DNA of 64,000 nucleotides. Origin: Aurantibacillus circumpalustris (GTDB lineage: Bacteria > Bacteroidota > Bacteroidia > B-17B0 > Aurantibacillaceae). This document shows, piece after piece, positions 1-64,000 of the stretch. The stretch spans positions 3,348,001 to 3,412,000 of the forward strand of contig NZ_CP121197.1 of the NCBI RefSeq assembly GCF_029625215.1, written 5' to 3'. Within the stretch, counting starts at the first letter, position 1. Each line of letters starts with the position of its first letter. The position numbers and the translations under genes are program-made. The notes under the pieces were generated by a model. The model had not been told where the DNA came from. It did no database searches and saw only the letters and a list, made by a program, of their open reading frames with translations.

Positions 1-2921
1 CCAGTGTATGTAGTTGCATTTGACAAAGGTTCTTGAGGTGAAGGTCCTGTCCATAAAAATCCAATAACAGGTAGATTACGAGTAAAGATACTTGTTGGAG
101 GTATTCCAGTAGAACTTCCATTCGTTAACACAACAGTATTTGTTAAACAAGTAAGAGAAGATGTTATTGGAGTCACGGCTGGTTTTGGTGCAAATACATT
201 CTGATAGATTGGAATAACCGATTGACTTTTACAAGTACTACTCAAGTTATTAACAATTAATGTGTAGGTATTAAGCACAGTTTGTGTTGCAATAGCGGTC
301 GGTGAAATTATAGCAGTGATTGTATCACCTTGTAATGTATTTATAGGTCCGACGAATTTCCAAGAATATTCAACACCAGATGTTATACTTTTCCCTTTAA
401 GCACAACTTTAGGATTATTACAATCTAAAATTTGCCTTTCAACTACTGCACTAATATCCGGAGCGAAAGTGTTTGATAGCACGGATATAGGAACCCTAGT
501 TTCACATAGAGAGACATTATCTTTGGTAATTACGGTATACGTACCTGGTACATTTACTGTATAAGTTTGAATGCCGCTAAGAGGTCCGTTTGGGGTAACG
601 GAGCTCTGACCAGGGCTTAATATTGTATAAGAAACTGCTCCACCCTGAGGTGTAGTATTCCCATTAACTATATTAACTCCTGCTATACTCTTTGTACCAC
701 AACCCAAAGTGAAGCTCTCAGGACTTAGGATACTAAAAGATGGAAATCCTTGGTTTGAAGTAACTGTAAACTCTTTACAGGTAACACATCCATTAACATC
801 GTTTTTTAAACAATAAGTAAAGTTACCAACCCCACCCGGAGTGTATTGGGTAGAATAAGAACTTGCCGAAAATGTACCACCATAAGGAGATAAAATTTGA
901 TGGGTAACATTTACGCTCGGGCTTGCGGTTACAATTACATTTGTTGCATTAGCACCAGCAAGGGTTCCGCAAGTTATACTTTGGAACGAAGGACTGATGG
1001 TAGATAAAGGAGCAACAATATTAACACCAATGGAAACTGTACGAGTTACCTGACAATTTGTAACAGGATCGACCGCGTTAACAGTGAAGTTTCCTGGATT
1101 TGAAATGCTGATGCTGCTTGTTGAAAAAGTCAAACTGGCACTGGCCCAAAAATAATTTAAACTGCCTCCGTTGTAAGAGTAGCTTGTCACTGCATCTAAA
1201 TTAACAACAGGGTATTCGCAGGTAATACTATTTGAATTAGTTGTGTTAACAATTGTAAATGATGGAATTGGAGGGGCCGAATTAATATTAACCGTAGTTG
1301 TAACTTTACAACCTAAAGGATCGCTAGCGGTTATTGATACAATATTAGGTGCTGGCCCTACCGGAAGGGTATAAGTTCCTTGAGTTGTTTGTTGATTCAA
1401 AGACAATGGAGTTGGAAACCAAAGTAATGAAGACGGATTAGCAGCAGATCCAGAAGGTGTTAATGAAACAACAGCTAATGTTCCTCCGCATTGCGCTTGA
1501 GCAACAGAAGCCCCCAAAAGAGGTGCTGGAGTAATGGTACTGTTTACCACGCGTTGTATTGGCGCACAAGAACCCTCTGGTGACATATAAAGTGTGTATT
1601 GAGCCGAAATATTTGTGATAATACACTGATTGGTCATTGAAGGAATAGAATAAGATTGGGGAAGATTTGGTCCTGCCCATGAATAAGGCCCTAATCCATC
1701 GGCCGCACAAATGGTAGCACCAGAAGCTCCGCATGTTGGCACGGTGACGTTTGAACCAGCATCGTAAGGGTTACCGTTACCATAAACTGTCATTGGCCCA
1801 CACTGTGCATCAAAATAAACTTTTCCATAGTGCCCTCCCGCGTTGCAATCTGAAGAAAGGATGTCAATTGTAATATTCTGACCAATATAAGCTGTTAAAT
1901 CCAATGAGTTTATCTTCCAAGGGTTATAAATAGTGTTTGCAGAGGTCGTACTAGTATACACAGCTCCAGTAAGTGCAACATTATAAACAATTGGAACGGT
2001 AGCTGTACATTGACTACTAGGCGCAGATACAGAAAAAACGGGACAAGGAAGAACTGCGTTTGTACTCGCGTTACTTAAGCGAATAATAAACCCACCAGCA
2101 TCACAACAGCCATGCCCAGGAGCAAATACTGAAATAAATGCAAATTGAAATAAAGCATTACTTGACGACACCGAAAATGTCTTCGATAATCTCTCAATAC
2201 TACGATCTCCAGTAACACCATCATTAAGTCTTAGCACTTTACTACCAAAAAACTGACCGTTTGTGATTTGAGGGTTAGCAGCAGAAGCAGCGACATTAGC
2301 CGGCCCTGATCCAAAAACCGAAAAAATAGGATACTGAGAACCAATTTGAGTATCAATAAAACCTCCAGGTGCACTACAATCAATAAGTTCGGAGTGTGCA
2401 GGTGGGGCAGGACAGCATCCTAAAAGATTACATGAATTTGCAGTTGATGGCACACCTGTAGGAAAATAAGGTGCCAACGTATTACTTGAAGGGGGAGGAT
2501 TAGAAATACCTCCGTTATAACCCTGAGTAATTGTCCAACCAGAAATTTGATTGGTTGCGGTAACAACAGCAGCTGTAGAAAGCTCGAAATCTTCATTTAC
2601 ACAGCCAGGGATAGCTGCTGGCCTATTTGCATTCAAATACTCAACTACATTCTCGTAAAATGAACTCGGCGGCCTTTTTATCAAGTGATATTTTACATCA
2701 ATGAACTGTCTTTTAAGTTCGTACATTCTAATTTTAAACTCAGACCCTAAAAACTGATCCTGAATGGCGGATGCCCTTGATGAAACCTCATCAAAACCAG
2801 CAAGGGAATCCTTGTCAAAATTATGATAGTACATAGGGTCGATCGTGAAATACTGTGCCTTAAACCCGCTGGACGCTAGGAATAAAGCTAAAATAATGGA
2901 TAATACTTTGTGTTTTTTCAT
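1..2921 (-). CDS. Giant secreted T9SS-type adhesin-like protein, 3' end beyond window
   Basis: About 973 codons are visible, starting at the ATG at 2919-2921 and running off the left edge with no stop. The N-terminus is a signal peptide (MKKHKVLSIILALFLASSG, ending FKAQ). Next comes a charged stretch of about 100 residues not seen in the other copies, then a lectin- or jelly-roll-like region (from about residue 100), then Cys-paired Ig-like repeats of about 80-100 residues. From about residue 640 it is clearly homologous to the proteins encoded at 54993-58136 and 58197-61439 (shared elements include VNVTHQILSP, TVITKDNVS and VPISVLSNTFAPDISA), but more divergent than those two are from each other. 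By analogy the missing end should carry a type-B T9SS (gliding-motility-associated) C-terminal domain; this is inferred, not seen. Likely role: cell-surface adhesion. Confidence 0.85.
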   Translation of the reverse strand, partial: MKKHKVLSIILALFLASSGFKAQYFTIDPMYYHNFDKDSLAGFDEVSSRASAIQDQFLGSEFKIRMYELKRQFIDVKYHLIKRPPSSFYENVVEYLNANRPAAIPGCVNEDFELSTAAVVTATNQISGWTITQGYNGGISNPPPSSNTLAPYFPTGVPSTANSCNLLGCCPAPPAHSELIDCSAPGGFIDTQIGSQYPIFSVFGSGPANVAASAANPQITNGQFFGSKVLRLNDGVTGDRSIERLSKTFSVSSSNALFQFAFISVFAPGHGCCDAGGFIIRLSNASTNAVLPCPVFSVSAPSSQCTATVPIVYNVALTGAVYTSTTSANTIYNPWKINSLDLTAYIGQNITIDILSSDCNAGGHYGKVYFDAQCGPMTVYGNGNPYDAGSNVTVPTCGASGATICAADGLGPYSWAGPNLPQSYSIPSMTNQCIITNISAQYTLYMSPEGSCAPIQRVVNSTITPAPLLGASVAQAQCGGTLAVVSLTPSGSAANPSSLLWFPTPLSLNQQTTQGTYTLPVGPAPNIVSITASDPLGCKVTTTVNINSAPPIPSFTIVNTTNSNSITCEYPVVNLDAVTSYSYNGGSLNYFWASASLTFSTSSISISNPGNFTVNAVDPVTNCQVTRTVSIGVNIVAPLSTISPSFQSITCGTLAGANATNVIVTASPSVNVTHQILSPYGGTFSASSYSTQYTPGGVGNFTYCLKNDVNGCVTCKEFTVTSNQGFPSFSILSPESFTLGCGTKSIAGVNIVNGNTTPQGGAVSYTILSPGQSSVTPNGPLSGIQTYTVNVPGTYTVITKDNVSLCETRVPISVLSNTFAPDISAVVERQILDCNNPKVVLKGKSITSGVEYSWKFVGPINTLQGDTITAIISPTAIATQTVLNTYTLIVNNLSSTCKSQSVIPIYQNVFAPKPAVTPITSSLTCLTNTVVLTNGSSTGIPPTSIFTRNLPVIGFLWTGPSPQEPLSNATTYT

Positions 2922-3337
2922 GAGATTTAGATTGTTTTTAAAACTACTCAAATTAATTTAATTTAACAAAAAGGCATCAATATTCATGCCAAGTTTTGTG
3001 AAAATGTTGGATCAGATGAATTTTATCGTCTTTTTCTACTATTTTTCAAATTTAAGAACCAGCAGTAAACCCAAAGAGCGTTTAAAATTCAGAGTTGGCT
3101 TAAGAACTTTGTAATAGAAATACCACAGACTAAAATCTGAAATTAACAGTATAAACGCAAAATAAGATTGTTAAAAAGTAAAATGGTTCTTTCTCTAAAA
3201 TAACAAGGTCACTTTGTTTAAAGCACTTATCTTTAGCGGCTGTTAATCGACACGAATATCATTATTTATTAATTTAATAAAAAAACCGGGTCGAAGTACT
3301 CAATATAGTCTATCAAATAATTAGAATAATATAGTTT
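2922..3337. other. Divergent intergenic region without a gene
   Basis: This 416 bp AT-rich region separates the divergent adhesin (2921, minus) and cystathionine beta-synthase (3338, plus) genes. I find no convincing ORF, tRNA, riboswitch fold or terminator. It must hold promoters for both genes, but I found no full TTTG-N19-TAnnTTTG match. The only clear structure is the imperfect palindrome at 2973-2990. Confidence 0.6.
2973..2990. promoter_or_regulatory. 18-bp imperfect palindrome, possible operator
   Basis: GGCATCAATATTCATGCC is a near-perfect dyad (16 of 18 positions symmetric), 52 bp upstream of the adhesin start. The size and position would suit a dimeric regulator, but no regulator is identified and one such palindrome can arise by chance in AT-rich DNA. 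Confidence 0.25.
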
Positions 3338-4708
3338 ATGAAAGTTTGTAAAACAATACTCGAAACAATTGGAAATACACCAATGGTAAAAATAAATAAA
3401 ATCACAAAGGAGTTTCCTTGCGATGTTTATGCCAAAGTAGAGACATTTAATCCTGGTAATTCGATTAAGGACCGTATGGCACTTAAGATGGTAGAAGATG
3501 CTGAATTGGATGGGCGTTTAAAACCAGGTGGAACTATAATTGAGGGTACAAGTGGTAACACCGGAATGGGCTTAGCTATTGCTGCTGTTATTAAAGGCTA
3601 TAAGTGTATTTTTACTACTACCGATAAACAAAGCAAAGAAAAGGTGGATGCATTGCGTGCTTTTGGTGCAGAAGTAATTGTTTGTCCAACAGACGTAGAC
3701 CCTGAGGATCCCCGCTCCTACTACTCAGTTTCATCACGTTTGGTTAGTGAAATACCAAATGCCTGGAAACCTAATCAATATGATAATTTAAGTAATAGTC
3801 AGGCTCATTACGAACAAACGGGTCCTGAAATCTGGGACCAAACCGATGGCAAAATAACGCACCTTGTTGTAGGTGTTGGAACTGGAGGCACATTGTGTGG
3901 AACTGGTAAGTACCTGAAAGAAAAAAATCCCGCAATAAAAATATTAGGGATAGATACCTATGGTTCTGTATTTAAAAAATATAAAGAAACCGGTATTTTT
4001 GATAAAGACGAAATATACCCATACATCACCGAAGGCATTGGTGAAGATTTTTTGCCTGCCAATGTTGATTTCAATGTGATTGATCATTTTGAAAAAGTAA
4101 CGGATAAAGATGCGGCAGTAATGACGCGTAGAATTCCGCGAGAAGAAGGGATTTTTGCAGGAAACAGCGCTGGGTCAGCAATGGCTGGCCTACTTCAAAT
4201 GAAAAACATGTTTAAAAAAGGAGATGTTGTAGTAGTAATTTTTCATGATCACGGAACTCGTTATTTAGGCAAAATGTTTAACGATGATTGGATGCGTGAT
4301 CGAAATTTTTTAGAAGCTACAAAACCTAAAGCTATAGACTTAGTTGCTAATCATAAAAATCAAAAATTATTAACTGTCGACGTTGATTCAACCGTTAGTG
4401 AAGCTTTAGAATTATTAAACAAGTACGATATTTCACAAATACCTGTTACCGAAAAAGGAAATTTTGTTGGATCGCTTAATGAAAGTTATTTATTTACAAG
4501 ACTGATAGAAAACAGCGATGTGAAAAATAAATCGGTAAAACATTTAATGCAAGCGGCTTTTCCTGTTGTTGGAGAAAAAGCACCTATTGAGGAAGTAAGT
4601 AAACTCATTACTAAAGAAAATAACGCTGTTCTTTTAAGAGATATGGGCGGCAACATGCATATTATTACCAAACACGATATCATTCAGGCTGTAGCAAAGA
4701 TGAGTTAA
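3338..4708 (+). CDS. Cystathionine beta-synthase (PLP enzyme with CBS-domain pair)
   Basis: This 456-residue fold-type II PLP enzyme condenses serine (or O-acetylserine) with homocysteine to cystathionine in transsulfuration. The PLP lysine is K44 in NSIKDRMA. The substrate loop EGTSGNTG lies at 69-76 and the phosphate-binding GVGTGGT at 179-185. Residues from about 340 to the end form two CBS motifs (DVDSTVSEALELLNKYDIS, then a repeat near 415), which in homologues sense adenosyl ligands; the binding residues were not tested here. The length and CBS tail favour cystathionine beta-synthase over plain cysteine synthase. It is a single-gene unit closed by the hairpin at 4722-4757. Confidence 0.9.
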   Translation: MKVCKTILETIGNTPMVKINKITKEFPCDVYAKVETFNPGNSIKDRMALKMVEDAELDGRLKPGGTIIEGTSGNTGMGLAIAAVIKGYKCIFTTTDKQSKEKVDALRAFGAEVIVCPTDVDPEDPRSYYSVSSRLVSEIPNAWKPNQYDNLSNSQAHYEQTGPEIWDQTDGKITHLVVGVGTGGTLCGTGKYLKEKNPAIKILGIDTYGSVFKKYKETGIFDKDEIYPYITEGIGEDFLPANVDFNVIDHFEKVTDKDAAVMTRRIPREEGIFAGNSAGSAMAGLLQMKNMFKKGDVVVVIFHDHGTRYLGKMFNDDWMRDRNFLEATKPKAIDLVANHKNQKLLTVDVDSTVSEALELLNKYDISQIPVTEKGNFVGSLNESYLFTRLIENSDVKNKSVKHLMQAAFPVVGEKAPIEEVSKLITKENNAVLLRDMGGNMHIITKHDIIQAVAKMS

Positions 4709-4721
4709 TTTACCTGTGATT

Positions 4722-4757
4722 AAAAAAGCCTCAAGTTAAAGAACATGAGGCTTTTTA
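4722..4757. terminator. Bidirectional intrinsic terminator
   Basis: AAAAAAGCCTCA pairs with TGAGGCTTTTT across a 12-nt loop, giving A/T tracts on both sides. It sits between the convergent cystathionine beta-synthase and fumarylacetoacetase genes and can serve both. Confidence 0.85.
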
Positions 4758-4786
4758 AATTAATCAGTTATCTCTTATTCACTTAT

Positions 4787-6052
4787 TTATTTGGCCGGAA
4801 GTACTTTTGCTACACATTCACCAAATCCAATTTTGATACCATCTTTTTCACAATAACCTTTCATGATGATGGTATCATTATCATTCACAAACTTGCGCTC
4901 TGATCCATCTTTCAAGGTAATTGGTTTCGTACCCCGCCAAGTAAGTTCCATCATGCTTCCATATTCTTTCGGATCAGGCCCACTGATTGTTCCACTCGCC
5001 ATCATATCTCCCACATTAATATTACAACCATTCACCGTGTGATGTGCTAATTGTTGCTCCATCGTCCAATACATATATTTATAATTGGAAGAACAGATAT
5101 GATTTTCTTCGCCTTTCTCCGGTTTTAAAAACACATCCAATTTAATATCCAAATTTCTATCACCCTTGTACTCCAAGTATGGCAATACTTTCGGGTCTTG
5201 CGTATATCCTTTTGTTCTGAATGGCTCTAATGCTTCTAATGTTATTATCCAAGGAGATACTGTGCTTGCGAAATTCTTAGCAAGAAAAGGTCCAAGCGGC
5301 ACATACTCCCATGTTTGAATATCTCTAGCGCTCCAGTCATTAAACAATACCATTCCAAAAATATAATCATCAGCGTTGCTGGTTGAAACACTATCTCCCA
5401 TTTGGGTTTGTTTGCCAATAATAAAAGCTGTTTCTAATTCAATGTCTAATAATTTTGCTGGACCATAAACTGGCAGCTCAGAATCTGCAGGTTTTTGTTG
5501 ACCTTTTGGACGGTGAAAAGAATGACCGCTAACACAAATGCTACTCGCTCTACCGTGATATCCAACAGGTATGTGTTTCCAGTTACTCATTAATGCATTT
5601 TTTGGATCGCGAATCATGGTTCCAATATTTGTAGCATGATCGATGCTGCTATAAAAATCAGTGTAGTCCCCTACCCTTACCGGTAAAAGCATCGTGACAC
5701 TTACTTGCTTCTTAAATATCTTATTAAATAGTTCCTTGTTTGTTTTTAATTCGGCAGCTACAGGATCAGAATCATTACTTAATAGATCAATAATTTTTGC
5801 TCTAACCGCATTGGTTGAAGGTTTACCTAAGGAGATAAATTCATTTAAAAACTGCTGCTCAAGAATTGATTTGTCTACGCTCAAAAATCCGGCATCCGCC
5901 AGTTCAACTAAGTCGATAATATACTCGCCAATGGCTGAGCATGCACGGTGTTTTACTTTATTGTCTTTATAAATTCCGAAAGGAATATTATGAATAGAGA
6001 AATCGGAATTTGCGTCTACCTCTATCCAGGATTTTAAATTTTTGTTCAACAT
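4787..6052 (-). CDS. fahA: Fumarylacetoacetase
   Basis: This 421-residue protein matches the usual length of fumarylacetoacetate hydrolase, the last enzyme of tyrosine/homogentisate breakdown, which gives fumarate and acetoacetate. It has the N-terminal family domain and the catalytic fold with DYTDFYSSIDHATNIGTM, GYHGRASSI and the metal-site segments ELETAFIIG and NDWSARDIQ. The ATG at 6052 is 2 bp from the stop of the upstream small gene, so it is the last gene of the TraB-MoxR unit. I see no other tyrosine-catabolic gene in the window, so this placement is odd for the pathway. The call is firm from the motif set. Confidence 0.93.
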   Translation of the reverse strand: MLNKNLKSWIEVDANSDFSIHNIPFGIYKDNKVKHRACSAIGEYIIDLVELADAGFLSVDKSILEQQFLNEFISLGKPSTNAVRAKIIDLLSNDSDPVAAELKTNKELFNKIFKKQVSVTMLLPVRVGDYTDFYSSIDHATNIGTMIRDPKNALMSNWKHIPVGYHGRASSICVSGHSFHRPKGQQKPADSELPVYGPAKLLDIELETAFIIGKQTQMGDSVSTSNADDYIFGMVLFNDWSARDIQTWEYVPLGPFLAKNFASTVSPWIITLEALEPFRTKGYTQDPKVLPYLEYKGDRNLDIKLDVFLKPEKGEENHICSSNYKYMYWTMEQQLAHHTVNGCNINVGDMMASGTISGPDPKEYGSMMELTWRGTKPITLKDGSERKFVNDNDTIIMKGYCEKDGIKIGFGECVAKVLPAK

Positions 6053-6054
6053 AA

Positions 6055-6573
6055 TTAAGCTATTCTTGATTTAATGTTTTCAATTAAGTCTTGTGTAAGA
6101 TTTTCATCCGACTTTTTGCCAGATTGGGCTATTTGCAATGCCTCCGTTAATGTTTTCTCATCGAAAACAGCTTCTATACTTTCAACAACAGATAAAGCCT
6201 CAAGTGCCAATTGAAAATCGTCGTGCGTTGCTAACTTTACAAAATCTAAAAAATAAGGAGAAAAATCAAGTCCGCATTCCCAACAGGCTGCCGCTATTAT
6301 TGTTTTCTCACTCACCCTTTGTGCCTTTGAAAGGGCATCCATCATCATTTTTTGAGAATTGGTTTCCTTAAGTTTAGAAAAGATGATTTCACTTTCCTCT
6401 CTTGAAATATTCTTTTCAAGCAAGCCCTCGATAAGATCGGCGCTATTGTTTTCTTTTTTATTAAATCCTTCTCGTCCGATAATCAGTGTACTGTATTCTT
6501 CTTCATTGAATAACTTTTGAGGATCGAATGCGTCCTCATCCAATAATTCATCTACTCCCATTTTTTCTCTCAC
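6055..6573 (-). CDS. Small helical protein of unknown function, coupled to MoxR
   Basis: This acidic 172-residue cytosolic protein has no signal peptide or membrane segment. It is predicted all-helical, with a region around 60-140 (SQKMMMDALSKA to VESIEAVFDEKT) that looks like ARM/HEAT-type helix pairs. The first codon is GTG at 6573, inside a 4-bp GTGA overlap with the MoxR stop. An in-frame ATG at 6561, preceded by GAGAGAAAAA, is an alternative start. The overlap implies translational coupling to MoxR. I do not recognise the family. A MoxR adaptor or substrate is a reasonable guess from position only; it has no VWA/MIDAS motif. Confidence 0.75.
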   Translation of the reverse strand: MREKMGVDELLDEDAFDPQKLFNEEEYSTLIIGREGFNKKENNSADLIEGLLEKNISREESEIIFSKLKETNSQKMMMDALSKAQRVSEKTIIAAACWECGLDFSPYFLDFVKLATHDDFQLALEALSVVESIEAVFDEKTLTEALQIAQSGKKSDENLTQDLIENIKSRIA

Positions 6574-7538
6574 ATTAATTGTTTAATAATTTCTTCAACC
6601 GACATTCCTTCTGCTTCTGCTTTATAATTTAAAACCACACGGTGGCGTAAAATTGGTAAAGCGATAGCCCTCACATCTTCAATATCAGGACTAAATTTCC
6701 CATTCATTGCAGCGTGACATTTTGCCCCAATAATTAAATATTGTGACGCTCTTGGTCCAGCACCCCACTGTAAATATTTTTTAGCTACATCCGTTGTGTG
6801 TTCTCCTGTTAAGCGTGTTTTATGAACGAGTTTCACAGCATACTCAACAACATTATCTGCTACTGGTATTTTACGAATCAAGTCCTGAAAATAAACTATT
6901 TCTTGTGCGTTTAAAATTTTATTCAACTGAGCTTTTGTGTTAGTAGTAGTTAATTTAACTACTTGTAATTCCTCTTCAAACTTTGGATAATCTAACCATA
7001 CATTAAACATAAATCTGTCTAACTGAGCTTCTGGTAAAGGATAGGTTCCTTCTTGTTCAATTGGATTTTGTGTTGCAAGTACAAAAAACGGATTATCTAA
7101 AATATACTTTTTTCCAGCCGCCGTTATCTGTCTTTCCTGCATGGCTTCTAACAAAGCTGCTTGTGTTTTAGGGGGGGTACGATTTATCTCATCGGCTAAA
7201 ATAATATTAGAAAACAAGGGGCCTTTAATAAATTGAAAGTGTCTGTTTTCATCCAATATTTCGCTACCAATGATATCACTTGGCATTAAATCGGGAGTAA
7301 ACTGAATACGGTTAAAACTCAAGCCTAAAGCATCGGCAATGGTATTAACCAACAATGTTTTTGCAAGACCAGGAACACCAACTAACAAACAATGCCCTCT
7401 ACTAAAAATGGAGATTAACACGTTTTTAACTGTATCTTCCTGTCCAACTATTACTTTAGCAATCTCGGCTGTAAGTTCTTTGTGCTTGGATACAAAGCCT
7501 TCAACGGCTTCAGTGTCACTCTTAAAATTCATAGACAT
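6570..7538 (-). CDS. moxR: MoxR-family AAA+ ATPase
   Basis: This 322-residue AAA+ ATPase of the MoxR/RavA clade has Walker A GVPGLAKT at 54-61, Walker B IILADEINR at 111-119, the family signature PKTQAALLEAMQERQ and sensor 1 ATQNPIEQEGTYPLPEAQ. The C-terminal lid includes LPILRHRVVLNYKAEAEG. MoxR proteins act as chaperone-like motors, usually with VWA-domain partners (BatA/B, CoxE) and DUF58 proteins that activate enzymes or maintain the envelope. None of those is adjacent. The upstream gene (34 bp away) is a giant TraB/GumN protein and the downstream overlapping gene is a small helical protein. The family is certain; the partner is unknown. Confidence 0.95.
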   Translation of the reverse strand: MSMNFKSDTEAVEGFVSKHKELTAEIAKVIVGQEDTVKNVLISIFSRGHCLLVGVPGLAKTLLVNTIADALGLSFNRIQFTPDLMPSDIIGSEILDENRHFQFIKGPLFSNIILADEINRTPPKTQAALLEAMQERQITAAGKKYILDNPFFVLATQNPIEQEGTYPLPEAQLDRFMFNVWLDYPKFEEELQVVKLTTTNTKAQLNKILNAQEIVYFQDLIRKIPVADNVVEYAVKLVHKTRLTGEHTTDVAKKYLQWGAGPRASQYLIIGAKCHAAMNGKFSPDIEDVRAIALPILRHRVVLNYKAEAEGMSVEEIIKQLM

Positions 7539-7572
7539 AGGCTATAAAGATATATAAAATTAAATTTAAAAT

Positions 7573-10500
7573 TTACTGATAAGAACTTGACTTTTCTTGA
7601 GCTCTTTTTCTGTAAGAAAGAGCAAAGTACTCTAATAGTTCATTCATGTTTTCATTCTCAGTTTTAGTTTTATCAATAAAATAATTTGGGTGTACCATTT
7701 CTATTTTAGATGTGATAGCTTCTTTTGAATTATTAATAAATACGGCTGTCCAATACTCCTCTTCGTTCTTATTGCCGCTTAATTTATAAATATACATTTT
7801 ACCGTTCTCATATTTATTTTTCGCTGCAAGCTCTTTAATCAAAACAATGCTATCTGATTTAGTATTATTTTTTTGATCATTATAAAAGTTAGTTAATTTT
7901 TTTTGGCTCAGCACTAAAGACTGTATTAGGTTTTGTTGCGTTAAATATTTTTTATCAAATTTATCTGTAAGTTTTTCTTTTTCTAATTCGCTATAGAAAA
8001 ATGTTGCAGTAAACTTGTTTTTGCTATAATATGTTATGATTGTATCGTTTAAGATGACTCCATGCTTTAAAAGATCTATGGTAACAGGCATGAGAATATC
8101 TTGCGTTTTTATTTTTACAATTTTCTCAAAGAATTGTTTTGCTTTTTCATCCGTTTTATAAAATGGCGAAAGCAACCAAGCGTAATTGACTAGTGGTGGG
8201 CGGTTATAGGAATCTAAATTTCTTAAATACCCTGAACCTTTGTAAAAGGTGTTATTTGCCAATCCATCGAGGCTTCCTTTGATACTTTGAGCAAGTTCTT
8301 TTGCCGATTTCTCTAGATAATCAAAATTTGCTTGATCATTAGAGGATGGTGCTTTTGTTGCTAAAGGGTTATAGCGTTTTAAGGTAAGATTCGCGTCGTT
8401 TAAAATTTGATCCTTTCGCACTAGATATAACGATTTGTCAATGATATTTTTATGAACCATTTCTGCCATTAATCCATATACCGCTTCTTTGTATTCCTCA
8501 TACCTAGTTAGACTTAGCATTCCCGGAAAAAACTTTTTACATAATTCAAGTGAATCGTGAAGCACATAAAACACATCGCGCACTGTATTTCCTGCTCCAA
8601 CCAGTGGGGTTTCAGCCATTATCAAATTATAAAACTCTGAATAAGAATTTTGCGTCTTTAAATAAGCGAGACCCTTTAAAAGGCAAAGCTGCAAATAAAA
8701 ACTATCGGTATATTGTTTATAAAGGTCTTTATATGGTTTGATTATTTTCTCATTTTCAAACGTACCTCCATTTACAAATAACTGGGCACGACTATCCTCG
8801 CTAACTGAGTTAATTTTAGGAGTCGCAATAAATTTAATAAAATCACCTGCAAAATCCTTTTGAAAACCAATAACTTCGACAGAATGATTCGCCATTTGCT
8901 TTACAGCTGTGTCGCTACTGACCAGATCGTTTAATAAATCTGCAAAACCACTCACAAAAATATTTTTTCCTATGAGTGTATCAATTGGCCTAAATGATTC
9001 CATAAAATCCTTTGCCCATCCCTTTAACCCAATCGTTGTATCAAATGGTACTGACAGTTCGTGTAACAATCCATTTTTAATAAAAACTTTTACCATTATA
9101 GCACGAGAGGTTGCAGTGTCTTTTAAATTGCAGGTGTAGTTAAATAAACCATCTTTAAATTCAACTTTTTTATCACTTGCATACATGGTTGTAGAACTAG
9201 TATAGGTCTTCGTAATTTTATCTTCTATTTTATTCTCATTTCTATAATCATAATCGTTGTACTTTTCATAAGTGATGCTTACATATTCATTACTCGAAGG
9301 AGAATAATAATATTTACTTTCGGTTCTAAAATTATAGTCCTTGTTCTTTTTTTCTGGAAGTGTGTCTTTTTTTATTTTGCTTGCTTCATAAGCTTTCGCA
9401 AAAGCCTGATTGAAGCGACTTAGCGCATTATCGCTAACTTCATCTTTTGCTTTAAAATAAAAGCCTTTATCGGTAATTTCTGTTATCGGATTTATATAAT
9501 TAAAGTCAAATAACTTAAAGCTGGTGAAGAAATTATCATTAAAAGAAACTTCATTTTCTGAAATGAGATAAATCAAATAGTAATGCACCCCCTTTATAAA
9601 AAGTTTTGCTTGAAAATTTAAAGCGGCATCGTTTTTACCTTTGAAGCGTATGCATGGAAACCCCTGTTCATTCTCGATCTTATAATCATTGCTATTTACA
9701 AATTTATAATTCAGCAAAATGTTCTTTGCAAATTGATTGAGTTCAAAAGTATCTTCTTCTAAATAATTAAAATCATTGTACACGGCTCGTTTCATACCGT
9801 AAAACTTTTTTAATGATTTGTTATAACTGCATAAATCTTCAACAGGCCCTAAGAGTGAGGAGCTGTTGAGTTTTGAATAATTGCAATTTGTAGGTATGCT
9901 AACACTAAATCCGCCTGTAATTGGCGTGAAATTAACCAGTCTGTCAGGTTTCGGATTAAATAGAATAGAACTAAAAAACTGTTTTGATTCTATATTACTG
10001 GCATAATTTAACTTACCACCCAACTTAAACATAATCATTTCTAAATCAGTAAAATAAATCTGATAATGTTGTTCGTCGCCACGGCGCGTTTTATTAATAA
10101 TTTCAATTCCTTTAATACCATTATTACTTATAATTTCTTTTTTCAAAATTATTTTTCCAGGAATATTTTCAAATAAAAGGCTATCGACTTTTTGCATTAA
10201 CATTTCGGGACTAACGCTAAATATTGGTCCAAGATGTTTGAGTCTTACTATAGTGTAAAAACTTCCGTTAACCATATCGGCATGGATGTAATATTTTAAA
10301 TGGCCAAGATCAACAATAGGATATAGTTTTCCAGGTAAATTCATTGAGAAGAGGGAGTCACTAATCACTTGCTTTTGAAATACAACCGGTTTTACTTTTT
10401 GATCCAACTCATCGCGCAATGCATGACTCTTTTTGGAAATCTTCGGCATTATGGGCTCAAGTTTATACCCTTTTTTTCTTAATAGTTCAATAACACCATT

Positions 10501-11292
10501 TTCTCCTGGTAAATGAGCTGCTCCTACTCCACTAAAAATAATTTTTGTTTTTAAAACCGAATCTATGGTATTTACAAAAAAGATATTTCTGTCATCAATT
10601 AAGTACTTTTGAGTATTTTTAGAACTCACTAGTTTACTTAGGCTATCAAGCTTATCAAGATCTCCTTCTCTATAAGCGTCTTCAATATGTTGTGTTGCAG
10701 AAAAATAATTACGCGAAGAAGTAATATTCACTTCTTCATCTGGCATGGCCGCCAAACGTGCCTTTATTTGAGATTGAGTAAAATCTTCTAAACTTATAAG
10801 TTGCTTACCCAACTTAGATGCCGACTGGTAGATAAATAGATCGATATAAGTACTTTCTTCAAAATTCTCTTTTGCTTTATTTTGTCTATACAAAAGCCCA
10901 TTAATTATATCTGGATCATAACTTAAAATCCCTTGTAACATTCGTTTTTCAGGAAACGATGCTGTGAATGCAGTTTTATAAAAATCTCCAGAATAATAGT
11001 TTGAACTTCTTAGTTGACTGAGTTCCTCCAGCTCACCAGTCTTTTCCATATTTTCGAGCCACTCACCCGGATTAGTTTCTAAGCCAACAACATCAACAGA
11101 TTGCAACGCTTCAAAAAATTGCTCCGACAAATTGTAGGCAACCCTATTGCTCACATGCATAGTGCCATATAAGTAGGATGGTTTCTTAAGACCATTACCA
11201 CTTATTTTCCATAACAATGCCGGATACTTTTTTTGAGATTGCGAAAAAATCAATAAAGGAAACAGACACAAGAAAACAATCAAACGCTTCAT
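7573..11292 (-). CDS. Giant exported TraB/GumN-domain protein
   Basis: The ATG at 11292 starts a clean signal peptide (MKRLIVFLCLFPLLIFSQS) and gives 1239 residues; a GTG six codons upstream only adds a tail. Residues 20-290 are a TraB/GumN domain with the hallmark YLYGTMHVS near the N-terminus and FSGVGAAHLPGENG near 260, the two His-containing motifs of the TIKI/TraB/EraA metal-dependent fold. Family members of this kind are usually about 300 residues. The remaining roughly 950 residues have no motif I recognise: mixed alpha/beta, Lys/Asn/Tyr-rich, no T9SS tail and no second membrane segment. It is first in the minus-strand unit with MoxR, the 172-residue protein and fumarylacetoacetase. 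Activity is unproven; a periplasmic or outer-membrane protease-like or processing role is possible. Confidence 0.88.
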   Translation of the reverse strand: MKRLIVFLCLFPLLIFSQSQKKYPALLWKISGNGLKKPSYLYGTMHVSNRVAYNLSEQFFEALQSVDVVGLETNPGEWLENMEKTGELEELSQLRSSNYYSGDFYKTAFTASFPEKRMLQGILSYDPDIINGLLYRQNKAKENFEESTYIDLFIYQSASKLGKQLISLEDFTQSQIKARLAAMPDEEVNITSSRNYFSATQHIEDAYREGDLDKLDSLSKLVSSKNTQKYLIDDRNIFFVNTIDSVLKTKIIFSGVGAAHLPGENGVIELLRKKGYKLEPIMPKISKKSHALRDELDQKVKPVVFQKQVISDSLFSMNLPGKLYPIVDLGHLKYYIHADMVNGSFYTIVRLKHLGPIFSVSPEMLMQKVDSLLFENIPGKIILKKEIISNNGIKGIEIINKTRRGDEQHYQIYFTDLEMIMFKLGGKLNYASNIESKQFFSSILFNPKPDRLVNFTPITGGFSVSIPTNCNYSKLNSSSLLGPVEDLCSYNKSLKKFYGMKRAVYNDFNYLEEDTFELNQFAKNILLNYKFVNSNDYKIENEQGFPCIRFKGKNDAALNFQAKLFIKGVHYYLIYLISENEVSFNDNFFTSFKLFDFNYINPITEITDKGFYFKAKDEVSDNALSRFNQAFAKAYEASKIKKDTLPEKKNKDYNFRTESKYYYSPSSNEYVSITYEKYNDYDYRNENKIEDKITKTYTSSTTMYASDKKVEFKDGLFNYTCNLKDTATSRAIMVKVFIKNGLLHELSVPFDTTIGLKGWAKDFMESFRPIDTLIGKNIFVSGFADLLNDLVSSDTAVKQMANHSVEVIGFQKDFAGDFIKFIATPKINSVSEDSRAQLFVNGGTFENEKIIKPYKDLYKQYTDSFYLQLCLLKGLAYLKTQNSYSEFYNLIMAETPLVGAGNTVRDVFYVLHDSLELCKKFFPGMLSLTRYEEYKEAVYGLMAEMVHKNIIDKSLYLVRKDQILNDANLTLKRYNPLATKAPSSNDQANFDYLEKSAKELAQSIKGSLDGLANNTFYKGSGYLRNLDSYNRPPLVNYAWLLSPFYKTDEKAKQFFEKIVKIKTQDILMPVTIDLLKHGVILNDTIITYYSKNKFTATFFYSELEKEKLTDKFDKKYLTQQNLIQSLVLSQKKLTNFYNDQKNNTKSDSIVLIKELAAKNKYENGKMYIYKLSGNKNEEEYWTAVFINNSKEAITSKIEMVHPNYFIDKTKTENENMNELLEYFALSYRKRAQEKSSSYQ

Positions 11293-11346
11293 ATCGAAAT
11301 CAAAAATCACTACATAAACTTAGTAATTATATTTAGGTTGAAGAGA

Positions 11347-11376
11347 ACCCAAAACAAATTTTAATTTTTTTTGGGT
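11347..11376 (-). terminator. Weak hairpin between small ORF and TraB gene
   Basis: ACCCAAAA pairs with TTTTGGGT across a 14-nt AT loop, downstream of the 82-residue gene on the minus strand and just before the TraB gene. The U-tract after it is poor, so it may be only a partial terminator. Confidence 0.35.
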
Positions 11377-11434
11377 AAAACCAATCTGGTTGCTTAAGCG
11401 CTTTGAAAGGGTAGTACAGAGAAATAAAAGTTTA

Positions 11435-11683
11435 TTATTTTGTATTGATAATATCATTAAACAAGCTGTTGATGGCATCAATAGCTTTTCCTTTGATTTC
11501 ATTAATTTTTTCGAAATCACTGTTTTCAATATCAATTAATGTGCGCTTATAATTAAGTAAATCGGTTACAGTTTTCTTTGTAGCCTTAAGATCATTTAAT
11601 TCTTCATGAGCTTCCGTAATAGTTACCTTCGCCTCTATAGATTGCTGCATTTGTAATTTATTAGATTTCCCACTCTTTACCAT
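11435..11683 (-). CDS. Small coiled-coil protein, unknown
   Basis: This 82-residue, Lys/Glu-rich protein starts at the ATG at 11683 (MVKSGKSNKLQMQQ). It has no signal peptide and is almost wholly helical, with heptad-like spacing of Leu/Ile from about residue 25 to the end. It lies between the trxB-side hairpin and the TraB gene. The overlapping frame at 11320-11535 is worse (no family features, odd composition). I do not recognise the family; that it is a gene rests on composition, an open frame and lack of any competing feature. Confidence 0.55.
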   Translation of the reverse strand: MVKSGKSNKLQMQQSIEAKVTITEAHEELNDLKATKKTVTDLLNYKRTLIDIENSDFEKINEIKGKAIDAINSLFNDIINTK

Positions 11684-11750
11684 ACCTAAAGATTAAAAAA
11701 AAGTAATGATAAGCAGGTAGATAGACTCTACAGGATATTAACAATTAGTT

Positions 11751-11792
11751 AACAGTCTGAGGCAAAAGAAAAGTCTTCTGCCTCAGACTGTT
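11751..11792. other. Long perfect hairpin downstream of trxB
   Basis: AACAGTCTGAGGCA is followed after 14 nt by its exact complement TGCCTCAGACTGTT, a 14-bp stem that starts 20 bp after the trxB stop. Neither strand has a proper U-tract after the stem, so it is unlike the window's other terminators. It may end transcription imperfectly or protect the trxB mRNA 3' end. Confidence 0.75.
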
Positions 11793-11811
11793 AAGCTTCC
11801 ATAAAATTTAA

Positions 11812-12774
11812 CTAGTGAACACCTGCAGAGGCAAGATACCTTTCTGCATCTAAAGCACCCATACATCCACTACCAGCGGCAGTTACAGCCTGACGGTATG
11901 TTTTATCAGCACAGTCACCAACCGCAAATACACCATCAATATTTGTTTTTGAGCTTCCCGGGACTACCTGTAAATAACCTAGATCATCCATGGTTAATTG
12001 ACCTTTAAAAATATCAGTATTTGGTTTATGACCAATGGCAACAAAAAAACCTGTTACGTTTAGTGTTTTTGACTCACCTGTTTTACTATTTTTTACAATA
12101 ACACCTTCAACAGTTTCTTTACCCAAAACGTCGCTCGTTTCAGAATCCCATAGAATTTCGATGTTCGGTGTATTCATTACACGATGTTGCATTGCCTTAC
12201 TGGCACGCATTTCGCCTTCACCTCTACGAACAATCATGTATACTTTTTTACACAATTTGGAAAGATAAGTTGCTTCTTCAGCAGCTGTATCCCCTGCCCC
12301 AACTATAGCTACGTCTAGTCCTTTAAAAAAGAAACCATCGCACACCGCGCACGCACTAACACCTCCAGCATTCATTCTTAAACGTGTTTCGTTTTCTAAA
12401 CCTAACCATTTTGCACTTGCTCCTGTAGAAATAACTACTGTATCCGCTGTAATCTCAGTTGTTTCATCTACCCAAATACGCTTTGGATTTGCATTCAAAT
12501 CCGCTTCGGTAACCATTCCAAAACGAACTTGTGTACCGAATCTTTCTGCTTGTGCTTTGAGATCCTCCATTAAAATTGGCCCCGTAATTCCTTTTGGATA
12601 TCCAGGAAAATTATCAACTTCTGTTGTTTCCGTAAGCTGTCCACCGGGTGTTAAACCAGTATAAAGAACAGGTTTAAGATCAGCACGCGCTGCATAAATT
12701 GCAGCAGTATATCCAGCAGGGCCAGATCCAATAATTAAGCAGGTAATATGTTCAGGTTGAGATTGCATAGTCAT
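11812..12774 (-). CDS. trxB: Thioredoxin-disulfide reductase
   Basis: This 320-residue FAD/NADPH flavoenzyme reduces thioredoxin. FAD-binding GSGPAGYTAAIYAAR lies at 17-31 and the redox pair is C142-A-V-C145 (ACAVCDG). The NADPH-binding GAGDTAAEEATYL follows, and the C-terminal FAD motif GVFAVGDCADKTYRQ comes before the end. Length and motif order are standard for low-molecular-weight bacterial TrxB. Two starts are possible, ATG at 12774 and ATG at 12768; both are near the -7 box at 12793-12800. It is bounded downstream by the 14-bp hairpin at 11751-11792. Confidence 0.97.
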   Translation of the reverse strand: MTMQSQPEHITCLIIGSGPAGYTAAIYAARADLKPVLYTGLTPGGQLTETTEVDNFPGYPKGITGPILMEDLKAQAERFGTQVRFGMVTEADLNANPKRIWVDETTEITADTVVISTGASAKWLGLENETRLRMNAGGVSACAVCDGFFFKGLDVAIVGAGDTAAEEATYLSKLCKKVYMIVRRGEGEMRASKAMQHRVMNTPNIEILWDSETSDVLGKETVEGVIVKNSKTGESKTLNVTGFFVAIGHKPNTDIFKGQLTMDDLGYLQVVPGSSKTNIDGVFAVGDCADKTYRQAVTAAGSGCMGALDAERYLASAGVH

Positions 12775-12792
12775 AATTTAAAATTCAGAGTG

Positions 12793-12800
12793 CAAATGTA
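12793..12800 (-). promoter_or_regulatory. Bacteroidota-type -7 box for trxB
   Basis: On the minus strand the sequence reads TACATTTG, an exact TAnnTTTG match ending 18 bp before the trxB ATG. No TTTG is visible at the expected -33 spacing. Confidence 0.55.
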
Positions 12801-12883
12801 GTGTAAGCAAGGAAATAATACTTTATAGAAATCGCGTTTTTTTAACAATTTGTGAATTGTTCGAGATGAGGGATGATTGAGAA

Positions 12884-13306
12884 CTAAAATCCTCTTTTTT
12901 CAATTTTCATTATTTCACTCTTGAGTTGACTCGAAATAGAAACTTTTATTTTTTTGCTATGATCATATACAACAAGCACATCCATTGCTTTGGCAACTAA
13001 TATATTTTCTGAGTTATAAAGCTCGTAAAGTAATTGCATACTCGTGTTTTTGATCCAATCTACTCTGCACAATACACTTACTTCACCTGGATAATGCATT
13101 GGACTTTTATATTCACATTGACTTGAAGCTACCATAAAACTATTTTTACTTAAATCGAACAAAGAAGTTAAGCCTATTAGTTCGCAATAGTTTACTCGAG
13201 CGGCTTGGATGTACTTGAAGAACGCAACATTATTAACGTGACCAAAAAGATCGAGATCAGCCCAATTGATTTTTAGCACGAGTTTAGTATTAAAGGAGTC
13301 GATCAC
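12884..13306 (-). CDS. Hotdog-fold acyl-CoA thioesterase (4HBT/YbgC-like)
   Basis: This 140-residue single hotdog domain carries the 4-hydroxybenzoyl-CoA thioesterase signature WADLDLFGHVNN at about residues 15-26. The Asp is in the catalytic position, and FFKYIQAARVNY follows. The family hydrolyses acyl-CoA or acyl-ACP thioesters; the substrate cannot be read from sequence. The frame opens with GTG at 13306 and has no upstream ATG before an in-frame stop, so GTG (VIDSFNTKL) is the likely start. It is flanked by the UspA gene upstream, with a hairpin between them. Confidence 0.88.
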   Translation of the reverse strand: MIDSFNTKLVLKINWADLDLFGHVNNVAFFKYIQAARVNYCELIGLTSLFDLSKNSFMVASSQCEYKSPMHYPGEVSVLCRVDWIKNTSMQLLYELYNSENILVAKAMDVLVVYDHSKKIKVSISSQLKSEIMKIEKRGF

Positions 13307-13368
13307 AATTAAAAAAATAAATAATGAGCGCTTTTTTCAGTTTACAAATACAATTGGGTATGATAACC

Positions 13369-13400
13369 AAAGCCTTCATAAAACACATCATGAAGGCTTT
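13369..13400 (-). terminator. Hairpin between uspA-like gene and thioesterase
   Basis: AAAGCCTTCAT pairs perfectly with ATGAAGGCTTT across a 10-nt loop, 17 bp after the UspA stop. The T-run lies inside the stem and the tail is weak, so termination efficiency is uncertain. Confidence 0.65.
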
Positions 13401-13416
13401 ATTAAAATTTTAAAAA

Positions 13417-14316
13417 TTAAATTCCTCCTCTAATTGGGAAACTTAAATCATCTACAAATAAATTTTTAGGTTTAACTGCAATAACAGGAACCTTACTTAG
13501 ATGAATAACTTGTTGAGAATAAGGTCCTAAAAAGAAACCGCTTAATTCTGCATCCTGATCAGTCATAATAACAGTAAGATCAGCATTTGTTTTATTTATA
13601 TAGTCAACAGTGGCAGTAGCTCTGTTTTTTACATCTTTAAGAATTTCAGTGTGAGTTGTTACCCCTTTTTCTTCAGCTAATTTTTTCACTTGACTTAAAA
13701 CAACTTCCATTCCTGCCAATTCGTTTTCTTCGTTGTTTCCTAAAAGACCAATTGCATGAACAGAAGCCTTGAACCTCTTAGCTAGTTCAAGTGTATAATT
13801 TACTTTTTGACGGGAATTTACAGTAGTATCAATTGGCATTACTATTTTGTTGTAACCAGAATGTTCAGCGGCAATACTCATAGCCATAGTAGGGCAGCTC
13901 GCCTTGGTAATTACTTTTAATGCATTACTACCAATAACCAGTTCCTCGATAGGAGAATATCCGTGTGTTCCCATTACAATTAAGGCCGCTCCAATTTCAT
14001 TTGCTACATTGGTTATTTCATTACTCGGATTCCCAATTTTGATAATACTTTGTACATCTATACTGTATTCCTTCTTCACTTGCTTTGCCAAATCTGTCAA
14101 TTTAGAAAGTGCAATTTTTTCAACACCTGAATTGTCTTCCAAATTTACAATTGGCAAAAACATGTTTTGCGACATAAATGGAGCATTTACAACGTGTAAT
14201 AAAAAGAGCTCTGATTTTTCATGCTTTGCAATAGACGCGCCATGTTTAATAGCCAATAATGATGTTTCACTAAAATCGACAGGAATTAAAATTTTGGAAG
14301 AGTTAAAGTGGATCAT
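13417..14316 (-). CDS. Tandem universal stress protein (two UspA domains)
   Basis: This 299-residue cytosolic protein has two UspA domains (about 1-148 and 152-290). The first carries the ATP-binding G-2x-G-9x-G-S pattern in GTHGYSPIEELVIGS (116-130). In the second (IMTDQDAELSGFFLGPYSQQ) that motif is lost, so this half is probably non-nucleotide-binding. Tandem UspA proteins are common in Bacteroidota and are induced by stress or growth arrest; the exact function is not deducible. The ATG is at 14316, 64 bp from the end of ettA, followed downstream by the hairpin at 13369-13400. Confidence 0.92.
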   Translation of the reverse strand: MIHFNSSKILIPVDFSETSLLAIKHGASIAKHEKSELFLLHVVNAPFMSQNMFLPIVNLEDNSGVEKIALSKLTDLAKQVKKEYSIDVQSIIKIGNPSNEITNVANEIGAALIVMGTHGYSPIEELVIGSNALKVITKASCPTMAMSIAAEHSGYNKIVMPIDTTVNSRQKVNYTLELAKRFKASVHAIGLLGNNEENELAGMEVVLSQVKKLAEEKGVTTHTEILKDVKNRATATVDYINKTNADLTVIMTDQDAELSGFFLGPYSQQVIHLSKVPVIAVKPKNLFVDDLSFPIRGGI

Positions 14317-14380
14317 AACAATAAGTTTTATTTGTTTAAATATATTAATTAATTATTTCTAATGAAACGTTTGTAAACGA

Positions 14381-16075
14381 TTAAACCGCCAATTTTTTAT
14401 AACGCGGTCTTTTTGGTTCAACGTTGCCCAGACGTTTTTTACGATTCTCCTCATATTCGCTATAACCACCTTCAAACCAATACACACTGCTATCACCTTC
14501 AAATGCCAGAATATGAGTACATACACGATCTAAAAACCATCTATCGTGACTAATAATAACAGCACAACCAGCAAAATTCTCTAAACCTTCTTCCAAGGCT
14601 CTTAAGGTATTTACATCTAAATCATTAGTAGGCTCATCGAGCAACAATACGTTTCCTTCTTCTTTCAAAGCCATTGCTAAGTGTAATCGATTTCTTTCTC
14701 CACCAGATAACACACTTACTTTTTTACCTTGATCACTGCCATTAAAGTTAAAACGTGAAATGTAAGCCCTTGAATTCATTGGCTTACCTCCTAAATTAAT
14801 ATTGTCAAGTCCACCGCTTATTACGTCGTACACCGTTTTATTGGCCTCAAGTTCTTTGTGATTCTGATCTACGTAACTTATCTTAACCGTAGGCCCCACT
14901 TTAAATTCTCCTGAGGATGGTTTTTCTTCGCCCATGATCATACGAAACAAAGTCGTTTTACCTGCGCCATTTGGCCCAATAATACCAACAATTCCAGCAG
15001 GTGGTAATTTAAAATTTAAACCTTCGTATAATAAACGGCTTCCAAATCCTTTCGAAACGTCCATTGAATCAATTACTTCGTTACCAAGCCTTGGTCCGTT
15101 TGGAATAAAAATCTCCAAGTTATCTTCTTTGCTCTTCACATCCTCACCCATCATTTTTTCATAGTTGTTCAAACGGGCCTTTTGTTTCACGCCGCGCCCC
15201 TTAACACCTTGACGAATCCAATCTAGTTCGCGTGCAAGCGTTTTCTGACGTTTACTTTCAGTCTTTTCTTCTTGTTTTAAGCGTGCACCTTTTTGTTCTA
15301 GCCAGCTACTATAATTCCCTTTCCAAGGAATACCTTCTCCTCTGTCTAACTCTAAAATCCAACCAGCAACATTGTCTAAGAAATATCTATCATGCGTTAC
15401 TGCGATAATTGTTCCTTTATACAGTTTCAAATGCTGTTCTAACCAATCCACGCTTTCCGCATCCAAGTGATTGGTTGGCTCATCTAATAATAAAATATCC
15501 GGTTCTTGCAATAACAATCGGCACAAAGCCACACGGCGACGTTCACCTCCAGATAAAACTTTTACAGACGCATCCGACTCAGGACAACGCAAAGCATCCA
15601 TTGATCTTTCAAGACGACTATCTAAATTCCATAAATCGTGTTGATCAATTAACTCTTGCAACTGCGCTTGGCGGTTAATGAGTTTATCCATTTTATCAGG
15701 ATCGTTGAGAATTTCTTCATCACCAAACTTATTATTCACCTCTTCATATTCGGTTAGAATATCTACATATTTCTGAACACCCTCTCTCACAATCTCAATA
15801 ACTGTTTTAGTCTCGTCTAACTGTGGCTCTTGCTCCAACATGCCTATTGAGTATCCAGGCGACTGATGAACTTCTCCAATATAATCCTTATCCATACCAG
15901 CAATTATACGGAGTAAAGAAGATTTCCCTGAACCGTTAAGACCTAAAACTCCTATTTTAGCTCCATAATAAAATGAAATATAAATATCTTTTAAAACCTG
16001 TTTTTGAGGTGGATGTATCTTTGACACATTCACCATGCTGAAAATGATCTGACGTCCTTCTGGTGTAGCTGACAT
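14381..16075 (-). CDS. ettA: Energy-dependent translational throttle protein EttA (ABC-F)
   Basis: This 564-residue protein has two ABC ATPase domains and no membrane part, matching EttA in length and order. Walker A1 GLNGSGKSS lies near 45, with signature LSGGERRRVALCRLLLQ and Walker B ILLLDEPTNHLDAESVDWLE. The inter-domain linker LDWIRQGVKGRGVKQKARL is followed by the second domain GPNGAGKTT and LSGGERNRLHLAMALK. EttA binds the ribosomal E site and gates the first peptide bond according to ATP/ADP ratio. It is a solo gene with the TraB-side cluster downstream, and no obvious promoter box was found upstream. Confidence 0.96.
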   Translation of the reverse strand: MSATPEGRQIIFSMVNVSKIHPPQKQVLKDIYISFYYGAKIGVLGLNGSGKSSLLRIIAGMDKDYIGEVHQSPGYSIGMLEQEPQLDETKTVIEIVREGVQKYVDILTEYEEVNNKFGDEEILNDPDKMDKLINRQAQLQELIDQHDLWNLDSRLERSMDALRCPESDASVKVLSGGERRRVALCRLLLQEPDILLLDEPTNHLDAESVDWLEQHLKLYKGTIIAVTHDRYFLDNVAGWILELDRGEGIPWKGNYSSWLEQKGARLKQEEKTESKRQKTLARELDWIRQGVKGRGVKQKARLNNYEKMMGEDVKSKEDNLEIFIPNGPRLGNEVIDSMDVSKGFGSRLLYEGLNFKLPPAGIVGIIGPNGAGKTTLFRMIMGEEKPSSGEFKVGPTVKISYVDQNHKELEANKTVYDVISGGLDNINLGGKPMNSRAYISRFNFNGSDQGKKVSVLSGGERNRLHLAMALKEEGNVLLLDEPTNDLDVNTLRALEEGLENFAGCAVIISHDRWFLDRVCTHILAFEGDSSVYWFEGGYSEYEENRKKRLGNVEPKRPRYKKLAV

Positions 16076-16220
16076 AATTAAAATCTAAAATTAGACTTTA
16101 AAGTTAAGGATTGTTTGATAATTAAAAAATCGATTACGAAACTAAGCAGGATAACAGCCTAATTCTCTGAGGAAAAATGCTGAAACCTACTCTAAGATTG
16201 ATAAAATGAATAAGAGGGTA

Positions 16221-16865
16221 TTATTTATTTTTCGACTTCCAATACTTATAATTTACGTCATTAACCTGCTTAATAATACGCTTCATTGCACCCGCCCAAA
16301 AATTACGTAACCCAAAGCCTGCTGGCTTACCGTTCACTCTTTCTGTAATAAGCACGTTTTTTGTTTTGATGTCGAAAACTGTAACGTATACTGAGGCATC
16401 TTCTGTTATTTTATTGAAGCTTTCAACAATAAACACAATGCCTACTCCTTCTTTTTTTTCACCCCCATTTAGCTTAGAGACTATGTCCGAAACTGTTCTA
16501 TCTGCATCAGAAAACGTAAATGAATTGAGCGTGATAAAACCATCTAAATTAATTTCATGGTTCATGATCTCGGTAGGTTTAAGATCGTAATAAACATCGT
16601 TTTTACGAAACGCCTCTTTAATTTTAAAGTTACTTGGTTCGTTTACCATCAAGCCATTCCAAGCAGGAATCCACTTATCCCTTAATTCGTATGCGCTTGA
16701 CTGACCCGCTCCCATGGCTTGGTCAAAATTTCCAACCATTTTGGCTCCGGCAAAATTAAGTCCATACCAAACAATGTTATTTGTTTTAAATAAATCACTT
16801 GCAGTGTTTTGTGAAAATGCAGTAAAACTATAGGTAATCAAGATTATTACTAAGATCCGTTTCAT
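16221..16865 (-). CDS. Secreted conserved hypothetical protein
   Basis: This 214-residue protein has a typical signal peptide (MKRILVIILITYSFTAFSQ). The mature part opens with a motif around NNIVWYGLNFAGAKMVG, a start I associate with a group of small Bacteroidota exported proteins of unknown function. A later segment (DASVYVTVFDIKTKNVLIT) suggests beta-strands. No catalytic motif is visible. A TAnnTTTG box lies at 16922-16929, 57 bp upstream, so it appears to be a single-gene unit. Function unknown. Confidence 0.8.
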   Translation of the reverse strand: MKRILVIILITYSFTAFSQNTASDLFKTNNIVWYGLNFAGAKMVGNFDQAMGAGQSSAYELRDKWIPAWNGLMVNEPSNFKIKEAFRKNDVYYDLKPTEIMNHEINLDGFITLNSFTFSDADRTVSDIVSKLNGGEKKEGVGIVFIVESFNKITEDASVYVTVFDIKTKNVLITERVNGKPAGFGLRNFWAGAMKRIIKQVNDVNYKYWKSKNK

Positions 16866-16921
16866 AATTAAAAGTATTTAATGGTTTGCATTAACTGTAT
16901 TTGGGGTAAAAATTAGAATAA

Positions 16922-16929
16922 CAAACTTA
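16922..16929 (-). promoter_or_regulatory. -7 box for the secreted protein gene at 16221
   Basis: The minus strand reads TAAGTTTG, an exact TAnnTTTG match, 57 bp upstream of the ATG. The -33 element is not evident. Confidence 0.45.
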
Positions 16930-17073
16930 TTAATTTTTAAATATTATTTCTAAAAAATATATCATAAACACGTTAAAAAATTAAAAACGTTACCATCTTG
17001 TTTAATTCTAAAGATTACCGTTCTTTACATCACGATTGTTTGTTTAACTTATATCTTTAGTATTAATTCGTAA

Positions 17074-18537
17074 ATGCACATTCCAGAATACTCCATCAGC
17101 AAAACATCCTTTCTTAAATTCGAGCAATGTAATAAAGCATTTTTTCTATATAAAAATCACCCTTATCTCAGGGATAAATTAAGTACCGATAAACAACTCA
17201 CCTTTAAAAGAGGCCACGAGGTTGGCTTTTTTGCCCAACAATTATTTCCGGGAGGCCTTGATGTGTCAAAGGAAACGAAGGGTGCCGCAGCTGGATCGGA
17301 ATTGACCAAAACGCTTATTCAAAACAAAACTAAAACTATTTACGAAGCTACTTTCATATACAATGGCGTATTAATTATGGTAGATATTCTTACGCTTGTT
17401 GATGGAAAATATACTGCGTACGAAGTAAAAAGTTCAATAAAAATCTCGGAAAACTATTTGAAGGATGCGTATTTACAATATTATGTTCTAAAATATTCTT
17501 TAGAAAGTTTTGACGATCTTTTTTTAGTGACTCTAAATCCAGAATATATCTGCGAAAAAGAAATAGATCCAAAAAAACTTTTCAGAAAACGTAGCGTGAA
17601 ACAAAAGGCTGAAGACAATTTCACCTATTTTGAGCATCAGATAAAAGCTGCTCATTTGGTTCTCGAACAAAATCTTATTCCAAATATTGCTATTGGCAAA
17701 CAGTGTTTTAGACCATATCAATGCGATTTTTTTGGAAATTGCTGGAAAGACAGCATTCAAGAAAACAGCATTTTTAATTTGCCTTATATGGATAAGGGTA
17801 AATTATTTGAATGGTATAATACTGGTATCAAAACGATAAATCAGATTCCTGATGATTTAATTGAAAAGCCAGCGGCACTTAAGATTAAAAAGGCTATTGA
17901 AAACAAAACAAGCATTATTGATAAAGAAAAAATAAAAGATTTTTTACTACACATAAAAGAACCAGTTGTGGCCATGGACATGGAAATGTGGAGTCCTGCA
18001 ATACCTCAACTAGAGGGGACAAAACCCTTTGAACAGATTCCGTTTTTAGTTAGTTTTTACAACGGAAAAGAAACCACCTATTTTTTTGCTGAACATCGGG
18101 TTGACGACCGAGGACTTTTTGCGAAAAACTTAATCAAATTATCTAATACTTATTCGTCCATCATTGTTTACGATAAAACAATGGAAGTAAGCACAATTAA
18201 TAATCTCATCCATAAATATCCAGAATTAGCCGAAGATTTGAACACTTTAAAAAGTAAATTGATTGATGTTTTTGATATTTTTTTAAATCTTCATTATTAC
18301 GACCCAGCTTTTAAAAGTAATTTTTCATTAAAAGTGGTTAGTGCTGTTTTGCTAGAAGACATTAATTACACCAAAATAAGCTCAGGTTTAGAAGCCATGA
18401 ATTATTTTGAGCAATTTCGCTTGGCGGAATTGGAATTGGATCGGGAAGTTTTAAAAAACGAATTGGTGACATACTGCAATACCGATACCGAAGCTACCCT
18501 AAAACTTATCTATTTCCTAAGAAATTTGAGCGCATAA
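17074..18537 (+). CDS. Cas4-like nuclease fused to DUF2779 exonuclease-like domain
   Basis: This 487-residue cytosolic protein has two nuclease-type halves. The N-terminal half (to about 230) resembles PD-(D/E)XK Cas4/AddB enzymes. YEATFIYNGVLIMVDIL followed by YTAYEVKSS supplies Glu, Asp and E-x-K, and cysteines at FEQCNKAFF plus CFRPYQCDFFGNC fit a four-Cys iron-sulfur site. The C-terminal half looks like DUF2779, an RNase-H/DEDD-like fold: VVAMDMEMWSPAIPQ (D-x-E), EQIPFLVSFYN and the final acidic motif YCNTDTEATLKL. No helicase or Cas gene is nearby, so it is a solitary DNA-processing enzyme of unknown role (repair or defence). The start is ATG at 17074, and the gene ends at a shared terminator. 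Confidence 0.85.
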   Translation: MHIPEYSISKTSFLKFEQCNKAFFLYKNHPYLRDKLSTDKQLTFKRGHEVGFFAQQLFPGGLDVSKETKGAAAGSELTKTLIQNKTKTIYEATFIYNGVLIMVDILTLVDGKYTAYEVKSSIKISENYLKDAYLQYYVLKYSLESFDDLFLVTLNPEYICEKEIDPKKLFRKRSVKQKAEDNFTYFEHQIKAAHLVLEQNLIPNIAIGKQCFRPYQCDFFGNCWKDSIQENSIFNLPYMDKGKLFEWYNTGIKTINQIPDDLIEKPAALKIKKAIENKTSIIDKEKIKDFLLHIKEPVVAMDMEMWSPAIPQLEGTKPFEQIPFLVSFYNGKETTYFFAEHRVDDRGLFAKNLIKLSNTYSSIIVYDKTMEVSTINNLIHKYPELAEDLNTLKSKLIDVFDIFLNLHYYDPAFKSNFSLKVVSAVLLEDINYTKISSGLEAMNYFEQFRLAELELDREVLKNELVTYCNTDTEATLKLIYFLRNLSA

Positions 18538-18567
18538 AAAAAAACCCTTAACTTTTGGTTAAGGGTT
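18535..18567. terminator. Convergent intrinsic terminator
   Basis: AACCCTTAAC pairs with GTTAAGGGTT across a 5-nt loop. On the minus strand it is followed by eight T, an ideal tail for the small lipoprotein gene; it can also stop the nuclease transcript. Confidence 0.88.
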
Positions 18568-18586
18568 CTTGAATCTTAGATTTTGA

Positions 18587-18853
18587 TTAGTGTTTCTTAC
18601 CTTTTTTTGAAGCCATAGCCATTGAATCAGCCATGTGAATTGAATCCTGCTTCATTTTTTCAGCAGCTTCTTGAGCCATTTTCTCTTGCTCAGCAATTGC
18701 TGCAGCCATAGAATCTTGCTTAGCTTTTTCAACAGCAGCGATTGAATCTTGTTTCATTTGTTCGCGTTTTTCCATTTCTTCTTTAGAAGGACCGCAAGCT
18801 ACAAATGCAGTTGTCATAGCAGCAACAGCAATAATTGATAATACTTTTTTCAT
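18587..18853 (-). CDS. Small coiled-coil lipoprotein
   Basis: This 88-residue protein has a lipoprotein-type signal (MKKVLSIIAVAAMTTAFVAC) with the modified Cys at 20. The rest is one Lys/Glu/Ala/Gln helix with repeated KQDSI or KQDSM at residues 34-38, 45-49 and 68-72. The 11-residue and roughly 23-residue spacing suggests a hendecad coiled coil. The tail is basic (KKGKKH). It resembles abundant small envelope lipoproteins in architecture only and is not Lpp by sequence. A strong -7 box upstream and an ideal terminator downstream suggest a highly expressed monocistronic gene. Function unknown. Confidence 0.82.
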   Translation of the reverse strand: MKKVLSIIAVAAMTTAFVACGPSKEEMEKREQMKQDSIAAVEKAKQDSMAAAIAEQEKMAQEAAEKMKQDSIHMADSMAMASKKGKKH

Positions 18854-18886
18854 TTCGTTTGAATTTTATTTTTTTGTTTGTGGGAG

Positions 18887-18894
18887 CAAAAGTA
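18887..18894 (-). promoter_or_regulatory. -7 box for the small lipoprotein gene
   Basis: The minus strand reads TACTTTTG, an exact TAnnTTTG match, 34 bp before the ATG. A TTTG lies 14 nt upstream, closer than the usual 17-23. Confidence 0.6.
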
Positions 18895-18997
18895 CATTTT
18901 TTTTAAATCAAAATATAAAAAAATATAAAAAGGGCTGCATATTTTTAAATAATTCAATTTTAACATTTAAAAAGTACCAGAATTAACTCTAATTTTG

Positions 18998-20020
18998 ATG
19001 CGCATGTATTCAATTCTAAAAGCCTTTCTATTTCGACTCAATCCCGAAAAAGCTCATCATTTAACCTTTTCATTACTAAAAATCCCTTCATTTAGTAAAT
19101 TGGCAGGACTATTCTTCAAAAAAGAACACCCTTCACTAAAACGCAGAGTTTTTGGTTTAGATTTTAAAAACCCAGTTGGTCTGGCTGCTGGATTAGATAA
19201 AGATGCTATTGCCTTTAATCAATTGGGTGATTTAGGTTTTGGTTTTATTGAAATTGGAACTGTAACCCCTAAAATGCAGCCAGGTAATGATAAACCTCGG
19301 TTATTTCGTTTAACGAAAAACGAGGCGCTTATAAACCGTATGGGCTTTAATAACCACGGAGTAAAAGATGCTGCGCAAAGGCTAAAGAACAGAAAAGATA
19401 AAACTGTTATTATTGGTGGAAACATTGGAAAAAATAAAATAACACCAAACGAAAACGCCGTTGATGATTATATTATTGGTTTTAATGAATTGTTTGATGT
19501 GGTGGATTATTTTGTGGTAAATGTTTCTTCACCAAACACGCCTAATTTGAGAGATCTACAGGAAAAAGAACCCCTTACCAACTTGCTAAACACCCTTCAA
19601 AATCTCAACAACCTGAAAAGTAAACCCAAACCAATTTTACTGAAAATTGCTCCAGATCTAACAGATACACAGCTTGACGATATTATTGATATAGTGCAAC
19701 AAACCAAAATTGCAGGTATTATTGCTACTAACACCACAATTAGCAGAGAAGGCTTAAATTACGAGCCATCTGAAATTGAGAAAATTGGCATGGGAGGTTT
19801 AAGTGGCAAACCTTTAACTAAAAGAAGTACAGAGGTAATTCGTTACCTAAAACAAAAATCGAACAACTCCTTCCCTGTTATTGGTGTTGGAGGCATTCAC
19901 AGTGCAGAAGACGCCATCGAAAAACTTGAAGCGGGTGCTGATTTAATACAACTTTATACAGGATTTATTTATCACGGTCCGAAATTAATTTGTGATATAA
20001 ATAAAAGGCTCATAAAATGA
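18998..20020 (+). CDS. pyrD: Dihydroorotate dehydrogenase (quinone), class 2
   Basis: This 340-residue FMN enzyme oxidises dihydroorotate to orotate in pyrimidine synthesis, passing electrons to quinone at the membrane. The N-terminal amphipathic helix ([20 protein letters not shown]) is the class-2 membrane anchor. Motifs are [53 protein letters not shown] (catalytic Ser region), [17 protein letters not shown] and [10 protein letters not shown]. The frame opens with TTG at 18995, but ATG at 18998 (or 19004) is the better start. The stop overlaps the next gene by 4 bp (ATGA), indicating co-translation. Confidence 0.96.
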
Positions 20021-20874
20021 TAAACATTACAGAATGCCCGCGCGATGCCATGCAAGGCATCAAGCAACAGATTCCGAGTGAATTAAAAGTAGAATATATT
20101 AATCAATTGCTTAAAGTTGGTTTTAAAACGATTGATTTTGGAAGCTTTGTGTCACCAAAAGCCATTCCACAAATGCAAGATACAGCTAAGGTTCTTGATC
20201 TATTGGATTTATCTGCCGGCAATACGGATTTACTAGCCATTATTGCCAACCTACGCGGTGCGCAAGAAGCTTGTGCCTTTGAAGAAATAAGTTATTTGGG
20301 TTTTCCGTTTTCAATTTCAGAAACTTTTCAGCAAAGAAACACCAATTCCTCAATTGAAGAATCTTTAGCGCGTGTTGAAGAAATTCAGAGACTTTGTCTT
20401 AAGAAAAAGAAAAAACTCTTGGTTTATATTTCAATGGCTTTTGGTAATCCTTATGGAGATGCCTGGCACGCTGATATTGCTATTGACTGGTGTAAAAGAT
20501 TAAATGCACTAGGCATTAAACACCTTGCTTTGGCCGATACAACTGGTTCTTCAACGCCAGAAACCATTAGTCAATTATTTGGAGCCTTATTACCAGAATT
20601 AAAAAATGTAGAATTAGGAGCCCACCTTCACTCCACCAAAGACAAATCTCAAGAAAAACTAAAAGCGGCTTATGAAAGCGGTTGCCGCAATTTTGATGTT
20701 GCCATTCATGGATTTGGAGGTTGTCCGATGGCTGCAGATGATTTAACCGGAAATATAGCTACCGAAGATCTTGAAAGCTATGCCATTACAAATAAAATTA
20801 ATTTAAATCTTAACAAAACGGAACTTGATAAAGCTTACGAACTAGGTTGGAAAATATTTAATGTGTATCATTAA
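20017..20874 (+). CDS. Hydroxymethylglutaryl-CoA lyase-like TIM-barrel enzyme
   Basis: This 285-residue HMGL-type TIM barrel cleaves HMG-CoA to acetoacetate and acetyl-CoA (leucine breakdown). The metal/substrate entry motif reads [11 protein letters not shown] in place of the more usual VGPRDGLQ; Arg and Asp are kept. [11 protein letters not shown] (metal-binding His-x-His) and FGGCPMADDLTGN (active-site Cys) are present near the C-terminus. It overlaps pyrD by 4 bp and is 18 bp from the next gene, so it belongs to that operon rather than to a leucine cluster. HMG-CoA lyase is the best call; another HMGL-like aldolase specificity is possible. Confidence 0.85.
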
Positions 20875-20892
20875 AGACTTTAATTTAAGCTT

Positions 20893-21450
20893 ATGCGGAT
20901 TTTTATCTTCTTTATATTCTTTACAAGCCAAGTCTTTGCACAGAAGGTAAATACCAAAGAAACCGACAAGTATGTTGATTTGATTAATGGTTTTTTAAAA
21001 ACTAATTCGCTAATAAAAAAACAAGCAGACTCCCTTTCAATCTATGGAGGCGATTTAAAAGCCTACTATTTAAAAACTAAACTCGTGTTCATTAAAAGTC
21101 ATCATGGCGGTGAGTTCGGCTACGTAGATTACACCTACTACCTAAGTAATGACTCTTTGGTATTTGTAAACGAAAAAAAGGTTTCTTTAAAGGAACCTAT
21201 TACTGAGAAAGAATATGGAGAATATGAACGATATGTCATTTTTCATACCGACAAAAAAGGTAATGTGGATTATTCAAAATGGCCTTTGGGAACAGACATA
21301 AACAATGATTATTACTTCAAAAATAATTCCGTCATCTCTTTTCAATTGAGAAACTTCAATAAACCTGTAAAGACATCTGAAAACGAAATTATCGAAGCTG
21401 CCAAGACCTTGGTTAGTCGTTATAAAGTTCATTTGGAAGAACTAAAATAA
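20893..21450 (+). CDS. Secreted protein of unknown function
   Basis: This 185-residue protein has a short signal peptide (MRIFIFFIFFTSQVFAQ). It has a beta-rich middle (YVDYTYYLSNDSLVFVNEKKV) and a helical C-terminal end (EIIEAAKTLVSRYKVHLEEL), with no recognised domain and no Cys in the mature part. It follows the HMG-CoA-lyase-like gene by 18 bp, so it is co-transcribed. I do not recognise the family. Confidence 0.72.
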   Translation: MRIFIFFIFFTSQVFAQKVNTKETDKYVDLINGFLKTNSLIKKQADSLSIYGGDLKAYYLKTKLVFIKSHHGGEFGYVDYTYYLSNDSLVFVNEKKVSLKEPITEKEYGEYERYVIFHTDKKGNVDYSKWPLGTDINNDYYFKNNSVISFQLRNFNKPVKTSENEIIEAAKTLVSRYKVHLEELK

Positions 21451-21520
21451 TCTGATAGCTTGTTTAAAATTTAAGAGTAACGCATTTTTAAATCCTCGAT
21501 TTAAAACATACTTTAGTAAA

Positions 21521-22378
21521 ATGCCGTTGAAACGTTTAATATTATTTTCACTTCTATCTAATGCTACTTTTCTTTTTAGCCAAAAGGAATTTGATAAGTA
21601 CGGACCTTTAGGCTGTCAAGTATACACCGATCTTAAAGAGGCTTTAAAAATTGAAAAGAAAGTTTACAAAGTGGATTTAAGTTATCAAAAATTAGATCTA
21701 AAACTTTACGAGAAAATCGCCAATCTCTCTGATCTACAAGCACTTAAATTAAGTGGAAATGAAGTTACCGATTACCCGAAAAATTTCGAAAGTCTTTTTA
21801 ACTTGCTCTATTTTGCATCTTATAATAACAAATTAAATACTTTCCCGACTTTAAAAGGACTTTACAATTTACAATTTTTTGAATTACAGCACACGCTTAT
21901 AGATAGCATACCTGCACAAATTGCTTATTTAAGTAGGCTTCAGAGTTTTAAGTTTGGAAACACCGATGATACTTTAAAACTACCAACAACCTTTCACTTT
22001 CTTAAAAACTTAAAAGATATTAGTATTGAAAACTGCGTTCTCGATAGCTTTCCAAAGGAACTGTTCAAAATTCCATCGCTTTACTATTTGAATCTTTCGA
22101 ATACGAATACCTGGTATTTAACTAAACATTTTGAGCGTTTCCCTAATCTTGAGGTATTAGTTATTGAGAATAATCCACTAGCCAAAATACCCTTTGATAT
22201 TTATAAGGCTCAAAAACTACGTTTAATTTCTTTAAGAGGAAATAACCTTACGAAATTACCGGATAGTATTTCGCAACTAGAAAATTTGAGTCTTTTAGAT
22301 TTAAGAGGGAATAAATTTGACGCTGATGAGATGCAGAAAATTAAATTTCTGTTACCCGGTTGCGAAATCAAATTTTAA
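21521..22378 (+). CDS. Secreted leucine-rich-repeat protein
   Basis: This 285-residue protein has a signal peptide (MPLKRLILFSLLSNATFLFSQ), then about nine LRR units of 22-24 residues from residue 60 on (LSDLQALKLSGNEVTDYP, LENLSLLDLRGNKF and others). A short Cys-containing N-cap (GPLGCQVYTDL) precedes them and another (LLPGCEIKF) closes the protein. LRR solenoids bind proteins or glycans; the ligand is unknown. No T9SS tail or anchor is visible, so it is periplasmic or released. Its 3' end overlaps the convergent M23 peptidase gene by 11 bp. Confidence 0.85.
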   Translation: MPLKRLILFSLLSNATFLFSQKEFDKYGPLGCQVYTDLKEALKIEKKVYKVDLSYQKLDLKLYEKIANLSDLQALKLSGNEVTDYPKNFESLFNLLYFASYNNKLNTFPTLKGLYNLQFFELQHTLIDSIPAQIAYLSRLQSFKFGNTDDTLKLPTTFHFLKNLKDISIENCVLDSFPKELFKIPSLYYLNLSNTNTWYLTKHFERFPNLEVLVIENNPLAKIPFDIYKAQKLRLISLRGNNLTKLPDSISQLENLSLLDLRGNKFDADEMQKIKFLLPGCEIKF

Positions 22379-23330
22379 GGCGCTGACCAATACGTAAAGT
22401 AGATGTTGGTCTTAAGCCATTCTTTTTACAAAGCGATTTAATACTTGTTCCACTTCTTTTGGCAATAGCTCCTAATGTATCTCCTGATCTCACTCTGTAA
22501 ACACCACCTTTTGCTGGATATCTTGAGCCGTATTTGCGCGCCATTAAGTCGTTCTTATGGCGGGTATGCAAAGCTCTTAAATCATATTTACTAGTAACAT
22601 CACTTTTTCTTAAAACAAAACTGTTAGACTTTAAGTCTCCTTTTTCGTAATCAATAAAATCTTGAGTATCTAAAGCTTGACCCAAATAACGGATTTCAAA
22701 ATGTAAATGGCTACCATAAGAGTGGCCAGTATTTCCACCAAGTCCAATCAAAGTTCCGGCACTTAACTCTTGTCCTGACTCAACGAGCAACTTGGACATG
22801 TGCCCATAAACAGTTTCTAAACCATTCTTATGGCGAATAATAACACAATTACCATAACCTCGGTAATACTTTGCAACACGCACCATTCCATCAAAACAAG
22901 CTAAAACGGAATCTCCAGTTTCAAGATCAATATCTGTACCATAATGAGGTCTGTATTTTCTCCAACCAAACAAACTTGTTAAACCACCTTTGTAAGGAAG
23001 TACAAAGCAATTATCCTCACCTTGTGTAAGGATTATAGTAACGCTATCTTCTTTAAAGGATTCGCTAAAATTGTATGGGTGAGCTGTGTTAGTGTCCCAG
23101 CTTGCATATAAATCGTGGCTTGGGAAAGAAATTTCAGTGGTGTCAGTTTCTTCTCCTTCAAGATCTGCAATCGGCTCAAGATTCATAACCATTTTAGTTG
23201 TATCCTCTCTCTTAGCTTTTGATTTCTTGTCATCACCCGGTTTGTTTTTTTCGTCCGGTGAAAAAGCAGAGGCATTTAGATTTAACAATCCAATGCAAGT
23301 AATTGATAATATGTAAATTAACTTTTTCAG
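22368..23330 (-). CDS. M23 peptidase with C-terminal LysM, non-ATG start
   Basis: This peptidoglycan-hydrolase architecture has an M23 (LytM/lysostaphin) domain from about residue 115 with HYGTD (H-x3-D) and HLHFEIR (H-x-H), all Zn ligands present, then a LysM domain at the end (YRVRSGDTLGAIAKRSGTS). A stretch of about 50 acidic/Lys-rich residues precedes the catalytic domain. No ATG exists in frame upstream of the domain. A signal peptide (KKLIYILSITCIGLLNLNASA) is encoded starting directly after a CTG at 23330, and the frame is closed by TAA just upstream, so CTG is my chosen start. A TTG at 23288 is possible but would delete the signal. Likely role: cell-wall remodelling or division. Confidence 0.86.
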   Translation of the reverse strand: MKKLIYILSITCIGLLNLNASAFSPDEKNKPGDDKKSKAKREDTTKMVMNLEPIADLEGEETDTTEISFPSHDLYASWDTNTAHPYNFSESFKEDSVTIILTQGEDNCFVLPYKGGLTSLFGWRKYRPHYGTDIDLETGDSVLACFDGMVRVAKYYRGYGNCVIIRHKNGLETVYGHMSKLLVESGQELSAGTLIGLGGNTGHSYGSHLHFEIRYLGQALDTQDFIDYEKGDLKSNSFVLRKSDVTSKYDLRALHTRHKNDLMARKYGSRYPAKGGVYRVRSGDTLGAIAKRSGTSIKSLCKKNGLRPTSTLRIGQRLKI

Positions 23331-23479
23331 CTTTTAAAAGAGTTGCAAAGATTGAATTTTTAGTAAAAAATGCAAACCTAAATTTGTTGATAAGGTGTAA
23401 AGATATTAACATTTAGCAATAATTATTAAAAATTTGGCGATTTTACCTCATATTTAACAAATAGTTCAAAACCCAATCA

Positions 23480-24115
23480 ATGAATAATAAACTTCAAAAT
23501 TTACTTTTAACGCTATCACTACTAGCAAGTTGCAATTTTTTCGGACAACGTCTTTATCGAATTGGGGGTGACGTGGTGCGTATCCAGGTTCAGAAAAAAG
23601 TTGAATTGTTAGCAGCTGACCCTGCTTCACTTAAGAAGTTGCACAACGTGGGTATTAAATACAATTTTGACTCTGTATTTGTTTGCTCTTTCTTAAATCA
23701 AGAAGATTACTTTAAAGATTTACGGGAAAATTTCAGTACCAATAAAGCGGAAAAAATGATAAGTGAGTGGCTAGCCCTTCCCAAAACGACGCTTGAACCT
23801 AGATTTGAACTATTTTTTAATAAAAACATAAATAAAATAGGCATACATGGTTCAAATACAATAACACGAGAACAAGATGCAATTCTTGTGGTGAAAATAC
23901 TTGAAGAAGATCCTCATTTACATAGAGACGATGGGTATTCAATGCCACACATTATAACAAACTGCACTTTTTTTGATAAAGAGGAAAAACTAATAGCTAG
24001 TTTTTTGATAACGGCCACAGGTTCAAGAGAAAACAACATGTCAAAAAGAAGAGCGGAATGCTATGCTATTGCAGGTAAAATGCTAGCAAGGGAAGTTATA
24101 AAAAGATTAAAATGA
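23480..24115 (+). CDS. Secreted or lipoprotein of unknown function
   Basis: This 211-residue protein has an N-terminal MNNKLQNLLLTLSLLASC, matching a lipobox (LASC, Cys 18); the following NFFGQ could equally be a signal peptidase I site. The mature part is mixed alpha/beta with FDSVFVCSFL, EEDPHLHRDDGY and a C-terminal helix rich in Lys/Arg. No recognised domain. It is divergent from the M23 gene (149 bp between starts) and its end is 8 bp from the convergent DUF6702 gene, with no terminator between. Confidence 0.72.
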   Translation: MNNKLQNLLLTLSLLASCNFFGQRLYRIGGDVVRIQVQKKVELLAADPASLKKLHNVGIKYNFDSVFVCSFLNQEDYFKDLRENFSTNKAEKMISEWLALPKTTLEPRFELFFNKNINKIGIHGSNTITREQDAILVVKILEEDPHLHRDDGYSMPHIITNCTFFDKEEKLIASFLITATGSRENNMSKRRAECYAIAGKMLAREVIKRLK

Positions 24116-24123
24116 AGTGAAAA

Positions 24124-24612
24124 CTAAAATTCAAATACCGCCAGTTTTTCTGGATTATTTAGTTTAAGACTTTTCTTTTGTTCGTTTACTTCTACATGAA
24201 TTATGTTGCTTTGATTTTTTATAAAGTCATATAATAGACTGTTTTCAATACTGATGTTTTTTGGAAGTTTGCAATCTTTAACTTCAATATAAATCCAAAC
24301 GGCTTCCTGCTCCCGCTCAAACCCTAGCACTTGGAAGTTTTTTTTCACATTATTGACACTTAAATACAAGCGTTTTTTTAAATACTCTTCTAACATTGTT
24401 TGTGTTTTTATTGAGTCTTTGGGATTTATCAAATCAACTTTGTTTTGTTGCGTTCGTTTTAGCGCGTCTTCTATATCATTGATAAATAATTTCACCGAAC
24501 CCTGTAATGCACTCTCTTTCAAGTTGTACTTGAGATTGGTAACACTTAGATAAAAAGGATGTTTAAATGAAAAAAGTAAACCAAGTAATCCAACCAATAA
24601 AATCTTTTTCAT
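24124..24612 (-). CDS. DUF6702-family exported protein
   Basis: This 162-residue protein has a signal peptide (MKKILLVGLLGLLFSF) and a mature start KHPFYLSVTNLKYN typical of DUF6702. NLKYNLKESALQGSVKLFINDIEDAL follows the family pattern (a repeated beta unit with a short helix). Function unknown; family members recur beside HupE/UreJ and M1 peptidase genes in Bacteroidota, as here. It is divergent from hupE, with a -7 box (24641-24648) directly adjacent to the hupE start. Confidence 0.8.
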   Translation of the reverse strand: MKKILLVGLLGLLFSFKHPFYLSVTNLKYNLKESALQGSVKLFINDIEDALKRTQQNKVDLINPKDSIKTQTMLEEYLKKRLYLSVNNVKKNFQVLGFEREQEAVWIYIEVKDCKLPKNISIENSLLYDFIKNQSNIIHVEVNEQKKSLKLNNPEKLAVFEF

Positions 24613-24640
24613 TCTGTATTTTTACTCTTTAAATTAATTC

Positions 24641-24648
24641 CAAAGATA
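24641..24648 (-). promoter_or_regulatory. -7 box for the DUF6702 gene
   Basis: The minus strand reads TATCTTTG (exact TAnnTTTG), 29 bp upstream of the ATG at 24612, in the 36-bp divergent gap with the HupE gene. Confidence 0.5.
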
Positions 24649-25239
24649 ATGAATGAATTTGGCTTATGGTTTATTACAGGTGTCGAACATATTCTCGACC
24701 TAAGCGGTTACGATCATATTTTGTTTGTTGCCTTATTGGTAATTGCTTTTCCACTTAAACAATGGCGTAACCTATTAATGCTCATTACAGCTTTTACTGT
24801 TGGACATTCCATTTCATTAGCTTTAAGTGTAAATGGCATTGTTTCTTTTTCAATAAAATGGATTGAATTCTTAATTGCTTTGAGTATCCTTATCTCTGCC
24901 GTTTACCAGATTATTAAATATAAAACTGAAAACATAAGAAATAAATCTTTCTTATATGTAATAATCACCCTTTTTGGGTTAGTGCATGGGCTGGGATTTT
25001 CCATACTTTTAAAGTCGATGCTTGGGCATGAAGACAGTATTGTGTTGCCGCTACTTTATTTTAATCTTGGTATAGAGTTAGGGCAAATTATTATTGTAGT
25101 GATTGTTTTAGTATTTTCGTTGATTTTAAATTATTTATTCAAATGGTCTTACACTTATTTCAAACTCACAGTATCATGCAGCATTGCCTTAATTGCCTTA
25201 AAAATGAGCGCAGAGCGTTTTTTGGAACTATTGCCTTAA
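24649..25239 (+). CDS. HupE/UreJ-family membrane protein
   Basis: This 196-residue integral membrane protein has six or so hydrophobic segments. It starts with the family motif GVEHILDLSGYDHILFV (His and Asp in the first helix), then ITAFTVGHSISLAL and GLVHGLGFSILL, as in HupE/UreJ nickel/cobalt or metal-transport-like proteins. Whether it transports metal is not shown. It starts 36 bp from the divergent DUF6702 gene and its last 64 bp overlap the M1 peptidase gene, suggesting coupled expression. Confidence 0.88.
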   Translation: MNEFGLWFITGVEHILDLSGYDHILFVALLVIAFPLKQWRNLLMLITAFTVGHSISLALSVNGIVSFSIKWIEFLIALSILISAVYQIIKYKTENIRNKSFLYVIITLFGLVHGLGFSILLKSMLGHEDSIVLPLLYFNLGIELGQIIIVVIVLVFSLILNYLFKWSYTYFKLTVSCSIALIALKMSAERFLELLP

Positions 25240-27551
25240 TTCTTGTAAGTTTTGTTTCAGCACAAAACATTCAAAATAATCCACAATCAAATCACGGAAA
25301 CAAGTTTGAGCAATTGGGTACAATACTACCAACCCCAAATGAGTATAGAACCGCTTCGGGTGCACCAGGTGCGAAATACTGGCAACAACGTGCCGATTAC
25401 GATATTGATGTTAAGTTGGATGAAAAAAACCTAAGTGTTATTGGTACCGAAACAGTTACCTATCATAACAATGCTCCTGAAAATTTAAACTTTTTATGGT
25501 TGCAGTTAGATGAAAATCAACACGACCCAACTAACGAAGTAAATTATTTTGACGAGAATAAAATTAACGAACCTTACACACAGCAATCACTTAAGTCTTT
25601 AGAAACAAAAACTAATCTTGAAGGATTAGGAGATAAAATTGATGGTGTTACCGATGAATTTGGAAAAGCTTTAAAATATACTATTAACGGATCAATGATG
25701 CGTATTGATCTTCCAAAGCTTTTAGTTTCAAAAGCAAAATTTAAATTCATTGTGAAATGGCATTATAAAATGATTAACCGCATGGAGTATGGTGGACGCG
25801 GCGGCTATGAATATTTTCCGGAAGACGGGAATTATTTATTTACACTAACACAATGGTATCCTCGTATGTGTGTTTACAGTGATTTTCACGGCTGGCAAAA
25901 CAAACAATTTACTGGAAGAGGAGAATTTGCTTTAGCTTTTGGAAATTTTAAAGTAAAAATGACGGTACCCTCAGATCATTTGGTTTGCTCTACCGGCGAA
26001 TGTCAAAATTACCAACAAGTTCTTACACCAGCGCAATACACGCGTTGGCAAAAGGCGCAAACGGCTAGCGAACCCACAGAAATTGGTTTGTTAGAAGACG
26101 CAAAGAATGCAGAAAAAAATAAAGCTACTGGAACAAAAACTTGGATTTTTAAAGCCGATAGTGTGCGTGATTTTGCCTGGGGAAGTTCTCGAAAGTATAT
26201 TTGGGATGCTATGCCGGTGCAGTGTGAAAGTAAAAAAGTAATGTGTATGAGTTTTTATGGTAAAGAAGCTTATGGACTTTATCGCAAGTATTCAACAAAG
26301 GTCGTGGCACACACTATTAAGACCTATTCCAAATTCACCATTCCCTACCCTTACCCTGTAGCTCAAAGTATTGAAGCGGCTAACGGTATGGAGTATCCAA
26401 TGATTTGTTTCAATTTCGGAAGAACTGAAAAAGACGGCACCTATACTGAGGGTAGCAAAAACGGAATGATTTTAGTAATTATTCATGAAGTAGGTCATAA
26501 CTTTTTCCCAATGATTATTAATAGCGATGAACGTCAGTGGAGTTGGATGGACGAGGGCTTAAATACCTTTGTACAATATTTAACCGAAAGAGAATTTGAT
26601 CCAAATTATCCTTCACAACGCGGGCCAGCTTATAAAATGACGGATTACATGCGACTTCCAAAAAACATGCTGGAGCCTATTATGGTTAATAGTGAAAACA
26701 TAATAAATTTTGGATCTAATGCTTATGGAAAACCGGCAACAGCGCTAAATATTTTACGCGAAACGGTAATGGGCAGGGAACTGTTTGATTTTGCATTTAA
26801 ACAATATTGTAACCGCTGGGCTTTTAAACACCCAGAACCTGCAGATTTTTTCAGAACCATGGAAGATGCAAGTGCCGTTGATTTAGACTGGTTTTGGAGA
26901 GGTTGGTTTTATGACATTGAACCAGTAGATATTTCTATTGATACTGTAAAAGCTTACGCAATAAAACAAGGAAAAAAGATTCCTGTTAAAATGGATACTG
27001 TTGTTACACGTCCGAAAAATAAAGAATTTGAATACATTACTACAATTCGTAATCGCCAAGCTGGGCTTATACCATTAGTGGATGCTGATACAACACTGCG
27101 TGATTTTTATTATCATTATAAACCAAAACCGGAAATTACGAAAGAGGTTAAAAACAGAAACGAGAATTTAGAAGAAATGCCTGACAGCAATTTTTCTAAA
27201 TATTCAGGAAAATTTATTTACGAAATTAAATTCTCAAATAAAGGCGGTTTGGTTAGTCCTATTATTATTCAATTTAACTACAGTGATGGTAGTAGTGAAA
27301 TCGAACGAATAAATGCTTACATCTGGCGCAAAAATGAGAAAGAAGTAACAAAAACATTCTTAAAATCAAAAAAGGTTACCTCAATTTTAATTGACCCGTA
27401 TAAAGAAACCGCCGACATTGACGAAAAAAACAATGCTTGGAACATTGCATCAGAACCTGATAAATTTGAGTTATTTAAAAGCAAATCAGGAGCCGCAGTT
27501 CGTGGCCAAAGTGCTGGAGAAAATCCCATGCAAAAAGCAAAACAAAAATAA
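25176..27551 (+). CDS. M1-family zinc metallopeptidase, exported
   Basis: Gluzincin aminopeptidase-like protein. The active site reads IHEVGHNFF (about residue 437) followed by WMDEGLNTF, giving HExxH...E with all ligands. GNAMEYP-type substrate signature is seen as EAANGMEYPMICF. A signal peptide (FFGTIALILVSFVSAQ) lies after a short n-region. The frame has an ATG at 25143, but ATG at 25176 gives a shorter n-region and is preferred; either start overlaps the hupE end (64 or 97 bp). The ~300-residue C-terminal part has a beta-rich segment (IYEIKFSNKGGLVSPIII). There is no T9SS tail, so it is periplasmic or outer membrane-associated. The transcript is ended by the terminator at 27577-27607. 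Confidence 0.92.
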   Translation: MQHCLNCLKNERRAFFGTIALILVSFVSAQNIQNNPQSNHGNKFEQLGTILPTPNEYRTASGAPGAKYWQQRADYDIDVKLDEKNLSVIGTETVTYHNNAPENLNFLWLQLDENQHDPTNEVNYFDENKINEPYTQQSLKSLETKTNLEGLGDKIDGVTDEFGKALKYTINGSMMRIDLPKLLVSKAKFKFIVKWHYKMINRMEYGGRGGYEYFPEDGNYLFTLTQWYPRMCVYSDFHGWQNKQFTGRGEFALAFGNFKVKMTVPSDHLVCSTGECQNYQQVLTPAQYTRWQKAQTASEPTEIGLLEDAKNAEKNKATGTKTWIFKADSVRDFAWGSSRKYIWDAMPVQCESKKVMCMSFYGKEAYGLYRKYSTKVVAHTIKTYSKFTIPYPYPVAQSIEAANGMEYPMICFNFGRTEKDGTYTEGSKNGMILVIIHEVGHNFFPMIINSDERQWSWMDEGLNTFVQYLTEREFDPNYPSQRGPAYKMTDYMRLPKNMLEPIMVNSENIINFGSNAYGKPATALNILRETVMGRELFDFAFKQYCNRWAFKHPEPADFFRTMEDASAVDLDWFWRGWFYDIEPVDISIDTVKAYAIKQGKKIPVKMDTVVTRPKNKEFEYITTIRNRQAGLIPLVDADTTLRDFYYHYKPKPEITKEVKNRNENLEEMPDSNFSKYSGKFIYEIKFSNKGGLVSPIIIQFNYSDGSSEIERINAYIWRKNEKEVTKTFLKSKKVTSILIDPYKETADIDEKNNAWNIASEPDKFELFKSKSGAAVRGQSAGENPMQKAKQK

Positions 27552-27576
27552 CATTGTATAGATAACTCTTAAAAAG

Positions 27577-27607
27577 TAAAAGCGTGGGAAACTAAACCCA
27601 CGCTTTT
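27577..27607 (+). terminator. Intrinsic terminator
   Basis: AAAGCGTGGG and CCCACGCTTT form a G/C-rich stem with an 8-nt loop, then a T run. It closes the M1 peptidase transcript and faces the convergent giant T9SS gene. Confidence 0.88.
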
Positions 27608-27647
27608 TTTGGAACTTATTACAACAGAACACACTAAAACAGACAAA

Positions 27648-30600
27648 CTATCTAATAATATTTACATTTCCGGTTTTTGTATACTTCTTGCGGTCTAGTC
27701 CGGTATATCGTATAACATAGGTGTATACGCCAACAGGACAAGTACTTTCTCTATACTTTCCATCCCAGCCAACCTTATAATCGCCAGACTGAAATAGCTG
27801 CACACCCCAACGGTTATATACTTCCATTGAAATATCAGATATATTTTCTCCATAAATTAAAAACAGATCGTTTTTTCCATCGCCATTCGGACTAAAAGTA
27901 TTAGGGATATAAACTGTAAAATCTTCCGTTAATTCGATACAAACATCATCAGTTACACTGCACCCGTACTCGTTAACGGCCTCTACAATATAGCAACCAT
28001 CGCGCATTGGACGCACTTGCGTTTTAGGGCAATCGAGGCAGTAAATATCTTCGCCACGAACCCACGTTAGCGTTCCGGTTCCTACAGCTTCAATAAATAT
28101 TACTTCATTCGCATTGTAAGAACTATCTCTTCCTGCAAATACAACTGGCTTTGGATTTATTTGTACCATAACGGTTGTTGTTTTACTGCAGTAGGTGTTG
28201 TCTGAAACCTCTACAGTATATATTGTAGTTATTGTGGGATTAGCTAAAACTGCACTCGAGTTAGTTATATTTAGTCCCTCCGAAGGCGTCCAACTAAAAG
28301 AATTTCCACCAGAAGCATAAAGAGTTGTTTTATCTCCGGCGCATAACACAGCATCATTTGATACTTTAGGGATTATCTCTGGAACAACAGAAACTTGATA
28401 CATGAGTTGCTGGTAACACGATACCGTTCCTATTGATGTAGATCCGGTAATCGTATAATTTGTGGATACCTGCGGTGAAGCTATTATTGTTGTATTTGAG
28501 CCCAAGGCAACGTATGTACCCGCAGGTTCCCATGTATAATTGCTTGCCCCGGTTACCGTAATTGGTAAAGTATTACCTTTACAAACTTTGTTAATCGAAA
28601 CAATCAAATCCATATCAGGTCGCCTAACTGTTTCAACGTATACTATTGTAGAACCTGTACAAATTCCATTGTAACCATGAACTGTATAGGTCGTGCTTTC
28701 GTCTGGTGATGCTACAACCAAGTTTCCGGATGGAGAATTTAGTTTTTCATTTGGGTACCAAAAAAAAGAGTCTGCACCAGTCGCCTTTAGATTTGTGATT
28801 GCGCTACTACAAATCGTTGGTTGTGTGGCGCTAGCATGTATGTTCGGTATTTGAATTACTGAAACTGTTGCAATAGCTTGATTCGTACAGGTATTTAAGG
28901 CAACCTTAACTGTATAACTTTGAAACGCTAATGGTGCTGCCGTAACCATTGTTCCTCCGTTAGAAGACAATCCAGTAGATGGTGACCAATTATATGAGTT
29001 ACCATTTCCTAAAGCAGCTAATGTGACAGAACTCCCAGCGCATACTGTTGTAGTTTTAGGATAAACTGACACTGTAGGAACTGGTAAAATAAGCAACACT
29101 GCATTTTTTGTAGCACCCAAGCACCCGTGATCAGTTCCAATAACCGAATAAAAGCTTGTTAAGGTTGGATTTGCAACAATACTATTATTTCCGGTAACTG
29201 TATAATTTGGCATTGGTAACCATGTATACTGAGCTGCTCCCGAAACAGAAAAAGCTCTACTTTCTCCCGGACATGCACTGGCGGACGAAGGAGTTATAAA
29301 GATTATCGGATTAGGAATTACTGTAAAATTTTTCGTAGTACTAACCGTGCAAACCCCAGTTTTTCCAACTAAAGTAGCGGTATAAACTGTAGGCAAAGTA
29401 ACCTGAGTGCTAGTGTGAACAAGTTGCATAACGGGTCCGTTTGGAGCTGTAATACTTATTCCATTACCTGCTAACAAAGTATAATTAATTGCTCCTGCCG
29501 GTGTTAAAGTAATAGCATTCGGCGAACCATTAAAATTCTGAGCACATAGGGTAGTGTTACTTAAACTGAGTGATAAAACAGGTGGCAGCACAATATAAAC
29601 AACAGAACTAGCTGAGTTTGTGCATGTATTTAATGAACCAACAACTGAATAAATTAAACTATTTGGAGGTGAAACGTTTATGGTTGTATTATTTGGCGAA
29701 GACAACTGACCAATGGCTGGACTCCATGAATACGAAGTAGCATTGCCAGTAACACTCAAAGTAATTTGAGATCCTAAACAAATTGTTGAAGTAGTAAGAT
29801 TTACATTCAATACCGGCAAAGGTAATATCACAATAGATACTGAGTTTGTTTGACTTTGACAACCAGAATCTGTACCAACAACAGTATAAACTGCGGCTGA
29901 ACTCGGGCTTACCACTACGTTACTACCACTTGTTGAATTAAGTCCAGGGCTTCCACCCCAAAAATATTGGGTTGCTCCACTAACGGAAATCACCGTATTA
30001 GTATTTGGGCACATACTTGCCGAAGTTGTAGTGAGATTTAAAGTTGGATTAGGAACAATAACAAATCCAGTGGTAGTTGTATCTGGACAAGATCCGTTGG
30101 ATCCTATTAATGTTGCTGAAGCATTAGCAGATAAATTACCAAAAATGGTTACAGGAAAACAAGGCATTGTAGGCCCATTTGGAGAAGTTGTCGAATAGTT
30201 GCTTGTTGTTATAAGTGTATAATTAGCCGCTCCTGAAGGAGTAAGTGTTATTGAAGCGGGAGAACTATTAAAACTCTGTAGACAGAGAGTATTGTCACTT
30301 AGCGCTACACTCACCGTCGGCGTTTGATGAACTGTAACTACATCTGTTGCAGTGCACCCACTCATTAAATCTGTTACACTCACAGTATAGGCGCCAGGCG
30401 CACCCACTAAAAGAGAATCAGTTCCAGAAACAAATGGTATTCCTGGTCCACTCCAAAATACAATATCACTGGAAAAAGTATGAGCAACCGAAAGTTTTTT
30501 TGTTTCGTTTATTTCTTTGCAAATTGTTCCTGTTGGACTTAACTGAGCTAAAACTGATGTCGAAGTACTTAAAACCGTTGTAGTAAGTGTGAGTTGGGTT

Positions 30601-31559
30601 GGAGGACAAGTGCCCGTATTTATCAAACAGGAGTATGTGCCGGGAGCATTTACTGTAACAATCGAATTACTTGCAGCTCCAACAACTCCTGGCCCTGACC
30701 ATGTATAAGTAACCGGACTTGCTGTTGTAGTAACAACTAGGCTTACAGTTGGTATATTACAGCCTAACACCCCACCAAAAATACTACTACCTGCTAAACT
30801 TGTTGAAGGATAACAAACCGAACAAGATGCAAAATCTCCAGGAGAATTAGTAAAACCTGGCACCGCCACAAATGTTACACTATTACCACTTATTGTTCCA
30901 ATGTAAAATCCTCCAAGTGCATTATTATTTTTAAGATAAATTTTATTTCCAATAATTGCGAAACCACCCCCACCGACCGAACTCGGCATACCACTTAAGG
31001 TATACGTACATTGCAAGGAACCAGAGGCGTTGTACATGGATAGTCCTTGACTTGGAGTACTCGTTTTTAAAGCGTAGAAATTACAATTGCAATCCGTAAC
31101 CAGGTCATAAGGCCCGCCACCGTTAAATCCAGCAAGTGTTGTAAGCAAAGTGCCGTTAGTGGTTCCGTTATAAGAATAAACCTGTCCGGTAGATCCAACA
31201 ATATTGTATATGGCTCCGGCACAGCCTGCAATATTAACAGCCGAGGTGTTACCAGTAGAATGCCCAGTATTTACCCATGAAACACCATTCCAATACCAGT
31301 AATTTCCTGCAAAAGTTGTATAAAAAGTTGGAGTTAGAGTTCCTCCATTTATATTTGGCATTAACGCTAAACCTCCACCAAATGTAGGAATGTTTGTTTG
31401 AGATGGATTGCTTGCAGAAAGCGGCAACCCGGGATCATAAAAACTAATAAAAGAACCTCCGTCCATATACACATAACCGTTTGAACACGAGGGATTTTGA
31501 GCGAAACACACTAATCCTGATAGAAATAAAATCATGAATATAATTTCGCGTTTTTTCAT
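27648..31559 (-). CDS. Giant T9SS-secreted Ig-like surface protein with type-B sorting domain
   Basis: This 1303-residue protein has a signal peptide (MKKREIIFMILFLSGLVCFAQ). Residues 23-250 form a beta-propeller-like domain with Gly-rich repeats. From about 270 to 1200 there are some ten Ig-like repeats of 75-85 residues, each with a Cys pair and W/Y core. Residues 413-660 and 661-905 are a tandem-duplicated three-repeat cassette. The C-terminal 90 residues are a gliding-motility-associated/type-B T9SS domain (VYIPNTFSPNGDGKNDLF, VYNRWG, WDGKY, GVYTYVIRY, NVNIIR). Expected on the cell surface as an adhesin or binding protein. No enzymatic motif seen. Confidence 0.9.
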   Translation of the reverse strand: MKKREIIFMILFLSGLVCFAQNPSCSNGYVYMDGGSFISFYDPGLPLSASNPSQTNIPTFGGGLALMPNINGGTLTPTFYTTFAGNYWYWNGVSWVNTGHSTGNTSAVNIAGCAGAIYNIVGSTGQVYSYNGTTNGTLLTTLAGFNGGGPYDLVTDCNCNFYALKTSTPSQGLSMYNASGSLQCTYTLSGMPSSVGGGGFAIIGNKIYLKNNNALGGFYIGTISGNSVTFVAVPGFTNSPGDFASCSVCYPSTSLAGSSIFGGVLGCNIPTVSLVVTTTASPVTYTWSGPGVVGAASNSIVTVNAPGTYSCLINTGTCPPTQLTLTTTVLSTSTSVLAQLSPTGTICKEINETKKLSVAHTFSSDIVFWSGPGIPFVSGTDSLLVGAPGAYTVSVTDLMSGCTATDVVTVHQTPTVSVALSDNTLCLQSFNSSPASITLTPSGAANYTLITTSNYSTTSPNGPTMPCFPVTIFGNLSANASATLIGSNGSCPDTTTTGFVIVPNPTLNLTTTSASMCPNTNTVISVSGATQYFWGGSPGLNSTSGSNVVVSPSSAAVYTVVGTDSGCQSQTNSVSIVILPLPVLNVNLTTSTICLGSQITLSVTGNATSYSWSPAIGQLSSPNNTTINVSPPNSLIYSVVGSLNTCTNSASSVVYIVLPPVLSLSLSNTTLCAQNFNGSPNAITLTPAGAINYTLLAGNGISITAPNGPVMQLVHTSTQVTLPTVYTATLVGKTGVCTVSTTKNFTVIPNPIIFITPSSASACPGESRAFSVSGAAQYTWLPMPNYTVTGNNSIVANPTLTSFYSVIGTDHGCLGATKNAVLLILPVPTVSVYPKTTTVCAGSSVTLAALGNGNSYNWSPSTGLSSNGGTMVTAAPLAFQSYTVKVALNTCTNQAIATVSVIQIPNIHASATQPTICSSAITNLKATGADSFFWYPNEKLNSPSGNLVVASPDESTTYTVHGYNGICTGSTIVYVETVRRPDMDLIVSINKVCKGNTLPITVTGASNYTWEPAGTYVALGSNTTIIASPQVSTNYTITGSTSIGTVSCYQQLMYQVSVVPEIIPKVSNDAVLCAGDKTTLYASGGNSFSWTPSEGLNITNSSAVLANPTITTIYTVEVSDNTYCSKTTTVMVQINPKPVVFAGRDSSYNANEVIFIEAVGTGTLTWVRGEDIYCLDCPKTQVRPMRDGCYIVEAVNEYGCSVTDDVCIELTEDFTVYIPNTFSPNGDGKNDLFLIYGENISDISMEVYNRWGVQLFQSGDYKVGWDGKYRESTCPVGVYTYVIRYTGLDRKKYTKTGNVNIIR
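28845..30323 (-). repeat. Tandem duplication of a three-Ig-repeat cassette
   Basis: Within the 1303-residue protein, residues 413-660 and 661-905 repeat the same order of three Ig-like units. They share TLCLQSFNSSP/TLCAQNFNGSP, SITLTPSGA/AITLTPAGA, SASMCP/SASACP, SVSGATQY/SVSGAAQY and GNATSYSWSP/GNGNSYNWSP. The approximate unit is 246 residues (740 bp), an intragenic duplication now diverged. Confidence 0.8.
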
Positions 31560-31732
31560 TTAACCATTTGATTAGCATAAATATAACCAACATAACTAGT
31601 TTTTCATAAAACAAATCTTAAACCACGCAATTATTTAGTGAACTAAGCATTTGAATGAGTGAAAAAGAAATATGTTTAAATCTTCTAAAAATAGCTTACC
31701 AATGAAAGCAAAAAAATTAGCAATTTTAGAGG

Positions 31733-34117
31733 ATGGATCACTACTTAGATGAACTAAATACCTTACAAAGAGCGGCTGCAAAGGCCACAGAAGGTCCGGT
31801 AATGATTATAGCTGGTGCTGGATCTGGAAAGACAAGAGTTCTTACCTACCGTATAGCACACATTATGGAAAAAGGTGCGGATGCCTTTAATATTTTGGCT
31901 TTAACGTTTACCAACAAAGCTGCAAAAGAAATGAAAGAGAGGATTGCCAAAATTGTTGGCCCTGGGGAAGCCAAAAATTTATGGATGGGTACTTTTCACA
32001 GCGTATTTGCTAAAATTTTACGCATAGAAGCTTCTAAACTTGGCTACCCAAGCAACTTTACAATTTATGATACCGATGATAGTAAAAGTGTCATTAAAGA
32101 AATTTTAAAACAGTTTAATCTTGATGATAAAATTTACAAACCCTCTTTAGTTTTAAATAGGATTAGTGAAGCAAAAAATAAATTGGTTTCCGCAGCACAA
32201 TACTTGAACAACCCGATTACACAACAAGAAGATAGCAGTAGCCGCAAACCCTTATTAGGAAAAGTATACGAAGCCTATCAACGTAGAAATTTTAAAGCGG
32301 GTGCTATGGATTTTGATGATCTTTTGTTTCAAACCAATGTTCTTTTGAGAGATTTTCCAGATGTACTTTTAAAATATCAAAATAAATTCCGATTTATACT
32401 TGTAGATGAGTATCAGGATACAAACTTTTCACAATACCTTATAATTAAACAACTAGCTGCGCGGTTTCAAAATATATGTGTGGTGGGAGATGATGCTCAG
32501 AGTATTTACGCCTTTCGCGGAGCTAATATTCAAAACATTCTAAATTTTGAAAAAGATTATCCAGATTTAAAAACATTTAAACTCGAACAAAATTATAGAA
32601 GTACAAAAACCATAGTTGCGGCTGCAAACCATATAATTGCCAATAATAAAGATCAGTTTAAAAAGACCGTATTCACAGAAAACGAGGACGGACAAAAATT
32701 GAAAGTTATTAAAGCTGGTTCTGATAATGAAGAAGGGCAGAAAATTGTAAACAGTATTTTTGAAATACGTATGCAAAATCAGGCCAAAAATAGCGATTTT
32801 GCTATACTTTATAGAACCAACGCGCAATCAAGGTCATTTGAGGAGTCTCTTAGAAAACTAAACATTCCTTACAAAATTTATGGAGGTATAAGTTTTTACC
32901 AACGTAAAGAAATTAAAGACGTGTTATCGTATTTTCGTTTAACGATAAATTCGAGTGATGATGAAAGTCTTCGCAGGGTAATTAATTATCCGGCAAGAGG
33001 TATTGGACAAACGACTTTAGATAAAATTACAGTCGCAGCTGCGGAACATGATATTAATATGTGGACTGTAATAAGCAATCTTAAAGATTTTAATCTTGGA
33101 ATAAATGCCGGCATTGCTTCAAAAATAAATGATTTTGTTACACAAATAAAATCGTATAGTCTATTATTGCCTTACAAAGACGCGTATGATTTAGCCAATT
33201 ATATTGCTGTTAATAGCGGTATTGTAAAAGAACTGTACACTGATAAAACACCCGAAGGTGTTAGTAGGTACGAGAACATTCAGGAATTATTAAATGGAAT
33301 CAAAGATTTTGTAGAACAGCCTCGTACCCCTCAAGAAAATGAGCTAAACGATGTTATAAAACTAGAGCTTCAAAAAAAAGAAACAGAGCTTGCGCTTGAA
33401 GAAGCTAATACATCTATCAAAACGCTTGACGAATTTATGCAAGAAATTACTTTGCTTACGAGTGTAGACAAAGAAGATGAAAAAGATACCGACAAAGATA
33501 AAGTGAGTATGATGACCATACACGCTGCAAAAGGGCTCGAGTTTCCGTATGTATATATTGTTGGATTGGAAGAAAACTTGTTTCCATCGCAACTTTCTAT
33601 AAATAGTAGAACCGATTTGGAGGAAGAACGCCGACTGTTCTATGTTGCTGTTACACGTGCCGAAAAGCAAGCAACACTAAGTTATGCAACCATGCGCTAC
33701 CGATTTGGAAACGTTACCTATTGCGAACCAAGTCGGTTTATCGACGAAATTGATGAAAAATTTCTTGATTATCCAGAAGATCAGGTATCCCCCTCATTTT
33801 CAAAAAACACATTTGATAAGTTTCGGGATAATTATAATTCTGTTTCAAATGATTCAAATACATCAATAATTAACCTGAATTTAAAACCTAAAAAACTCAT
33901 CCGTCTAAGTAGTAGTTTTAACTCCAATTCAACTCCCGCCGATCTTTCATTAAACAGATCGTTGCTTTCGGGCGACAACGTAATGCACGAGAAATTTGGG
34001 AAGGGTCAAATTGTTTCACTTGAGGGTTCGTGGCCTGAGACAAAGGCTACTATTCAATTTGAAAAAGCTGGGAACAAGAGTCTTTTATTAAAATTTGCAA
34101 GATTAACAAAACTATAA
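31733..34117 (+). CDS. UvrD/PcrA-type superfamily 1A DNA helicase
   Basis: This 794-residue SF1A 3'-5' helicase has Walker A GAGSGKT at 28-34, then the Q-motif-like LNTLQRAAAKATEGP, ALTFTNKAAKEM, GTFHSVFAKIL, motif II LVDEYQDTN, GDDAQSIYAFRGA, LEQNYRST, YRTNAQSR and TIHAAKGLEFPYV, ending VAVTRAEKQ. The C-terminal tail GKGQIVSLEGSWPE resembles the RNA-polymerase-binding Tudor-like domain of PcrA/UvrD. Roles are nucleotide excision repair and replication-fork processing. The start is ATG at 31733. The gene stands alone between T9SS cargo genes. Confidence 0.95.
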   Translation: MDHYLDELNTLQRAAAKATEGPVMIIAGAGSGKTRVLTYRIAHIMEKGADAFNILALTFTNKAAKEMKERIAKIVGPGEAKNLWMGTFHSVFAKILRIEASKLGYPSNFTIYDTDDSKSVIKEILKQFNLDDKIYKPSLVLNRISEAKNKLVSAAQYLNNPITQQEDSSSRKPLLGKVYEAYQRRNFKAGAMDFDDLLFQTNVLLRDFPDVLLKYQNKFRFILVDEYQDTNFSQYLIIKQLAARFQNICVVGDDAQSIYAFRGANIQNILNFEKDYPDLKTFKLEQNYRSTKTIVAAANHIIANNKDQFKKTVFTENEDGQKLKVIKAGSDNEEGQKIVNSIFEIRMQNQAKNSDFAILYRTNAQSRSFEESLRKLNIPYKIYGGISFYQRKEIKDVLSYFRLTINSSDDESLRRVINYPARGIGQTTLDKITVAAAEHDINMWTVISNLKDFNLGINAGIASKINDFVTQIKSYSLLLPYKDAYDLANYIAVNSGIVKELYTDKTPEGVSRYENIQELLNGIKDFVEQPRTPQENELNDVIKLELQKKETELALEEANTSIKTLDEFMQEITLLTSVDKEDEKDTDKDKVSMMTIHAAKGLEFPYVYIVGLEENLFPSQLSINSRTDLEEERRLFYVAVTRAEKQATLSYATMRYRFGNVTYCEPSRFIDEIDEKFLDYPEDQVSPSFSKNTFDKFRDNYNSVSNDSNTSIINLNLKPKKLIRLSSSFNSNSTPADLSLNRSLLSGDNVMHEKFGKGQIVSLEGSWPETKATIQFEKAGNKSLLLKFARLTKL

Positions 34118-34229
34118 ACTATTAATAAACATCCTTATTACCAATTTAAAATGATGAGTGAATGAGCGAGTAATTTTTTTTAATGATTTATTTTCTCTAC
34201 TTTTATTTCAATTAAAACTCTAACCTATC

Positions 34230-36506
34230 ATGAACAAAAAACAGTTATTTCTCTGTCTAGCTTTATTAACTTCAAGTATTTTTAGTGCACAAACACCCGA
34301 ACAATTAAAAAATTATTGCGGTGCGGGCGTTCCTTCTCAACAGTGGGATTCATGGCTAAATAGTAAAGTTGAAGAATATAAGGACAACTTAGCGCATAAT
34401 AAAACAGCTTTAGTTGTTCGCGAAATTCCTGTAATTGTTCATATTATTTATTTTAATGAACCAATTGGGACTTATCCCAACTTAGATACAAATCAGGTTA
34501 AGTCGCAAATCGCAGCGCTAAATAGGGATTTTAGTGGAACGGGTGTTAATGTGAACAATGTTCCGTCTGTTTTTTCTGGCTTGGTTTCTAATACAGGAAT
34601 TCAATTTTGTTTAGCTAGAAAAGACCGTCAAGATCAACCAATGAATCCTCGTGGAATTGAACGTATCAGTGCTTCTGCAAATATATGGCAAAGTCCTTCA
34701 ACCCCTACATTAGATCTTAAGGCCTATTTTAATAACGTAATAATTCCGCTTACATATTGGGATCCTACTAAATATTTAAATATTTGGGTGAGCGACAAAC
34801 CAGTTGGATACCCAATGAATGGTTTTGCTACTTATCCACCTGGTTCTGGTCTTGCAGGAATTTTCGGCGGAACTTTTGGAACAACCACTAACGACGGCAT
34901 TTGGGTGTATGCAAAAGCTTTCGGGACAGCTACTGCAGGTGCCGTTGCTCCCTACGATGAAGGTAGAACCGCAACACACGAAATTGGTCATTGGCTTGGA
35001 TTAAGGCATATTTGGGGTGATGGTAATTGTTTATCTGATTATTGTACAGATACTCCAACAGCAAAACAAGCGCATTATGGTTGTGTTACAACAACTCCTA
35101 TCGATGGTTGTGGTGTAGGTACAAGTCCAAACGGGGAAATGCCAATGAATTTCATGGATAGATCTGACGATGCCTGTATGTATATGTTTACTCCAGACCA
35201 AAATATCCGTATGCAGACCGTGTTAAGCCAAAGCAGTTTAAGATATTTACTTGGAACACACTCTAAATGTTCTGAACAAGCACTACCAACATCGTCTGCC
35301 GTTGCTTCTTTTGAGACACAATTTCAACAATGTTTAAATAAACCTTTTACACCTTTCAATACTTCTAGTGGATTTCCTTATCCTACTTATATTTGGAGCT
35401 CATCGCCGGCAGCAAATTTTTTTCCAAGTAATTCTGTTCCAAATCCAGCAGTAACCATAAATAACCCTGGTTATTACACACTTACACTTGTCGCTACAAA
35501 TAGTTTAAGTTCTTCAACAGCTACGTTTGTTGTTACGGCCCAAAACACTTGTGCTGTTCAATCGCAGTGCTTGGATACTGCGAGGGCCATTAAAAAAACT
35601 GACACACTTACCACCTACAGAGCACCCGTTAGCTCTGTTAACGGTTGTGGTAATTTGTCAACAAACGGTAACCTAGTTGGCACAAATTGTTACAAAGACA
35701 AAGAATTTGCACAGTACTTTGCTCCAAACACTTATTCGACAATTCCTAATCCACAGGTGAATAGTGTCATAGTTCTTTTTGATTCAGCTGCAACAAAATC
35801 ACCTTATCAGAATACGCAGGTAGTCTGCAAAATTTATGGTGGATCAGTTGGCGGTGGTCCAACTAGTTCACAAGGATCAAAAAGTGATAGTATTACAAAG
35901 ATATTACTTACTCCTGCCGACACCTCTGTTGATTTTGTTGGAAAGCCTGGTAAATCTTTAATAACCAAGCGTAAAATAATTCCATTTAGATTTGATTTTG
36001 CAAGTCCTATTATTATTAGTAGTCCTTCTTCTGGATTTTTTGTAGGACTTCAAATACCTTTTGCTTATGGGGACTCCGTAGGCATTGTAACAAATACCAA
36101 ATTCAACAGTTCACTTGACTCGAGCGCATGGTATCTTAATTCAAATAATAGTTGGCAACCATATAAATCAACCAGAGGGTATAAAGTGCAAATGGCAGTA
36201 GTTCCTGTTATTACATGCGGCCCTGTTGGAGTTAGAGAAGAAGGCAATTTATTAGGGTCAGGCGTTACAGTAATGCCAAATCCAAGCAACGGCATATTTA
36301 ATTTTGTATTTACATTCCAAAAAGAACAGTATTTATCTCTAAATATAACTAGCGCTTTTGGACAACTTATTAGCTACGAAAAATTAAGAAACATTACCAA
36401 TAATGTTATCAGTGTTGATTTAAGCCAATATGCAAATGGTATCTATTTTGCAGAAATTTCAAATGGCACTGAAAGAATAGTTAAAAAAATAATAGTAAAC
36501 CATTAA
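34230..36506 (+). CDS. Pappalysin-like M43 metalloprotease, T9SS cargo
   Basis: This 758-residue protein has a signal peptide (MNKKQLFLCLALLTSSIFSAQ), a pro-region, then the metzincin active site HEIGHWLGLRHIWGD (H250, E251, H254, H260) with Met-turn PMNFMDRS and several Cys, the MEROPS M43 pattern. After about 350 come a PKD-like segment (FNTSSGFPYPTYIWSSSP) and a beta-sandwich. The last ~80 residues are a type-A T9SS sorting domain (MPNPSNGIFNF, DLSQYANGIYFAEI). Predicted secreted calcium-dependent protease. It follows uvrD by 112 bp but is probably a separate unit, closed by the terminator at 36522-36551. Confidence 0.93.
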   Translation: MNKKQLFLCLALLTSSIFSAQTPEQLKNYCGAGVPSQQWDSWLNSKVEEYKDNLAHNKTALVVREIPVIVHIIYFNEPIGTYPNLDTNQVKSQIAALNRDFSGTGVNVNNVPSVFSGLVSNTGIQFCLARKDRQDQPMNPRGIERISASANIWQSPSTPTLDLKAYFNNVIIPLTYWDPTKYLNIWVSDKPVGYPMNGFATYPPGSGLAGIFGGTFGTTTNDGIWVYAKAFGTATAGAVAPYDEGRTATHEIGHWLGLRHIWGDGNCLSDYCTDTPTAKQAHYGCVTTTPIDGCGVGTSPNGEMPMNFMDRSDDACMYMFTPDQNIRMQTVLSQSSLRYLLGTHSKCSEQALPTSSAVASFETQFQQCLNKPFTPFNTSSGFPYPTYIWSSSPAANFFPSNSVPNPAVTINNPGYYTLTLVATNSLSSSTATFVVTAQNTCAVQSQCLDTARAIKKTDTLTTYRAPVSSVNGCGNLSTNGNLVGTNCYKDKEFAQYFAPNTYSTIPNPQVNSVIVLFDSAATKSPYQNTQVVCKIYGGSVGGGPTSSQGSKSDSITKILLTPADTSVDFVGKPGKSLITKRKIIPFRFDFASPIIISSPSSGFFVGLQIPFAYGDSVGIVTNTKFNSSLDSSAWYLNSNNSWQPYKSTRGYKVQMAVVPVITCGPVGVREEGNLLGSGVTVMPNPSNGIFNFVFTFQKEQYLSLNITSAFGQLISYEKLRNITNNVISVDLSQYANGIYFAEISNGTERIVKKIIVNH

Positions 36507-36521
36507 TTAATATTAGTTCTC

Positions 36522-36551
36522 AAAAGCCCGCTTTGTTAAAGCGGGCTTTTT
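36522..36551 (+). terminator. Strong intrinsic terminator
   Basis: AAAAGCCCGCTTT and AAAGCGGGCTTTT form a perfect 13-bp stem with a 3-nt loop and a T-rich end, 16 bp after the M43 stop. Confidence 0.93.
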
Positions 36552-36617
36552 AATTTATTAAACTGCCTAACAATTATTGAATAAAACAGTTTCATTAACG
36601 TAAATTAAATCTTAAAA

Positions 36618-37457
36618 ATGAATCTCTACTCCATAAATACAGGTCACTTTAAATTAGATGGTGGTGCAATGTTTGGTGTTGTTCCAAAAAGCATTTGGCA
36701 TAAACTCAATCCGGCAGATGAAAATAACATGTGTAGCTGGGCATTACGTTGTTTATTAATTGAAGATGGAAACAGACTAATGCTTATTGATAATGGAATG
36801 GGAAATAAACAAGATGCCAAATTTTTTGGTTATTATTTTTTGCATGGAAACGATACTCTCGAAAAGTCATTAAATAAACATGGTTTTACTTGTGATGACA
36901 TAACGGATATGGTATTGACACATCTTCATTTCGATCATTGCGGAGGAAGCATTAATTATAACAGTGACAGAACTAAACTTGAGCCGGCGTTTAAACATGC
37001 AAAATACTATTGTAACGAAAAACATTGGGAGTGGGCTACACATCCTAATCCAAGAGAAAAAGCAAGCTTTTTGAAAGAAAACATTCTTCCAATAAAAGAA
37101 AGTGGACAGTTAAACTTTATCAGTGAAATAAGTAAACTAATAAACGGTTTATCCTTTATTGAAGTCAACGGACACACGGAAGGAATGATGTTGCCTATAA
37201 TTGAATACAAAGAAAATACAATTGCTTATATGGCCGATTTAATTCCAAGCGCAGCTCATATTCCGATTCCTTATGTCATGGGTTACGACACCCGTCCTTT
37301 GGAAACTCTTAAAGAAAAAGAAAGTATTTTAAATAAAGCCGTTGAAAATAATTGGACTTTATTCTTTGAACACGACCCTTCTATTGAATGTGTTAGTCTT
37401 GAAAAAACCGAAAAAGGTGTAAGAAAAAAAGAGAGTTTTCTTTTGAATATACTTTAA
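36618..37457 (+). CDS. MBL-fold metallo-hydrolase
   Basis: This 279-residue cytosolic protein carries the zinc-binding signature THLHFDHCGG at 101-110, a GHTEG motif near 190 and a conserved Asp in YMADLIP. This puts it in the metallo-beta-lactamase superfamily, quorum-quenching-lactonase-like subgroup by layout (similar length and FEHDPS tail). The actual substrate is unknown. It lies 111 bp after the M43 gene behind a terminator, so it is expressed on its own. Family certain, function not. Confidence 0.9.
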   Translation: MNLYSINTGHFKLDGGAMFGVVPKSIWHKLNPADENNMCSWALRCLLIEDGNRLMLIDNGMGNKQDAKFFGYYFLHGNDTLEKSLNKHGFTCDDITDMVLTHLHFDHCGGSINYNSDRTKLEPAFKHAKYYCNEKHWEWATHPNPREKASFLKENILPIKESGQLNFISEISKLINGLSFIEVNGHTEGMMLPIIEYKENTIAYMADLIPSAAHIPIPYVMGYDTRPLETLKEKESILNKAVENNWTLFFEHDPSIECVSLEKTEKGVRKKESFLLNIL

Positions 37458-37642
37458 TATCTTATTATATCCAAATACATTTCATCAGTTTGTCGTTCTC
37501 TAGAATTATGCCATGTCATAAAGTGGGCGAACTAGTCAAACTATTTATTAAATCAGACGTTTCACCGATTAAACAGCCTTGACAAATGACTTAAATTTAG
37601 CTAACTTGTTAGATTATACACGACAGTGTTTAGCTCATTTTA

Positions 37643-40600
37643 ATGATTAAAAAAATCATATTCACACTTTTGATTTTTACATTTAACGTCTTGTGTTTTT
37701 CACAAAACGAGAATATGAAGTGGTATTTTGGCACTAATGCAGGACTTGATTTTATAACAAACCCTCCAACAATACTTACAAATGGGGCTGTTAACACAAT
37801 CGAAGGCTGTGCAACAATTTCGAATGCCAGTGGCAATCTTCTTTTTTACACCGATGGTGTTACTGTCTATGATCAAACACATGCTGTTATGGCAAATGGC
37901 GGTGGGCTTCTCGGCACAAGCAGTCCTTGTCAATCAAGTATAATCATAAAAAAACCTGGTAGTACCACCCTGTATTGTATTTTTACCATGGCCGGTGTTG
38001 CGCAAATTATGGGGTTAAACTACTCAATTATAGATATGAGCCTTGCTTCGGGAAACGGTTCTGTAACCATTAAAAATGCACCTTTATATAACTCAGGTTG
38101 CTACGAAAAAATTTCTGCTACTAAACATTGTAATGGAATAGATTATTGGGTGATGGTTCACGAAATGAACTCAAGTAATTTTAGAGCTTATCAACTTACT
38201 ACAACTGGAGTAAGCACTACTGCGGTTATTTCCTCTATCGGAACAGCAATTGGCTCTCCCTGGTCTCTTGGTTGCATTAAATTTTCACCCAATGGTAAAA
38301 AATTAGGTATGACGGAATATACTGGGAGTGTAGATCTTTTCGATTTTGATAATGCAACAGGAGTCGTTTCAAATTCTCTCAACTTGGTTTCCTCGGGGTT
38401 TTCCTCCTATGGCTGCGAATTTTCTCCGGACGGTTCAAAATTTTACGCCGGAGGTTTTGGTGGACATTTAAAGCAGTGGGATCTCTGTGCAGGTTCTGGA
38501 ACTGCCATTGTTGCTTCACAATACTCCATCACAACTTCTGGAATATGGAGTATGCAAATTGCGTTAAATGGAAAAATATATTGCGCTAAGAACTCAACGC
38601 TTGGTGTTATTAATAGTCCAAACCTTGCAGGTTCGGCTTGTAACTATGTTGATATAGGGCAAAGTATTTCACCAAAATCAACATTGCGAAGTATTCCTAA
38701 TTTCGTTGCATTTGGAACTAAACCTCCACCTCCACCCTATACCTATACTGTGAGTAACAGCTACGGGTGCCAGTCTGCCCTGTTTAACACGTCATACAAC
38801 CCGTCCGTTACACCTGTCGGTTGTACTTCATCTGGTTTTTCATTAACAAGTCTACAATGGGACTTTGGTGATCCCACTTCTGGTTCGGCCAATACATCTA
38901 CACTTTCTTCTCCCATACATGCCTTTACTAACCTTGGTACTTATTCTGTAAATCTGATTTTATATTTTAGTTGCGGTGGCGGTACTGATACTATAAAACA
39001 AGTGGTTAATATTAATCAACCTTGTATTTCTGTTACGAGCACCTCTATTACCTGTGCTAACCTTGGCTCTGCAACTGTTGCTGCCACAGGTGGTATTGGT
39101 CCCTTTTCTTATACCTGGATGCCTTCTGCTCAAGCAAATTCAGTAGCTACTGGTCTAAGTCCTGGCACATACACGCTCACTGTTTTTGATTTCGGAAACA
39201 ATTTCACTTACACCGCTACCACCTTATTTACCTCACTTATTCCACTCACAGGGACTTTAAATTATGCTGGCAGTGTTACTTGCAACGGAGCAAATACAGC
39301 CACCGCCAATGTTACTAATATTGGTGGAGGATCAGGTTCTGTAAATTATTTGTGGACAAGTAACACTACTACTTACACCAACCCCACGCCTTCTTTGAGT
39401 GCCGGGATCTGGTCTATATCTGTCACCGACGCCTTAACTGGTTGCGACATTAATCAATCGTTTTACATCAGTCAACCACCTCCTTTAAATTTAGTTCTTT
39501 CCTCCTCGAGTCCTACCACTTGCGCTGGAACCAGCGTTACTTTGAGTGGTGTTAACTCAGGTGGAACTCCTTATTTACTTGGTAGTGGTTATACATATAC
39601 TTGGACAGGCAGCGTGATAAACAACACCAGAACCGTTAGTCAGGCTGTTGCAGGAACACCTGTTTACACTTTGAGTAGCAGAGATTCTTTAAACTGTCTT
39701 GTCAGCCAAACCATTTCTGTCGATTTTATTCAAAACCCTGTTCTCTCGGTAAGTAACGTTTCTATTTGTCCATTGCAAACAGGCACTCTTACAGCTAACG
39801 GGGCAAGTTCATATACTTGGAACGGAACCGCTATTGGTAATAGCTTTGCTGATAATCCCAATGTAACCCAGCAATACTCTGTTGTTGGAAGTGCTTTGGG
39901 TTGTACTTCTATTGCCACGGCAAGCATTATTTTAAAGCCAGTTCCTTTTGCTTTAATGAGTAGTAACAGTCCTATTTGTAACGGACAAAATTTAAGTCTG
40001 TTTGCCAATGGTGGGCAATCTTATTTTTGGAACGGACCGGTAGGTTATTCTTCATCACAACAGTATCCAATTATTGCAGGAGCTATTCCTAACAATAGTG
40101 GCGTGTACAATTTAACGGTAACTGCCGCTAACAGTTGTACAGCCAGCACTTCCAACACGGTTGTGGTGAATCCAACACCTACTCTGTCTGCTTTTGGAAG
40201 TACGGTATGTGTTACCCAGACACTGAACCTATTTTCAAATTCTTTTGTAGGCGCTTCTTATTTTTGGGTAGGACCTAATTCCTACACGTCTAATATTCAA
40301 AACCCTTCGGTTGCTAATCCATCTGTAATTGCTTCTGGTATTTACACCGTAAAAGCAACTTCAGCGGTGGGTTGCACCAATACCGCTACAGCCGATGTAA
40401 CGGTAACCGCTGTGCCAATTCCTACCATCACGAGTAATAGTCCTAAATGTTTTGGTACTGATTTAAATCTTAATGGTAGTGGTGGAACTTCCTATTCTTG
40501 GACTGGACCTGTCGGATTTAGTTCCGCATTTCAGAATACAAGTATTTATGGTGTCATGGTAAGTAATGGCGGCGTGTATACGCTGCAGGTTACAACGGGG

Positions 40601-42148
40601 CCTTGTATAAATACTGCAACCCATGTTGTGGTGATTAATCCTTTACCAAGTTTTAGTTTAAGTAGTAACTCGCACGTGTGTGAGACAGAAAAATTATTTT
40701 TGAATGCAACTGCGGTTAGTAATGCTGTTTCTTATTTATGGCAACCTTCATCGGTAATGAGTTTTACTGGTAGTCAGTCTCAAAACATCGTACGAGATTC
40801 TGCCAAGGTTCATTTTTCAGGAGTTTATAGTTTAAGTGTTATTGATGCAAACTCTTGTCAAAACTCTGCAACACTGGCCGTAAATATTTATACAAACCCT
40901 ATTTTAAGTCCGGTAAGTACAACGGTCTGTCTTAATAACGAAGCAACCCTTAAAGTAAGTGGAGCTAGTACTTATACATGGACCGGACCGGGTTTTTATT
41001 ATTCTAATCAAGCTATTACTTTAATTAAAAATGCCACAAGCGTTGCTCCTTCCATTTACACCGTTATTGGTGGTGCAGCGAATTCCTGTACTTCTACTAC
41101 CACTGCTAGTATTAGCACCACCCCACTACCAACTCCTTGGCTGAGTGTTTACCCAGCTACAAAAGTGTGTTTAAATAAAGAAATATCTCTGGAAGGTTTT
41201 GGTGGCAGTTCTTACGAGTGGAAAGGCCCAAGCAATTTTAATCATAATCAAAAGGTGTTTACGTTTACTTTAAGCAGCCCCTCTTATGTGGGCAGTTATA
41301 CCTTAATTGCTACTGATGCTTTGGGCTGTAGTAATTCTACTCAAACCAGTATTTCTTTTGATCCTTTGCCAGATGGCACATTACTTGGAACTACCATGGA
41401 TGCTTGTGTTCCGTTTAGTTCTGATTTTTCTTATTTCTCTAGTTCTACCACAACCAATATTGCTACCCAGTGGCAAATAAACAATGAGTCTGTTATTCAA
41501 GGCAAAAATTTCTCGCGTCCTTTTACTGTTGCTGGAGATTATATTATTCGCGGTACTTTTATTGATACCATTAGCACTTGTGCTAACACGGCAAGTTTTG
41601 TGGTGCATGCCAGAGAAATTCCGGTAGCTGATTTTGTTACCTCTCCCGAAAGACCTGTGGAGGGCATCGACGAGGTATATTTCACAAACAAATCTTCAGG
41701 ATTAGAACTCAGTGAATGGAACTGGTATTTTATTAATGATAAGGGTAAGATTTCAAAACAAGAAAACACCTCTTATTTCTTTAAGAATGCAGGAATTTAC
41801 CCTGTGGCTCTGCTCATTAAAAACAAATGGGGCTGCGCTGATACCATTGTAAAGGCTATTAAAATTGAAACCGATTTTAATGTGTATGTGCCTAATGCTT
41901 TTACACCGAATAATGATAATACTAATCCTACCTTTTTACCGGTTTGTACTGGAATTAAATTCTACGAGTTAAATGTGTTTAACCGTTGGGGAAATAAAGT
42001 GTTTCAAACCTTTGAACTAAATAAGGGCTGGGACGGCACTTTTAACGGCGAGCCCTGCAAAGACGATGTGTACGTGTGGCAAATTAAAGTATCAAGCCTC
42101 GGTGGTGAAATGAAAATCCTTGATGGGCATGTGACACTGTTTAGGTAG
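37643..42148 (+). CDS. Giant T9SS-secreted protein with propeller, PKD and Ig-like repeats
   Basis: This 1501-residue protein is the largest in the window. A signal peptide (MIKKIIFTLLIFTFNVLCFSQ) is followed by a beta-propeller-like domain (about 25-360; GCIKFSPNGKKLG, GCEFSPDGSKFYAGG), a PKD domain near 395-460, and a long array of Cys-paired Ig-like repeats (for example SICPLQTGTLTANGASSYTW, PICNGQNLSLFANG). Another PKD-like module and a C-terminal type-B T9SS domain (VYVPNAFTPNNDNTNPTF, VFNRWGNKVF, GWDGTFNGEPC) end it. Role probably surface adhesion or matrix; no catalytic site visible. It converges on the sugar transferase gene with a 13-bp gap and no terminator. Confidence 0.92.
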   Translation: MIKKIIFTLLIFTFNVLCFSQNENMKWYFGTNAGLDFITNPPTILTNGAVNTIEGCATISNASGNLLFYTDGVTVYDQTHAVMANGGGLLGTSSPCQSSIIIKKPGSTTLYCIFTMAGVAQIMGLNYSIIDMSLASGNGSVTIKNAPLYNSGCYEKISATKHCNGIDYWVMVHEMNSSNFRAYQLTTTGVSTTAVISSIGTAIGSPWSLGCIKFSPNGKKLGMTEYTGSVDLFDFDNATGVVSNSLNLVSSGFSSYGCEFSPDGSKFYAGGFGGHLKQWDLCAGSGTAIVASQYSITTSGIWSMQIALNGKIYCAKNSTLGVINSPNLAGSACNYVDIGQSISPKSTLRSIPNFVAFGTKPPPPPYTYTVSNSYGCQSALFNTSYNPSVTPVGCTSSGFSLTSLQWDFGDPTSGSANTSTLSSPIHAFTNLGTYSVNLILYFSCGGGTDTIKQVVNINQPCISVTSTSITCANLGSATVAATGGIGPFSYTWMPSAQANSVATGLSPGTYTLTVFDFGNNFTYTATTLFTSLIPLTGTLNYAGSVTCNGANTATANVTNIGGGSGSVNYLWTSNTTTYTNPTPSLSAGIWSISVTDALTGCDINQSFYISQPPPLNLVLSSSSPTTCAGTSVTLSGVNSGGTPYLLGSGYTYTWTGSVINNTRTVSQAVAGTPVYTLSSRDSLNCLVSQTISVDFIQNPVLSVSNVSICPLQTGTLTANGASSYTWNGTAIGNSFADNPNVTQQYSVVGSALGCTSIATASIILKPVPFALMSSNSPICNGQNLSLFANGGQSYFWNGPVGYSSSQQYPIIAGAIPNNSGVYNLTVTAANSCTASTSNTVVVNPTPTLSAFGSTVCVTQTLNLFSNSFVGASYFWVGPNSYTSNIQNPSVANPSVIASGIYTVKATSAVGCTNTATADVTVTAVPIPTITSNSPKCFGTDLNLNGSGGTSYSWTGPVGFSSAFQNTSIYGVMVSNGGVYTLQVTTGPCINTATHVVVINPLPSFSLSSNSHVCETEKLFLNATAVSNAVSYLWQPSSVMSFTGSQSQNIVRDSAKVHFSGVYSLSVIDANSCQNSATLAVNIYTNPILSPVSTTVCLNNEATLKVSGASTYTWTGPGFYYSNQAITLIKNATSVAPSIYTVIGGAANSCTSTTTASISTTPLPTPWLSVYPATKVCLNKEISLEGFGGSSYEWKGPSNFNHNQKVFTFTLSSPSYVGSYTLIATDALGCSNSTQTSISFDPLPDGTLLGTTMDACVPFSSDFSYFSSSTTTNIATQWQINNESVIQGKNFSRPFTVAGDYIIRGTFIDTISTCANTASFVVHAREIPVADFVTSPERPVEGIDEVYFTNKSSGLELSEWNWYFINDKGKISKQENTSYFFKNAGIYPVALLIKNKWGCADTIVKAIKIETDFNVYVPNAFTPNNDNTNPTFLPVCTGIKFYELNVFNRWGNKVFQTFELNKGWDGTFNGEPCKDDVYVWQIKVSSLGGEMKILDGHVTLFR

Positions 42149-42161
42149 GACTGATGGCTAA

Positions 42162-42752
42162 CTATGAAACTATCTTAGCTAGCGTTCTTAGAATCACTTT
42201 TATATCTGTTATTAGACCCGCTTCAGAAATGTACTTTTTATTGAGCGCTAATTTTGCCGGTAAAATTTCTTTAATGTAAGTCTCTTCTGGGTTTGATGAT
42301 TTCGCTAATAAATCATTTTCACTAAAATATTCTAAAGAAGCGTAATCAGTTATTCCAGGCTTTACATTTAAAACTTTTTTTTGATCATCAGTGTAAAGAT
42401 CAACATATTTTCTTACCTCAGGCCTAGGACCAACAATACTCATTGTGCCAAATAAAACATTTAATAGTTGTGGGAACTCGTCCAGTTTATATTTTCTCAG
42501 ATAATAACCAATACTCGTAATTCTTTGGTCTCTTCCGCCAACAGTTAATAATCCTAATTTATCAGAATCACTTTTCATTGTTCTGAACTTATAAAGCTTA
42601 AATTTTTTTCCCAGCTTCCCTACTCTTTCTTGTCTATAAAACACACCTCCCTTAGATGTTAATCCAATAAAAACAGCAATGAGTAACATAAAAGGTAAAA
42701 GAATAATTAATCCTAAAGCAGAAAAAATTATATCGAATAAGCGCTTTAACAT
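42162..42752 (-). CDS. Phosphoglycosyl transferase (bacterial sugar transferase)
   Basis: This 196-residue monotopic PGT transfers a sugar-1-phosphate from UDP-sugar to undecaprenyl phosphate, starting a surface glycan. An N-terminal re-entrant hydrophobic segment (IIFSALGLIILLPFMLLIAVFI) is followed by YRQERVGKLGKKFKLYKFRTM, KLDEFPQLLNVLFGTMSIVGPRPE and the C-terminal GITDYASLEY. The length matches small PglC/WecA-independent enzymes. It overlaps the aminotransferase gene by 7 bp, a tight pair. The sugar substrate cannot be read from sequence. Confidence 0.93.
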   Translation of the reverse strand: MLKRLFDIIFSALGLIILLPFMLLIAVFIGLTSKGGVFYRQERVGKLGKKFKLYKFRTMKSDSDKLGLLTVGGRDQRITSIGYYLRKYKLDEFPQLLNVLFGTMSIVGPRPEVRKYVDLYTDDQKKVLNVKPGITDYASLEYFSENDLLAKSSNPEETYIKEILPAKLALNKKYISEAGLITDIKVILRTLAKIVS

Positions 42753-43951
42753 ACTTTATTTACAGCCGCCATAACAGCATTTACAACAGTTTCAATTTGG
42801 TCGTCCGTTAAATCATAAAACAAAGGCAAGGTAATTTCTCTTTGAAAATTATTAAGTGTGTTTTTATAGTCATTCACATCATAACCCAAATCTTTATAAA
42901 AACTCATAGCGGGAACGGGAATAAAATGCACATTCACACTTACATCTGCATCAAAAATCTCCTGAATGATTCTATCACGTTGTTGTTCAGTTATACCAAT
43001 AATTCTTAACGGAAATAAATGATAACAACTTTGTTTTGCATCTACTGTAAAAATAGGAATTTCAAAGCGCGCATCTTTTTTCAAAAAGTCAGAATATAAA
43101 TCCGCGATGTGTTTTCGTTTTACCAAAGTATCAGAATCGTAACGCTCTAATTCAACGAGTCCAATGGCCGCAGTAATGTCAGTCATATTGCATTTATAAC
43201 CAGCTTCAACAATATCATACTTCCAATTTCCTTTTTGAGTTTTTGCGAGGGCATCTTTATTTTGTCCATGTAAAGCGCTTACACACAACTTATTATACAC
43301 CTCAAGATTATCAAATGGTTCAGGCAGGTTTAAGGCAACCGCACCTCCTTCTGCCGTAGAAAGGTTTTTAACTGCGTGAAAGGAAAACACACTCACATCT
43401 GTTAGTGAACCTGTTTTTTTTCCTTTATAACTAGCTCCAAAAGAATGTGCGGAATCACTTAAAACCAAAATGCGTGCTAGTTTTTTTTGATTTTCTGTTG
43501 CAGCTTTAAATTTTGATGAATACTTTTTCGCTAAGGCATTCATTTCATCGTAATCGCATGGCAAACCACCAAAATCAACTGGCATGATTACTTTTGTTTT
43601 TTCTGTAATAGCCTTCTCGATTTCTAAAATACTGATATTAAAATCCGTTCTATTCACATCCACAAAAACAGGAGTCGCACCGCAGTGAATAACAACATTA
43701 GCTGTAGCAGAATAAGTATATGCCGGCAGAATAACCTCATCGCCTTCTTTCACACCAAACCAGCGCAACATTATTTCTAAACCAGCCGTTGCTGAATTCA
43801 GGCAAAGTGTATTTCTATTTCCGCAGTACTCTGTTATTTTTTTTTCAAAGGTTTTTGTGCGGGGACCAGTTGTAATCCATCCGCTTTTAAGAGCTGCTAC
43901 AACTTCATTACAAATTTTATCATCTATACGTGGTGGTGAAAAAGGAATCAT
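42746..43951 (-). CDS. DegT/DnrJ/EryC1/StrS-family sugar aminotransferase
   Basis: This 401-residue PLP enzyme makes amino-sugar nucleotides from keto-sugars. The PLP-lysine is K195 in SFHAVKNLSTAEGGAV; other family elements are SATAGLEIMLRWFG, VILPAYTYSATANVV and SDSAHSFGASYKG. It overlaps the PGT gene by 7 bp, so amino-sugar synthesis and glycan initiation are coupled. By family it resembles PglE/ArnB/PorR-type enzymes; which one cannot be decided here. The start ATG at 43951 is 58 bp after the Smr protein gene, possibly one unit with comEC upstream. Confidence 0.93.
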   Translation of the reverse strand: MIPFSPPRIDDKICNEVVAALKSGWITTGPRTKTFEKKITEYCGNRNTLCLNSATAGLEIMLRWFGVKEGDEVILPAYTYSATANVVIHCGATPVFVDVNRTDFNISILEIEKAITEKTKVIMPVDFGGLPCDYDEMNALAKKYSSKFKAATENQKKLARILVLSDSAHSFGASYKGKKTGSLTDVSVFSFHAVKNLSTAEGGAVALNLPEPFDNLEVYNKLCVSALHGQNKDALAKTQKGNWKYDIVEAGYKCNMTDITAAIGLVELERYDSDTLVKRKHIADLYSDFLKKDARFEIPIFTVDAKQSCYHLFPLRIIGITEQQRDRIIQEIFDADVSVNVHFIPVPAMSFYKDLGYDVNDYKNTLNNFQREITLPLFYDLTDDQIETVVNAVMAAVNKVC

Positions 43952-44009
43952 AAAACGCTACTTTAATAAAGAATTTGATACTAAAAATACTTAAATCCTG
44001 TAATTTAAC

Positions 44010-45002
44010 TTATAAAATATTTACTTGGGTAGCTCCATATCCATACTCCTTGTAAGAAGCATCTTGAAAACTTACTCCTTTGGTTTTCTTAAGCACCGAG
44101 GCTATTTCTTGTCGCAAGCGGCCATTTCCAACTCCATGAATAAAAATGAGTTTCTTCATGTTTTTTTCAAGTGCTTCGTCAAGTTCCTTTTCAAACCTTT
44201 CTAATTGAATATTTAGCATTTCAAAATTACTAAGACCGTTTGTATTCTCTATCAACTCTTCAATATGCAAATCGACCTCCTTTTCAAGTGATTTAAGATA
44301 TTCTCTTGAAGACTTAGAGACTTTCTCTTTGGATCGGAATTCTTTAATAGCTTTTAGTTTGGCCATATCAATCAAATTTAATTCCGGTTCCACTTTATTA
44401 GTGCTTGCAAACTCACCCTTAAGCAAAAACCCGTAAACAGGGTACTTAAACTCGTCGTGCTTGATGGTTTTAGTGTCCATTAAAGTTTTTTGAGTAATGT
44501 GTATTACCTCGGTTACAGGAGTTTGAGCTTTAAAAAAAGTATTTTTAAAAAGTAAGCATTCTATTTTATGATAAAAGTAATCTTTAAAAAATTGCAGTTT
44601 TACCTGTCTTAACAGAACCTTTTGATAAGGCCCAACCTCACCATGTTTCACTGTTTGAAAATACTCTTCATCTTTTATTGAATAAGAGTAGGCAATATTA
44701 AAAGAAGAAGCGTTAAACAAGTAGAGTTTGTAATCACTAATTAAAGAAGCAAAATCATGATCAGGTTCAATTACAAAATAAATCGCATCAGTTAAATGTG
44801 CTTCCGGATTAAGCTCAATATTTTCAGCATCCTTATCAAGAATCAATTCTGTATGAATGGGAACTAACTGCTTAATTAAAAAAGGAATTTCAAAACCATC
44901 AGGCATTTCAACAAAAACTGTGTCTTTATCTTTTATGCGAGAAACAACGCCTTCACCCACTTCATTTAAAAAACTTACTTTATCTCCAATTCTTAATTTC
45001 AT
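44010..45002 (-). CDS. DUF2027 and Smr-domain protein
   Basis: This 330-residue cytosolic protein has an N-terminal beta-barrel-like domain (IGDKVSFLNEVGEGVVSRIKDKDTV, DUF2027-type) and a C-terminal Smr domain (about 255-325; LIFIHGVGNGRLRQEI, VSFQDASYKEYGYGATQV), the nuclease-like domain of MutS2 proteins. A Lys/Glu-rich linker connects them. Smr proteins bind or cut RNA or branched DNA; here the role is unknown. The gene starts inside the comEC stop (4-bp ATGA overlap), so the two are co-translated. Confidence 0.85.
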   Translation of the reverse strand: MKLRIGDKVSFLNEVGEGVVSRIKDKDTVFVEMPDGFEIPFLIKQLVPIHTELILDKDAENIELNPEAHLTDAIYFVIEPDHDFASLISDYKLYLFNASSFNIAYSYSIKDEEYFQTVKHGEVGPYQKVLLRQVKLQFFKDYFYHKIECLLFKNTFFKAQTPVTEVIHITQKTLMDTKTIKHDEFKYPVYGFLLKGEFASTNKVEPELNLIDMAKLKAIKEFRSKEKVSKSSREYLKSLEKEVDLHIEELIENTNGLSNFEMLNIQLERFEKELDEALEKNMKKLIFIHGVGNGRLRQEIASVLKKTKGVSFQDASYKEYGYGATQVNIL

Positions 45003-47035
45003 TGCAATTCAAGCAGATAAGCTCCTTTGTATTTAGTATTATAAAATTCAAGGTCGAAGTTACGACTTAATTCTTCTGTCTTTGCAAGCGTATAGTTATT
45101 ATTTGAGGCGTCCATTATTATGGTTCTAAGATTCTTAAACTTACTTAAATCTTCTTTTGATAATTTAAAGTTATTCTGAACTATGAGGGTATTTACCTTT
45201 TTATAATCAACCTGAGGCCAAAAGTTCATCTTGTTTAAAAAGAGAATAAATCCATTTTTTGTCACCAATGCATTAAAGCTCGAAGTCATAACTTGAGGAT
45301 AGTTAAACGACGTGATATGTGGTTTAACACTAAAATTATAATCAGCCTCTGTTGCTTTACTCAACTGCACTTTAGTTTTATTCTTAATCGCTACGCTACT
45401 TTTATTTCTTAAATTATATACAGTCAAAAGCGATTTTGTTTTAGCAGTATAGGATTCAATCAAACTGAAAAACTGCCACGTAATAAGTATTATAATGCTA
45501 AAAATCAATTGTTTATGTGATCTATATTGAATAGCTATTGAAAGTATTATAATAAAAATGGATAGAAAAAGAACATCTATAAAACTGAAATGAATCGCGT
45601 CAATATATCCGATATTTTTAGAGTTAAACAAATTAATAAACCAGATCAAACCAGCAATTAGGTAATTTATAAGTATAGCAAAAACATTTATTTTAAATAC
45701 TACGAACACAGTCAATATAAGCACAAGAAAGGTTGCTGGCACTACAACGATGTTGCAAACAAAAAACCATAAGGGAAATTGTTTAAAGTAAAAAAGTGTA
45801 ATGGGTAATGTACTTAAAGTAGCTGCCATTGAAGCGGTTACACTCTGCCAGATGTAATTCAACGACTTATTTTCAGGTTGCCATAACCGAGAGAATCTCG
45901 GTTGAAAATAAAGCAATCCAAACAAAGCAAAATAACTTAATAAAAAACCAACATCAATAATAAAATATGGATTATACAACAGCAGTAAAAAAGCAGAAAC
46001 CAATAAAATATTTATTTGATGCCGGTAATTTGCTCTAAAATAAATTCTCCCAAAACCGAGCAGATTAAACATAATAACCGCTCTCAAAACAGGTGCCGAA
46101 AAACCCGTAATGAGTGCGAAAAACCATAGACACAAGGTAATAAAAACAAACCTTAGTAGTTTGTATTTGTTTTTTTTATCAAAAAAATTAAACAGAAAAC
46201 CTAAAGCAAGATAAATAAGCCCAGTGTGAAGTCCCGAGACGGATAAAACATGCAGTGTACCCGAATGCGAAAATGCCTCCATAACAGACTTATCTATCTC
46301 AGCATCATAACCAGTAATTAGAGCGGCACATACGGCTCTGGCATTTATAGTTAGCTCGCTATTTTTCAAGCGCATTAAGAGAAGCTGTTTACATGTTAAG
46401 CCTAAATTCCAAACAGGATTTAATTGACTCTTTACATTTAGACTTGTATAAGCATTCGAATCAATAAAGGCTGTATGGTAAATCTGTTTATTTGAGAGAT
46501 AATTTCTATAATCAAACTCATAACTATTTTTTGGTGGAGAAAGCTCCTGCAAATGTGCCTTTATCAACAAGGTTTTCCCAGCCTGTAAAGAATTTGTTTG
46601 TTTTGACTTTCTAAAATACCCATAAATAGTTCCTTTAACAGAAACAAAACTATTATTCGATTTCACTTCGTTAACCGTTAAACGGCACTTTACAAATTTC
46701 TCCTTTTCGGTTGGAACATCACTTATTGTCGCCATGAAGGTAATTAGCGAGTCAGTATCTATCTGGTTTCCATAATAACTTGTTTGTTTGCCTAAATTAT
46801 TTTGTTCGCAAAGATTCATGCCGAATAAAAACAGAAACAAATCCGCAAATATTAAAAACAACCATTTATATGAGCGCTTGCCCGATTGGTATACCATCAA
46901 AAAAATAATAGGAATAAAAAGCATCAACGTGAAATAAAACGACAAATGCGGAGTATCGAATTTTAAACCGATAAGTATACCAACCACAAAAGGAATAAGA
47001 ATTCTGAAAAATGGGATGCTCGTAAAAGCTTTCAT
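44999..47035 (-). CDS. ComEC/Rec2-family membrane protein (DNA uptake channel)
   Basis: This 678-residue protein has an N-terminal membrane/OB part and about ten hydrophobic segments. The diagnostic VLSVSGLHTGLIYLALG is near residue 265 and GFSAPVLRAVIMFN near 310. ComEC imports single-stranded DNA in competence. The last ~150 residues (from about 525) contain no HxHxDH, so the nuclease half usual in longer ComEC proteins appears to be missing or strongly diverged. It overlaps the Smr protein gene by 4 bp. The start at 47035 lies 25 bp after the terminator of the M43 gene, so its own promoter must be within or just after that hairpin, or transcription reads through. Confidence 0.9.
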   Translation of the reverse strand: MKAFTSIPFFRILIPFVVGILIGLKFDTPHLSFYFTLMLFIPIIFLMVYQSGKRSYKWLFLIFADLFLFLFGMNLCEQNNLGKQTSYYGNQIDTDSLITFMATISDVPTEKEKFVKCRLTVNEVKSNNSFVSVKGTIYGYFRKSKQTNSLQAGKTLLIKAHLQELSPPKNSYEFDYRNYLSNKQIYHTAFIDSNAYTSLNVKSQLNPVWNLGLTCKQLLLMRLKNSELTINARAVCAALITGYDAEIDKSVMEAFSHSGTLHVLSVSGLHTGLIYLALGFLFNFFDKKNKYKLLRFVFITLCLWFFALITGFSAPVLRAVIMFNLLGFGRIYFRANYRHQINILLVSAFLLLLYNPYFIIDVGFLLSYFALFGLLYFQPRFSRLWQPENKSLNYIWQSVTASMAATLSTLPITLFYFKQFPLWFFVCNIVVVPATFLVLILTVFVVFKINVFAILINYLIAGLIWFINLFNSKNIGYIDAIHFSFIDVLFLSIFIIILSIAIQYRSHKQLIFSIIILITWQFFSLIESYTAKTKSLLTVYNLRNKSSVAIKNKTKVQLSKATEADYNFSVKPHITSFNYPQVMTSSFNALVTKNGFILFLNKMNFWPQVDYKKVNTLIVQNNFKLSKEDLSKFKNLRTIIMDASNNNYTLAKTEELSRNFDLEFYNTKYKGAYLLELQ

Positions 47036-47060
47036 TAAGAATGGTAGAGTGCTAAAATAA

Positions 47061-47096
47061 AAAAAATCCCGATCAGTTTAACTGACCGGGATTTTT
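47061..47096 (-). terminator. Intrinsic terminator for the M43 gene
   Basis: AAAAATCCCG and CGGGATTTTT flank an inner pairing (TCAGTT/AACTGA, one mismatch). On the minus strand it is followed by T-rich sequence, 17 bp after the M43 stop. Confidence 0.88.
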
Positions 47097-47113
47097 ATTC
47101 ATTTAAATTAAAA

Positions 47114-49264
47114 CTAGTCTATAATTAATTTGTGAGACATTTTTGCACCATTATGCGTAAGGTTTACAAAATAAACACCTTTAGACAAAGTGTTATTTTT
47201 GTTGATGGTAATAGTTTGTTCACCCGGGTTGTAGTTGTTTTCTACTACTGGTAACACTTCTCGTCCCGTAATATCTAAAACGCTCACTTTAACGGTTGCG
47301 GGATCACTTAAGGTAAAACTAACGTTAGCCTCTCCATTTGAAGGATTAGGAAATAAATTAAAACGTATGCTTTTTGTAAGTTGATTTACACCAACAAGCG
47401 AAGTCCATTTAATCGCATCAATATAAATGTTATTACCAAAACCATTTGTTCCTTCAATAAAACTAAAACGTACCATTACGTTGCTCGACGTTTTATATGA
47501 TTGCCAGTTAGGATGCGATGAAATTACATAAGTTTTCCATTCATATTCTGCAGGTATAAAATAATCGGTGCTCACACCACCTGAACCATTTTGCATATAA
47601 TTTGCATTTAGTGCGTAAATATTTTGCCACGTACCACCGCAATCCTTAGATCCTTCTATTTTTAACACGTCATTTTGATTCAGAACATATTGTCTGTAAG
47701 CATAAGCAAATTCAAGAACATCATTAGGACTGTTTAAAACATCCATAACGGGCATTTGAAGCATGTCTGTATTATTAGGTTGATTATTTGACCCTTCTAT
47801 TCTGTATGAAGTTATTTGATCGTATGCAGCATCGTTAGTTTGAATCCAAGTAGTTGCATCATTTTCTACATTTGTAATCGCCCAATTAGCAGGTAAACCA
47901 GGATTTTCAAAACTTTCCATAGACATTGGAAAAAAAGCTGCCGTTTTATCAACAACGGTTATCGTTTTATTTTTAATATCAAATCCCTGCCCGTTACTAA
48001 CCGTAAAAGTAACGTTTGTGCTACCCACATTTGGAAATTGAACAACTGTCAAACTTGCGTTAGGACTCGCAACTATTGCGCCATTATCAGCAGCCCATTG
48101 CATACTAGTAATAGCACCATTGTAAGAATAGTTTTTAAAAGTTAAGGAAGACCCAGAACACACAGTAAAAGTGCAATTCGTTGCGTAAAATTCTGCCACT
48201 GGGCTGCATAAGCCAGTACCATCAACATTTGTAAGAGCCAAATTAGGAAGAGTGGATAGATTATCTCTTCCACTAACAGATGAAGCAAGCGAATTACGCA
48301 TATTAGTTGTTTGACCGGACGTGAAATTTCTTGAACAATCAGAATAATTCATAATATTCTGAATATTGTTAAGACCCGCCATTGCTGGATTAGTCTGCGT
48401 ACAAGGCGCGCTTGGCGTGCAACCACCAAACTCTCCCCTCGTTACAGGAGTATCTGTAATACCGTCATCAGAACAAGTAACTCCAGGATTATTGGTATTT
48501 CCGAACGTATGTGCTAAACTTAACCAATGACCGATCTCATGCGTCAAAGAGCGTGATTTAGGAATTCCACCACTTGATCCGGTCAAATAATTCACATTGT
48601 AAATAATGGCATCATGGTTGTCATACGTTGGCCAGGTTCCTGGTCTGTATGTATAACCAACAATAATTCCACCACCCGTTACAGTTCCTTGAGGCGCAAT
48701 ATCGGCCACAACATAAATGTTTAAATATTTCGTCGGGTTCCAGGTATAAGCCCAATAGTTGCTACTAAGAAAGCCACTTGCTTTAGTTTGCTCCCATTTC
48801 GATCTTTCTGGATCATAGTGTCTTACTATCCCATTAATGCAATTACCATTTGGATCTTTGGTTGCAAACATAAATTTTATGTCTGAATTTATGTACGATG
48901 ATCTAAAAGGTTGGTCGACTAGATTGGTATCCGGACTTTTGCGAGCAAAATCATTGTTTACATCCTGAAGCACTTGTTGCAGCGCCGCATCAGTAATTGT
49001 TACACCATTACAATCGTAGATCACATGAAAAACTACCGGAATAGTATATTCAAAAGCCGCAGTCGATTTTGAGACTGGGTTTTCTAATTGCATTCTTAAT
49101 TCTTCTTGAGCTGCCTCATAATTTTTTCTTGCCTGAGGATCATTCGCAAAATGCTGCTCCATGGCCTCGTATGTATTACAAGGTTGTACTTTCTCTTGCG
49201 AAAAAGCAACAAATGAGAGGAGTGTAAGGGCAAGAGTTGAGATCTTAGTTAACTGTTTTTTCAT
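47114..49264 (-). CDS. Pappalysin-like M43 metalloprotease, T9SS cargo (second copy type)
   Basis: This 716-residue protein has a signal peptide (MKKQLTKISTLALTLLSFVAFSQ), the metzincin site THEIGHWLSLAHTFGN (H242, E243, H246, H252) and Met-turn NIMNYSDC. A PKD segment follows near 360-450 (SGSSLTFKNYSYNGAITSMQW), then a MAM/jelly-roll-like region, and a type-A T9SS domain at the end (FPNPSNGEANVSFTL, LSKGVYFVNLTHNG). It resembles the protease encoded at 34230-36506 in architecture but not closely in sequence. It starts only 5 bp after the SPFH gene, so the two are presumably co-transcribed, an odd pairing of a membrane scaffold and a secreted protease. Confidence 0.93.
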   Translation of the reverse strand: MKKQLTKISTLALTLLSFVAFSQEKVQPCNTYEAMEQHFANDPQARKNYEAAQEELRMQLENPVSKSTAAFEYTIPVVFHVIYDCNGVTITDAALQQVLQDVNNDFARKSPDTNLVDQPFRSSYINSDIKFMFATKDPNGNCINGIVRHYDPERSKWEQTKASGFLSSNYWAYTWNPTKYLNIYVVADIAPQGTVTGGGIIVGYTYRPGTWPTYDNHDAIIYNVNYLTGSSGGIPKSRSLTHEIGHWLSLAHTFGNTNNPGVTCSDDGITDTPVTRGEFGGCTPSAPCTQTNPAMAGLNNIQNIMNYSDCSRNFTSGQTTNMRNSLASSVSGRDNLSTLPNLALTNVDGTGLCSPVAEFYATNCTFTVCSGSSLTFKNYSYNGAITSMQWAADNGAIVASPNASLTVVQFPNVGSTNVTFTVSNGQGFDIKNKTITVVDKTAAFFPMSMESFENPGLPANWAITNVENDATTWIQTNDAAYDQITSYRIEGSNNQPNNTDMLQMPVMDVLNSPNDVLEFAYAYRQYVLNQNDVLKIEGSKDCGGTWQNIYALNANYMQNGSGGVSTDYFIPAEYEWKTYVISSHPNWQSYKTSSNVMVRFSFIEGTNGFGNNIYIDAIKWTSLVGVNQLTKSIRFNLFPNPSNGEANVSFTLSDPATVKVSVLDITGREVLPVVENNYNPGEQTITINKNNTLSKGVYFVNLTHNGAKMSHKLIID

Positions 49265-49269
49265 TGTAT

Positions 49270-50205
49270 TTATTTATTTTTTGTCGTTTGATTAATTTGA
49301 TTCAATGCCATCATATCTTTCATGGTTTTTTGCATGCCGTCAACACTGCCGTCCAAAAATATAACATTTCCCTTTCCTTCTTGTGCAAAGTTTTTCACAG
49401 CTTCCGTCCACATACTAAACAATATCAGAGAAGAATCGAGATTTGCACCTTCCATTTCTTTTGCAGCACCAGCCATACCCTTTGCTACTTCTTGCCTAAA
49501 CAAAGCTATGCCTTCTCCTTTAAGCTGAGAAGCATCCTTTTCAGCCTGTGCTGAAATCTTTATAAAATTACCTTCGGCTTCAGCAGCCTTAGTTCTTGTG
49601 ATTAAAAGTGCCTGACCTTCATTTTCGGCGGCGGATTTTAAATTATTACTAGCAACTACTTTTGCCATTGAGCGCATAACTTCATCATCAAAAGTAATGT
49701 CGTTAAGCTGCAAATCGATCAGGTGGTATCCCCATTCTTCTAAAGTCCTATCTAGCTGGTCTTTCACGGCTTCAACAATATCTCTTCTTAAAATCAGAAC
49801 CTCTGATTGCTTTTTTGTAGCAACAAAAGCTCTAACAGAACCTTCAACCGAACGCACGAGCGCTTGCATAAAATTACGTTCATCAATAAACTTAAACGCT
49901 ACATTTTTAATTGTTTCTTCATCGCTATTGATCACCGAATACAATAACATTGCTGTAAAGTTTACATTCGCCTGATCTATCGTAACCGCCTGAAAGCCAA
50001 GTTCTGAACTTCTGTTTTGTACCGATATTTTTTTAAATACTTTTTCTATAAACGGGATTTTAAAATTTAATCCAGGTCTTAAAATTCGGCTAAATTTTCC
50101 GAAAATAGTTGTGATAGCTATTGTACCCTGCTGAACCGTAACAAACGACAATAAAAAAGTCATTATAACAAGAACTACCAGTAATATTGTTCCGATTGGC
50201 ATCAT
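49270..50205 (-). CDS. SPFH/band-7 (stomatin/HflK-like) membrane protein
   Basis: This 311-residue protein has an N-terminal membrane helix (GTILLVVLVIMTFLLSFVTV), then the SPFH domain (QQGTIAITTIFGKFSRILRPGLNFKIPFIE, FIDERNFMQALVRSVEGSVRAF) and a coiled-coil region with AEGNFIKISAQAEKDASQLKGEG. SPFH proteins scaffold membrane microdomains and modulate proteases such as FtsH. No NfeD partner gene is adjacent. Two adjacent ATGs (50205, 50202) are possible starts. The downstream M43 protease gene begins 5 bp after its stop. Confidence 0.92.
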   Translation of the reverse strand: MMPIGTILLVVLVIMTFLLSFVTVQQGTIAITTIFGKFSRILRPGLNFKIPFIEKVFKKISVQNRSSELGFQAVTIDQANVNFTAMLLYSVINSDEETIKNVAFKFIDERNFMQALVRSVEGSVRAFVATKKQSEVLILRRDIVEAVKDQLDRTLEEWGYHLIDLQLNDITFDDEVMRSMAKVVASNNLKSAAENEGQALLITRTKAAEAEGNFIKISAQAEKDASQLKGEGIALFRQEVAKGMAGAAKEMEGANLDSSLILFSMWTEAVKNFAQEGKGNVIFLDGSVDGMQKTMKDMMALNQINQTTKNK

Positions 50206-50220
50206 AAGGCATTATATTTG
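50187..50220 (+). promoter_or_regulatory. Promoter of the TPR protein gene
   Basis: TTG at 50187-50189, then 23 nt, then TATATTTG at 50213-50220, a full TTG-N23-TAnnTTTG arrangement on the plus strand. It overlaps the start of the divergent SPFH gene and lies 48 bp before the GTG start at 50268. Confidence 0.6.
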
Positions 50221-50267
50221 TATAAAGATAGATAATTTAATCTTTTTTTCCCAAAAGCTAATTAAGG

Positions 50268-51350
50268 GTGAAGGTACAGTTTTATAAGTGGTTCATATTA
50301 GGATTTATCTGGTTGATTAGTTCAACCTGCTTCTCTCAAGTTGCTAAAAAAGACTCAGTTAGCTCACATGAAGCCGCTTTTAAAAATGCTTCAAAACTCA
50401 TTGATTCTGCAAAATACGAGCAAGCAATTCCTTTGTTAAAAAAAGCGACAAAAGAAAACCCGAACTATTGGGAAGCTTTTAACAAAATGGCTTATGCAAA
50501 AATTAAATTAAAAGATTACAAGAACGCATTAAAAGATCTCGATAAAGCCGAAAAAATTGCCCCACTTAATTATCAATCTATCAAATTAAGGGCAATCGCT
50601 TTTTATGAAACTAATAAATTTAATGAGGCCAAGGTGGCTATCGATACTGCTATTTATTTACTCGATGATGAAAAAAGTGATGATCCTGAGATTTTTTATT
50701 ACCGTGCACTTTTAATGTTTAAAGGTAAAAGCTATAAAGCTGCGCTGGAAACCTGTGACAATACACTAGATATCAAACCTAACTATATCGAAGTGATTCA
50801 GCTAAAAGGCGAAATTCGTTTTGCAAGAAAAGAATACAATTATGCCATAAAAGATCTAAGTGAAGCTTTAACTTTAATGGATGAGAGCAACCGAAATTAT
50901 TATGCTTACAAACTCAGAGCTAAAAGTAAATTTGAAGTGGGTGATTATGGAGGCGCAGTGCTTGATTGGGACGCTTACATTGATGGAATGCCTGAAGAGG
51001 AAGAAGCTTTGGTATCGCGTGCTTCTGCCAAAATAAATAAAAACGATAACTCCGGAGCAATTAATGATTTAGATTTGGCTATTAAAATCAATCCGAAAAA
51101 CCCTGTAAGCTTCTGTTACCGGGGAGTAGCAAAAGGTGGCAACAAACAATACGTTGAAGCGCTCAATGATCTGGACTTTTCGATAAAACTAAAATTTGAT
51201 TATCCAGCAGCGTATGTAAACAGAGCCGCGATAAAAATGGCAAGCAAAGATAAACGTGGTGCTTGCGAAGATTTGGGTAAAGCAGATGGACTGGGAGACG
51301 AAATGGCTGTGAGGCTTTACGAGAAGTACTGCCGTGATATGCAAAAATAA
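50268..51350 (+). CDS. Exported TPR-repeat protein, GTG start
   Basis: This 360-residue protein has a signal peptide (VQFYKWFILGFIWLISSTCFSQ), then about eight TPR units to the end (ALKDLDKAEKIAPLNYQS, AINDLDLAIKINPKNP, ALNDLDFSIKLKFDYPAA). No Met codon precedes the first TPR and a stop lies 9 bp upstream, so GTG at 50268, preceded by AAGG, is the start. TPRs bind partner proteins in the periplasm; no enzymatic domain. The partner is unknown. It is divergent from the SPFH gene and followed by a secreted-protein gene 41 bp on. Confidence 0.9.
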   Translation: MKVQFYKWFILGFIWLISSTCFSQVAKKDSVSSHEAAFKNASKLIDSAKYEQAIPLLKKATKENPNYWEAFNKMAYAKIKLKDYKNALKDLDKAEKIAPLNYQSIKLRAIAFYETNKFNEAKVAIDTAIYLLDDEKSDDPEIFYYRALLMFKGKSYKAALETCDNTLDIKPNYIEVIQLKGEIRFARKEYNYAIKDLSEALTLMDESNRNYYAYKLRAKSKFEVGDYGGAVLDWDAYIDGMPEEEEALVSRASAKINKNDNSGAINDLDLAIKINPKNPVSFCYRGVAKGGNKQYVEALNDLDFSIKLKFDYPAAYVNRAAIKMASKDKRGACEDLGKADGLGDEMAVRLYEKYCRDMQK

Positions 51351-51391
51351 ATATTGTAACTTTTTAAGAATTCATAATTATAAAGGGGCTC

Positions 51392-51859
51392 ATGAAACTA
51401 AAAGTATTTTCTTTAATTGTGTTTACCTACATGTTTACACTCAACCTATTTTCACAAAACAGCTCAATAAACGAAATAGACCAAATGATAACTCTGATTA
51501 AAGATGAGTTAGATTCTTTTGATAAAATTGAAAAGATAAATTCAGAAGTAGGTACCCGATGTGTTTATTTGAAAGATGGAGACGTTCAACTGATCACAGT
51601 TTTATTAAAAGGCAGAATAGAAAAATACGTGGAGTGGTTTTACAAAAAGGGCTTATTGATTTACACTGAAACAAGGTGGAATGACGAAGCTTCTTTAAAA
51701 CCATTGTTCATAGAAAAGACCTATCATAACAACGGAATTATGATTGCCTGGCTTGACAGTGAAAACAGTTTTGTAGATAGCTCATCACCCAGATTTAAAA
51801 GCTTGGAAAAAGAACTAAATAGTTATGCTGTAAAAATAAGAAATGAAGCTTTGGAGTAA
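51392..51859 (+). CDS. Small secreted protein of unknown function
   Basis: This 155-residue protein has a signal peptide (MKLKVFSLIVFTYMFTLNLFSQ), an N-terminal helix (INEIDQMITLIKDELDSFD) and then beta-strands (VQLITVLLKGRIEKYVEWFYKKG). One Cys in the mature part. It resembles many short Bacteroidota exported proteins with no assigned function. It has an ATG start with GGGG just upstream and is 41 bp from the TPR gene, so co-transcription is likely. Confidence 0.72.
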   Translation: MKLKVFSLIVFTYMFTLNLFSQNSSINEIDQMITLIKDELDSFDKIEKINSEVGTRCVYLKDGDVQLITVLLKGRIEKYVEWFYKKGLLIYTETRWNDEASLKPLFIEKTYHNNGIMIAWLDSENSFVDSSSPRFKSLEKELNSYAVKIRNEALE

Positions 51860-51889
51860 AAAAGTTTAAAAGATTCAGAGCAAAAGGGT

Positions 51890-52843
51890 TTACTTACTAA
51901 ACAGACTATCTACAAACTCATTGGCAGTAAACACTTGCAGGTCGGTCATTTTTTCGCCAACACCAATATATTTTACAGGAATTTTAAATTCATCCGAAAT
52001 ACCAATAACCACGCCTCCTTTAGCGGTGCCATCTAATTTTGTGATGGCAAGAGCATTTACATCGGTAGCGGCAGTAAACTGTTTGCATTGTTCAACTGCG
52101 TTTTGTCCTGTACTTCCGTCCAACACAAGTAATATTTCATGAGGTGCGTCAGGCACCACTTTTTTCATTACGTTTTTAATTTTGGTTAACTCATTCATTA
52201 AGTTAATCTTGTTGTGTAAACGTCCAGCGGTATCAATAATAACCACATCGGCATCTTTTGCTTTTGCGCTGCTCAAGGTGTCAAAAGCTACACTGGCTGG
52301 ATCAGCACCCATACCTTGATTAACAACAGGTACCCCTACTCTTTCACCCCAAATAATTAATTGATCTACTGCAGCAGCTCTAAACGTGTCAGCAGCACCT
52401 AATATAACAGACTTACCTGCCTGTTTATATTGGTAGGCGATTTTACCTATACTAGTTGTTTTACCCACACCGTTAACGCCAACCACCATTATTACATGTG
52501 GCTTATTAGTAAGTGGTTCTGTAAAATGACTTGGAACTTTATTATTTTCTGATAACAGATTTACAATTTCTTCTTTTAGGATGAGATTGAGTTCATTTGT
52601 CCCAAGATATTTATCACGTTTTACGCGCTCTTCAATTCGTTTAATTATTTTAATTGTTGTGCCTACACCAACATCACCACTAATTAAAATCTCTTCAAGA
52701 TTATCTAATACCTCATCATCAACAGTATTTTTTCCGGCAACAGCTTTTGTTATTTTTCCAAAAAAACTCTCTTTGGTCTTGGCAAGACCTTGATCAAGGC
52801 TTTCTTTATTTTCTTTGGTAAATAACTTTGAAAAAAAACTCAT
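51890..52843 (-). CDS. ftsY: Signal-recognition-particle receptor FtsY
   Basis: This 317-residue GTPase docks SRP-ribosome complexes at the membrane. G1 GVNGVGKTTSIGK, DTFRAAAVDQL, IIDTAGRLHN, TKLDGTAKGG and the closing GVGEKMTDLQVF identify it. The frame extends upstream to 52903, but the ATG at 52843 (MSFFSKLFTKENKE) matches the usual short amphipathic start. It lies next to rpmB-rpmG-DUF4295, the usual Bacteroidota order, but a terminator at 52896-52933 separates it from them. No clear own promoter was found in the 115-bp gap. Confidence 0.96.
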   Translation of the reverse strand: MSFFSKLFTKENKESLDQGLAKTKESFFGKITKAVAGKNTVDDEVLDNLEEILISGDVGVGTTIKIIKRIEERVKRDKYLGTNELNLILKEEIVNLLSENNKVPSHFTEPLTNKPHVIMVVGVNGVGKTTSIGKIAYQYKQAGKSVILGAADTFRAAAVDQLIIWGERVGVPVVNQGMGADPASVAFDTLSSAKAKDADVVIIDTAGRLHNKINLMNELTKIKNVMKKVVPDAPHEILLVLDGSTGQNAVEQCKQFTAATDVNALAITKLDGTAKGGVVIGISDEFKIPVKYIGVGEKMTDLQVFTANEFVDSLFSK

Positions 52844-52895
52844 ACTGTTTTCTGAATAAGGTTTAAGGTATATGTAAATCAGGTACGAACTTACA

Positions 52896-52933
52896 CAAAA
52901 CAAAAAATTCTTTCCTATTTACTGGAAAGAATT
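52896..52933 (-). terminator. Intrinsic terminator after the DUF4295 gene
   Basis: AATTCTTTCC and GGAAAGAATT form a 10-bp stem with an 8-nt loop, followed on the minus strand by TTTTGTTTTG. It stands between the ribosomal-protein unit and ftsY. Confidence 0.85.
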
Positions 52934-52958
52934 CTTTTAAAAAATCATAAATGTAAAA

Positions 52959-53114
52959 TTACTTCGCTTTTAAGAAATCTGCGATGTGATCGTTGTGAAC
53001 AATCTCTTCTCTGAAGTTATAAGCACCGGTTTTTTCCGATCTTACCATTTTAATTACTTTAGTAAAGTCTTTTCCTTTACCGCTTTTTAATGTTGCAACT
53101 ACTTTCTTTGCCAT
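52959..53114 (-). CDS. DUF4295 small protein
   Basis: This 51-residue, very basic protein reads MAKKVVATLKSGKGKDFTKV to IADFLKAK. It is the DUF4295 protein that follows rpmG in Bacteroidota. It is small enough to be a ribosome-associated factor, but its role is unknown. The ATG is at 53114 (CAT at 53112-53114) and the TAA at 52959-52961. It belongs to the rpmB-rpmG unit and is separated from rpmG by the heptad-repeat region. Confidence 0.9.
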   Translation of the reverse strand: MAKKVVATLKSGKGKDFTKVIKMVRSEKTGAYNFREEIVHNDHIADFLKAK

Positions 53115-53123
53115 TTTTTTAGT

Positions 53124-53186
53124 GTTATTGGTTATTAGTTACTCGTTAAACGTTATTCGTATAACTTATAACGATTAACGTTATTA
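53124..53186. repeat. Degenerate heptanucleotide repeat array with dyad symmetry
   Basis: The gap between rpmG and the DUF4295 gene consists of nine consecutive 7-bp units related to GTTATTN (read on the minus strand as NNNTAAC, e.g. TAATAAC, GTTTAAC, GAGTAAC). The array also folds: CGTTAAACGTTAT and ATAACGATTAACG at 53144-53180 are complementary in 12 of 13 positions. The last unit overlaps the rpmG stop codon. Confidence 0.75.
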
Positions 53187-53366
53187 CTTAATTTCTTTGT
53201 GAACTGTCATGCGTTTAAGAACAGAGTTATATTTTTTTAACTCGATACGCTCAGTTGTATTTTTTTTATTTTTAGTAGTGATATAACGGGAAGTTCCCGG
53301 CTTACCGCTTTCTTTATGTTCGGTACACTCTAAAATTACTTGGATTCTATTGCCTTTTTTTGCCAT
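53184..53366 (-). CDS. rpmG: 50S ribosomal protein L33
   Basis: This 60-residue basic protein ([39 protein letters not shown]) has the L33 length and pattern. Only the first Cys of the zinc-ribbon type is visible, so it is the Cys-poor, zinc-free form. It follows rpmB by 22 bp and is co-transcribed from the promoter at 53670-53701. It is part of the large ribosomal subunit near the E site. Confidence 0.95.
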
Positions 53367-53388
53367 GACGCTCTTGTGTTGTTTTAAA

Positions 53389-53625
53389 TTATCCTAGAAG
53401 GCCATTAGCTTTGGCTTCTTTTAAGCAGGCACTTATGCCTTTTTTATTAATATTTTTAATCGCCGAAGTAGAAACGCGTAATACGATCCACTCATTTGTT
53501 TCTGGAATAAAGAAACGCTTGCGCTTTAAATTCACTTTAAATTGACGACGAGTCTTGGTGTTTGAAAACGAAACTTTGTTTCCGCCCATCGCTTTTTTTC
53601 CTGTTAACTGACAAATACGTGACAT
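53389..53625 (-). CDS. rpmB: 50S ribosomal protein L28
   Basis: This 78-residue basic protein is an L28 match: [51 protein letters not shown]. It is the first gene of the rpmB-rpmG-DUF4295 unit, 45 bp downstream of a canonical promoter (53670-53701). Component of the 50S subunit. Confidence 0.96.
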
Positions 53626-53669
53626 GTTATATATCTTTTACTTTAATTAAATCCTTTTTAAAAGGGACG

Positions 53670-53701
53670 CAAATATACTAGAAGATTCTTAATATACCAA
53701 A
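53670..53701 (-). promoter_or_regulatory. Promoter of the rpmB-rpmG-DUF4295 operon
   Basis: On the minus strand TTTG (53701-53698), 20 nt, then TATATTTG (53677-53670) gives the full Bacteroidota -33/-7 consensus. It is the best promoter match in the window and lies 45 bp before rpmB. Confidence 0.82.
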
Positions 53702-53829
53702 TGTTAAGGACTATATTCTTGCAATTAATTTTAAAAAAGTGCAATTTTAATCCTTGAAAACCGAAAATGGAGTCAAAACCTTAGTTTTAGCTTCCTATTT
53801 TGTTTAAAATTTTGGTTTTACACGGGAAA

Positions 53830-54867
53830 TTATTCGTTAAAACAATGAAACAATTTATCTTCCCCAACCAATTCAAAAGAGTTTTTTAACGGAAAATCTG
53901 GAGCTTTAACTCCTTCCTTGAAATAGAGTTTCGGATTTTGAAAAACCACTATTTCATCCCAAAAATTATTCTTTAGAAAATCGTTAATCAATAAAGCTCC
54001 GCCTTCAACCAAAACACTTTGAATACCTAGTTTGTATAGCACATCGCTTATTTGTTTCAAAATATTTTCGTCAAAATTAAGTTTTATGTATTTAACATGA
54101 TCTTTTTCTTCGTCTTTTAAATCATTAAAAACGATCGTTGAAGCTTCCTTGTTGTATATTTTGAAATTTAACGGCACTCCTAATTTACGATCGATGAGTA
54201 TACGAATCGGATTTTTACCCTTTACCAAACGTGTTGTCAGTGATGGGTCGTCAGCTAAAACAGTATTTTTTCCGACAAAAATAGCTCTATTTTCTGATCT
54301 CAATTTATGAACAAACAGTTGGCTATTCTTACCTGATATAAGGTTATCTTCTCTCTTTGCTGGAAGCGGACATTTACTTATAAATCCGTCGGCAGTCATA
54401 GCCCATTTGAGCAGGTAATACGGCCGTTTCTTTTCGTGAAAGGTAACAAAGTGTTTATTCAGCTTTTTTTCTTCCATTTCTAATACACCTTGTAATACCT
54501 TGATACCAGATTCCTGTAGCTTTTTAATTCCTTTTCCTGATACCAAAGGGTTCGGATCTTTGCTTCCGATAACTACATGTTTAAATCCCTTTTTTATAAT
54601 TAGATCTGAGCATGGTGGTGTTTTTCCGTGATGATTACACGGTTCTAAGGTTACATACATCGTGCAGTCTCCTGGTGAAATATAAGCAGGCAGATTTTCG
54701 ATTGCGTTTACCTCAGCGTGTGAGCCCCCAAATTTTTGATGGTATCCTTCAGAAATAATTTTGCCTTCTTTTACAATCACACAACCTACCATGGGATTTG
54801 GCGCAACCGCAGGCCATCCCTGTTTCGCAAGTTCTAAAGCCCTTTGCATATAATTGTTGTGATCCAC
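53830..54867 (-). CDS. ribD: Bifunctional riboflavin-biosynthesis protein RibD
   Basis: This 345-residue protein has an N-terminal cytidine-deaminase-type domain with Zn ligands in HAEVNAIE (50-57) and PCNHHGKTPPCSDL (76-89), and a C-terminal reductase domain (LLKWAMTADGFISKC, RAIFVGKNTVLADDPSLTTR, VLVEGGALLINDFL). It deaminates and reduces the pyrimidine intermediate of riboflavin synthesis. The ATG is at 54867. No other rib gene is beside it and no FMN-riboswitch fold is apparent in the 125-bp upstream region. Confidence 0.95.
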   Translation of the reverse strand: MDHNNYMQRALELAKQGWPAVAPNPMVGCVIVKEGKIISEGYHQKFGGSHAEVNAIENLPAYISPGDCTMYVTLEPCNHHGKTPPCSDLIIKKGFKHVVIGSKDPNPLVSGKGIKKLQESGIKVLQGVLEMEEKKLNKHFVTFHEKKRPYYLLKWAMTADGFISKCPLPAKREDNLISGKNSQLFVHKLRSENRAIFVGKNTVLADDPSLTTRLVKGKNPIRILIDRKLGVPLNFKIYNKEASTIVFNDLKDEEKDHVKYIKLNFDENILKQISDVLYKLGIQSVLVEGGALLINDFLKNNFWDEIVVFQNPKLYFKEGVKAPDFPLKNSFELVGEDKLFHCFNE

Positions 54868-54905
54868 CTAATTATTAAATGCGAATCTACCTAAAAATAA
54901 GGAGT

Positions 54906-54932
54906 AAGAAAAACATTGGTCACCGCCAATGT
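54906..54932 (-). terminator. Terminator of the paralogous T9SS gene unit
   Basis: ACATTGG and CCAATGT form a stem with a 6-nt loop. On the minus strand TTTTTCTT follows, 60 bp after the stop of the gene at 54993. Confidence 0.7.
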
Positions 54933-54992
54933 ATTGTAACATGCCTGTTATAAATTTACTTTGCGCGAAGCAATTCAAACAAAAACTTAAGT

Positions 54993-57900
54993 CTACCTAA
55001 ACAAACTTACGCTTCCTTTTTTATCGTATTCAGAGCCATCTCTGCCAGTAGCTTTTAGGATGTAAAAGTAAACTCCTTCGGCAGCATCTTTCCCAGATTG
55101 GTATTTTCCATTCCACTCAATGTTACCTGTTTCGCTGTCTGAATTAAAAATAATATGTCCCCATCTATCATAGATTAGCATTGAAATTTTACTCAAATTA
55201 GAAGACTTGAGAAAAAACAGATCATTAACGTTGTCACCGTTCGGAGTAAACACATTCGGTATTTCTAGCGAGGATGGAATATCAACATAAATACGGGCAG
55301 AAGCAGTATCCATACATGAACCTTTAGTTACATACATTGTAACAAGGTAAGAACCAGGCGAATTATAAATTGTTGTGGGAGAAAGGTTTGATACGTCTGT
55401 TACGCTACTGGTACCATTGGCAAAATTCCAATGTGCATTTATGTTTGAAGGTCCTGAATTTGAAACCGAATTATTATAAAATTTCACTTCGAGAGGTGCA
55501 AAACCCTTGGCTGGTAATACTTCAAGCCTGGCATCCAATGTTCCATTGATTACACTAACCTGTGCACTTGAAGCGCAACCGTTTTTAGGATTGTAACTTA
55601 GCACTTTGTATTGTCCTACCATATTTGTTGAAATATAACCGCCAGAATATGTCTGGGTAGCAGCTCCCGGAGGTGTACTCCAAGTATAAACGAAAGCTGT
55701 AGGATTGTCATCTATAAAAGGTCTTATGCTAACGGTGTCTTTACCGCATTCTAAAGCAAATGGAGCACGAACTATTGGTTTATTTAAGCTCGGATAGATT
55801 CTGTTATCATAAATAGTTGTGGTAGTTTTAGTGATACAACCGTTATTAAGGTCTTTTGCCGTTAGAGTATAAATTCCAGTAGTAGCACCAACATAAGTAG
55901 TTTGTACTTGCCCTTGTGTTTGAGGAGAAGGGCCATCCCATAAAAAGCCTATTACTGGCAGTTGATATGGAAAGCCAATTAACGGTGGTATGGTTGTTGA
56001 ACTTTGATTGGTTAACACTATAGTATGCGTTAAACAAGTCAAAGAACTTGAACCTCCCGAAATAACTGCTCGTGGTGGAAATAAATTTTGATAAATTGGT
56101 ATTACTGAATTACTCTTACAGGTACTGCTATTATTAGTTATTATCAAAGTGTAAGTTTGAACCAAAGTATTAGTCGGTGAAAGAGGTAACGAATTTGAAG
56201 TGATAGTATCTCCCTGCAGCGATCCAGGTGTACCTGAAAAATTCCATAAATAACTCACGTTGTTCGTAAGACTTTGTCCTTTCAAAGTAATTTTTGAAAC
56301 GTAACAATCTAATATCTGACGAGGAACAATGGCGCTTATATCTGGAGCAAACGTATTTGACAATATTGAAATTGGCGTTCTAGTCTCACAAAAAGAAACA
56401 TTGTCCTTTGTAATAACCGTCCATGTTCCCGGAACTGTTACAGTGTAAACGCTTATTCCACTTAAAATACCGCTTGGTGTAGCAGTAGAGGTTGGCGGAC
56501 CTATAATTGAATAAGAAACAGCGCCTCCGGCCGGAAGCGTAGTAGCCCCACCATCGATACTCACAATTGCTAGACTTTTAGAATTACACCCAAGTGTAAA
56601 ATTCTGCGGACTTGTGACGGTATAGGTTGGGAAACCCATAGTAGATGAAACTGTAAAGTTATTGCAAGAACTACACCCGTTTACATCGTTCACAACGCAG
56701 TGAGTAAAGGTTCCTATACCCCCAGGAGTATAGGCGATAGTATGTGATTGAGCTGTAAATGTACCTCCTTGTGGCGATAATATTTGATGGCTAACGTTTA
56801 TTGAAGGTGTTGCAGTTGATGTAACTGTTGCAATGGAACCTACATTGCAATTGATGGTTTGAAAAGTAGGTGACAGTACCGATGTTGGAGTGGTTACATT
56901 TATTCCGACTGTAAGTGTTTTTATAGAGGTACAACCAGAGACTGGATTCACAGCATTGATTGTCCAATTTCCTGTTGCTGTGCTTGTAAACTCAGCAAGA
57001 GTACCAGTTAATGGGGCAATAAGACCATTACTCCACGTATAATTATTTGTTGCTACAAGCGACGTAACCGTAATTGTTGGTTGATAACAAGTAATTACAT
57101 GATTTAAGTTTATTGGACTAAGCGCTATAATTGCTGGATCTGGAACAGGATCTAAGGCAAAAGATGCTGTAGTCGAGCAGCCACCTGCGGCTGTAATTGT
57201 TGCGGTGTATGGCCCTGCTGGTGTTGGGCCAGATAATGATGTTTGGGTAGGTGTTTGTATCCCATTTGGTAAGGATGCCCAAGTGACGGTATACCCAGGA
57301 GCAGGGATGGCAGGATAAAACGTTAAACCAAGACTAAACGTATTTACGGTGCTAGTACATGTAGTATTGGTAACTGTTGGCGCTACGGAAGGCTGAGGAT
57401 AAACAGAAACAGTAGACACCGCAGTTTGTGTTATGGGAATATTAAGATTATTAAGGCCTGTTATGTAAACCGTATAATCGGTTGTAACCGATGGGGTAAC
57501 CACGAAACTCCCTGTATTATTGGTTAAATTGCTGGGATTAATAGAATACGTTGGGTTTGTTAAACTACCTGAATTAGTAGCTACAACCGTGGCATTAATT
57601 CCTGCACAAATTTTAGAGTTACTCGAAAGCAAAGAACAATTAGTTGAACCAGTTCCAGCGTACTGAGTAAAAATAATATTTTGTTGCACGTTCGCGTAAT
57701 TGGTTATTAATACCATGTAATATTCACCAGTTATTCCGTTAGGTATATTTAATGTTTCTGTAAAACTACCAGAATAACTACAATCAACTGTGTTACCGGA
57801 TGTTAAGCTATTACAAATGCCAGCTAAACTACTAAATGGTCCCCAACAAATAAAATCCACATCCTGTCCAGGACCAATAGGAGAGGCAATTTGTCCTTGA

Positions 57901-58136
57901 ATCAAAATATCAAGATTACCAGAAGTACTGATTTGCAAATAATACCAAGCTGGATTTGGCGTACTTCCTAAGCAACCATAATTAGGCCCAACCTGGGCAG
58001 CTGTTATACTCGTTGTAGCAGGAAATGTAACTCCTGAAACGCCGCTAGCGCAAAAAGGTAATGCATTTTCACAACTTGTCTGTGCACTTAATACGTAAGT
58101 TGTTAAAATCAACACTAATGTTATTATTCTTTTCAT
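54993..58136 (-). CDS. T9SS-secreted Ig-like surface protein, paralogue A
   Basis: This 1047-residue protein has a signal peptide (MKRIITLVLILTTYVLSAQ). The N-terminal ~150-residue domain has the C-x-NALPFC opening common in Bacteroidota surface proteins. About nine Cys-paired Ig-like modules follow, then a type-B T9SS/gliding C-terminal domain (EIPNVFTPNGDNVNDLFFL, IYDRWG, IEWNGKYQSG, EGVYFYILKA). Its central portion (about residues 415-780) is nearly identical to that of the next gene upstream (58197). A PKD-like unit (FAPLEVKFYNNSVS) precedes the sorting domain. Probable outer-surface adhesin; no enzyme motif. Separated from the next gene by 60 bp; ends at the terminator at 54906-54932. 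Confidence 0.93.
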   Translation of the reverse strand: MKRIITLVLILTTYVLSAQTSCENALPFCASGVSGVTFPATTSITAAQVGPNYGCLGSTPNPAWYYLQISTSGNLDILIQGQIASPIGPGQDVDFICWGPFSSLAGICNSLTSGNTVDCSYSGSFTETLNIPNGITGEYYMVLITNYANVQQNIIFTQYAGTGSTNCSLLSSNSKICAGINATVVATNSGSLTNPTYSINPSNLTNNTGSFVVTPSVTTDYTVYITGLNNLNIPITQTAVSTVSVYPQPSVAPTVTNTTCTSTVNTFSLGLTFYPAIPAPGYTVTWASLPNGIQTPTQTSLSGPTPAGPYTATITAAGGCSTTASFALDPVPDPAIIALSPINLNHVITCYQPTITVTSLVATNNYTWSNGLIAPLTGTLAEFTSTATGNWTINAVNPVSGCTSIKTLTVGINVTTPTSVLSPTFQTINCNVGSIATVTSTATPSINVSHQILSPQGGTFTAQSHTIAYTPGGIGTFTHCVVNDVNGCSSCNNFTVSSTMGFPTYTVTSPQNFTLGCNSKSLAIVSIDGGATTLPAGGAVSYSIIGPPTSTATPSGILSGISVYTVTVPGTWTVITKDNVSFCETRTPISILSNTFAPDISAIVPRQILDCYVSKITLKGQSLTNNVSYLWNFSGTPGSLQGDTITSNSLPLSPTNTLVQTYTLIITNNSSTCKSNSVIPIYQNLFPPRAVISGGSSSLTCLTHTIVLTNQSSTTIPPLIGFPYQLPVIGFLWDGPSPQTQGQVQTTYVGATTGIYTLTAKDLNNGCITKTTTTIYDNRIYPSLNKPIVRAPFALECGKDTVSIRPFIDDNPTAFVYTWSTPPGAATQTYSGGYISTNMVGQYKVLSYNPKNGCASSAQVSVINGTLDARLEVLPAKGFAPLEVKFYNNSVSNSGPSNINAHWNFANGTSSVTDVSNLSPTTIYNSPGSYLVTMYVTKGSCMDTASARIYVDIPSSLEIPNVFTPNGDNVNDLFFLKSSNLSKISMLIYDRWGHIIFNSDSETGNIEWNGKYQSGKDAAEGVYFYILKATGRDGSEYDKKGSVSLFR
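55805..56890 (-). repeat. Central block shared with gene 58197 (copy 1)
   Basis: About 1.09 kb whose protein is almost unchanged in the second paralogue at 59011-60097, with DNA differences mostly at third codon positions. Shared stretches include ILSPQGGTF, TVITKDNVSFCETRTPIS and SNSVIPIYQNLFPP. Confidence 0.8.
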
Positions 58137-58196
58137 ATTATCAGGTTCTGGTTTATTGAAGGTACGAAACTTTTTAGTTCTTTTTCGATGATACTT

Positions 58197-61100
58197 TTAT
58201 CTAAATAAACTTAAGGTTCCCTTTTTGTTATATTCGTTTCCGTCTTTACCTTTTGCGGTAATAATATACAAATAGGTTCCATCAGCTGCCTCTTTCCCTG
58301 CTTTTGTTTTTCCATCCCAGGCTATATTACCAGTCGTGCTCAATAAATCATAAACTATATTGCCCCAGCGATCATAAATAATGATTGAAATTTCTGAAAG
58401 ATTTGTAGCCTTTACAAAAAACAAATCGTTTACATTGTCTCCATTAGGTGTAAACACATTCGGAATTTCTAATACAGACGGTATATCAACCACAATTGTT
58501 TTTGACATCGAGTCAACACATGTACCCTTTGTTGCAAACATCATTACTTTATATATACCGGGTAAAGAATAGGTTGTTGATGGAGAAAGATCTGAAGGAT
58601 TTGTTACACTTTGAGTATTATTGGCGAAATTCCAATATGCGTTTACATTTGCTGGCCCTAAACTAGACCTCGAATTGTTGTAAAAAGTTACTGCTAAAGG
58701 GGCAAAACCTTTAGAAGGCAAAACCTCAAAGTCAGCATTTAAAGTGCCATTAACAACACTTAAATCACCAACTGAGGCGCAACCGTTAAGGGTATTCGTA
58801 ATTGTTACTCTGTAATCTCCAATTTTAGTAACTTTTAAAGTAGCTGTATACGGAGGTGAAGAAATGGTAGTTCCAAAAGGAGCTAACCAGTTGTAAGTAT
58901 ATCCATTAGTAGAGCCTTCTAAAATAGGGCTAATGCTTACAAAGTCCGCACCGCAGTCTAGTGTATCTGGTGGCGGTGGTATTGGTTTATTTACACTTGG
59001 GTATTTTCTGTAGTCAAAAATAGTTGTTGTAGTTTTTGTGATACAACCGTTATTAAGATCTCTTGCCGTTAAAGTATAAATTCCTGTTGTCGCCGCTATG
59101 TAGGTACTTTGCAATTGGCCTTGCACTTGGGGAGATGGCCCATCCCATAAATAAGCGGTAACTGGAAGATTATATTGGAAACCACTTAATGGCGGTATAG
59201 TTGTTGAACTTTGATTAGTTAAAACTATGGTGTAGATTGAACAAGTTAACGAGCCTGTTCCCGCAGAAATTACAGCTTTTGGTGGAAATAAATTCTGATA
59301 AATTGGTATTACTGAATTACTCTTACAGGTACTATTATTATTGGTTACTACTAAAGTATAATTCTGAACCAAAGTATTCGTAGGTGAAAGAGATAACGAA
59401 TTTGCAGTAATTGTATCACCTTGAAGTGATCCTGGATTACCAGAAAAATTCCATAAATAACTCACATTATTTGTAAGACTTTGTCCCCTTAATGTAATTT
59501 TTGAAACGTAACAATCCAGTATCTGACGAGGCACTATGGCACTTACATCAGGGGTAAACGTATTTGATAATATCGAAATCGGTGTTCTGGTTTCACAAAA
59601 AGAAACATTGTCCTTGGTAATCACTGTCCATGTTCCTGGAACGGTAACCGTATACACACTAATTCCACTTAAAATACCGCTGGGTGTGGCTGTAGATGTT
59701 GGAGGTCCTATAATAGAATAAGACACCGCACCTCCGGGAGGAAGGGTAGTAGCACCGCCATCAATATTTACAATCGCAAAACTTTTAGAATTACATCCAA
59801 GTGTAAAATTCTGAGGACTAGTAACTGTATATGTTGGAAAACCTGAACTGGATGATACAGTAAATGTACTGCAGGAACTGCAACCATTTGCGTCATTCAC
59901 AACGCAGTGAGTAAACGTTCCTATACCCCCAGGGTTATAGGCTATTGTATGCGATTGTACAGAAAAAGTGCCACCTTGGGGTGATAATATTTGATGAGTG
60001 ACATTTATTGAAGGTGTCGCAGCAGATGTAACGGTAGAAATAGAACCTATGTTGCAATTAATGGTTTGAAAAGTAGGAGACAGCACGGATGCTGGCATGG
60101 TAGTGTTTTGCAAAATTGCAAACGTTTGACTTGCAACACAACCAGAAACGGGATTTTGTGCAATGAGTAGCCAGTTACCAGCTAAGGTAGAGGTAAATAC
60201 TCCAACTGGCCCATTAAAATTAGCGACGTTACTGCTCCATGTATAGTTGTATGCAGCGTTTACCGGAGTCAGTGTTACGTCTGAACGACAAGTAATCACA
60301 TGCGAATTACCAGGTGGGTTAAGCACAATTATAGCTGGATCGGGCAAAGGATTTACACTAAAACTAGTTGTGGTTGAACAACCACTGGCGGTTGTTAGTG
60401 TAGCGGTGTATAATCCAGGACTAATTCCACCAGTAAAAGTAGTTTGAGTTGAAGATCCTACTCCATTAGGAATTGGGGACCAACTCACCGAATAACTTGG
60501 ACTAGATCCGACAGGATTAAAAAATAAATTTAAATTAACTGCATTAACTGTGTTTGTGCAAGTTGTATTGGTTACTGTTGGAGCTACAGTCGGCTGAGGA
60601 TTCACAGTAACGGTTGAAACAGACGTGATGGTTTGAACAGCATTTACTGAATTAAGGCCTGTTATAAAGGTAGTGTATGAAGTTGTAACCGAAGGTGTAA
60701 CAACAAAACTTCCAGTAGTGTTAGTTGTGCCACCTGGTTGAATTGAAAAAACAGGATTAGCTAATGCAGCAAAATTAACAGGAAAGATAGTTGCGCTTGA
60801 CCCATGACACATTGCATAGTTAGGGTTACAATTTGGATTACATGATAAACTTGCAGTACCTAGACTCAGAAAACTAACTAGAGTATTAACACCTGAAAAA
60901 TTTGAAATACAAATTACAAATTGTTGACATGCGTTAACTGATAACGGATCACCAAAATTAGAGGTATTCCCTCCAACACTAGTAATATTACCAGCTGAAG
61001 CAATACCAGTTCCTCCGGCACTACTTCCATTCCAATTGCAGCGAATTGGCGGGAGTGTATTATTGAAAATACCTGCACAGGCCGTAGGGGAATAAGGCCA

Positions 61101-61439
61101 CATAGACCAGTCATAAAACCCTGCCTGAGGATTTGCACTATTTCCAGCCCCGAAAACAAACTCGAGCATACCCGCATTGCCAATAGTAAGTAATAACCAT
61201 TGCGGATTTAACTCCCCTTGGTTCAAACAGCCAGAATTTGGAGGAAATGGGTTAGTAGTAGGGTTTGAAACCGTGCTAGTGTTGGAAAAATCTACAACGC
61301 TTCCAGGACCACTATTAGTAAAAAAGGTGAAACTTGGAGTACTGCATAAAGGAATGGCGTTGATACAATTGTCGTTTATTTGGGAAAATCCATTAAACAG
61401 GCTAAGAGAAAAAAACAGAAAGAAGATACACTTTTTCAT
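58197..61439 (-). CDS. T9SS-secreted Ig-like surface protein, paralogue B
   Basis: This 1080-residue protein has a signal peptide (MKKCIFFLFFSLSLFNGFSQ), a distinct N-terminal domain (INDNCINAIPLCSTPS, then Asn/Gly-rich) and the same Ig-repeat core as paralogue A. The type-B C-terminal domain is also shared (VFTPNGDNVNDLFFVKATN, IYDRWGNIVYD, WDGKTKAGK). N-terminal domains of A and B differ strongly, while core and tail are close. That pattern fits tandem duplication with a swapped or diverged binding head. The start at 61439 is 10 bp downstream of a small secreted-protein gene, indicating one transcript through both paralogues. Confidence 0.93.
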   Translation of the reverse strand: MKKCIFFLFFSLSLFNGFSQINDNCINAIPLCSTPSFTFFTNSGPGSVVDFSNTSTVSNPTTNPFPPNSGCLNQGELNPQWLLLTIGNAGMLEFVFGAGNSANPQAGFYDWSMWPYSPTACAGIFNNTLPPIRCNWNGSSAGGTGIASAGNITSVGGNTSNFGDPLSVNACQQFVICISNFSGVNTLVSFLSLGTASLSCNPNCNPNYAMCHGSSATIFPVNFAALANPVFSIQPGGTTNTTGSFVVTPSVTTSYTTFITGLNSVNAVQTITSVSTVTVNPQPTVAPTVTNTTCTNTVNAVNLNLFFNPVGSSPSYSVSWSPIPNGVGSSTQTTFTGGISPGLYTATLTTASGCSTTTSFSVNPLPDPAIIVLNPPGNSHVITCRSDVTLTPVNAAYNYTWSSNVANFNGPVGVFTSTLAGNWLLIAQNPVSGCVASQTFAILQNTTMPASVLSPTFQTINCNIGSISTVTSAATPSINVTHQILSPQGGTFSVQSHTIAYNPGGIGTFTHCVVNDANGCSSCSTFTVSSSSGFPTYTVTSPQNFTLGCNSKSFAIVNIDGGATTLPPGGAVSYSIIGPPTSTATPSGILSGISVYTVTVPGTWTVITKDNVSFCETRTPISILSNTFTPDVSAIVPRQILDCYVSKITLRGQSLTNNVSYLWNFSGNPGSLQGDTITANSLSLSPTNTLVQNYTLVVTNNNSTCKSNSVIPIYQNLFPPKAVISAGTGSLTCSIYTIVLTNQSSTTIPPLSGFQYNLPVTAYLWDGPSPQVQGQLQSTYIAATTGIYTLTARDLNNGCITKTTTTIFDYRKYPSVNKPIPPPPDTLDCGADFVSISPILEGSTNGYTYNWLAPFGTTISSPPYTATLKVTKIGDYRVTITNTLNGCASVGDLSVVNGTLNADFEVLPSKGFAPLAVTFYNNSRSSLGPANVNAYWNFANNTQSVTNPSDLSPSTTYSLPGIYKVMMFATKGTCVDSMSKTIVVDIPSVLEIPNVFTPNGDNVNDLFFVKATNLSEISIIIYDRWGNIVYDLLSTTGNIAWDGKTKAGKEAADGTYLYIITAKGKDGNEYNKKGTLSLFR
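59011..60097 (-). repeat. Central block shared with gene 54993 (copy 2)
   Basis: Second copy of the 1.09-kb block at 55805-56890, about 3.2 kb away in the same orientation. Read by eye the DNA is roughly 80-85% alike while the protein differs at few positions. I have not counted exactly. Confidence 0.8.
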
Positions 61440-61449
61440 TGGGTTTATT

Positions 61450-61917
61450 TTAACGAGTAATTAAATGATGAATAGAACCTAAAACATTTTGAGAACTGAG
61501 GTTTTGATAAACCCCACCACCATTAGAATCAAAAACAGCATTCGTGATACTTGTATCTAAATCCTCAAAATCGCTCAGTTTAAAAGGAATTGTCTTAGTT
61601 ATTCCATCTTTTGCATAAGTTACAAGCGCAGGACTCGATAAATTATTTTTGTTGATTGAAACTACAATCAAGCCATTTCTTCCACCTTTCAAAAAAGAGG
61701 ACTCGTATACCGAATATGCTTTTTCGAACTGCTTATTTGTCTCACGACTTTCTAAGTTGTCAAGGCTCCAAATGTTAAAAGCAATGAGTTTGTTTTCTGT
61801 GCTTATTTCTGAATGAGTTTCGTTAATTAATTTTTTAATGTTTTGATAAAGATTGTTTTGAGCACTTGCAGAAAAGGTTGCAACAGCAAATGATACGGTG
61901 ATAAAAAAAATTTTCAT
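61450..61917 (-). CDS. Small secreted protein upstream of the paralogue pair
   Basis: This 155-residue protein starts from ATG at 61917 (MKIFFITVSFAVATFSASAQ signal); the frame runs on to 61995 but the extension precedes the signal peptide and is rejected. The mature part opens with a helix (YQNIKKLINETHSEISTEN), then a strand LIVVSINKN and a Gly-rich segment. A weak resemblance to TPM/thioredoxin-like folds is not enough for a call. It is 10 bp upstream of paralogue B, so it is probably expressed with the surface proteins and could be an accessory or chaperone; this is inference. Confidence 0.72.
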   Translation of the reverse strand: MKIFFITVSFAVATFSASAQNNLYQNIKKLINETHSEISTENKLIAFNIWSLDNLESRETNKQFEKAYSVYESSFLKGGRNGLIVVSINKNNLSSPALVTYAKDGITKTIPFKLSDFEDLDTSITNAVFDSNGGGVYQNLSSQNVLGSIHHLITR

Positions 61918-62061
61918 ATTGAAATAAGTATTAAAGTTCTGAATAGTCCTGCCAATGTAATGAACTATTTCACTTTGATCAAGGACATACGTCAATTTTC
62001 GACAAATATTCTATTTAAAATATTTAGAATTTGTAATTATCTAATACAAATTCCGAGCCAA

Positions 62062-62490
62062 TTATTGCGCTGTAAAAAGTGAGTATTGTAATATATTACT
62101 CTTAAAAATGAGCTGATTAAAAAAATTTAATTCATTTTGTTTCAAAATAACGGCAATTTCATTTGTATGCATCGTCACTGCAACATTTGTAAAATCTGAC
62201 TCGTTAATCCTATATGCGTGAGCTAGATTTAAAAAGTAGGCGTTGGCGGTATTTACAGAAGCTGAAAGGTTCTCGATATCTTTCGACATGAGTATGAAAT
62301 TATTCACTTCTTCGTGAACAGTTTTGGTATTTACTCTCAAAGAGTCATTATTTACCTTTAATGTGTCAAGAATCTCTCTTCGTTTACTAATTTCTTTTTC
62401 AAAATAAGCATTCATATCGCGTGTAAGATCTTCATTTCTGCAAAAAGAAAATATTAACACTAAAAATAGACTTATCTGAATCAGTTTCAT
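62062..62490 (-). CDS. Small lipoprotein of unknown function
   Basis: This 142-residue protein has MKLIQISLFLVLIFSFC (lipobox-like FSFC) and then a long, largely helical body (EKEISKRREILDTLKVNND, VHEEVNNFILMSKDIENL) suggesting a coiled coil. The listed first codon would be a TTG two codons upstream; the ATG at 62490 is better. The gene lies 16 bp after the GNAT gene, so it is probably co-transcribed. No recognised family. Confidence 0.72.
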   Translation of the reverse strand: MKLIQISLFLVLIFSFCRNEDLTRDMNAYFEKEISKRREILDTLKVNNDSLRVNTKTVHEEVNNFILMSKDIENLSASVNTANAYFLNLAHAYRINESDFTNVAVTMHTNEIAVILKQNELNFFNQLIFKSNILQYSLFTAQ

Positions 62491-62506
62491 ACACAAATAT
62501 AGAATA

Positions 62507-63064
62507 TTAAAATTTAGAGGAATGTAAACGAGTATGAATGGTATTGTATTCTAACTCATCTTTATTCTCGTAATCATTTTCAAATTCTAAATTTCTAAAA
62601 AACTTATTCTTTTGCAGTAATTTTAAAGAAGCAGTGTTATCCTTGTTCGTATAAGCATCAATGCGCTTAAGTTTCATTTCTTCAAAACCATAATTGACTA
62701 CTTTCATCAAAGCTTCATTCATTAGCCCTTTTCCGAAATAATTAAAATGAAGGCTATACCCTACTTCGGCTTTATCTAACACTCTTTCAATATTCCACAG
62801 ACAAATCGTCCCAATTGATTTTGTTTCTCCTTTTAAACAAATTACCCAAGTAATGCTTTCGTTGTTTTTCTCGTTATTCAGCACTTTAAGAATCCATTCT
62901 TTGGCTTCTTCAATATTCTTGGCTGACTCACGTTTAATGAATTTATTAATGGTTGGATCAGAGCGTTGCACAAATACTTCAGGAGCATCTTCAATTTCCA
63001 ACTTTCTTAAAATTAAACGATCAGTTGTTAAGTGTGGAAAGGGCTCAAAATTGGGATATAACAT
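62507..63064 (-). CDS. GNAT-family (RimJ/RimL-like) acetyltransferase
   Basis: This 185-residue protein has the opening LTTDRLILRKLEIEDA typical of RimJ/RimL-type GNATs, the strand/pyrophosphate-loop region VGYSLHFNYFGKGLMNEAL (beta4-loop acyl-CoA motif with GKG) and KLLQKNKFFRNLEF at the end. It transfers acetyl from acetyl-CoA to an amino group of a protein or small molecule; the substrate is unknown. A TAnnTTTG box lies 30 bp upstream. Downstream lipoprotein gene begins 16 bp after its stop. Confidence 0.92.
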   Translation of the reverse strand: MLYPNFEPFPHLTTDRLILRKLEIEDAPEVFVQRSDPTINKFIKRESAKNIEEAKEWILKVLNNEKNNESITWVICLKGETKSIGTICLWNIERVLDKAEVGYSLHFNYFGKGLMNEALMKVVNYGFEEMKLKRIDAYTNKDNTASLKLLQKNKFFRNLEFENDYENKDELEYNTIHTRLHSSKF

Positions 63065-63093
63065 AATTGTAATTAAAGACTTCTTAGTGTAGT

Positions 63094-63101
63094 CAAAATT
63101 A
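63094..63101 (-). promoter_or_regulatory. -7 box for the GNAT gene
   Basis: The minus strand reads TAATTTTG, an exact TAnnTTTG match, 30 bp before the ATG at 63064. No -33 TTTG at standard spacing. Confidence 0.5.
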
Positions 63102-63119
63102 CAAATAATAGATTCATAA

Positions 63120-63183
63120 ATAAGACACGAATTATTTTAACAATAAAATAAATCATCATGGCTAATACAAATTCGCGTCTTAT
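63120..63183. repeat. Long inverted repeat in an intergenic region
   Basis: ATAAGACACGAATT at 63120-63133 and AATTCGCGTCTTAT at 63170-63183 are complementary except one G-T-type change. Inside is a second dyad ATTTTA-ACAA-TAAAAT. It lies between the DinB stop and the GNAT promoter. It could be a composite terminator, or a small inverted-repeat element. Confidence 0.65.
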
Positions 63184-63195
63184 ATAAATATTTAG

Positions 63196-63696
63196 TTAAA
63201 AAAGAGGTGCTTCGTCAGCACTAGGACCGTAAGTTCCTGGTATTGGAATATCTAATAACCTTAGAAAAACTCCTAATTGGGCACGATGATGAATGGTTTG
63301 CGAAAATGCATGGCGCACGGTTTCTCCTTTTGTAAAGGTCATCAAAATTTGTTCTCCGTTTCGCATAATCCAACTTGGTAAAAGATCTTCATCTTTTGCT
63401 TTTAAAAGTTGAGTTCTGCCTTCTTCGTAGTTCTTTTCAAAATAGGCTAATAACTCAGCCGTGTTGTTTATTGGATAAGGCTTGTATGGTTCCGCAGCAA
63501 AATCGAGACCGTCTGTAGTAATTGCCAAAGTAACCCAAGATGGTAGCTCTGCAAGATGTGTAGCTAAAGCTTTTACAGACATGCTTTTTGGATGTGGTTT
63601 CCAATCGTATTTATCCTCAGGCACGCGGGTTAGCATTTTACGAGTAACAATCGCCTCGTCTTCCATTTCTTTTAAAAGAATTTTAATTAGTGTCAT
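63196..63696 (-). CDS. DinB-superfamily protein
   Basis: This 166-residue four-helix-bundle protein has His residues at metal-site positions in ALATHLAELPSW and HAFSQTIHHRAQLGVFLRL, and VTRKMLTRVPEDKYDWKPHPKS at the start, the DinB/YfiT pattern. Many DinB-fold proteins are thiol-dependent S-transferases or bind nickel or zinc; the actual substrate is unknown. The -7 box at 63716-63723 lies close to the ATG. A WYL regulator lies 89 bp upstream in the same orientation, a common neighbour for stress genes. Confidence 0.88.
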   Translation of the reverse strand: MTLIKILLKEMEDEAIVTRKMLTRVPEDKYDWKPHPKSMSVKALATHLAELPSWVTLAITTDGLDFAAEPYKPYPINNTAELLAYFEKNYEEGRTQLLKAKDEDLLPSWIMRNGEQILMTFTKGETVRHAFSQTIHHRAQLGVFLRLLDIPIPGTYGPSADEAPLF

Positions 63697-63715
63697 ATTT
63701 TTTAGTTTTATGATA

Positions 63716-63723
63716 CAAAACTA
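63716..63723 (-). promoter_or_regulatory. -7 box for the DinB gene
   Basis: The minus strand reads TAGTTTTG, an exact TAnnTTTG match, 20 bp before the ATG at 63696. A CAA on the plus strand (TTG on minus) lies 14 nt further upstream. Confidence 0.5.
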
Positions 63724-63784
63724 AAGTGGGAGAGTGACAACCCTATGGCAGTGTTATATGAAAATAAATTAATTAGGAGAAATT

Positions 63785-64000
63785 CTAAAAAGAAACCGGA
63801 AGCTGTTTTATGTACTCGCTTAATTCAATATGTGCTGTTCGGGTAAATGGGATTGAAGTGTTTTTAATTGCTTTAATTCTCGAAATTTTAAAATCACGGT
63901 ACTCGCTACGAAGATGACACCAGGCAATTAAGTGCCAGCTGAGCGCATAAAAAACTAAACCTATAGGTTCCAAAGAACGCTTGGTAGTTAATTCCTTAGA
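63785..64000 (-). CDS. WYL-domain transcriptional regulator, 5' end beyond window
   Basis: The last 71 codons of a gene enter the window from the right edge. They read SKELTTKRSLEPIGLVFY, then LSWHLIAWCHLRSEYRDFKI, the C-terminal WYL pattern seen in YafY/PafC-type HTH regulators (LEPLGL, W-L-A-W-C, R-x-F). The stop TAG is at 63785-63787. An internal TTG at 63973 is not the true start because the frame is open to the edge. WYL proteins sense ligands or nucleic acids and control stress and defence genes. It is 89 bp upstream of dinB in the same direction, so it may regulate it; that is inference. Confidence 0.85.
   Translation of the reverse strand, partial: SKELTTKRSLEPIGLVFYALSWHLIAWCHLRSEYRDFKISRIKAIKNTSIPFTRTAHIELSEYIKQLPVSF

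Follow-up and report, generated by a model that had tools for sequence, protein, structure and literature searches.

An ancient tandem pair of predicted type IX secretion surface proteins with conserved heads and a stalk probably homogenised by old, partial gene conversion

Two genes that stand in tandem in the window, the whole stretch of 64,000 nucleotides that we analysed, raise the question of how a pair of large proteins can be nearly the same in the middle and unlike at the front. Gene A (54993..58136, minus strand, 1047 aa) encodes a predicted type B surface protein of the type IX secretion system (T9SS), with orthologues within the genus, and its tandem paralogue gene B (58197..61439, minus strand, 1080 aa) lies upstream of it; the two are 60 bases apart and are read in the same direction, B first and then A. 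An earlier note had taken this pattern for a duplication followed by strong selection on a fixed stalk and divergence of a variable binding end. The origin of A and B by duplication is supported, but comparison with relatives inverts the second half of that reading: the heads are conserved between species and it is the core that differs.

In gene A the head is followed by an Ig-like stalk, a PKD domain (55290..55460, minus strand; PF00801, E-value 8.3e-07, over the cut-off) and a CHU_C sorting domain. The CHU_C / TIGR04131 type B sorting domains of A (55005..55265) and B (58212..58469), both on the minus strand, match their profiles over the curated cut-offs, with E-values of 5.5e-20 (A) and 1.2e-19 (B) for PF13585 and of 1e-11 and 2.2e-12 for TIGR04131, and by the class of this C-terminal domain both proteins are predicted to be T9SS type B cargo. 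A search of PDB sequences returned nothing for B and one weak match for A, in the PKD region. In the genome itself (G000, a single contig of 4.6 Mb), CHU_C matches that exceed the cut-off number 48. An anchoring model described in PMC9143113 has PorP/SprF-like proteins bind type B CTD proteins, among them SprB and PG1035; A and B share that class of sorting domain and G000 holds 19 PorP/SprF-family genes, but A and B differ in that none of these genes adjoins either of them.

The shared block of G000 occupies 55767..56876 in A (residues ~421-790) and 58975..60083 in B, both on the minus strand, very close to the 55805-56890 and 59011-60097 that had been read from the sequence by inspection. 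By eye it consists of Ig-like repeats, and a structure model of the core is all beta, albeit at a confidence (pLDDT 53) too poor for use. Protein identity between A and B is 95% at the centre, where the description "almost the same" is apt, and 87% over the whole core (337-338 residues), where it is somewhat too strong. In 60-codon windows the identity is 85-95% across A residues 443-682 and 23-34% across residues ~1-200, and the two central core windows have a pS of 0.53-0.55 with a pN of 0.02. The N-terminal ~200 residues are indeed unlike, with an A-B head identity of 25% in G000, yet the heads are homologous: 26 columns are invariant in the A+B alignment of the head and first Ig-like domain.

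We then fitted a codon model with bootstrap intervals to the core and its flanks. Core residues 421-790 gave a dS of 1.33 (1.06-1.91), a dN of 0.068 and a dN/dS of 0.052 (0.031-0.073), far from 1 (2*delta-lnL = 308), which bears out both the silent nature of most DNA differences and the strong purifying selection on the core that had been proposed. Recent gene conversion in G000, the copying without synonymous drift that the earlier note had set against its own view, is rejected at this dS. The flanks gave higher values, 3.37 for residues 171-420 (lower bound 1.90) and 2.80 for residues 791-1047 (lower bound 1.95), with the upper ends at the optimiser limit and with the interval of 171-420 touching that of the core. 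At fourfold sites, 79/170 are identical in the core against 32% expected at saturation from codon usage (p 1e-4), and 62/174 outside it (p 0.33 versus saturation). The direct contrast is narrower (Fisher p 0.048), the tail at residues 791-957 is indistinguishable from the core (22/47), and taken alone this silent-site contrast is modest. Silent divergence is thus lower inside the G000 tract than in the flanks, modestly so at fourfold sites.

The edges of the tract were placed where A-B identity exceeds that of every aligned orthologue in 40-residue windows. The breakpoints that had been suggested for the block ends are present when relatives are compared, near A residues 401-420 and 790-800, and a second stretch in which A-B exceeds the orthologues covers residues 861-920 in G000. 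The tract is therefore bounded, and the head flank retains the older history.

To see how these regions behave between species we collected relatives of both proteins. A relatives occur throughout the genus (41 genomes searched, of which 25, G000 included, belong to the genus). Searches with each head separately (25 genomes for A and for B, 16 in the genus) found heads at >=60% identity in 12/16 genus genomes for A and 8/16 for B, a patchy distribution that is partly due to contig breaks. Region means were taken from 26 aligned A and B proteins, with both genes present in 8 genomes; 26/40 rows were kept, namely matches of >700 columns that start before residue 80, which left out truncated contig-end genes (e.g. 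in G003 and G015), other head types, and the B genes of G013 and G023, whose loci lie outside the set.

Between species the head (A residues 1-170) has a mean identity of 66.6% among A proteins and 69.5% among B proteins, and A and B heads are 26.8% identical between genomes and 26.7% within a genome. In the core (residues 426-760) the corresponding means between species are 38.8% (A with A), 41.8% (B with B) and 39.1% (A with B), whereas A and B of one genome average 74.4% (59-87%, 8 genomes). Paralogues within a genome are hence more alike than orthologues in the core and not in the head. The same trend continues in the means for the tail (66.0% within a genome versus 39-45% between) and the sorting domain (78.7% versus 60-63%), with G000 as an exception, since its A-B identities of 54% in the tail and 67% in the sorting domain are not homogenised. 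It is the head of these proteins that is conserved and specific to each gene, whereas species differ from one another in their cores. The idea of a single duplication after which selection fixed the stalk while the heads diverged as variable binding ends can draw on the low core dN/dS, accompanied as it is by real silent drift, and on the 27% identity of A and B heads; it is refuted by the orthologue comparison (heads 67-70% versus core 39-42%) and also runs against the core dS, which lies under that of both flanks, so that we regard it as very unlikely. More generally, looking at two genes of one genome can mislead, as the block that seems most constrained within the genome is the one that changes faster when species are compared.

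Trees of the two regions were built from 27 proteins, with both A and B represented in 10 genomes, drawn from a set of 80 cores (ORFs matching >270 of 338 core residues), in which the A protein of G014, present in the region means, dropped out. In the head tree A and B form separate clades with 100/100 support, and forcing the G000 pair into one clade is rejected (p 3e-79). As none of the 10 genomes has its A and B heads as sisters (0/10), the two heads parted before the genus diversified. In the core tree A and B of G000 are sisters with 100/100 support, and A-B sister pairs are found in 7/10 genomes: G000, G007, G013, G021 and G023, all starred, together with G009 (82/81) and G016 (79/52), which have weak support, the A-B core of G016 being saturated at silent sites. 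An all-A core clade costs 1408 lnL units and is rejected (AU p 1e-31); the rejection of this clade and that of the G000 head pair both add to the case against a stalk held fixed since a single duplication. The other three genomes, the close relatives G005, G018 and G020, have their six cores in one clade (100/100) with the three B cores grouped inside, which indicates that the cores were homogenised before these genomes split and have not been homogenised over the whole core since. When the three are compared mutually, their cores track the gene and not the genome.

We mapped the tracts in 60-residue windows across the 10 genomes, leaving G005, G018 and G020 out of comparison with one another. 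In 10/10 genomes orthologues are the closer match throughout the first ten windows (starts 1-181). Beyond these, each genome has 7-36 windows in which A-B identity is the higher, including parts of the core in 10/10. Homogenised windows number 24/50 in G000, 36/50 in G007 and 33/50 in G005, where they reach the C-terminus, and as few as 7/50 in G009 and 10/50 in G016. Such differences in extent between lineages fit separate copying events. In G018 a divergent segment of A (residues 443-600) was searched for within that genome and no donor was found, the best match elsewhere in G018 being 55%.

The conflict between head and core trees could also arise if it were the heads that moved, i.e., if the whole gene were re-duplicated in each lineage and the other head then regained by recombination or transfer. 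This would require repeated identical head swaps with the order kept, as B directly followed by A is found in 8/10 of the genomes used that hold both genes (in G013 and G023 the two lie on separate contigs). Moreover, most of the G000 protein past residue 800 also lies outside the block, and since this portion is mostly non-homogenised, it is simpler to assume an inner tract bounded on both sides; we consider moving heads extremely improbable.

Because core dS is below that of the flanks and the cores are sisters in 7/10 genomes, the likeness of the core arose later than the gene pair did, and old, partial gene conversion explains it better than retention since the duplication. We put a probability of roughly 85% on the whole reading of an ancient A/B pair with conserved heads and a stalk homogenised in this way. 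A and B would then be T9SS-exported surface proteins that have long formed a tandem pair, in which each head is kept steady across the genus and presumably binds a fixed ligand (a role in adhesion being suggested by its predicted fold), and a stalk of Ig-like repeats would span the distance from the head to the C-terminal sorting domain. In most sampled lineages the stalk would have been copied between A and B by ectopic gene conversion, sometimes to or from other members of the family, with homologous recombination as the probable mechanism. After copying, purifying selection (dN/dS ~0.05) would hold the protein while silent sites drift, and in G000 the last copying over residues ~421-790 would be old (dS ~1.3), though younger than the split recorded in the flanks.

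In order to compare constraint on cores within and between genomes, we used pairs from the 80-core set at >=60% identity over >=200 codons, and for dN/dS only those with dS under 2.5; dS is saturated between all but the closest genomes, and values near 37 or 78 reflect the optimiser limit and are not estimates. Within genomes the median core dN/dS is 0.083 (0.040-0.133, n=15), and between genomes it is 0.064 (0.022-0.118, n=10) for cores behind the same head type and 0.095 (n=17) for cores behind other heads; the difference between the first two has a p of 0.33, only indicative as pairs share sequences. The value of 0.052 for the G000 pair falls inside the same-head between-genome range, and unusually strong constraint on the core is therefore rejected. 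For heads, five pairs from G005, G018 and G020 gave dN/dS values of 0.014-0.099.

These values bear on the possibility that selection itself matches the stalks, with A, B and perhaps other stalks touching each other or sharing a partner, so that they stay more alike than conversion alone would make them. The adjacency and common orientation of B and A would suit such matching, as would the excess of A-B identity over the compared orthologues across parts of the core in 10/10 genomes despite silent drift. However, within-genome dN/dS is not below the same-head between-genome value, and within-genome pairs at dS >3 are only 60-72% alike, with one exception at 80%, which indicates that likeness decays. 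As constraint is not stronger within genomes, copying and ordinary purifying selection suffice and no extra matching force is needed; we hold matching selection to be unlikely.

No young tract was found among 33 within-genome core pairs at >=60% identity, the lowest dS being 1.22; between genomes the lowest core dS is 0.41. Contig-end fragments of G005 and G020 were considered as very young copies and rejected, the best pairs being 85% identical over 1186 bases and 84% over 576. The scarcity of young tracts could mean that copying is rare, or that short-read assemblies break at near-identical repeats; contigs C8, C15 and C16 of G005 end inside family members.

The core is not confined to A and B. 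In G000 the A core matches 14 places, 12 of them nearly full length, one over three quarters and one short, and stands behind the A/B heads, behind head type H1, behind DUF7948 (two genes) or behind little or no head. A third core-bearing gene in the window, with a head of type H1, lies at 3..2951 on the minus strand; it is partial, running off the window edge, and shares 63% identity with A in the core. Head types were clustered by single linkage, which lumps A and B as H0, the two being separated by the alignment and the head tree. The sorting tails of the G000 core copies are type B in seven, and three of those tested are type A (TIGR04183). The A core, which has no Pfam match, stands behind several heads and before both sorting tails. 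With its profile at 1e-10 the core was found in 12/149 genomes of the class, G000 included, and near-full-profile matches among the searched genomes were limited to the same genus.

In the tree of all 80 cores (22 genomes), a starred clade (95) unites the A and B cores of G000 with two of its H1 cores. The five cores of G021 share a clade with the two from G002, and the A and H1 cores of G002 are sisters. Grouping by genome is also seen in the tandem H2 pairs of G016 and G017, but not in the H2 and H3 cores of G000, which cluster with cores from other genomes. The genome label changes 42 times on this tree, compared with 63 when shuffled and a minimum of 21. From these groupings and label changes, homogenisation is widespread, yet not family-wide. 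It is tempting to speculate that the stalk is a species-specific "house" module, an Ig-like core homogenised within lineages, which stands behind several fixed heads and occurs with both T9SS tails, and which is kept alike through stalk packing or binding, which would give each species a private surface signature, although we think this rather unlikely.

Several features recall known systems. According to PMC5266723, the T9SS-exported RgpA, Kgp and HagA of P. gingivalis have unlike front parts and common modules (cleaved adhesin, CAD, K1-K3 and DUF2436), identical repeats within and between hagA, rgpA and kgp broke assemblies, and gene conversion is invoked for surface-protein variation. A and B resemble them as T9SS proteins with differing fronts and modules common inside one genome, but differ in sharing an Ig-like stalk with dS >1 and a type B tail, and no Pfam match to CAD or DUF2436 was found in A or B at E-values up to 1. 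Partial gene conversion between RF1 and RF2, with two cases in Bacteria including Bacteroidia reported in PMC4530459, is a further parallel, in that one domain was copied between ancient specialised paralogues and was traced by sliding windows and trees. RF1 and RF2 are, however, cytoplasmic translation factors, whereas A and B are predicted surface proteins affected in several lineages of one genus. Concerted evolution, in which a bounded stretch is more similar between paralogues than between orthologues (PMC2720389), is already known, and A and B are a clear new instance among paralogous surface proteins, distinguished from the general case by a slow, episodic tempo with no young tract among the 33 pairs; we recognised no report on the A/B core family among the papers that our literature searches listed. 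A and B offer a bacterial case, in 10 genomes with both genes, in which heads that specialised long ago sit on stalks rewritten in concert. Whole-protein similarity can fail as a guide to orthology or function for such T9SS giants, and the head is the better guide.

With its signal peptide, placed by eye, the A head covers 57627..58136 (residues 1-170) and the B head 60825..61439 (residues ~1-205), both on the minus strand; the former is a predicted jelly-roll of collagen-binding/PPC-like type and the latter is distinct from it, although homologous. An AlphaFold2 model of the A head and first Ig-like domain (17 sequences) had a pLDDT of 75.6. The top ranks in Foldseek were an Epf adhesin domain and fragments of GhpA, the grappling hook protein of Aureispira, at TM-scores of 0.18-0.26. 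On realignment the head model fitted best the collagen-binding domain of Clostridium histolyticum ColH (Z 10.2, rmsd 2.6, 107 aligned), followed by other collagen-binding and protease C-terminal domains (Z 9.3-9.1), while model residues 148-228 fitted PKD/Ig domains at a Z of ~8, a level common by chance. A head profile run against PDB sequences gave no match. On the evidence of the model, a ligand-binding head carried by a stalk of Ig-like repeats is the likely, though unproven, reading.

Directly upstream of B lies a small ORF (61450..61995, minus strand, 181 aa as listed), in which an inner ATG near 61917 opens a signal peptide, judged by eye. Its relatives were searched for at loci with B next to A and at A-only loci, with three B-alone loci outside this scope. 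None was found at the 7 A-without-B loci searched (0/7), G002 offering only 389 bases upstream of A, and one stands directly upstream of B in 7/7 searched loci of relatives where B adjoins A. Its recurrence beside B makes the small ORF a candidate partner of the two proteins.

The core shared by A and B, an Ig-like stalk block, is also found in L042, a locus of the same genome (G000) outside the pair, where three adjoining genes (L042 5722-11843, equivalent to G000:C1 ~3290.7-3296.8 kb) carry it, their sorting tail being of type A (TIGR04183) rather than type B. A single stalk module is thus combined with both classes of T9SS tail. Two further G000 paralogues join the core to a DUF7948 head (L038 2035-6522 and L039 3727-8571); unlike the cores of A and B, the cores of these two cluster with sequences from other genomes. 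No young core copies were seen, as dS fell below 1.22 in none of the 33 within-genome core pairs; between genomes, dS reached values as low as 0.41, below this within-genome minimum.

A third core-bearing gene with a differing head, H1, is located at window positions 3-2951 on the minus strand (full gene G000:C1:3347124-3350921), ~52 kb from A. In the related genomes G016, G018 and G020, an H1-headed gene directly adjoins the B-A pair.

Directly upstream of B lies a small ORF (61450-61995, minus strand), which gave no Pfam match and no NCBIfam match above a cut-off. Since a relative sits directly upstream of B in all seven searched loci having B adjacent to A, and the seven searched loci holding A only gave no relative, this ORF is likely an operon partner of the B-A pair.

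A single in-frame TGA was reported in the B orthologue of G020 (G020:C103:2796-6047), which may mean that the gene is disrupted or that the assembly is at fault there.
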